Shown here piece by piece: positions 1 through 36,383 of a stretch of DNA of 36,383 nt (position 1 is the stretch's first letter; each line of letters opens with the position of its first letter). A program made the position numbers and the translations under genes. This DNA comes from Ettlia oleoabundans (Eukaryota; Chlorophyta; Chlorophyceae; Chlamydomonadales): NCBI GenBank assembly GCA_019693395.1, contig JAAMXP010002606.1, positions 1 through 36,383 of the forward strand. The letters run 5' to 3'. The notes beneath the pieces are model-generated. The model was not told where the DNA came from. It saw only the letters and a list, made by a program, of their open reading frames with translations, and made no database searches.

Positions 1-2061
1 CCCCACCCCCCATGTGCCTGCTGCCCGTTTCTACCTGGTAGATTGTGACCAGCAGATGCAGCATGCTGAGCTCCACAAGATAGGGGCCGTCAAAGCCAGC
101 CTGCATAAGTGGCATTGGTACATAGAGATGACAGAGGTTAGGTTCGCGTGTGAAAGGTGTGAGCCCATGATTGTGAACTAGCAGAGCGAGGATGCCTGGC
201 TTGGGCACAGAGCATCCTGCGAGCTCACACCGGTATCTAGTAAGGGTTTCCCGGCTGTGAGTTGAGGTTGAGGTTGTAATGCTGCAACCACGTCTCCCCA
301 CCCCGTACCTGGCGAGATGCTGAGCGGTAGGCCTCCTCACAGCGCGTGATGAGCGGCAGCGGGCAACCTCCCGCAGCCAGTGTGGCCCGAACTTCATCTA
401 CAGGCAGACAGCAGCCGAGTGTTGCACGTAACATGGCACACAGCCTAGTGATAGGTTCAGATTGTTTAGGGAGTGGCGGTGCTGCTGAGGCAGACCTGAA
501 GCGGAGCGCATGCGCGGCACGATGGCAGCGATGCTCCCCGTGGGGACTGGTGCGGTGACGTTGCTTCGGTCAGTGAACAGTGCTGCCTGCCAAAGGTGAA
601 TCAGGGCAACCTGCGATAAGGCAGAAGCATGCACTCTATCAAGGACACACTGCATTACGCACAGCCTGGCCTGTATGTGGTGTGTTGCAGCCATACGGAT
701 CGGCAACGTGGCTATATTATAGTTAGCTTAGCACGCGAATGTGATACTAGATTTTTATATACCCGCCCATCCGCAAGGCCCACCTCGTCCATGTCACCCA
801 CTGGGCAGCCGGCCACAAACCCCAACTCCGCCGCCCAGAGATCTGGATCCTGCGCCTGCAGCACAGACAGCGCCCATGCCGCCATGCACGCCTCCTGCAA
901 ACAGTGACAGCAGCAGCAGGAGCAGCGGGCCGATCGTTGGGGCAGATGCCTTCTTGCTTTTGCCAGTGACAAGAGTGCTTGCTACATAGTATCTGCTTGT
1001 GGCCCATATGCAATGCAATTCGGGTTTGCCTTCATCGTAGCCTGCCTGTGGAGTGAAGGCCGCAAGACTGGAGGGTGGCTTATGCAGAATGGCCGTCACT
1101 CGGTCCCGTGCCTTCTTCAGCAGCGCTGGGTACGGCGTGTAGCCTAGGCGTGCAGCACCCCACAGCAGCACTGCACGGTAATAGAAGCAGTACTAGCGCC
1201 AGCAAAATGGTCACTCTGGCAGGTGCAGATGAATCCAATCTGCCTGAGGTTTGCACATGCTAGAGAGATGCAGCACACAGCATCAGCCCACCTGCCACCT
1301 CCCAAGGCCGCAGATGGTCTAAGTGTGGCTCAATAAGCTTGCCCGCTGCAGAAGAAGCACAGGCAACAGATGAGCCAGGGCGGAGGGATGCAGTTGATTC
1401 CAGCAACACAGGGTCGCCTGTCTGCACGTTGCCACAGGTTGCACAGGAGCGCATGATTTCCCTGGTGGATGCATACAGGAACAGGTGCAGCATTACAGGC
1501 TGCTTACACACTCGCCTGCATCCATATCGCTCTGCGATGGCTGGTAGCCAAATGAGAGGGCCAGGAAAGGCAGCGCAAAGGCCACCACCACGCCCACACG
1601 AGGGTCGTCTCGCATCGCCTGACACGCAGGCAGCAAGGACAAAGTCAGCACACCACAGCTGGTTGTTGCTTCTGGTCGAACATTTCTCATAGATAGTAAG
1701 AGCCCAACGTGAAGCCCCAATATGCTTTCGCAAAAACAGCGCTACCAAACAGCTGCCCCGCCACCAAGCTTACTTCCAAGTAGACGCTCCCTTCACTTCT
1801 GCTGCCTCGGCGACCTGTCAGCCAGCCTGTCAGCCACCCTGGCATGCCCAACCACCCTCTATGATTGTGCTGTTTGGGTGGCTGGTGGGTTGTTGTCTCC
1901 TGTTGAGCTGCACAATCAGCATTGGCGGGCCAGAGCTGGGTGGCCAGGGCTGCTGCGCCAAAAGCGCCCATAGCGCCCAGGGCTCCGCCACACTGCCTGC
2001 TGTGCTGCCTGCTGCCTTGGCTGCCTTGTTTGGTGGGCTGGCCAGACACGAGGGTGCTCAT
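1..2061 (-). CDS. OPR/RAP (FASTK-like) organelle RNA-binding protein, 3' part outside window
   Basis: The model has eight exons, in coding order 2061-1774, 1618-1516, 1345-1292, 1170-1046, 894-784, 610-496, 397-309 and 100-35, giving about 317 residues before the left edge. All phases match. The protein has degenerate helical repeats such as HLRPWEVAVLLWGAARLGYT, FTPQEACMAAWALSVL and VALIHLWQAALF. These resemble the octotricopeptide/FASTK-type repeats of chlorophyte nuclear proteins that bind and process chloroplast or mitochondrial RNA, often ending in a RAP domain, which would lie beyond the edge. The first exon is Ala/Gln/Gly-rich and could carry a targeting leader. The start at 2061 and the first two introns are the weakest parts. 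The 1046/1045 junction needs a GC donor, and the 1516/1515 junction probably does too; a longer third exon is possible. The gene is divergent from the ABM gene. The family call is by repeat pattern only. Confidence 0.6.
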
Positions 2062-2543
2062 AGCCCGGGCACACCCTGCGATGCAGCAGCACAGCGCACC
2101 AGAGCTAACCAGAGGGCTTGGGAGTCGACCGCCAGGGCAGGGCAGCGGACGCCCCACAGTTGGCGTTCAGCCCTCCACCAGGGACATCGTACCTAACACC
2201 GCGCTATCTACGATCCCCTGAGAACCTTGCCCGCGCAACAAGGAGGCAGGAAGCCCGCGGGTTACTCCCATCATCAGCCTGGACATCCTGGCTGCTAAAC
2301 CCTAGCCTGCAGCGTTTGCGGTGTTCCAACACCGTGTCACTTTATACAACAGCACTTGCGAAACCGGCTTATCATTCCTGCACCGAAACGGGTCCCAGGT
2401 CAGCGGGTGTCGTGGCTCCTATCCCAAAACTGGGCCTAAATAATGCGCGCTGCTTTTCGTTGCAAACGTCACAACAGTCGCCTGTACGCTTCAAGAGCGG
2501 CGGTTGTGCACCTAGGAAATACGCCTGCAAGCAGCCGAAAACC
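2062..2543. promoter_or_regulatory. Divergent intergenic region, OPR-like gene / ABM gene
   Basis: About 480 bases separate the two outward-facing putative start codons at 2061 (minus) and 2544 (plus). It must hold both promoters and both 5' leaders. I recognise no clear TATA box or repeated motif. Open frames across it are short and unlike known proteins. Confidence 0.4.
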
Positions 2544-4362
2544 ATGCAGGCAGCGCTTAGGGCAGCGCATCCAGGGACAGCTAGCGTTTCACACCACCGC
2601 GGGAGCAGCAAAGCCGCAGCCACGTTGCAGCCTCCATCCGCGGCGGCATGGCGGCGTCGCCAGCAGGCAGCGGCAGCAAACAGCAGCACGTGGGGCAGCA
2701 GCCCGCGCAGCCGCGGCCGCCTGCTGATCACTGCAGCCATCAAGGTCAGCAAGGGCAAGCAGGTTCTGTGCAACAAGACGCTGAAAGCCAAAGAGGGCAG
2801 CGAGGCAGCGGTAGCGCAGCTGTGCCAGGGCGTGACGGAGTGGTCCCATTCCCGCATGGCGGACCGAGGCAGCGGCGTGCTGGCTTTCCAGTTCTCCGAG
2901 GTGACACAATTTTTCGTTTGCAAGCAATAAACTACTGTAGAGGCTGTCCCCGCTTGCACTGTCTGGGTTTACTGCCAGCTGATTGGCACAGCGCGGGCTT
3001 GCGCCCTCTCCAGCACTAACCCTGCGACCCGTCCTCCTTGCCTGATCCACCCACACACAGGACGATTTTGAAAAGGGGACTTTCCACTTCATGGAACTGT
3101 ACGCCAGCCAGAAGGCCATGACTGACCACAACAGCCATGACAAGATTAAGAGTTTTGTGAAAGAGGTGGGGCAGGGCTAGTTGGGGGTGCATTCAACCGG
3201 GCCCAGGCGGGAATTGCGGCAGGGACAGGGCAGGGTGCACGAGCCAGGACTGAGGCACGTGCAGAGGCAGCGGCGAGGCAGGGTCCAAGAGGGGGACAGC
3301 TTGACGGAGGCTGAAATAGGGCTAGCTGGTTGTTCCACAACCAGCCCCCGGCTTCTTCCTGGCTCGTGCCTCCTGCCTAACGGCTATTGATGGGCAGGAG
3401 AAGCAAGCGCTGCCACCTTGCTACCCTTTCGCGACCCCACCTCGCCCAACCCCACCCATTGCTGCCTGCAGCTCCAGTCGCATCTGGATGGCCCGCTGGG
3501 CATGGTGTTGTATGAGTACAACAACGGAAAGATAGGCCCTGCAAGCATGGAGGTGTGCTTTGCTGCAATTGTGCTGCCCCAGCACACAGGGGGGCAGCTG
3601 GCGGCTGGGAGGGGCGATGTTGTTAGGAAGCCGCACGTCTGTTGCAAGGGGTTTTGAGGCAGCAGCAGCAGCGCTTCCTGTGGCAGCACTCTCTGTGGCA
3701 GCATGCAGCCGAGGTGTATAACATCCCAACCTGTTCCTGCATGGCGCTTCCCAACATGATTCCTGCAATGTCAGCTTACTTGCTCAACTGGTGTGTTGTT
3801 GTGTACTGTGCGTGGCAGGGAGATGTCAAGGGTGAGGGTGGGCTGGATGACGCCACCGGCACCAACAAGTTTGGTGGTGGGGCCAGCATGAAGCAGACGT
3901 CGGCGGCGGTGGATCTCACTGGAATCAAGGAGGATGATGATGATGAGAAGGTAGGCGGGGTGATGGCAGTGGTGGCGGTGCAGCAGGAGGGACATCTATT
4001 GGTGCAGACACAGGTGGGTGGGGTTTTGTTGGGGTTACGGGGAGACTGAAGGCGAGGAAGATGTAGGTGGACTGAGCGGCACTGGAGGGGCAAATGCTTT
4101 ACAGCAAGAGGGACAGGACTGGCTATAGTGGAGATGGCCACGCTGGTGGGTGGGAGGAGATCGTTCAGCTGGGCTATGCTGCACACGGAGACTTCTTGCC
4201 TGTTATCTAGGCAAATCTCTCGTGTAGGCTTACATGCATTCCTGCCATACGTAACATTTACTGCCACTCATCTTGTTTTCGCTCCTGCTGCAGGGCCTGT
4301 GGGGCATCAAGGGGCTCAACTTCAAGCTGCCCAGCTGGGTGGCTGGCAAGGAGCAGAAATAA
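2544..4362 (+). CDS. ABM-domain (antibiotic biosynthesis monooxygenase fold) protein, probably plastid-targeted
   Basis: Five exons, 2544-2900, 3061-3165, 3472-3552, 3819-3950 and 4294-4362, all join in phase 0 and give 247 residues. Residues 1 to about 70 are rich in Ala, Ser, Arg and Gln with almost no acidic residues, which looks like a chloroplast transit peptide. Residues ~70-150 look like a dimeric alpha/beta-barrel ABM domain: a beta strand (VLAFQFSE), then FHFMELYASQKAMTDHNS with the typical Glu-Tyr and helix-start His, then a helix KIKSFVKELQSHLDGP. ABM-fold proteins include quinol-type monooxygenases and haem-degrading enzymes (in Chlamydomonas LFO1 belongs to this fold), so an oxidative role is possible but the substrate is unknown. 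The C-terminal ~70 residues are a low-complexity acidic tail (EDDDDEK) ending in a conserved-looking WGIKGLNFKLPSW segment. The start is the ATG in the context aaaaccATG. Confidence 0.75.
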
Positions 4363-4630
4363 AAAACCTTAGATCAAAGAATGAGACACCTCGTGTCAAT
4401 CAACTGCAAGGTTGAACATTTAAAAGGCAACCCATTGTCAAACCATGCAGTACACAATTTCCGCAAATGTTATACTCCAGCCAGCTTTCAGGCGCCAACT
4501 ATGTCCCCTTGCGCGACATGCCGCCCTCCCAACGCACGATCCATGTTCCTTGCTATAAGTCTTGTGCTTGCGTAGTTTGTGTAGCTGTGCTCTAATGTAG
4601 AAGCACCTTGCCTGAAGGGCCCTGGACGTG

Positions 4631-4653
4631 CCCCCCCCCCCACACACACACAC
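4631..4653. repeat. C10 tract followed by (CA)n microsatellite
   Basis: Ten C residues are followed directly by about six CA units in the 3' region between two convergent genes. Confidence 0.9.
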
Positions 4654-4894
4654 GACTTTTAGGAACAGTACCCATTCACAAGAGAGATCTTCAACCCAAG
4701 CAACAGGTTTTTATGGCTGCTGAGCAGTTGCATAAACAGTGCGCCTCCGCAACAGGAGAAACCATTGTGGTTGAAAGAGGGAGCAGATACAGGTGCCAGA
4801 CATTTGTGGAAGACGGGCACAGCAAGAAACCACGCAATGAGCCGCAAGGATTTAAAAATAGCTAGTGAGTTGGGATGACATCAAAGCTAGCACA

Positions 4895-4899
4895 TTACA
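4895..4899 (-). promoter_or_regulatory. TGTAA polyadenylation signal, sulfiredoxin gene
   Basis: TGTAA on the minus strand lies about 170 bases after the sulfiredoxin stop codon. TGTAA is the usual green-algal poly(A) signal. Another TGTAA overlaps the stop codon itself (5067-5071) but would leave almost no 3' UTR. Confidence 0.45.
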
Positions 4900-5066
4900 G
4901 AGCAGCAATAACTGTGCACGAAATGGCGGAGCAGGGGAGGCTGCCGGTGGCTGCCCGGATCCAGGCGGACAGTCATGCATGCCTCTACCCGACACATTAA
5001 TGGCATGGGCTGAGGTACCCACATCAGGCAGCAGCAGCGTGTCTGCGTGACATCAAGCTGCACTAA

Positions 5067-6052
5067 TTACATCATATGGAACTTGAGCACCTGCACTTTG
5101 ATAAGAGTAATTATGTAATTTTTTTGTGGGTAGTTTCAAAGCAGCTTCTACTACCATCACATAAGTGGTATAGCGGCATCCATTACATAGCCCAACACCG
5201 CTGTAGACTGCTACCCGTTTGTCTCCACCTGGGGCGTAGCTTTGCGCACGCGGCACAGAATCTGCTCCCGTCCCAGTCGAACATGCGCCTCAAAGCGATG
5301 GCATCTGCGCGCTCAACTTAGGAGATGTGCGGTTGGATGATGTACGCAGCAGGTGGGGTACACCAGTCGGCCAATCACAGGGATGCTGTGAAGTGTTGAT
5401 GCCTGCTGTCAGTGGAGGCTTCCCAGCTACTCACCCAGAAAAGCCCCAGTACTGCCCATCCACTTCGAGAACATCAATGGGCTCAAGGAGGCCGATATCG
5501 TCAATGCTAGTCATTAATGCAGCAACCTTCTCGGGGTCTGCAACAACAGAATCGATGGTGGTGTCTCAGGACAAGGGGGTCAGGGCACCTGGCGTAGCAG
5601 CGTCAATCCTGCATGATGGCAGGGGTAGAACTATCATGACGTAGCACCGCGAGGGATGCATGCACTTGAATCTAGTTCCACTGCCGGGTGCATCCCTCAC
5701 CGTTCGTGCGGGCGCCTTGTAGCGGCCTGCGGATGGCTGCCACAGGCAGCCACCGGACTTGCTTGTCTTCGCTCCAGTCATTGCGTTGCTGGAGATCCCA
5801 GCCATGTTTGGCAGCCACAGCCTCCAGATCAACCTCAGTCCTTGTCGCGGCAGAAGGTGCTTCAACTGCCATGGGAGTTGTGCCGCTGTTGATGCCACCA
5901 CCGCTGCCACTGTTGCTGCCTGCGGGGGTGGCTTGCAGGGCCATCGCACCGCGTTGCTGCTTGGCCACCAGGCCTTGGATTGAAGGAGAGGAGTGCTTAC
6001 GCTTGAGCAGGGCCGCTCCGGAGTGCGAAGGCGAGGTGAAGCTCCACTGCAT
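5067..6052 (-). CDS. SRX: Sulfiredoxin (plant/algal type)
   Basis: Four exons, in coding order 6052-5701, 5537-5435, 5304-5229 and 5090-5067, join with matching phases to give 184 residues. Sulfiredoxin uses ATP and a thiol to reduce the sulfinic (over-oxidised) cysteine of 2-Cys peroxiredoxins. The core is clear: VRWLPVAAIRRPLQGARTND, then DPEKVAALMTSIDDIGLLEP, then IDVLEVDGQYWGFSGCHRFE. The GCHR motif carries the catalytic cysteine and the ATP-phosphate contacts, and the plant-type FSGCHR replaces the animal FGGCHR. The last exon encodes only VLKFHMM plus stop. Residues 1 to about 75 are Ser/Ala/Gly-rich with few acidic residues and fit an organelle transit peptide; a second Met lies at about residue 36. 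The gene shares a divergent promoter region with the GLOD4-type gene. Confidence 0.92.
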
Positions 6053-6595
6053 GCCGTGTCTGCCTTGGAGCGATCCCAGACGCGATCAAATGGATGCAGA
6101 AGCCGAGGAAGTTAGACATTAATGCTTGCCAGAGGGGTGGATGCGGGTGCTACTGCCAACGGCTGCCAGCTAGACTAGGGCCAGGTGGGCCAGGAGGGCT
6201 GAGATGTGATCAGAGGGTGAAAGCTGCATAGATATGCCCAGGTACTAGGCTCCATTGTGCAAGCATCTGGTTGTCGCGTACTCCGCTTCCGACCGAAGTG
6301 CTTTTGAGGATTCGAGAAAAAAACCCGTCTAAAGGTGGGCCTTAAAAAGCTCATCTTCCCACCAACTGTAGGACAGGGCCCAGGCGGCATGGGTATACCA
6401 CGCCGCCTCGCCTCCACCTCGCCTCCTCCGCCGGCACTTTTGGCTGCACGGGCGGTAGCCGTTTGGTTTCCATCTATCAACACCCTTGCCATGATCTCCT
6501 GATTGTGCAGCAACTAGTACTGCATCTGCACTGATGTTTGTTTGCCTTTCTTGCAAAGCACTCCACACGGTCTCTGGCGTGGTTGTGCCCTGACC
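6053..6595. promoter_or_regulatory. Shared divergent promoter region, SRX / GLOD4
   Basis: This is 543 bases between the two start codons, at 6052 (minus) and 6596 (plus). It must contain both promoters. I see no gene-like open frame and no motif I can name with confidence. Two oxidative/carbonyl-stress genes firing outward from it suggests possible co-regulation. Confidence 0.5.
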
Positions 6596-9153
6596 ATGGC
6601 ACCCAGCAACATCCGGGCGTTACATTATGTGATCAAGGTGGCAGACCGCACAGCTGCTGTGGACTTTCTTCACAACGTGCTTGGGATGCATGCATTGGTG
6701 AGTGGCGGTCTGCAATAATCTGATTCAAATGCAGGTTGGTGGATCAGGGTTTGCCGTATGGGTGCCAGTTCAGATTCAGTCACCAGCGGTTCAGTGCCTC
6801 TTGCTTGCTTGCTCAGCGCTGCTGTGTCCAGGCATTGGTATGGTAAGTCTTCCTGTGTACTGCATGTCCGTCATGTTCGTGCAGAGACATGAGGAATTCC
6901 AAGAAGGCTGCAAGGCTGCATGCAATGGCCCTTATGACGGCATGTGAGTGGTTGCTGATATATCGCTCAGGTCAGCATAGCATCGCATGCCTGTGAGTGC
7001 GGTACTTTGGGATCACTGCAGAGAATGGGTTGTTTAGCAGTTACAGAGCAGGAAGTGCAGCCACCTAGATGCTTAGCTCTGTCTTGCTTCTCTGCTCCGT
7101 CGCACCCTTTTGCAGGTGGTCAAAAACAATGATGGGGTATGGGCCAGAGGTATGGAAAATGGGATTACAAGTGGATTGCCAAAGGATGCATGTGGCGCGC
7201 GGTACTGCATTCCTCAAAACCTTGCCCTATGCATAATGTCAGCCACACCTGAAGGCCTTCCTCGACTTTTGCCTGTTCGGTTATATGTGCACCTGCGTGG
7301 TTGCCTGCCGCTTTTTTGCAGGACAACAATTTCGCTCTCGAGCTCACTTACAACTATACTGTTCCCTTCTACAAAAAGGGCAATGACTTTGGGTACTTGA
7401 AGATCCGAAACCGCATGGCCTATGCAAACATGGAGTCAAAGGCAGGATGCCAAGCAGAACAGGATGCCAATCTTGAGCGCCTTCTGCTTGATGTGCAGTT
7501 CATGGCGGGCAGCATGGTGCTCAACTGGTGGTGTGGTTGCTGCTTGCAGGATCTGGGGCGTGAGTTAGAGTTTAATGTGCGAGAGGTGCAGTCACCAGAT
7601 GGACACACATTCAGGTGGGGAAGCGCCACATCCAGCAACCTCGCAACAGCTTAGTCGCACAGCAGGACAGCATGGTGCGGTGGCGCATCCCCGGGGCTGC
7701 TGGCTGCTGCTGCCACTTTGCTGCTGTGTACCTGCCAGACATTGGAAGTTCACAGTGCCACACTGCTTTGCCTGCTTGGGCCGCCTGGACTGTGCAGGGT
7801 GTTGAACGAGGATCCTGTAGACGTCGGCAGCATCTCATCCCTCTGCCTGAACGTCACCGACTTGGAAAAATCTATCGGTGGGCTATGCTTGCATGGTGAC
7901 TTCGTGGTGGGGCATCATAGTGGGACGGCATCTTGTGCACTCTTGTGTGGCTGGACTGGCCGATTGCCCTCATCATGTATGGTGCCAACACCGGTTGGCG
8001 TGCCCCGACTTTTGTGTTGCAGCCTTCTGGGCGGACACGCTGGGCCTGCTGGAGATTGACAAGGGGGACGAATTTGTGGTGCTGTCGGCGGGTGGGTGGG
8101 GCCGGGCCCTGCCGTGCGGCCAAACTGAGTGGTTGTGAACGCTGCCGCGATAAGTTGTAACAGTCCTGTTGCAGCTGCCCCAGCCTGATCGTGGCTCACA
8201 TACCAGCTGCCACTCAACTTGGTTTGGCTGGTGGTTTGCAATAGCAGCGTCTATCTGTAGAGTGTCCATACTGGTACATCTAACATCTGTCAGTACACGT
8301 CTGCCCGCCTGCCTGCCTGCAGGGGCTGACCAGGCCACCCTGCGGCTGAAGCAGTTGCCCGAGGGTACAGCTGTGGACCACGGTACCGCATATGGCCGTG
8401 TGGCGTACAGCTGCCCCGCAGACGATCTGAAGCCGCTGCAGGTGGGATGGCACCTGTGCACAGCAGGTTGACTTGCCGATTAAGACATAAAGACATGTTT
8501 CCCAGTTTTGGGCCGCTCATACTCTGTCGCAGTTGGGATGCAGCCGGAGTGGACCGCTGCTTTTAGGCCTCCGCCAGTGCCCTGAGTTTACAACCATCCG
8601 CCCACCATAGATATAATGGCTTTCCGTCCCCTAGCAGGGCGAGGTGCTGGCTCGGGGCTACACCGTGCTGACTCCCCTGGTCAGCCTGGACACACCCGGC
8701 AAGGCCACAGTGCAGGTTGTGATTCTGGCGGACCCTGATGGGCACGAGGTGAGGTACAGGTGCATGAAGCAAAGCAAGCACGTGGCATGGGTGGCGGGGA
8801 GTGATGGGTTTCCGCACTTGATATAAAACGCCTAGCTGCCGCGCCAGTGCAGCATCTTGGCATACTAGCATCATCATTCCCCCCACCTCTGGTGCATCAT
8901 GAGAGGAGTGTTGCAGGTGTGTTTTGTGGGTGATGAGGCGTTCAGAAAGCTGTCCCAGGTGGACGAGGATGCGCCGCAGCTGCTGGCCCAAGCCTTGGCT
9001 AAGGACACCAGCCGCACGTGGGGTGGCAAGAAGCCAAAGCCTCATGAGGAAACGGCGACAACAGGGGCAGCAGATGGCACAGCGGCAGAGGCACAGGCGC
9101 CAGCAGTACACCTAGCAGCACCTCAAGCAGCCCCTGCAGCAGGCAGCAAATGA
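6596..9153 (+). CDS. GLOD4: GLOD4-type glyoxalase-domain protein
   Basis: Nine exons: 6596-6697, 6885-6943, 7116-7149, 7322-7614, 7798-7877, 8023-8091, 8323-8441, 8638-8748 and 8917-9153. The product is about 367 residues. It closely follows glyoxalase domain-containing protein 4, with two vicinal-oxygen-chelate domains. The N-terminal VOC has [43 protein letters not shown] and FALELTYNY. The second has [32 protein letters not shown] and [20 protein letters not shown] followed by [19 protein letters not shown]. The family is linked to methylglyoxal or other carbonyl handling, but its exact reaction is poorly known. Exon 4 is longer than the family needs; a 57-nt in-frame segment (7494-7550) bounded by GT and AG may be an intron. 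The C-terminal 40 residues are a low-complexity Ala/Thr/Gln tail. Confidence 0.93.
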
Positions 9154-9369
9154 TGGTGCTTGTTGCGACCTGGGCAACACACATCAGAGTTTCATGCCAC
9201 ATGCTGACCGTGCTTGGATTGCAGAGACTGTCTGCTTTTATTCCGCTGAACTCCGGCAAACACCCTGCCAAGCGCGCCTTGCCTCTCCTTGCCTGACACG
9301 TATGCAATGTCTCATCACGCGTGATTTTGCTTCAATATATTTGGCTCCTGTGTCCATCAACAGCCCTTA
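9154..9369. other. Convergent 3' region, GLOD4 / Rsa3-like gene
   Basis: Only 216 bases separate the two facing stop codons, so the 3' UTRs are short or overlap. No TGTAA signal was seen on either strand. Confidence 0.4.
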
Positions 9370-10412
9370 TCAATTATCTTGTATACAACACAAGTGAGCG
9401 ACCGATTCCAGAAGCAGTGCACGGTGGTGCGGTGGGAACATTGCGTCGCTGTCTGCCGCCATGCGCGCGCACTGCAGCAGCACGCCCGCTGGGATGGGTG
9501 GCTCCGCCTCCTGCAGCGCCTCCAGCTCTGTGGCGTAGCAGTCGGCAAAAGTCGGCATGTACCAGCGCTGGAACTGCTCCTGCTGCTGTGCCTGATGCTG
9601 CTCACAATTCTGCCCAGGATGTTCACGCTGGCCGGCATCTGCCAGCTGCTGCTCCACCGCTGCCACGGCTGCCTCTACTTGTAGGCTGATGCCCTCCAGC
9701 TGCAAAGCCGGCAATGTCGGGGCTGGCAGGGTGCTACGCAGCGGCCCAGCTGCCTGAGCCAGCTGAACTTCCAGCAACTGCAGCGAGGGTGGGGGCGGCA
9801 AGCTTGCAGCTGCCACCAGCGCATCACAAAGCTGCCTTGCAGCTGCTGCCAGGGCTGCAAGCTGGCGTTGCAGGGTTTGGAGGGCTGCTGCTTCCAGGCC
9901 CTGCTGTGCTGCCTGCCGCAGCTGCACGCCCGCCTGCTTCAGGCTTTGGAGCTGGCGCTCCACAGCACTGCTAACAGTTGGTTCTTGGTCAGTCTGCGCT
10001 GCTGCGGCCAGGTCCTCTGTGGCCGCTGCCTTATGTTGCAACTGCCCATCCCCGTCCTTTTCTCTGCGCTTGACTTTCTTCGTCTTCTTCTTTTCCTTGC
10101 GCACTTGGTCTATTTGTGGAAGGGCCGTGGCTGCCACTACTGGCACGCCATCACTTGCGTTCTCCTCTGTAGCCTGCAGGCATGCCGTTCAAGCTTGTTT
10201 AGCACGCCATCTGCCAATACAGTAGGACTGGCATGCACCCCAACAAAAAGCGTTCTTGCCTGCTCGACAGTTCTATGTGGCCGGTTCCAAGTGTGGGAGT
10301 CTGCAATCGTGTCACCTCCACGAAGCTTGCGGCTCAGCTCTGCAAGAGCGTCAGCCTCCTCACCCCTCCTGTGCCCGCGCTGTGCCGGCGCCTCCGCAGC
10401 CGCTGCCGCCAT
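9370..10412 (-). CDS. Lysine-rich, probably nucleolar protein with Rsa3-like C-terminus
   Basis: There are two exons. The second runs 10173-9370 (804 nt, ending in TGA). The first runs from 10412 to about 10221, with a donor at GTATTG that gives a very short 47-nt intron; donors up to 18-24 nt upstream also keep phase. The product is about 330 residues. A basic block KEKKKTKKVKRREK looks like a nuclear/nucleolar localisation signal. It is followed by ~150 residues of Ala/Gln/Leu-rich helix. Near the C-terminus, FQRWYMPTFADCYATELEAL and then a Leu-rich helix with AMFPPHHRALL match the spacing of the ribosome-assembly protein 3 domain (Y-M, then E-L-x-x-L, then LL....a...MF). Ribosome biogenesis is therefore the best guess, but a profile search is needed. 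An earlier in-frame Met at about 10454 is possible. Confidence 0.6.
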
Positions 10413-10778
10413 CACTTGGGTGCCCGATTTCTGCACCGGAGCATGAAGCAGCACACATCACCAGTCGATCTCTTTTGCCCATGGTCCGCAACGCGTATCC
10501 CTGCACTGCCCTTCACCTATAGTGGCCTTCCACACCTGCAGGCGGCTCTGATGGCCCGGCTTGGCTTCCAGTATCATACACCGTGTCTTATTTATTCGCA
10601 AATGATGCCCATGCATGCCGAAAATGGCCGCTTGGACAAAAAGAAAGGCGCCGTGCGTTTTGAGAACAACCGTGCGGGCCAGCCCCTCCGAGATATTTCG
10701 GCGTCCCAAGCAGGTCAGCAGGCATGGTTTGCAGTCTATAGGCAATCAACCAAGCTGTGAAGCAGAGTCGCATGTCGG
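10413..10778. promoter_or_regulatory. Divergent intergenic region, Rsa3-like gene / coiled-coil gene
   Basis: About 365 bases separate two outward starts. It contains open frames on both strands (for example to 10760) but none with recognisable protein character, and an in-frame TGA separates them from the coiled-coil gene's ATG. The region could hold an unrecognised first exon of the plus-strand gene. Confidence 0.4.
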
Positions 10779-13700
10779 ATGCGGTTCTTCCGAGCTTGTT
10801 CCCCCAGTCGGCCAGCCTTCCGCCTGGGCGGCCCGTTAGGAGAGCGCAAAGTGACCGTGCGACTCAACCAGGATCAGCTACAGTTGTCCCTGGCCACGGG
10901 GGAGGTGAGGCCACGCACCCTGCGCCGACCGCCTGGCCCCGTCTCTGCACACCCTTTCTTGCCTGCCGCTGACCCAGCCTTACGACTGCGCACCAGTTGC
11001 AGACTTTGGAAGTGCATGCTTTGGAAACAGCCAGTTGGCACGCATGCGTGCTTCCCAACAAGGAGCATGCTTTGTGCTTGCGGGTCCCAGCTCGGCCCAG
11101 CAGCCACACTGGGGTCACACGTGAGCTGCTGCTAAGGTCCAAGGCTAAGGAAAAAGTGGAGGAGCTTCAAGAGCAGCTGCGAGCTGCAGGGGTCAAGCAA
11201 GAACAGCTGCATCAACAAGGCGCCATGCAGCAGCGATCGGCTGAAGTCAGTCGTACTACGCCTTGTAGGCTGCCTGAGGAGCATGCAGGGCACGAGCTCA
11301 GCAGCAGTTGTTGCAGAGGTGGAGCCCAGCCCCAGCGGGGGCGGCCTCACCTGAAGGCTGGAACCGCAGCATCGCAGCATCAGCGGATCCACCTAGCGGC
11401 AACGCCGGGGTTACCCCCTACTGGCAGCAATGAGCAGGCAGTGGAGCTGAGCTCGGTAAGCTTTGGCTCGCCTGTTGCTGAAGAGATTGGCGAACTGGAG
11501 GCAGATGACTTCGACGCTAGCAATGGGCAGCCTGCAGTCGATGCATGCTCTGCAGGAAACGATGGGGCAGAAACACCCAGCGAAAATGGCAGCCAGCCTG
11601 GAGATGAGACAGGTGCCTACAGATGGCAGGAATTGGACTGTTTGCTGCCCAGCGGAAGTGCATCCCCTGCGCTCCTTAAGGTAGCCCAGTCCGAACTGCC
11701 GCGCCCAGCCTCCGCGCCTGCGTCACCAATCCTGCCTGGACTGCCGCTGGTGGCCAGCCCAAAGGCTGCATTAGCCCGCCATCCCTCCATTTCTGCGCCA
11801 GTCAGCCCGGTGCATGCCAAGGCTTCAGCATCACGTGATTGCATTACTGCTGCTCCCGCTGTTGGAGCCTTGATAAATCACGCATTACAGCTGCCGCAGC
11901 CGCCACCTGTGCAGCCACCCGTGCGCCTGCTGTCCTTCAGCGGGCGGTCCAGCTGCACTCCAGCTGCCCAGAGCCATGTGCAGAGGCTGGAGGCTGCTGT
12001 GGCACATCTGACTCTTGAGCTGGCACAAACACGAAGTGTGATGGGCAGCACAGGCGGCGAACCCTTGCGCAGGAAAGCTGCAGCAGGGGATGCAACGGCT
12101 GGAGTTAGCCCCAATCAGCCGACACCTGCCAGCCAAACAGCCTCTCGTAGTAGCATTCCGCTACACCATTTGGCTCAGGTTGGGGCCGACAAGGGTGTCA
12201 CAACCACAGCAGGCAACGTCAGCGACCTGCAAGCTTTAAGCAAAACCACGAGCGGGCACCAGCTGGAGTTGGTGCTCCAAGAGAATGCACTGCTGCTTGG
12301 GCATCAGGCTGCGCTACAAGCAGAGCTGGGCCGCATGCAGGTGCAGCTGTCAGCAGCTGCGGCCGACAACATCCGCCTGGCACAACAGGCTGCAGCAGCG
12401 GTGCGCCAGCTGCAGGCAGCGGAGGAGGCAGCCCGGTGCAGGCAGCTGGGGGAGCAGCAGCTCCGTATCTCCCTGGGGGATGCTGTGGGGCAGTGTGAGG
12501 CGGTGGGGCGGGAGCTGGCGGTACTGAGCGGGAAGCTGGAAGCCAAGACTGCGCACTACCAGGAACTTAGGTGAGGCAAACTGGTTGAAACACTAAAATT
12601 GGGACATGATGGTAACTCTGCACTGATGCCTGTCTGGGGTCCGCAGTGGTACGCAATGGGCTGGACTGTTGAACACACATTGCTACCGCAAGGCTGGTCC
12701 AAGGTTTCATGGGAACGGGTCAATCCATGGTCGCATTTGCTGCTCCCAGCCCTCCACAGTGCTGAGCCCGAGCCAGCGCTCCACTCACGTGTGCAGGACT
12801 GCTACCGAGGCGTTGTTGGATGAGAAGACCCTGCTGACGGCTGCTCTCACCACAGCTCAGCTGCAGCTCAGGGAGGCCACACCCGCCGGCTGGGCTGCAC
12901 AAGAAGCGGAGATGCGGCACCAGGCAGATGCCGTCCGCAGCGAGGCGGCCAAGGCCAGGGAGGTGGCAGCAGGGGCGGAGGCAAAGGTGGCTGAGGCAAA
13001 GCGCAGGGAGGCAGAGGTAAGGTTGCCGGTATGGCGGGGTACATGCTGGGGTTGTCAGGCTATTTTCTGACCAAGCAGCTTTCGTGGCAACGGCTCAGGC
13101 TTCGTGGTTGGCTGAGGGAGATAAGCATCAGACAGCCGCAATCATGGGTTGAAGAGCACCCCAGCTACCAACTTGCAGGCTGCGGGTCACATGCGAGAGG
13201 CGGCACGGTGCCTGGAGGATGCACAGGCGGCAAGGGCTGCGGGGCTGGAGCGGGAGCAGCAGCTGGCGGCTGAGATACGCACACTGCGCCAGCAGCTGGC
13301 TGGCCGGCTGCCAGAGGGAGACCCAGCCAGAGCACTACAGGTGAGTTCCTCGGCAGGGACTTGAGCCGTCAAGTTTCAACACTTCAGGGAAGGTCACCAA
13401 AGTTTGTCAGCAAGCTTTCCGCCGCCTGTTTGGCGGGTGGAAGGTTACCAGTTACTAGAAAATACAATTTGCCCTTTCCTGGCTTGCAAGGAGTCACAAC
13501 TTGAAGTTGTTTTGCTGGGGCGGCAATACTTGTATGTTTACCTGCCGGAGCGGGTGAGCCAGCTGGAAGCTTCCCTTGCCGGGGTGCCGCAGGAGCGGGG
13601 GGCTCTGCTGGGCCAGGTGCAGCAGCTGCAAGCGGTGGGGCAGGAGCTGAGCAGCAGCTGCCGTGTGATGGAGGCGGGTATGCAGGCTGCAGTGCGAGAA

Positions 13701-15165
13701 CGAGACGGGCTGCAGGTTGGCTGCGGCAGCTGGGCTTACGTCCAAACGTGGGCATGTTGCAAACATATGTATGGATTTGCTATGGGTGCAACTATCTAGC
13801 AGCCGCAAACCAAACAATGTTGCCAACTTGCATTACAGCGTGTAACTACACCAATGCACTATCAAAGCCAACTGCTGTTGATGCATTGCAGGCTGCGCTG
13901 TCCCAGGCACAGGCGGCACATGCGGCTGCCGAGAAGACTTGGCAGCAGCAGCGGCAGCAGCTGGAAAGCAGCTTGGGCGCTGCCAGCGGCCGCCTGGCTG
14001 GCTCCGAGGATAGCGTGCAGACCAGCAGGGCGCAAACGGTGACCTTGCAAACTCAGGTGGGTGGTAGACCACAGTCTATGGTTGATCTTTAACATCTGAG
14101 TGTGCTTGACTGCCGCACCGATGTCGCTTCCAACCTCACAGGGCCTCAATCGCTCTATGCTCCTCACTTGCCCGGGTGATTATCTGCAGGTGGAGAGCTT
14201 ACAGCGCGACCTATCGGCAGCCTCAGCACGAGAGCAGGAGCTGCAAGCAGAGCTGAAGCTGCTGGCAGCAAAGGCCGAGGCTGAGAGCAAAGCTGGCAAG
14301 GAGAGGGCAGAGGCAGCCGCGGCAGCACACACAGCAGAGGCAGCCCGACTGCAGGATCAGCTGCTTGCAAAGGAGTCTGAGCTGGCTGCCGCAAGGAAGG
14401 AGGCTGCTCTTCTAGAGGCGGAACAGCAAAGGCTGCAGGATGACGTGCGGCGGGGGCGCGAGGAGCGCGCTGTGGCTGCCCGTGACCTGCAGCTGGAGGC
14501 CAGCTCAGCCAAGGCGGAAGCCGCTGCGCTGGCACAGGATCTGCATAGCGCACGCAGCGGGACAGAGGAGCTGCGCAGGGCACTGGAGGAAACCAAGCAA
14601 GCACTGCAGCAGGTGAGCAGCTCTATTGAGTAGTGGGCTCCAATAGCAGTCTTGCTTCCCACCTTCAAACTTGCACCTTGCACAGCTGCAGCATGCTTTG
14701 TGGAGGCCAGCAAGCACGCTCAGATGTCAGGAACTAGATAGCACCAAACCTTATAAACTAGGTCCGACTATCTAACTGCCTGGACTTACAACCCTCTCCT
14801 TAACCCCTGTGCAGGCCCAAGCTCAAGCTGCTGCGGCAGCCACCACCCACAGCACGCTGAGCACTGAGCGCAAGGAGCTGCAGGCCCAGGTGGAGCGGCT
14901 GGGAGTTGAGCGGGACAGGGCACAGCGCGACAGCGAAGCTCACCAACTCAAGTGTGCGGCGCTGCAGCAGCAGTGCAAGCTTCTCGAGGCTGTGGCGCAC
15001 GGGCAGGCAACACTGGGCGGCCGAGGGACCGGCGGCAGCCCTTCGCGGGCACGCAGGGCGGCCAGCAAGGAAAACGGTGGCGGCCTTGGCGTGCTGCTGT
15101 CGGGTGGCGGGCTGATCAGGGCTCACCGTTTCGGTCCATACAGCTACAGCTCTGGATCTGATTAA
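10779..15165 (+). CDS. Long coiled-coil protein with PH-like N-terminus
   Basis: Eight exons: 10779-10904, 11003-12570, 12797-13016, 13179-13340, 13491-13715, 13892-14056, 14190-14612 and 14815-15165. The product is about 1079 residues. Exon 5 could instead start at 13551, since both acceptors keep phase. Residues ~20-110 alternate short beta strands (RKVTVRLNQDQLQLSLATGE, then ETLEVHALE, then HALCLRVPA, then RELLLRSKAKEKVEELQEQL). The pattern of strands plus a closing helix resembles a PH-like fold, but this is not a secure assignment. A Ser/Pro/Ala-rich disordered stretch follows to residue ~430. From there nearly to the end the protein is heptad-rich Glu/Gln/Ala/Leu coiled coil. The tail is basic then Gly-rich (SPSRARRAASKENG ... 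YSYSSGSD). Golgin-like tethers, centriolar or cytoskeletal scaffolds all fit; I cannot choose. Confidence 0.75.
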
Positions 15166-15469
15166 GCACCATGGCAATCGAGTGAGCCGCAGTGGGTGTG
15201 GCCCAAAGCCCCAGACAGTGTGATGTTCATGGTTCAGGTTGACGAGGGTTTGGGGTGCGGGAGGCAAGCAGCCTGGTGCATGCAAGGCGTTGAGCCGGTG
15301 ACGCATGTTGAAAGTGTCGATGATGTGTTGTGATGGAATAAGTTATCCTTCTTTGTAAAAATATGGTGGAAAATAATATCAGTGTATGTCGACTAAACTG
15401 TGACAAACGTCAAAGCAATCATCACTTTCAGAGGAAAACTGCGGGCGTCCTGCCATGCTCCAGGTGTGG
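15166..15469. other. Convergent 3' region, coiled-coil gene / sulfotransferase
   Basis: This is 304 bases between facing stop codons. It contains a plus-strand TGTAA at 15354-15358. Nothing gene-like was seen. Confidence 0.4.
15354..15358 (+). promoter_or_regulatory. TGTAA polyadenylation signal, coiled-coil gene
   Basis: TGTAA lies 189 bases after the stop codon of the coiled-coil gene, in an AT-rich stretch unlike the surrounding sequence. Confidence 0.6.
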
Positions 15470-17804
15470 CTACAGCCGCTTCACGCCAGCAAGCTTGTCT
15501 CCTTCCTCCCTTTCTTCCTGCCCTTCTCCCTGCTCCAGTGGATATCCAAACTCTTGGTAGAAGGGCGCCCAGCGCTGCTGCACCCGCTTACGCAGCTCAG
15601 TGCTCAGCGGCCTGCAGCAATGGTGGTGCTTGCACTGCTCCTGATAAAGCAGCGACAACCTGCTTGTGCAGTATGCTGCTGGTGTACGTGCCCTATTAAT
15701 CAGCAGTTGGTGGCAGCAAACAAGTGGCGGCTCTCTGGCTGCTGCAAAGGTCATGCAGCCAACCACACTGGCTTACACCTGTGTGTATTCTTCTTGAAAC
15801 CGCTCAGCTCCAGGCCGCTGCAGTACCGCTCAAAGGCTGGGCGTACCGCCTCAAAATCCCCCAGGTTGAGGGTGTTGTACATGCGACGCAGCGTGCCCAG
15901 CGGGTTTCGGTCCAGCTCATCAAAAGATACCTGCACAAGCTGGCCTGCTGGGAGGTGGTGGTGATGGTGGTGGTGAAATCGTGTGTTGGTGGGCGGGTAG
16001 GCGGAGTGTAAAATGGTGCACAAGAGGGGAGGGTTGTCAACCGTGCTAGACAAGTCCAACAGGACCCAACGTGCTGATGATGGTTGCTCCCACCAAGAAT
16101 AACCACGAGGGTTTGTATCCCTGAGTGGTTCCAGTGCTGCCATCGGCACTCATACCATGAAACACCTCACCAGCAGTCCCTGTGCCCTCTTTCTAAATTC
16201 ACCTGGCGGTACAAGCTTGCGGTCTGCAGTATATGTGCGGTACAACAGGTCGAACTGGTCCAGGATGAAATCAGTGACGTGGGCGCTGGAGGGTCGCTGC
16301 AAGTAGCAGTACCAGTAATAAGTGTCCGCCATGTGTGCCGCCGACTGAAAGGTGGTGAGTGGGTCACGGTGCATGTAGATGAATCGAGCCTTCGGGAAGA
16401 GCTTGAGGAACAGCCCCAGGCGCGCCGTGTGCACAGGTGATTTGATGAGTAGCGGCTTGCAGCCGCCCCATCGATATGTCACCTGCAGGGCGAGCCAGCA
16501 TATGGGGGTGAGTCCAAGCAGGGAGCGGCAGGGAGGTTCTAGTCCTATTTGCAGTCATGGAAACCTTGGCAAGGTTTTGACAGTGACCCAGGCTGGTCCA
16601 TAGCAGGACGTCAGCCTGGGCGCTGCCTAGCCACCGCAAGGCACGCACCTTTTTAAGGAACCACAGTAGGCTGGTCTGCCAGCTGTCAAACTCTGCCCTG
16701 CTGGAGCCCTCCTCAAAAGTGTAGTAGGCGTCGAAGCGATGCCGATCACGCATAAACACCAGCGGCAGGTAGGCGCTCACTGTGCCTGAAGGGATGGACG
16801 GGTTGAAGCAACCAGCAGCATGCGTTCGCTGCCATTTGCGCATGTGTGTGTCAGCTGACGCTGATATTGTGGCAAAAATCCTGACAACAAGGCACCGTGC
16901 ATTTCTGAGCCTTGACTAGAAGCGCGACGTGATGCACCCCCTCAAAGCCTCATTTCTCACACTTGGCCAGTTCCCCTGATCACACAGCCCACAGCCTTTG
17001 CTCCCACTAATACCGCACCCACCAGTCCTCGCCTCTGCACCAACCCTACCCGCCGCACCCGTCAGGGCGCTAACAGCAATCTCGTCTTCGGCAGGTGTGT
17101 CAAAGCTGAGAGGCATGGCGTCCATTGGGCGCGTGTCGTCTATCAGCGGGGCCAGCAGCCACTTGAAGCGCTCCAGCCACAGAAAGGCGGCAGGGAAGCC
17201 GGCATGCAAGGTGCGAGCGTAGGCAAACCTGTGGCACACACAGGAGGGACAGGCGGGAGAGCGGCAGGACAATCAGGCAGGCAGGCAGGCAGGCAGGCTT
17301 GTGGATGCTTGTGGGCTAGGGAGAGTCAGACCGGCGCCTGTGCCCTGTGATTTTTGCACCCGCTCCAATGCTGCACTGTATCATGGTCAGTTGCCCCCAC
17401 GCTGCGGTAGTGGCAAGCAGTGGAGTAGGCAAGCCTGCTCCCACCACTCACTGGGGGTCCAGCGCCAGCAGGTTGTGGATGTGGGTGGTGCCCGTCCGTG
17501 GGTGGCCAAGGATAACTATCGGCTGCGGGTGCAGCGGCTGCGCTGCGAAGGCTCGGCCATATAGCAGAGAGTCAACAACGCCCAGCAGGGAATTAATGCA
17601 AGCCATCAGCGTGAGGAAAGCGGCGCGGTGACCATAGTGCAACCAGTCAATAATGTCCCAGTGGCGGCGCAGCAGGCGCAGCCATGCGGGCAGCGTGATG
17701 CCGCTGAGGAAATGGTTCTTGAAGGAAAAGCGGTGTGGCAGGCCTGGCGTGAGCAGGTAGGTGGCTGTCCTGCTGTCACTGTCGCTTGCAAGACCCCAGT
17801 TCAT
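15470..17804 (-). CDS. PAPS-dependent sulfotransferase (Sulfotransferase_3-like)
   Basis: Six exons in coding order: 17804-17452, 17228 to about 17059 (or 17050), 16785-16649, 16482-16203, 15944-15779 and 15611-15470. The product is about 415 residues. The PAPS 5'-phosphosulfate loop is PIVILGHPRTGTTHIHNLLA, residues ~100-118. The 3'-phosphate-binding motif is ARFIYMHRDPLTTFQSAAH, preceded by CKPLLIKSPVHTARLGL. The C-terminal helices (VSFDELDRNPLGTLRRMYNT and RPLSTELRKRVQQRW ... YQEFGYP) are typical of the family. Such enzymes move sulfate from PAPS to small molecules, lipids or glycans; the acceptor is unknown. A hydrophobic stretch at residues ~65-85 (AAFLTLMACINSLLGVV) may anchor it to a membrane. 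The ATG at 17804 is the first Met in frame; an in-frame TAG precedes the upstream extension unless another exon exists. It is divergent from the dioxygenase-kynureninase gene. Confidence 0.88.
17274..17298. repeat. (GCAG)n tetranucleotide microsatellite
   Basis: About six GCAG units lie in the first intron of the sulfotransferase gene. The unit resembles the reverse complement of the CCTG repeat in the ABCB gene intron. Confidence 0.9.
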
Positions 17805-18419
17805 GGCCGGGGGGTGCTGGTCACTGGCGTTAGCGGGAGGTTTGCAGCGGGCGTGGCGGCGGAGTCGGGGTTGCCCAGGGATGGTGTAAGCGTCAATCAA
17901 CTAACATATTGTTGGCAGCAGTTGTCAATCAACACTTGCGAAGGCTTTACGTCACTATGGGAGAAGTGCAGGAACTGAGGGCCTACTGGAGACGTCTTTG
18001 TGCTGGCGAGCCCGCTGATCAATATGATGCAGTGAGGAAGCTAACACTGAGTCATATGCAAGGACAATTTCGCTTGCTGGGTGCCCAGCTGGCAGTGACT
18101 AGGCCGCCTAGCTTCGCTCGCTTGAATTTTGCCAGAGTATGCTGGTTTATGCGCTGTCTACAGAAATTTATCGTTCGTGAGAAGCACCTCCCAGACCACC
18201 TAAGCGCTGTTGGGCCTGTTTTGGTGAGCTGCGCGCGCGCAGCCCGTTCACCTGCCCGTCTGAGGACCACTGGACAGGGAAATTATACTCTTGTTCTGGT
18301 AATTGGTTCTTGGCCCTTGGATCCTTCCGCAAAGTTCCACGCTGGACTGGTTCACCAGAACTCTCGGCGAGCAGACATCCACTCACCACACTTCTTCCGA
18401 CATCCCTTTCCGCCACAAA
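17805..18419. promoter_or_regulatory. Divergent promoter region, sulfotransferase / dioxygenase-kynureninase
   Basis: This is 615 bases between outward starts at 17804 and 18420. Open frames cross it on both strands but have no recognisable protein character. No nameable motif was seen. It is AT-richer in the middle (18120-18310) than the neighbouring exons. Confidence 0.45.
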
Positions 18420-21400
18420 ATGACTGGGGGATGTCCTTTCGGGGCTGGAAGGAGCAACGGGGAGGATGCAGCGACGAGCCCAAGGCCGCTTTCTGCGGTG
18501 GGTTGTTGGCGCCTTGTCGTTGGGGCGCTCGGCAGTGCTGCCCGCCTACCTCTCCCTCTCCCTCAGTCGCTGGCTACCCGAACCCACCCACGCAAAAGCC
18601 GCAAGTAGGAAGATAAGCTGCACACCCTGTCGGTATGAAACTTGTAGTAATGACTGCCGTTATGGCTTGCAGACCAACCGACCAGACAGTGGCTCTGTCG
18701 TTGGCGCTCTGGCTGCCGGCAGGAAGCAGATGCTTCGCCTGCCCTCAGGGCGTGCACGTGTTAGGCTTCTGTACGAGGAATATGTGCATCTGCCCATGCT
18801 ACGTCAGGTGGGATGACCACACAGTCAAACGACAGCTCTGCACAGCCCGTCAGGTCATGCCAACATCAGTGCTCACCAGTGCAATCAGGCAGCCCGGCAG
18901 ACTCCTCTGGCAGCCAGCTTTCCGGTCCTCCTCCCTGCATCTGGTATGCAATAGCGCACTGGTACATCCATGCTTGCAGGTGTGGGAGTCTCCCTCAACT
19001 GAGAAGCCAGTGTTGGAGCCGCTGTTCGCCGCCGGCTTCCACGGCATCGAGCTGGCGCTGCTGCTGCTGGCGGAGTTTGTCAGCGATGGCCGCAGGTGCG
19101 GGACAGTTGGTTGATTTGATAGCACCAGCAGTTCAGCGCCGCACCATTGCTTGAAGTGCACTACCCCAGTTGCATTCGTGCGCTTCAAGGACAAGTCAAC
19201 AAGCGCTGCCCACCCGCCTGCCACCCACCAGGTATGTGGCCAAGCGGCCCCGTGTGGAGGCTGTAGCAGAAGACATTGCAACTCAGGTGATGCTGTGGCT
19301 GGTACCCAGCGAATTAGACAGACTGGAGTATACTTGACTTCTGTCGCACCTGGTGAGCCATTTTGCAGCTGCCCGGCTGCTGCCACATGCTACCTGGCCA
19401 TCCTCAACACTTGACATCCTCACACCTTTCCTAACACCCGAACTTACACGTGGCACTCCGCGTTGCCGCTGTTCACTGCCTGCCCGTTGCTAGACGTAAT
19501 GTGCTGCTGATACATCAAGCGCCAGCTGTTGACAGTGTGTATGCGTGTGTGCCCATTGTTGCCGCTGTATGCAGTGCGAGCTGCTGACTGAGGTGGTTGA
19601 TGCTGAGCTGGAGGAAGAGCTGCAGGATGGGGAGGGGCCCAAACATGCAAACACAACCAGCCGACTCTCACTCACACAGGTAATCGCCGCCGGGGCAGCA
19701 GCCCCTTCGTTCAGCGTGTGCTTCTGCTGTCACTGCGGCCAGTGGAGCCGGCTTGGTTGTAGTGGCGTATACCCTTGTGTTGCAACGCAAGCCCCCAAGC
19801 TGCTATGCTCGTTGCCTTGCTGACATTGCGATTTTGTTGTGCCCTACTGTTCTTGAACGGCACTGTCTTCAACTTGTCACTGCTGGATGCAGCCTTTCCC
19901 TTTCGAGGGATGCCCACCCACCAAGACCGGCCCCTGCCACTCCCCCGGCCTTCAACGCCTCACCGACGCCATCCTGGCCAAAATTGGCGGCATGAGCTGC
20001 GCAGAACGCAACTCCCTTATCAAGGTGCATGAAGCAACGCTGCTGGTATCACAACTGGCTTCCTACCTGCAGGGCCAGCTGCAGCCAGGGTTGAGAGGCC
20101 TTGCTAAGGTGCCACCTAGCCGCATGTGCCAGGTTTCCCACCTTTGTGCCCACCTCCTTTGCCTCCTTCTTGCCCTGCCCGCAGCTGGTGATCAACATCA
20201 CCGCCGCCTTCTCCAGCTTCCAGCGCTGGAGCGTGGGGCTGGGCATCGAGCCTCAGCTCAACGCGCTGCGAACTGCCGTGGGCCTTCCGCCGCTGCGGGT
20301 GAGGTGCAGCTACAAGCAAAGGGAGGCATACAAGGTGCCAGACAGAACCATTGCCCTCACATGGCTCTGCAAGCGACTTGAAGCGGGATGTTACCACATG
20401 GTTACCACATAGTCACCACATGGCTGCCCTGACCCCCCCAGTTCCCTGCCGCCTTCCTGCCTTGCAGTTTACCCACAAGCTCAACCTGGACTATGTGAGC
20501 TGGCTTGCTGCCCTGCACCCAGCTATCGTCCCCGGGTGCATGTTGTTCAAGCAGCTGCCATCGCTTTCCTCTCCACTGCACTGAACAGAACAGCTTCATT
20601 GTGTGCCTTCCGGTGTTGTTGCAGGACAGTCTGGTGAAGCCCTGGCTTTGCGAGCAGACGTTGACCTGCGAGACGTACACACATGGTGGGTGAATGGCTG
20701 AATGGGTGGGTGCATGTGAGGGTGGGCCGGTTGGGAACTTGTGTAGGCTTGAGCGCCACACAGGCTCCAGATCCTCAGTGCAACACCTCAGCACATGCTT
20801 CCTTCTATGACATGATGTTCTGTCTAATCCCGTCGGTGTGGCCTCAATTGGTGCTGTTGCTCCGCCCCTTCCTTGACCCTTCCCTTTCTAGCCCCTGCCG
20901 CTCCATGCAGCCGAAGACTTTTTCTTCAGGACGATCCACCTGGGTACCGACTGCTGGGCTTTTGTGGCGCTGTCACGCATGCACAGCGCCCGTCAGTATG
21001 CGGACGCAGGCAACTGGCACATCGCTGCTGCACGCGCCGCACAGGTGCGGGACGTTATGACACCCCCTGGATAAAACACGTCCTAGCATGCTGGCTCTTA
21101 AAACCGACATTGAGGCATATTTCCTAGCCTTTGCATCGTGGCTCGGCTGCAGCTGCTAGTGCTGACACGTGACTCCTCTGCTCCCCTGCCCCTGTTGCCC
21201 TCAACTGTCTGCCGTGGCTTCAGGCTGCACGCATCCTTCACTACCTGGGCTCCCACGTCATGCTGCTCACCTCCATGAACCTGCGGGACTACCTGCTGCT
21301 CAAGGTGGAGCTGGAGGGGACCAGCGGCGAGGGATCGGTGCAGGTGAGGGGCGTTGAGGGTGTTTGCTGGTGAGGAAGATACTAGACTGGATTGCAGTTC

Positions 21401-24400
21401 ATGATACTGCCGTGCTGAGAGTTGTAGCACGGTTGCACTCGCAATGTTGGCTGCCATGCGATCTGCAACAGAGTATTATCTGGATTTGGTACTTGTTTGC
21501 AGGTCAAGAGCTTCCGCCCCACAGTGCGCGAACTGTTTGAGCCATTGGTGGCGGCAGTGCTGGGGCTTGATGACACCGCAGCAGCACATGTCGCCATTGC
21601 GGCTTCCTCAATTAGTAAGCAGCAAGGAGAGGAGGGAGAGGAGCAGCAACAGCAGGAGGAAGAGGAGGAGGAGGAGGTGCAGGAGCTGAAGCAGGCGTTG
21701 ATGGGCATCTATGAGTTCCCAGACAGGCAGCCAGGCAAGTCCTGCCCTGCCCTTTCTTGCGTTGGCCGGCGCTGCTTCGCATCTGACCTGTCCCGATCCC
21801 CTGCTGTCTCGCTGCGCAAGCGACTGGGGTTTGCTGCTGCCTGCTGCGGATTCCATGGTATCTCTTGGCAAGACAAGCTTCACGGGTGAACAGCGTTACC
21901 ACAGCAGCACAATTGCCTGCAGGCTTGCTGCTGTGCCAACCTATTGCGGTACGCTGATCGCAGGGCTGTACAACTATTGCAAGGCGCTGGAGGCCCTGGA
22001 GACTGGCCTGCTGGGTGGCTTCTACTACCGCCACTACTGCCTGGCTACCAACGTGATTGGGAGCGAGGCGCGCGGCACCATGAAGCGAGCCGTGGCGGCG
22101 CTCAAGGCGGGATACGAAGTGCCCATCTTCCCAATACTGGATCGCTGCCGGTGGGCTGGACAGTGTATGCCATTGTGGCAAGGCATGTTCAAAGGGCGAT
22201 GGACATACCCCGAGCGATTTGGTGGATGTGAGACGTACATTCACCGTAGCAATCACAGCATCCCTCAGTCAACCTGGTCCCACACCCGCATGCCTGCCCG
22301 TCCTGCCCAAGCACAGGGTTGCGCTGGGGGTGCGAATTGATGCCGAGGTGGCCCACAATAAGGGGCGCATCATGGACCAGATCATCAGTAACTACCAGCA
22401 GAAGCAGGCCATCAAACAAACCCATGGTGGAATGGGCAGCACGCGACGCAGCAGCGATGGGTGCCCATTTGGGCATACCACCAGCCCCATACCTGCTGCA
22501 TCAACCCAATCTGAAGCTCTCTTGGAGCCGAGGCCTGCACCACCAGCTGCTGGTTCTCCCCTGACCCCATCAACTGACACGTTTGAGGCTGCACGCCGGC
22601 AGCTGTACAGCTGGGACCAGGTGCCGCCCGCCTTCCGCCACATGGTGGCTAAGGAGCTGGCACAGCAGGTGGCACAGCTGGGCCTGCGGCCTCGCCCTTC
22701 ATCCGGTAGTGCTGACAGTGGCGGTGGTGGCAGCAACCCCAGCGCTGCCAAGCCTCTTTCATTCCTGGACCACGCCTGGGGCCAGCTGGCGCCACTAGCT
22801 CAGGTGAGCTGCTTGTAGGGCCAGTTTTCCTTCCGGTCACCAAGCCAGTGGTGTTTTTCACCGCATTTCGCCCGCTCTATCATGCACATAGTCTGCCACT
22901 GTGCTGTCACAGTCGTGGTATTGTACTTAGCTTAGCTGTCATCATGCCGCTCTGCGCCCATTGCAGTACCGTGCGTGGCGCGAGGCAGCGGCGCTGTATG
23001 AGCTGGGCAACCCCACCTGGGACGCAATGTTTGGACGGGTCATGCCGCAGGCAAGTGTGTTCGTTTTCAATAAAACCTTCGGAGGGAAATGACGACAATC
23101 AGCAACATTTCCTTGGAGTCCTTGCAGCTCCTCATGGAGTTAGCTGACGGAGGACTACTTCATTTCTGCCCCGCACATCCTGCCTCCAGGCTGCGGCGCA
23201 CATCCGCACGCTATTGGGCCTCCCCGCCGATGGCACAGTCTGCAGCGTGCAGTTTGGCAGCAACAGCCACGAGCTTGTGTGCCGCCTTCTGTCGGTCTTC
23301 CTGGACCGCAGCAGCAGCAAGGACAGCAGCAGGTGTGTAGGGCCAGATGCTCCACCCATGCGGCTGTTGACCAGCGATACAGAGTTTTATAGCGTCACCC
23401 GCCAGCTAAACCGTTTCGCAGGTGCGCCTGTTGGTTGGTAACTCCCCAGTAAGGGCTGAAGTAGTGCTGCTGCCATATTTGTTTAATTAAAGGGCCTGAT
23501 ACTCCACAGTTTTGCACCGCTCAAATTGCTTGAACAGTGTTCCCTGCACCATTCAGGGTGCTTGAACAGTGTTCCCTGACGTGTTGCTGCTTTTGGTTCA
23601 CAAGCACTCCTCTTAAAGGCTTGAGTTTGTCTTTGCAGGTGCGGGCCTAGCGACGGTGGATGTCGTGCCAGCTGAGCCAGCAGCAACCTTCCCCGACCGC
23701 TGCTGTGCTGCAGTAGAGGCGGCAGCTGCTGCAGGCCAGCAATACAATGTTGTGTACGTGTCACAGATCACTTACCTGACACAGCAGTGCCTGGTGCCCA
23801 ACATTCCAGCACTGGTGCGCGGCCTGCGTGCTGCAGCCGGAGCGGCAGTGGCTGACAGCGGGACGGGGCAGCAGGTTTCCGAGCCGCTGATTGTCATTGA
23901 TGGTTACCATGGCTTCTGCGCGGTGCCCACCGACTTGAGCGAGGTTGCTGGCGACTGCTGCTATGTGGCAGGCATGCTCAAGCATGCAGGCAAGCTTATT
24001 ATCGCGGCTGCCCGCCACAGTAGTGCGTGATTACCTGGCATATGCTATGCACTTGTGAGCTGCGACCACCAGTGCAACCTGTACGCCAGTTGGGTGGTTT
24101 GTGTTAACAATGTCAGTCGCACATGATGTGGTGCTTGTGTGTGCAGGCTGCGGTGCCAACTGTGCCTTCATCACTCTGCCCACTCGGCTGGATGTCAAGC
24201 CGGTGCTGACGGGCTGGCTGGCAGATCCCTCCGTTCTGGCGCCAGGCAGCAGCGGCATCCAGTTTGGGTCAGAGGTAGGCACTGCTGGTCATTGGCCCCC
24301 TATTGTTGCCTGGTTTGGGAGTATCCGCGCACAAACTTGCTGCCGGGTCTCCCCCACAAAATTTCCAGGCTGGGTTGCAGCCTAGCTTTCCTTGGTTGTC

Positions 24401-25180
24401 GAGACAAATATGGAAGCTTATTGACTATGCCACTGTTTGAGGTGCAGGTTGGTTTCTGTGCTGAGCTGGCACTGCAGGGCGGCACTCCATCCTACCTGCT
24501 GCCACTCCTCACTTTCAACCACCTTATGAAAGTATGCTGCTGCGCCTGCCTAGTACTGCTGTCCCTCTCCTACCGTTGTGTGTTTTGTTAAGCCAGGATC
24601 CGTTGCTTATGTTGTCCACGTGTAACAGCTTACACAAGCTTGCTTGCCCCCGCTCCTTGCTTGCTCGCCTGTCAACTAGCTGCAGCTGTGGCAAGAGGTA
24701 CAATGCGGACCCATCACCGTGGCGGGCCTGCACAGCCACGTGATGCAGTTGCACAGCAGATTCCTTGAGCGCCTGGATGCGGCTGGGCATCCGGCTATCA
24801 GCACCCGCAACCTGCTATCCTGCTATCCACAGGTGCCTGTCCTTAGCTGCTCATCGCAACTTGTAGACAGCACAAGCTGTGATAGAGGCTGAGCTTTGTG
24901 ACGGGAAATACAACATGGTAACATTGTTCTGCCTGTCCTGCTCCTTACTTCACCCCTATTTGCTGTGCAGGACCCTGCTTGTCGCTCCCACACCCTAGTG
25001 TTTGCCCAGCCCGATGCTTTGGCCGCCAAGACGGTGGTGGACGCGCTGGCGGAACAGGGGATGCAGGTGGACTGCCGCAAGTCATATGTGCGCATTGGGT
25101 TTGGGGCCAACCACAGCCTTGCTGACGTGGATGTCTTGCTTGCAGCGCTTGGTGCGTTAGCTGCGGCTGCCAGCAGCTGA
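18420..25180 (+). CDS. Fusion: tryptophan-2,3-dioxygenase-like haem domain + kynureninase-like PLP domain
   Basis: 21 exons: 18420-18497, 18673-18807, 18980-19095, 19232-19286, 19575-19679, 19893-20108, 20185-20298, 20468-20494, 20625-20685, 20911-21044, 21224-21343, 21503-21734, 21964-22150, 22317-22803, 22967-23050, 23190-23421, 23639-23989, 24147-24274, 24448-24531, 24680-24832 and 24971-25180. All phases join, giving ~1102 residues. Residues ~300-530 follow the TDO superfamily: FFFRTIHLGTDCWAF (His312 at the TDO distal-His position), a MNLRDYLLLK segment, SGEGSVQVKSFR, and GGFYYRHYCLATNVIGS (His488 at the haem-ligand position). The TDO GTGGSSG motif is missing. Residues ~690-1102 are an aminotransferase-V/kynureninase-like fold: PLIVIDGYHGFCAVPTDL (Asp882, His885) and YVAGMLKHAGCGANCAF (Lys909, candidate Schiff-base lysine). 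Residues 1-300 are mostly helical and unassigned. Three introns use GC donors. The start, MTGGCPFG, is inferred. Reaction and substrate are unproven. Confidence 0.8.
20390..20422 (+). repeat. Short tandem repeat, ~11-bp unit (GTTACCACATG)
   Basis: Three imperfect copies of an 11-base unit lie head to tail in the seventh intron of the dioxygenase-kynureninase gene. Confidence 0.7.
23527..23578 (+). repeat. Direct repeat, 20-bp copies 32 bp apart
   Basis: TGCTTGAACAGTGTTCCCTG occurs exactly twice, at 23527-23546 and 23559-23578, inside the intron between exons 16 and 17 of the dioxygenase-kynureninase gene. Confidence 0.9.
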
Positions 25181-26200
25181 CCTTGCTGCTAGATAGGGAG
25201 GCCGGCTGCCATGTGTGTTTTGCTACAGTGTGCATAGGCAGGTCGCTTTGTCCACCAGAAAAGACGTGTACATAAGCTGCGTTTGTTGTAGAGTACTAAG
25301 CAACGTGTAGATAAAATCCCCCATCCCACCCTTCCTCTTACCATTGCAATTCATGTCTCCTTTGATCACAAGCTGTCAATTCCTTTGCGCATCCATGAAT
25401 AACAAATGCTTGGACCTGATCTTCTAACGTGATCAGACAATATGTCTTACCCATGTTTGGCATTCAACATGCCACTGAATAGCGTGCGACGACCTTGGCT
25501 GACCGTCCAACTGCACCGATTGTTTGTATATGGCATCAGACCAATGCACTTCTGTGCCGCTAATGTTTGCATGTCTGCGTGTCTTCACGTCGCTATGTAT
25601 AGTTTTTTGCTGTAAGTGGTGGATAACATTGGGTGGAAAGAGCTCAAGATGGAAGGCAAACAGGCCCTAGGACAGCAGGCAGGGATGCAAGGCGGAGGTG
25701 GGGCAGCAACCAGCCGGTCCCGTCATTGAAGACATAGGCATCCAAGGTACACCGGGCACCTTCATTTAGCAGGTTGACCAAAAGACAGGCCTGACAAACA
25801 GCCAGCTTCGCAGAAGGCTGGCGGAAGAGAACAGGGAAGTGTGGTGGTTATGCCGCTGAAGCCAGTCTTGGCAGGGCACTTCCTCTAAAGCACGATCCAC
25901 GGCTGCGAGAAAGGTTTCGAGCTTGATTTCATATTTTGCGAGAGCGGTGCATTGCGCCCCAGGATGACAGTACACCCGCCCCAGTGTGTTTCCGGCGGTT
26001 AAGCGCTGCAATCATCCTGCCTGATAGGAAGTTATACAGAAAGGTGCCCAAAGCGCCTGGGCACTGCGAGGGTGCGGCCGCTCCGGCAGGGGAGCAGACA
26101 CCCTCTTGTTGTGCTTTTGGCCACTTTAGATCAGCCTTAGAGACCAATTCATCGCAATTGTTGACAACCTGGCTCTATCGTCACTCGTGGGCCGGTCAAA
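25181..26200. other. Tandem intergenic region: 3' UTR of fusion gene and promoter of ABCB gene
   Basis: This is 1,020 bases between the stop codon of the fusion gene and the ATG of the transporter. The first part is AT-richer and carries TGTAA at 25611-25615. The rest should hold the transporter promoter and 5' leader. Open frames at 25766-26147 (minus) and 25936-26316 (plus) have no recognisable protein character and I do not call them genes. Confidence 0.5.
25611..25615 (+). promoter_or_regulatory. TGTAA polyadenylation signal, dioxygenase-kynureninase gene
   Basis: This is the first TGTAA seen after the stop codon of the fusion gene, 430 bases downstream, after a T-rich run. Confidence 0.6.
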
Positions 26201-29200
26201 ATGGCATCGCCACCGACACCCGCGCCTCTCTCCTACGGGAGCCTTTTCCGCTACGCCACTCCAAAGGAGCGTGGGATCATCGCGCTGGGCTGCCTGGCGT
26301 CCGCCGTGACAGGTAAGCGCCCCATCTCAGACACCATGACCAGCTAGCGGTGCGCTGCCGCCTGTGCTTCCCCGCCAGTTCCCTCTTGTGAAAATAGCCG
26401 AACCAAGCGTTGTAAAATAATATAGGTAGGCCTGCGCCACCTGCCCATGCCCCTGCAGGAGCGGCGACCCCAGTGTTTGCACTCATGTTTGGCCACCTGC
26501 TGAATTCCTTTTTTGCAACCGACCTTCAGAGTGAAATTAGAAAGTTCTCCTTTATCATTTTGGGGGTCGCAGGCGCTGCCTTTTTGTCAGGTGACTCCTA
26601 CGGTATTTTAGTTTGGTATGCATAGCGCAACCCTGCATAACAAATGTCCTGCTGGACCACAAATAGCGACAGATGCTGATGTGGCTGCCCGTCGGCAAAG
26701 GCACGCCTTATTGGTTGGCAGGATATTTTTGAATTTTAGGCTCCTATTGTAGGTGTAAGTAACTGGAGATGGCCTGATTGCTGCTGCTGCTCGATTTCAC
26801 CTTCGCAGGCACACTGCAATTTGCGTGTCTGATGTGGGCTGGTGCGCAGCAGGCGAACCGCGTTCGCCACCTATACCTCTCCTCCCTGCTGTCCCAGGTG
26901 CACCCAATTGCCTGCTGGCTGCCGTCCACTTCCCGCCATACGTTTGCTCTATAGACGCTTCGATGTTTTCATTTTTGCTGACCACCTTCCGTGCATTTCT
27001 CCTTGAGTAGCGGTGGCCTTATTTGATTGCGCCTGCTCATTCTCCGCCCTTCCCACCCAGCCCAATTTCAACCCCTCAGGGGCCCACTCCTTCTACACAC
27101 CCCTTTTCTGGGTGCAGGACATGGCCTTCTTTGACACCGCCATCTCCAACTCCGACCTGCTGCATGGGCTGCGGGAGGAGACGCTGACGTATCAGGAGGC
27201 GGTGTCGGACAAGCTGGGCAGCTTCCTGCAGGGAGTGGCGTGCTTCGTGGGAGCCATGGTGGGTGGGCCCGCTGTTACGGCCTGCTACGTCTCATGTCTG
27301 TAGAACTGGTTACAATTTGGCCGACCAACAAGCACACACTGATTGATGGTGCTCATGCCGCAGACGTCAGCTTACAAGCCGTGTGCTACTGTGCCTTGCG
27401 TTGCTTCTTGCAGGTTGTATCTTTCATACGGAGCTGGGACCTGAGCCTGGTAAGACCCACGCCAGGAACAGTTTTACTGCTTGCAGGCAGTTGGCCATCA
27501 TGCTTATTGGCATCAGCTGCCAGCAATATTCCAGTGCAGCGACGCTGTTGCCTTGACCGCTGTGGCTGTTGCCCTGTGTGCGTTTGTAGGTGGTCCTGGC
27601 TGCCATTCCAGCCCTGGTCATTGTGGGCGCCATCTGCGGCATCTTCACAGCCAAGCTGCAGGTCAGAGTGCCATGCGCCCAAACCGAGCGACCTGCTTTT
27701 TGTGCCGTCACTATCCAGCTTATACGTACACCTGTGGCACTTCTTGCTTTGTTCGTGTGAGCCACATCATTGAGCCCTCTCCCTGTCCCCCAATCCTTGC
27801 AGGTCAAGGCTAGCAGATCTTATAGCCGTGCAGGAGGCATTGCGGGTGAGGCTGTTGCCAACTACCGCACCCTTGCTGCCTACAGCCAGGAGGAGGCCAC
27901 AGTGAAGACCTACGCCTCGGCACTGGCAGCACCCACCAAGGTAGGGGGTCTTTGAAAGCAGTCTATAGACCCTGGTGTAGTTGGCTCAAACAGGCTGAAC
28001 CAGCTAAGGGCAGGTGATCAAACCCTTACTGGTCTAATCTGCCATCGAAACTGCCCGACAATCCCATGATGTGCAGCTGGGTGAGTGGCAGGGCGTGCTG
28101 GCGGGCTTCACCCTTGGCGCCACCCACCTCACCTTCTTTGCAGCATATGCGCTGGCAGTCTGGTACGGAAGCCGGCAGGTTGCCGATCGCAAGATCGATG
28201 GCGGCGAGGTGTGTCCCTAGCTGCTGTCTATGGCTGGGGAATTGCCCTTTACTCTGGTAACCCTCCTTGCAGGTTTGAGTGCAGTTTGAAATCGACAAAT
28301 GGCCGATATGTAGGTGTGGACCATCATCCTGTCCTGCGTGCTGGGAGGCTTCGCGCTGGGCGGGGTGAGGCCAACGTAGCACTTGGCACCGCCTGGTGCA
28401 GCAAGGCATGCAGACTGGGTGTCATATGACCAGCACCTCCTTGCAGCATTGTCATCTTGCAGCATGTGCCACTGTTAGTTACAGTGAGGCAGCTAACACC
28501 AAGCCCTCACAACTGGGTTGGGTTGCCATGGGCCCACGCTGCTCTAAGTTCTCCTTGTCTTGCAGGCAATGCCTCACTTGGCTGTGTTCCAGCAGGGCTG
28601 CGTGGCAGCTGCCAACCTGTTTGCCGTCATCGAGCGCAAATCTGCTCAGGGTCCCAATGAGCGCATCGCCAACACCCCCGCCATCAGCCGTAGGGGCAAT
28701 GTCGTGGTGCCCAAGAACAGCATTGCTTACACGGCAGAGGACGGCCAGCTGGTGCCGGCTGATGTCAGCTGTCGGGGCGACTTGGAGCTGGCCAGCGTCA
28801 CCTTTGCCTACCCTGCACGGCCGGAGCGTCCCGTGCTCCAGGACCTTAACCTCGTCTTCCCTGCAGGTAGCAAGCCCGCAGGATGTCACCCAGCTCACTG
28901 TTTGTGGGTGGGAGCGGGCGCCCCATGGTTGCCTGAGCGTTCACAGCACCATACCTTCTATTCACCGGGTCGAACAGGTTTCTTCGTATGAAAGGGCACA
29001 TGCCCTACCAGAAAACGTGCCAGCTCCAGTTTGGTGTCCCTCTGTGCACCTACCTCTGCAGGCAAGACGAGCGCCCTTGTGGGCGAGAGCGGCAGCGGCA
29101 AGTCCACCATCATCCAGCTGCTGCTGCGCCTCTACGACCCCTCTGCCGGCGCTTTGCTGCTTGATGGGCGTAATGTGCGCACCCTGTCCCTCAAATGGCT

Positions 29201-32200
29201 GCGTGCACAGGTCCGCAGTGCTACTTGCCCATGGCATACACTACACCAGCACTTTCCGCAAGTCTAGACCTGCTGAGCCCAACACGTGCTCATGCATCTG
29301 CCCAGCACCCCAAGCAAAGTCCCCACTGCCCTCGCCTCCCTGCCTCCCTGCCCAGGCTGCCTGCCTCCCAGCAAGTTTTTCTTGTGAATTCTAGCCTTTA
29401 GCCTCTTGTTCGTCCGCGCTGCCTCCCTGCAGTATGGTCTTGTGAGCCAGAACCCCACCCTCTTCGCCTCCTCCATCTTTGACAACATTGCGCTGGACAG
29501 CGGAGCCAGCATGGAGCAGGTGATGGCGGCATCCATGGCGGCAAACGCACACGGGTTCATCTCCAAGCTGCCCAACGGGTAGGGGCGCACATGCATGCAA
29601 CTGCGACAGATTGATGCTGCGGCCATCTCGATGCAAGTAATGAGCTGGACCCCGACTTGCACTGCATGCACAGTTGTTTCTGAGACTGCTACTGAAACAG
29701 CAATCAAACTTGTTCATCATGCTTGGGGTTTGGATAAACCCGTGCGTGCGCTTGCAATGACACAGGTATGACACTGTTGTTGGCGAGAAGGGAAGCAACC
29801 TGAGTGGCGGCCAGAAGCAGCGTATCGCTATTGCCCGTGCTATCCTGAGGAACCCGCAGGTGAGGCACCAGAGGGGTCGTCGTCAAGAACAGGTGTATCC
29901 TGATTCATCCGCCATTAGCGGCAGCCTTCACCTGGAAAACATCATGTGGGAGCTTGTCTGAGGCCGTACCAACACGGCAACAAGGTTGCCAGTTTCCTTG
30001 GGTCCCAACCTTGACACCCCACCTGTACTGTGTTGCATTCTTTGTGCCGCCAGGTGCTGCTTCTGGATGAGGCCACCTCCGCCCTGGACAGCAGCTGCGA
30101 GAAGGCGGTGCAGGCGGCCCTGGAGGCGCTCATCCCGGGGCGCACATGTATCACCGTCACCCACCGGCTGTCCACCGTGGCCGCTGCTGACGCCATCCAC
30201 GTGATGAAAAACGGGGTGGTGGTGGAGTCTGGCACCCACAGGGAGTTGCTGGAGCTGGGGGGCTATTATGCCACACTGGCGTCCAAGCAGGCTATGAGGC
30301 TGGAGGAGGAGGCAGAGGAGGGCAATGGCGACGGCGATGTGACGGTGAAGGTGGCTGCAGGTGGCGGCAGGAAGGGCGGTGTGCGTCAGTTGAGGGACTC
30401 CATCATGCGCCGAGGCTCGGTGCGCCTCTCAGTCATCCCTCAGGCAAGAAACTGGAGGTGGAAAACATAAAGCAGCGGTGCAGCCCAGATGGTTTTTGGC
30501 TGCCAGCAGCTGAGTGTGCCGTGCCCTTGCTTCCCGCACCTGCCAAGAAAACCTGCAGTGTTGCTTGCATCCTGCTTGCCTGCAATAGGCCACGCCTGCC
30601 TACATGCCTAGGTGCCAGCCTGCTGCGCCTTCTGCACAACGTGTGCCCTGCAGGCGCTTAAGGAGAAGCTGTCTGCCAACAAGGAGAAGCAGGACAACGA
30701 GCCGCCTCCAGTCACCTTCAAGCGCCTGGCCGTCATGAACATGCCGGAATGGCACTATTGGGTTGTTGGCCTCATCTGCGCCTCGGCTGCCGGCCTGCAG
30801 GTATGATGCTTTGCTTTACGCCTCGCAGCCTATGCAGATAGACGGTGCAAGCAGACTCTGCAAAATGTTGCCTGCCTGACTCGCTGCTTGTGTCCGTCAA
30901 CTGCTGCCCTGTTGTGCTGCCGCAGATGCCTGGCTTCTCCCTGGCGCTGTCCGAGGTGCTGGCTGGGCTGTACCTGCCGGACCCCGCTGATGTCAGGCAA
31001 GCACAGCAGATACCCAGCCCCCACAACATTGCGCCTTGGCCCCCTTGTCTCACTTTGTCCCTGTTGTTGGTGCCAGGAGCGTGGCCTCATTATACATTCC
31101 ATGTATCATACAAACGGATCACCCACACGGTTTTGTGGAGCGCTGCCAGCACTCACAACGCTTACTAGCATGAAATCGGTTTACTAGCCGCCTGATGCAG
31201 GTCTGAGGGCTCCAAGTGGGCGCTGGTGTTTCTGGGAGTGGGTGTGGGTGCGCTGGTGGCAGAGACCATCGCGGTGGGTGTCAGCTGGGGGACATGAGGC
31301 AGTTGTGCCTGCTGCAAACGCTGCCCATCGATTGGCTGGGTGTTGATGGATTTCTTGGCGCGGTAACTATGACGCATTGAGCAGAGACGACGCCTACTTG
31401 CAAACGTTACGTTGTTTGCTGCCAACCTTGCCAGCCTTCAGCCTACCTGTATGCATGCCCCTGTGTCCTGCAGGGCTGGTGCTTTGGAGTGATGGGCCAG
31501 CGTCTCGCCACCCGCCTGCGCGTGCTGATGCTTAAATCCCTGATGCGCCAGGACGCCGCTTTCTTTGACCGCCCTGAGAACGCCAGCAGCATGCTGATGA
31601 GCACGCTGGCGGGTGATGCAACCAGCGTGCGTGGAGCGGTGGGAGATCGCCTGGGTGTGCTGCTCACAGTCATGTCCTGCATCATCGCCTCCTACGCCAT
31701 CGCTTTCTACAGCAGGTAAGAGCGGTCACGCCACTCCACGCCAACGCTTGTTTATGTGGGTGTGTTAGTACGAGTTTCTTTAGCTGTGTTGTGATTCTGT
31801 TGGAACAGAATTGGAAGCCTCGGAAGCGAAGCATGCCGTTGTATGGTCACAAGCAGTATTGCGTAACTCAAAGGACAAAAAGACCAAATGAATTGTGTTC
31901 CCCTTTTTTTACGGATTTGGTTTTAGTGTTGACAAGGAAACTTCCATCACCCAAAGCGTTCCAATTGTTTTGGAAGTTTTTTTTCTTTTTTTTGTTTTGA
32001 TGCTCTGGTGCCCGCTGGCCTTCCTTGTCCTGAAATAGTCGCTTTCTATGCAATCTACCACAGTGTTCGTGCTCTTTCGCCTTGACCTCCCCTGACTGTG
32101 CCTGTGACCACACGCGCCTGCCCGTGCAGTTGGGCGGTCACCCTGGTGATTACCGCCACCCTGCCACTGCTGGTCATCTCCAACGGCGTGCTCGCCAAGC

Positions 32201-34939
32201 TGGCTTTTGGCGCCCAGAAGACCGACAGGGAGGCGTTGACCCATGCAAACGCAATGGCCTCTGAGGCCCTGGGTGCAATCAAGACGGTGGCAGCCTTCAA
32301 TATGCAGCCCAGCTACGTACGGCTGTACCGCCAAGAACTGGAGCGTACTGCCCCAGCATGGGCAGCTCTTATGGCCGGCCTCGGGTTTGGCTGCAGGTCG
32401 GCGGTTTTATTGCTGGATCCTCATCAGCTAACCAGCAGCTCGTGAATTGGCGTGAATCCCTGCTTACTCACCTTCCATGCTGGCGTGCCTGGCTGCTGCC
32501 GCCTGCTTGTGTGCCTGCAGCCCGCCTTCCCGCCATCCCCTCTTTCAAACCACAGCCGCCCGACCAAGCCAGCAAGCTCCATGCGAGCTGACAAGCCACT
32601 TACCTGCCCTTGTCACCTGTCTGCCCTCCTTTCCTGCAGCCAGTTTTTCCTGCTGGGTGTGACTAGCTTAGGCTTCTGGTTTGGCGGCACACAAGTTGAG
32701 AGCGGCAAGCTGGGGTTCAAGGAGATGCTCACTGCCAACATGGCCGTCTTCTACGCCGCATTCGGACTGGCAATGGTGAGGCTGCACACACTGCTTGAGG
32801 TGCCAGGGAGCTGCATGAGGTGGTACACGTGGGGGTCTGGGCTTGGGCATGAGTTGGGCAACTTGGATGGTGAACTGCGTGAGAGGCAGGTGCACCCACT
32901 TCAATGTTCAAGCTGCTTCAAACCTCATGTCTTTCTTCCGGCTAGAACCGCCAGTCCACCCACCCACCCATCCACCCACCCGACCCAACTCACCACTCCT
33001 TCACCGCCTGTTTCGCCTGGCAGGCCCAGACTTCCTTCCCCGAACTTGCCAAGGCGGCGGAAGCGGTGAAGCGCACCTTCCGCATCCTGGACCACCGCCC
33101 CGCTGTGGACCCATCTGCCGCTGCGGGCGCTGTGGTGGATTTGGACGGAGCTGTGGAGCTGAGGAGGGTGGCATTCGCCTACCCCACCCGCCCGGATCGC
33201 CTCATCCTGAAAGAGTTCAGCCTGACCATCCCGGCGGGCACCTCATGCGCCCTGGTGGGTCGCTGGGCCCCCCTGGGGATGCCTGCAGCTTTGCAATAAG
33301 GGCAGGGCTACAGGAAGAAAGTAAATGCCCATTGTTTGTTCCCAGGACTGCCAACGCTGCTGGCCCCTGCAACACTTAAACCACGTGGGCCCGTGGAACC
33401 TTTGGATCAGCCTATATCGCCCTTGCCCTGACAATATCTAACTTCCCTGGTTGGTGCAGGTGGGCGAGAGCGGCCACGGCAAGTCCACCATCATCTCACT
33501 GCTTGAGCGGTTCTACGACCCCGTTGATGGACAGGTGTGCTGAGTCTGTGCATGCGGGGGGGTGTCTGTGTGCCAGGCTGGGGGATGGGGGTGGGGTGTG
33601 GAGTGGGGCTGCATAGCTGCTGGCAGTTGGGTCGGACTGAGGTGCACTGTGGTGTCCAGTGGTGCTTGAATTGGCGCATGCCCACAACATTGCCAGCAGC
33701 AAGGGTGAGGGTGCCTGCTGCACTTCCCCCTGGCTCACAGGTGCTCATTGACGGCATGAACATTGCCGCCCTCAACATCAGCTGCCTGCGCCGCCAACTG
33801 GCCCTGGTTGGCCAGGAGCCCGTCGTGTTCAGGTGCGCCTGTGAGACGTCCATGGCATCAGCTCCAGCAGGCTCAGCCTCGTGTCTACATAAACCCCGTG
33901 GCAGCACCTGCTTGTTGCAGGGCATTGCAGGGCTGTGCCTGACCTCTGTGTTTGGTTTGCATGCTTGCGCTCTTCCCACATCTTCACCTGGGGCCTGTTC
34001 TTTCATGTCTGCAGCGCCAGCATCCTGGACAACATCAGCATGGGCAGCGGTGCCAGCATGCAGCAGATGCAGGCGGCGGCCAGGGCTGCACACATCCTGG
34101 ACTTCATTGAGCAACTGCCAGAGGGGTTTGCCACGCGCCTGGGAGACGGCGGCAGCCAGCTCAGCGGCGGGCAGCTGCAGCGCCTGGCGGTGGCTCGTGC
34201 CATGCTGCGGGCGCCACGGGTGAGATAATGTGATGACAGCTGGCGCAGCACATGGTGCAGATGCTTGGCTAGAAACACCTGCTGTTGTGCCGCCTGAACC
34301 ACGCACCTGTGTGTTTCATGTTGGGCACGCCTGTCTCAGGAAGGAGCGCGCTGCTGTGACCTTTGTTGGTGCACCCATGCACTTCTCCACCCCCCTGCCT
34401 GCCTGCCTGCCTGTCTGGCCTGCCTGCCTGCCTGCAGATCCTGCTCCTGGACGAGCCCACCTCCTCCCTGGACAGCGAGTCGGAGCGGCTGGTGCAGGCA
34501 GCCCTGGACGCAATGATGGTGAGACTCACGATGTGCCGTGCTGTGCTGTGCTACACAGTGCTGCGCTGCTGAGGAGCCACACTTGGGGTGCAGTGGTGGC
34601 TGCCACATTGCCATGCCCACCACCACCACAGCTGCTGCCAGCGCAATGGAGCGGGCATGTGTGGCGGGCATCATGTCACTCCAGGCTGGCAGAGTTGTCA
34701 GCTGGAAGAACACCACTCCCTCACGACACGGTCCGGCCAACACCGCCTCTCCCCCCTTGATGTGCCGCCTGTAGGTGGGACGTACCACCATTGTCGTGGC
34801 TCACCGCCTGTCCACTGTTGTGGGCTGCACCCGCATCGCCGCCATCTACCGCGGGCGTGTGCTGGAGCAGGGCTCACACGCTGAGCTGCTGGACAAGAAC
34901 GGCTATTACAAGCACCTGTGGGAGTCAGCACAGGCGTAA
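26201..34939 (+). CDS. Full-length ABCB/MDR (P-glycoprotein-type) ABC transporter
   Basis: 26 exons: 26201-26312, 26459-26590, 26809-26897, 27118-27258, 27414-27449, 27590-27661, 27803-27940, 28077-28208, 28314-28364, 28566-28866, 29062-29210, 29433-29578, 29766-29859, 30054-30443, 30654-30800, 30926-30996, 31201-31273, 31474-31715, 32130-32396, 32640-32775, 33024-33254, 33460-33534, 33741-33832, 34015-34219, 34438-34518 and 34775-34939. Phases all fit; 1255 residues, usual for ABCB. Order is TMD1-NBD1-TMD2-NBD2. NBD1: Walker [10 protein letters not shown] (~409-417), Q-loop LVSQNP, signature LSGGQKQR, Walker [14 protein letters not shown]-loop VTHRLS. NBD2: Walker [42 protein letters not shown]. 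Both ATP sites look intact, so it should be an active exporter of lipids or small organics at a membrane; the substrate is unknown. The NBD1-TMD2 linker is acidic then basic. The starting ATG precedes [20 protein letters not shown]. Two introns use GC donors. Confidence 0.95.
31716..32129. other. Long T-rich intron in the ABCB gene
   Basis: This 414-base intron contains T-runs (about 31905-31925 and 31975-32000) and is far less GC-rich than its surroundings. Read on the minus strand it has A-rich tracts. It may contain a decayed inserted element, but I see no terminal repeats or target duplication. Confidence 0.35.
32955..32982. repeat. (CCAC)n-like microsatellite in ABCB intron
   Basis: About seven CCAC/CCAT units occur just before the acceptor of the exon starting at 33024. 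Confidence 0.8.
34395..34436. repeat. (CCTG)n microsatellite abutting a splice acceptor
   Basis: CCTG/GCCT units with one interruption run up to and include the acceptor cctgcag of the exon starting at 34438. The repeat therefore supplies the polypyrimidine tract. Confidence 0.9.
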
Positions 34940-35325
34940 AGCTAAGCTGAGGCTGAGGTTGCAGCTAAGGCTAAGGCCGCGGCTGGAGAAAATTGCCGAG
35001 GAATACTGCGGCGCTCCGGCGCAATCAGCGGCTATGCTATACAACAGGGGGCTAGAGCTGCCGGAGTGGAACTGCGTAGGGAAAACAGCAAGAGCTGCTC
35101 GGCAGCTATAAGAAGGTACAACGTATATACAGGCTTCCTGGTGGCGCCGCTGGAACTATTTGAACTCCGAACAACAACAACAACAAACAACTTCCAACAT
35201 ACAACTACAATACATCCTTGCGGCATGTGCCGAGCATTGTTGTGCTAGCATACAACGTTGACGCAAAAAAGTGTAACTCACGCGCACCGTCCATCCAAGG
35301 GATCTGCGCTGTTGCCTACTGGACC
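34940..35325. other. Convergent 3' region, ABCB / terminal coiled-coil gene
   Basis: This is 386 bases between facing stop codons, with AAC-rich simple sequence near 35170-35195 and TGTAA at 35272-35276 on the plus strand. Confidence 0.45.
35272..35276 (+). promoter_or_regulatory. TGTAA polyadenylation signal, ABCB gene
   Basis: TGTAA lies 333 bases after the transporter stop codon, following an A6 run. Confidence 0.55.
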
Positions 35326-36383
35326 TTAGGCCAATTGGGGCATGCTGGCAGTCGTGCCGCCCGGTGCCTCTTCATCTTCCTCTGCCTCAGCATCAGACAC
35401 CACCGTCCAACCGTTGGAATCAGCATCCTCCTCCCAACCACCAGCACCACCTAGCGTCTCACCGGCTGCCTCCCCCGACGCCCTCACAACAGCCGGCTTT
35501 TCCCCGCTGCCGCCGCTTGCCTCGTCATGAAGCGGCACCTCCGCCACTACCTCCGCCTCTGCACCAGTCTCTGTGTACGGGCTTTCCTCCAGGAGACTGG
35601 CATTGACCAGGGAGGCCTCCAGCGCAGCCACCTGCTGATCAGCGTAGGCGGCCGCCACTTCCTGGGCCGTGCTGCCAGCAGAGGTGAGCTGTGAGGCGTG
35701 CCCGCTCTGAAGCTCAGCCAGTGCCGCCACAGTGCTGGCAGCCGCAGTTCCAGCCTCGCTGCTGGCCGGCGCCACTTCTAGTTCTGGTGGCGCCTCCTGC
35801 TCATCCACCCAGCCCTCCAGCAGCTGCAGGTACAGGCGTACCGCCTTGTACAATAAAACAACAGAGCAAGCTGGCCGCTGGGGAGGGTCCTGGCTGAGGT
35901 GCCACTCCCGCTTGCAGTAACGCATTAACTCTCACAGAACAATGCTGAGCCAACCCTCAGCACACCACCTTGTGGATACCACCGAGCTACAAGGCAGACC
36001 AAGTCAGGGGCAACCGAACAGCTGTCCTAAAGCCAACCAATCAACCCCTCATCCTGTATGGAGCCACCCTCACCTCCTCAGCCCGCTGTTGCAGGTCATG
36101 CACATCCTCCAGCAGGCCGCCGACAGCAGAGCAGTGGGCCTGAGCTGCATGCAGCGCTTCAGCACGCTCCGCCTCACCTGCACACCCAGGGTGACAGGGG
36201 AGAGGCACCACAAGCAGCAGCCGATGTCCTTAAAACTCAGGAGAGGGTACCAACCTTCCCGAATCTGATTGAATGGTCGGGATTGACAACCATGACAGCA
36301 GGGTGCATTGTGCCCACACAGCCCCTCACAACCGTGTGCGCTACATGTGCCAATGCGTGTCTCATACCCACCCAGCCACCCAC
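35326..36383 (-). CDS. C-terminal part of an acidic coiled-coil protein, 5' part outside window
   Basis: Two exons are visible in coding order, 36177-36074 and 35844-35326, ending in TAA. They join in phase 0, and the first enters in phase 1 from an exon further right. The first exon encodes a helical, coiled-coil-like segment (RAEALHAAQAHCSAVGGLLE, then EDVHDLQQRAEE). The second continues with AVRLYLQLLEGWVDEQEA and then an Ala/Glu/Ser-rich, strongly acidic, probably disordered tail containing DSNGWTVVSDAEAEEDEEAP. The 35844 acceptor is aag rather than cag, so that boundary is a little uncertain. No family is recognised. The sequence from 36178 to the right edge looks like intron. Confidence 0.55.

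Follow-up and report, generated by a model that had tools for sequence, protein, structure and literature searches.

A fusion gene joining an HSPRO-like domain of predicted haem-oxygenase fold to a kynureninase-like domain in the green alga Ettlia oleoabundans

In this study we describe a single gene of Ettlia oleoabundans that encodes an N-terminal domain with the predicted fold of the TDO/IDO haem enzymes (half 1) and a C-terminal, kynureninase-like PLP domain (half 2). The fusion is real and lies far beyond chance, since both halves were recovered together in 28 of the 30 relatives found. By its sequence, half 1 is an algal member of HSPRO/Hs1pro-1, a family first known from plants. We propose, with about even confidence for and against, that the protein acts as a bifunctional enzyme in which the haem oxygenase would open tryptophan (or a close aromatic relative) and the kynureninase-like half would cleave the product. 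Membership in the HSPRO family, the spread of the fusion and the bacterial TDO genes lying beside relatives of half 2 are additions to a preliminary description of this locus.

Results

Gene model and the joint between the halves

The gene was located on the plus strand at 18420-25180 of the window, which is the whole stretch of 36,383 nucleotides analysed here. Its 21 exons (Table 1) join in phase to 3219 nt encoding 1072 amino acids without an internal stop, from an ATG at 18420 to a TGA ending at 25180. This bears out the single stop-free gene of 21 in-phase exons that had been described before, and the coordinates given there for exons 13 to 15 (21964-23050) agree with ours. All 20 introns (130-288 nt) end in an AG acceptor, and 17 begin with a GT donor. 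The other three have GC donors, at 21734, 23050 and 23989. Relatives were used to refine exon 1, the 3' end of exon 7 and the acceptor of exon 20. The first exon at 18466 of an earlier 1129-aa model was dropped, as the relatives place the start at 18420; the resulting protein start, MTGGCPFG...ATSPRPL, is similar to the N-termini of relatives P0002 and P0003. Family scans and the homologue search were queried with the earlier 1129-aa model, the half-by-half searches with the halves of both that model and the final 1072-aa protein, and the own-genome search with the final protein. The latter gave 19 exon matches, every one at this locus, and revealed no second copy of the gene.

Half 1 comprises about residues 52-521 and half 2 about residues 646-1072. 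The conserved end of half 1, VALGVRIDAEVAHNKGRIMDQI, the low-complexity linker and the conserved start of half 2, LSFLDHAWGQLAPLAQ, are all encoded by exon 14 in a single stop-free frame. As one exon codes the ends of both halves in one frame, the joint is independent of splice prediction, and exon 14 is DNA-level evidence of a single polypeptide. A CPF motif occurs twice in the protein, at the N-terminus (18420-18450) and in the linker (about 22420-22480), and 22 of the 30 relatives contain it at least once. Motifs of the CP type are capable of binding haem.

Two further genes were noted in the window. Exons of a sulfotransferase gene (15751-17900, minus strand; Sulfotransfer_3, best piece 2.8e-12) adjoin the fusion gene on one side. 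A long plus-strand gene at about 26200-35100 contains ABC transporter membrane pieces, with ATP-binding motifs recognised by eye in later frames, and probably encodes a full-size ABC-B transporter.

Table 1. Exons of the fusion gene, with the features assigned to each
Exon	Position	Strand	Features
1	18420..18497	+	ATG start; MTGGCPFG... leader with CPF motif; like P0002/P0003 N-termini
2	18673..18807	+	Start of HSPRO-type conserved domain, GRARVRLLYEEYVHLP
3	18980..19095	+	Hs1pro-1_N region
4	19232..19286	+	Hs1pro-1_N region
5	19575..19679	+	Hs1pro-1_N region
6	19893..20024	+	Gene model
7	20185..20298	+	3' end placed by relatives
8	20468..20494	+	27 nt; backed by relatives
9	20625..20685	+	Gene model
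10	20911..21044	+	Distal-type haem-pocket His H284 (= H252 in P0001)
11	21224..21343	+	Y342; K346 at the TDO Arg position; GTSGEGS loop
12	21503..21734	+	GC donor; acidic insert
13	21964..22150	+	Proximal-type His H460; VIGSEARGTM
14	22317..22803	+	Half 1 to about 22383; linker with second CPF; half 2 from about 22756
15	22967..23050	+	GC donor; PLP domain
16	23190..23421	+	PLP domain; FGSNSHELV, DTEFYS
17	23639..23989	+	GC donor; D854, H857, K881 (PLP lysine position)
18	24147..24274	+	TGW motif, W907
19	24448..24531	+	PLP domain
20	24686..24832	+	PLP domain; acceptor placed by relatives
21	24971..25180	+	KYNU_C-like end; R1044; TGA stop

The first half: HSPRO family and predicted TDO/IDO fold

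The window protein (1129-aa model) passed the cut-off of Hs1pro-1_N (PF07231) with 32.3 versus 25 bits (1e-7), and Hs1pro-1_C (PF07014) was absent from its reported matches. Among eight relatives scanned, Hs1pro-1_C matched below its cut-off in P0010, P0031, P0042, P0022, P0004 and P0014, in each case on the TDO-fold region, and was unlisted for P0001 and P0024; a precomputed table of the database assigns it to some relatives. Plant HSPRO (HSPRO1/HSPRO2, Hs1pro-1) is a stress and nematode-resistance protein which differs from the fusion in being about half as long and in having no PLP half. We know of no biochemical function for it.

The predicted structure of relative P0031, to which half 1 of the window protein is 55% identical, has a TDO/IDO fold, and from this model half 1 is placed in the haem-dependent aromatic oxygenase (TDO/IDO) superfamily. 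The preliminary description had assigned the N-terminal half to the TDO superfamily and had suggested structure prediction as a check, with which the P0031 model is in agreement. The fold was judged on P0031 because the PDB match list of the full-length model m3083994bee39, which reached a pTM of only 0.51, was filled by the PLP half. In VIA-align with the P0031 model, MarE ranked first, tied with TDO, and PrnB was not among the structure matches listed, which is no evidence against it. MarE and PrnB belong to the same superfamily and are alike in fold, but their loop motifs differ from those of half 1, and we are aware of no MarE or PrnB fused to a PLP domain.

The position of the axial (proximal-type) His was kept in 31 of 31 alignment rows, as also judged from the alignment with TDO, and both haem-pocket His, the Tyr and the loop Thr of TDO are conserved in half 1. 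Besides these shared features there are two differences from TDO. At the site of the Arg that binds the substrate carboxylate in TDO, all 30 rows covering it have Lys, and the only Arg among the 31 rows belongs to the fragment row P0030. In addition, half 1 carries an N-terminal extension of about 200 residues that appears to be of the plant HSPRO type. The window protein (1129-aa model) did not reach the TDO equivalog TIGR03036 (23.8 versus 390.7 bits), and the cut-off of PF03301 was passed by one relative, P0042 (42.0 versus 34.9).

The second half: a kynureninase-like PLP domain

The best Foldseek match of half 2, obtained with a model of relative P0001, was kynureninase at 17-18% identity, in line with the kynureninase-like half proposed earlier. 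A class V PLP fold with Asp-x-x-His and Lys is present in the P0001 model and the alignment, and half 2 shares with kynureninase (1qz9) the fold and the positions of Asp, His, Lys, Arg and Trp. It differs at the Tyr preceding the PLP lysine, which we take to be an active-site residue of kynureninase: 23 of the 31 rows have Leu, seven have Ile and one has a gap. A PDB profile search with the algal half 2 ranked kynureninase first, albeit weakly (0.025). The KYNU_C domain was detected below its cut-off, and the family matches listed for the window protein (1129-aa model) did not include TIGR01814 (kynureninase equivalog). In the HMM searches, a check that had been suggested earlier, the cut-off of PF07231 was thus passed and that of TIGR03036 missed.

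Relatives and evolution

Some 5.8 billion proteins were searched with the 1129-aa query, which gave at least 30 relatives, a lower bound given that the 7994 candidates with the most shared words were scored. Judged by the length of the aligned halves, the two that do not carry both are P0029, which has no more than a minor part of half 2, and P0030, which likewise has little of half 1. The nearest relative, from Chlorella variabilis, is 72% identical to the query (1129-aa model) along 98% of its length, and Micractinium tetrahymenae follows with 61%. Hosts of the fusion known by name comprise Chlorella variabilis, Micractinium, Nannochloris and the thraustochytrid Hondaea fermentalgiana, and on these comparisons the fusion is judged to be conserved and widespread. 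P0002, a protein of 1038 residues in a 3561-base sequence, is most simply explained by a spliced mRNA. None of the nine pattern-matching stretches from viral contigs encoded a relative.

Half 1 alone is predicted in several trebouxiophyte algae including lichen algae (P0031-P0046), Trebouxia and Myrmecia among them. The longest contig is equal within the pairs P0042/P0078 (10196) and P0043/P0080 (41112); on this basis both pairs appear to be fusions that were divided in gene calling, and they were treated as fused in the trees. In the half-2 tree a branch (100/100) separates the fused sequences from the bacterial ones. In the half-1 tree, for which bacterial TDO served as the outgroup, the Trebouxia and Myrmecia proteins consisting of half 1 alone are nested within the fused ones, and owing to this nesting we consider a loss of their PLP half probable. 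This tree has a long outgroup branch and an unsure root, so that several losses as well as one or more gains are possible. None of the 45 half-1 matches was identified as a land plant, and few of the 45 carry a host name.

A search of the alga's own genome gave no match to TDO, kynureninase, cyclase-type formamidase, NadA or 3-HAO. As NadA, which is expected in a green alga, was also missed and the 3-HAO controls were silent, these absences are uninformative.

TDO genes beside bacterial relatives of half 2

Stand-alone relatives of half 2 share 26-35% identity with it; four are bacteria by name and the others are presumed to be bacterial. All 14 that were aligned keep the Tyr before the PLP lysine, and a PDB profile search with these 14 found kynureninase at 1.8e-17, the next match being at 8.8e-6. 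We analysed the best 80 of at least 587 related stretches from bacterial genomes, a set rich in close kin (Microvirga, Bosea, Roseomonas) whose loci are not independent. A TDO gene lies within 1 kb of the half-2 relative in 69 of these 80 loci, on the same strand in 30 and on the opposite strand in 39, and farther than 1 kb in another three, giving 72 of 80 overall. No TDO gene was found within the stretch examined in the remaining eight, where in L052, L062 and L076 the half-2 relative lies within 250 bases of the end of the stretch. No conserved third gene was detected, as the largest clusters of neighbours covered at most 17 of the 80 loci and tracked genera.

Six of seven TDO neighbours scanned scored above the TDO equivalog cut-off and the seventh, L033, was just under it (378.3 versus 390.7). 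Three of the bacterial PLP neighbours were scanned as well. The kynureninase model appeared among the matches of one of them (27.5 bits versus a cut-off of 246.4), and in all three a model of cysteine desulfurase or selenocysteine lyase reached an equal or higher score, every match being far below cut-off. In 27 genomes, drawn from 28 of the 80 loci, canonical kynureninase was above its cut-off in one and KynB formamidase in none; weak KynB-like matches were present in 17 of the 27, and with controls at 0 of 14 the KynB cut-off is perhaps strict. The pairing with TDO, together with the scarcity of canonical kynureninase (1/27) and KynB (0/27), suggests that these bacterial proteins are a candidate unrecognised kynureninase family. 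The bacterial pair, found in Microvirga, Roseomonas, Bosea and others, resembles the algal fusion in bringing TDO and a half-2 relative together but consists of separate genes, and its TDO is an ordinary one where the fusion has an HSPRO-type domain.

Discussion

The fusion in algae and the gene pairing in bacteria link the two activities. In the mechanism we propose, half 1 would bind haem via H460 and perform an O2-dependent ring opening of tryptophan or a close aromatic relative, yielding a product of the N-formylkynurenine type. The PLP enzyme of half 2 would take over this product on the same chain and would convert it, or its deformylated form, to alanine and an acid of the (formyl)anthranilate type, with or without an intervening formamidase. 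We base this reading on the gene, the folds in the relatives' models, the conserved cofactor-site residues, the wide conservation of the fusion and the bacterial pairing; from these we infer the binding of haem and PLP, the substrate, the products, the order of steps and the channelling. The tryptophan-to-anthranilate-type chemistry of the preliminary description is plausible, a grade chosen because the TDO Arg is Lys and the kynureninase Tyr is Leu or Ile. Apart from these two replacements, several findings count against a bifunctional enzyme, namely the low scores with curated models, the pTM of the full-length model, the bacterial PLP neighbours scoring with desulfurase models, the stand-alone half 1 predicted in Trebouxia and Myrmecia, a bacterial partner that is an ordinary TDO and not of the HSPRO type, the kinship among the 80 bacterial loci, the eight of these without a TDO gene, and the weak KynB-like matches in 17 of 27 genomes beside KynB controls that stayed below the cut-off.

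Since MarE ties with TDO in the structure match, monooxygenation is possible. Half 1 might act on a modified tryptophan or tyrosine by other chemistry of the superfamily, for instance a monooxygenation like that of MarE or a rearrangement like that of PrnB, with the PLP half processing the product in a special metabolic route. We regard this as unlikely, as ordinary TDO genes adjoin most bacterial relatives of the PLP half. Moreover, Lys at the Arg site is compatible with a tryptophan substrate: the R118K variant of MarE retains substrate binding, although weaker (KD 23.7 versus 4.57 uM), and Lys thus does not exclude tryptophan. We give a somewhat lower probability to a PLP half that is no kynureninase but has another class V activity, be it that of a C-S lyase, a desulfurase or some other beta-lyase. 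Against it, kynureninase was the top match in Foldseek and in both PDB profile searches, if weakly for the algal half, KYNU_C was detected below its cut-off, and TDO genes are adjacent in bacteria. Lower again we rank a haem half that is no oxygenase and regulates the PLP half or a kinase as a scaffold or sensor, a role that plant HSPRO may also have. Stand-alone HSPRO forms are predicted in algae, and plant HSPRO is known for stress and resistance rather than as an enzyme; both would fit such a function, but the haem-pocket positions tested are conserved, the distal-type His and the loop Thr among them. The gene model was derived from genomic DNA and related proteins, but a wrong merger of two adjoining genes is very improbable, and two separate genes were rejected on the one open frame of exon 14 covering both domains and on the 28 of 30 relatives that are fused.

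A few relatives already have database names, which are hypothetical protein, 'nematode resistance protein-like', 'tryptophan 2,3-dioxygenase' and 'kynureninase'. The sequences are therefore not new, and it seems to be the reading as a fusion that is. Among the papers listed in our literature search, which included few subscription journals, none dealt with the fusion or treated HSPRO as a haem protein; within that scope, this agrees with the preliminary description, whose author knew of no described algal enzyme of this design. In two papers the kynurenine pathway is stated to be absent from Viridiplantae with the exception of Prasinoderma coloniale (PMC4217691, PMC7455551). This alga is described there as having a kynureninase-HAAO fusion, likewise a fused kynurenine-pathway gene in the green-plant lineage, but with another partner and order, as kynureninase comes first and is followed by 3-hydroxyanthranilate dioxygenase (PMC7455551).

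A more far-reaching scenario, which we consider doubtful, is that green algae and some protists possess a formamidase-free tryptophan-to-anthranilate shunt on one polypeptide, which would have gone unnoticed through being filed under nematode resistance. Plant HSPRO would then be a descendant that lost the PLP half, as seemingly happened in Trebouxia, and would still bind haem and a tryptophan-like ligand. On the bifunctional reading proposed here, chlorellacean algae and related ones would possess, in this conserved TDO-like and kynureninase-like gene, a piece of the kynurenine pathway that has so far been hidden, and plant HSPRO gains a testable hypothesis, namely that it may be a haem protein with a tryptophan dioxygenase fold.
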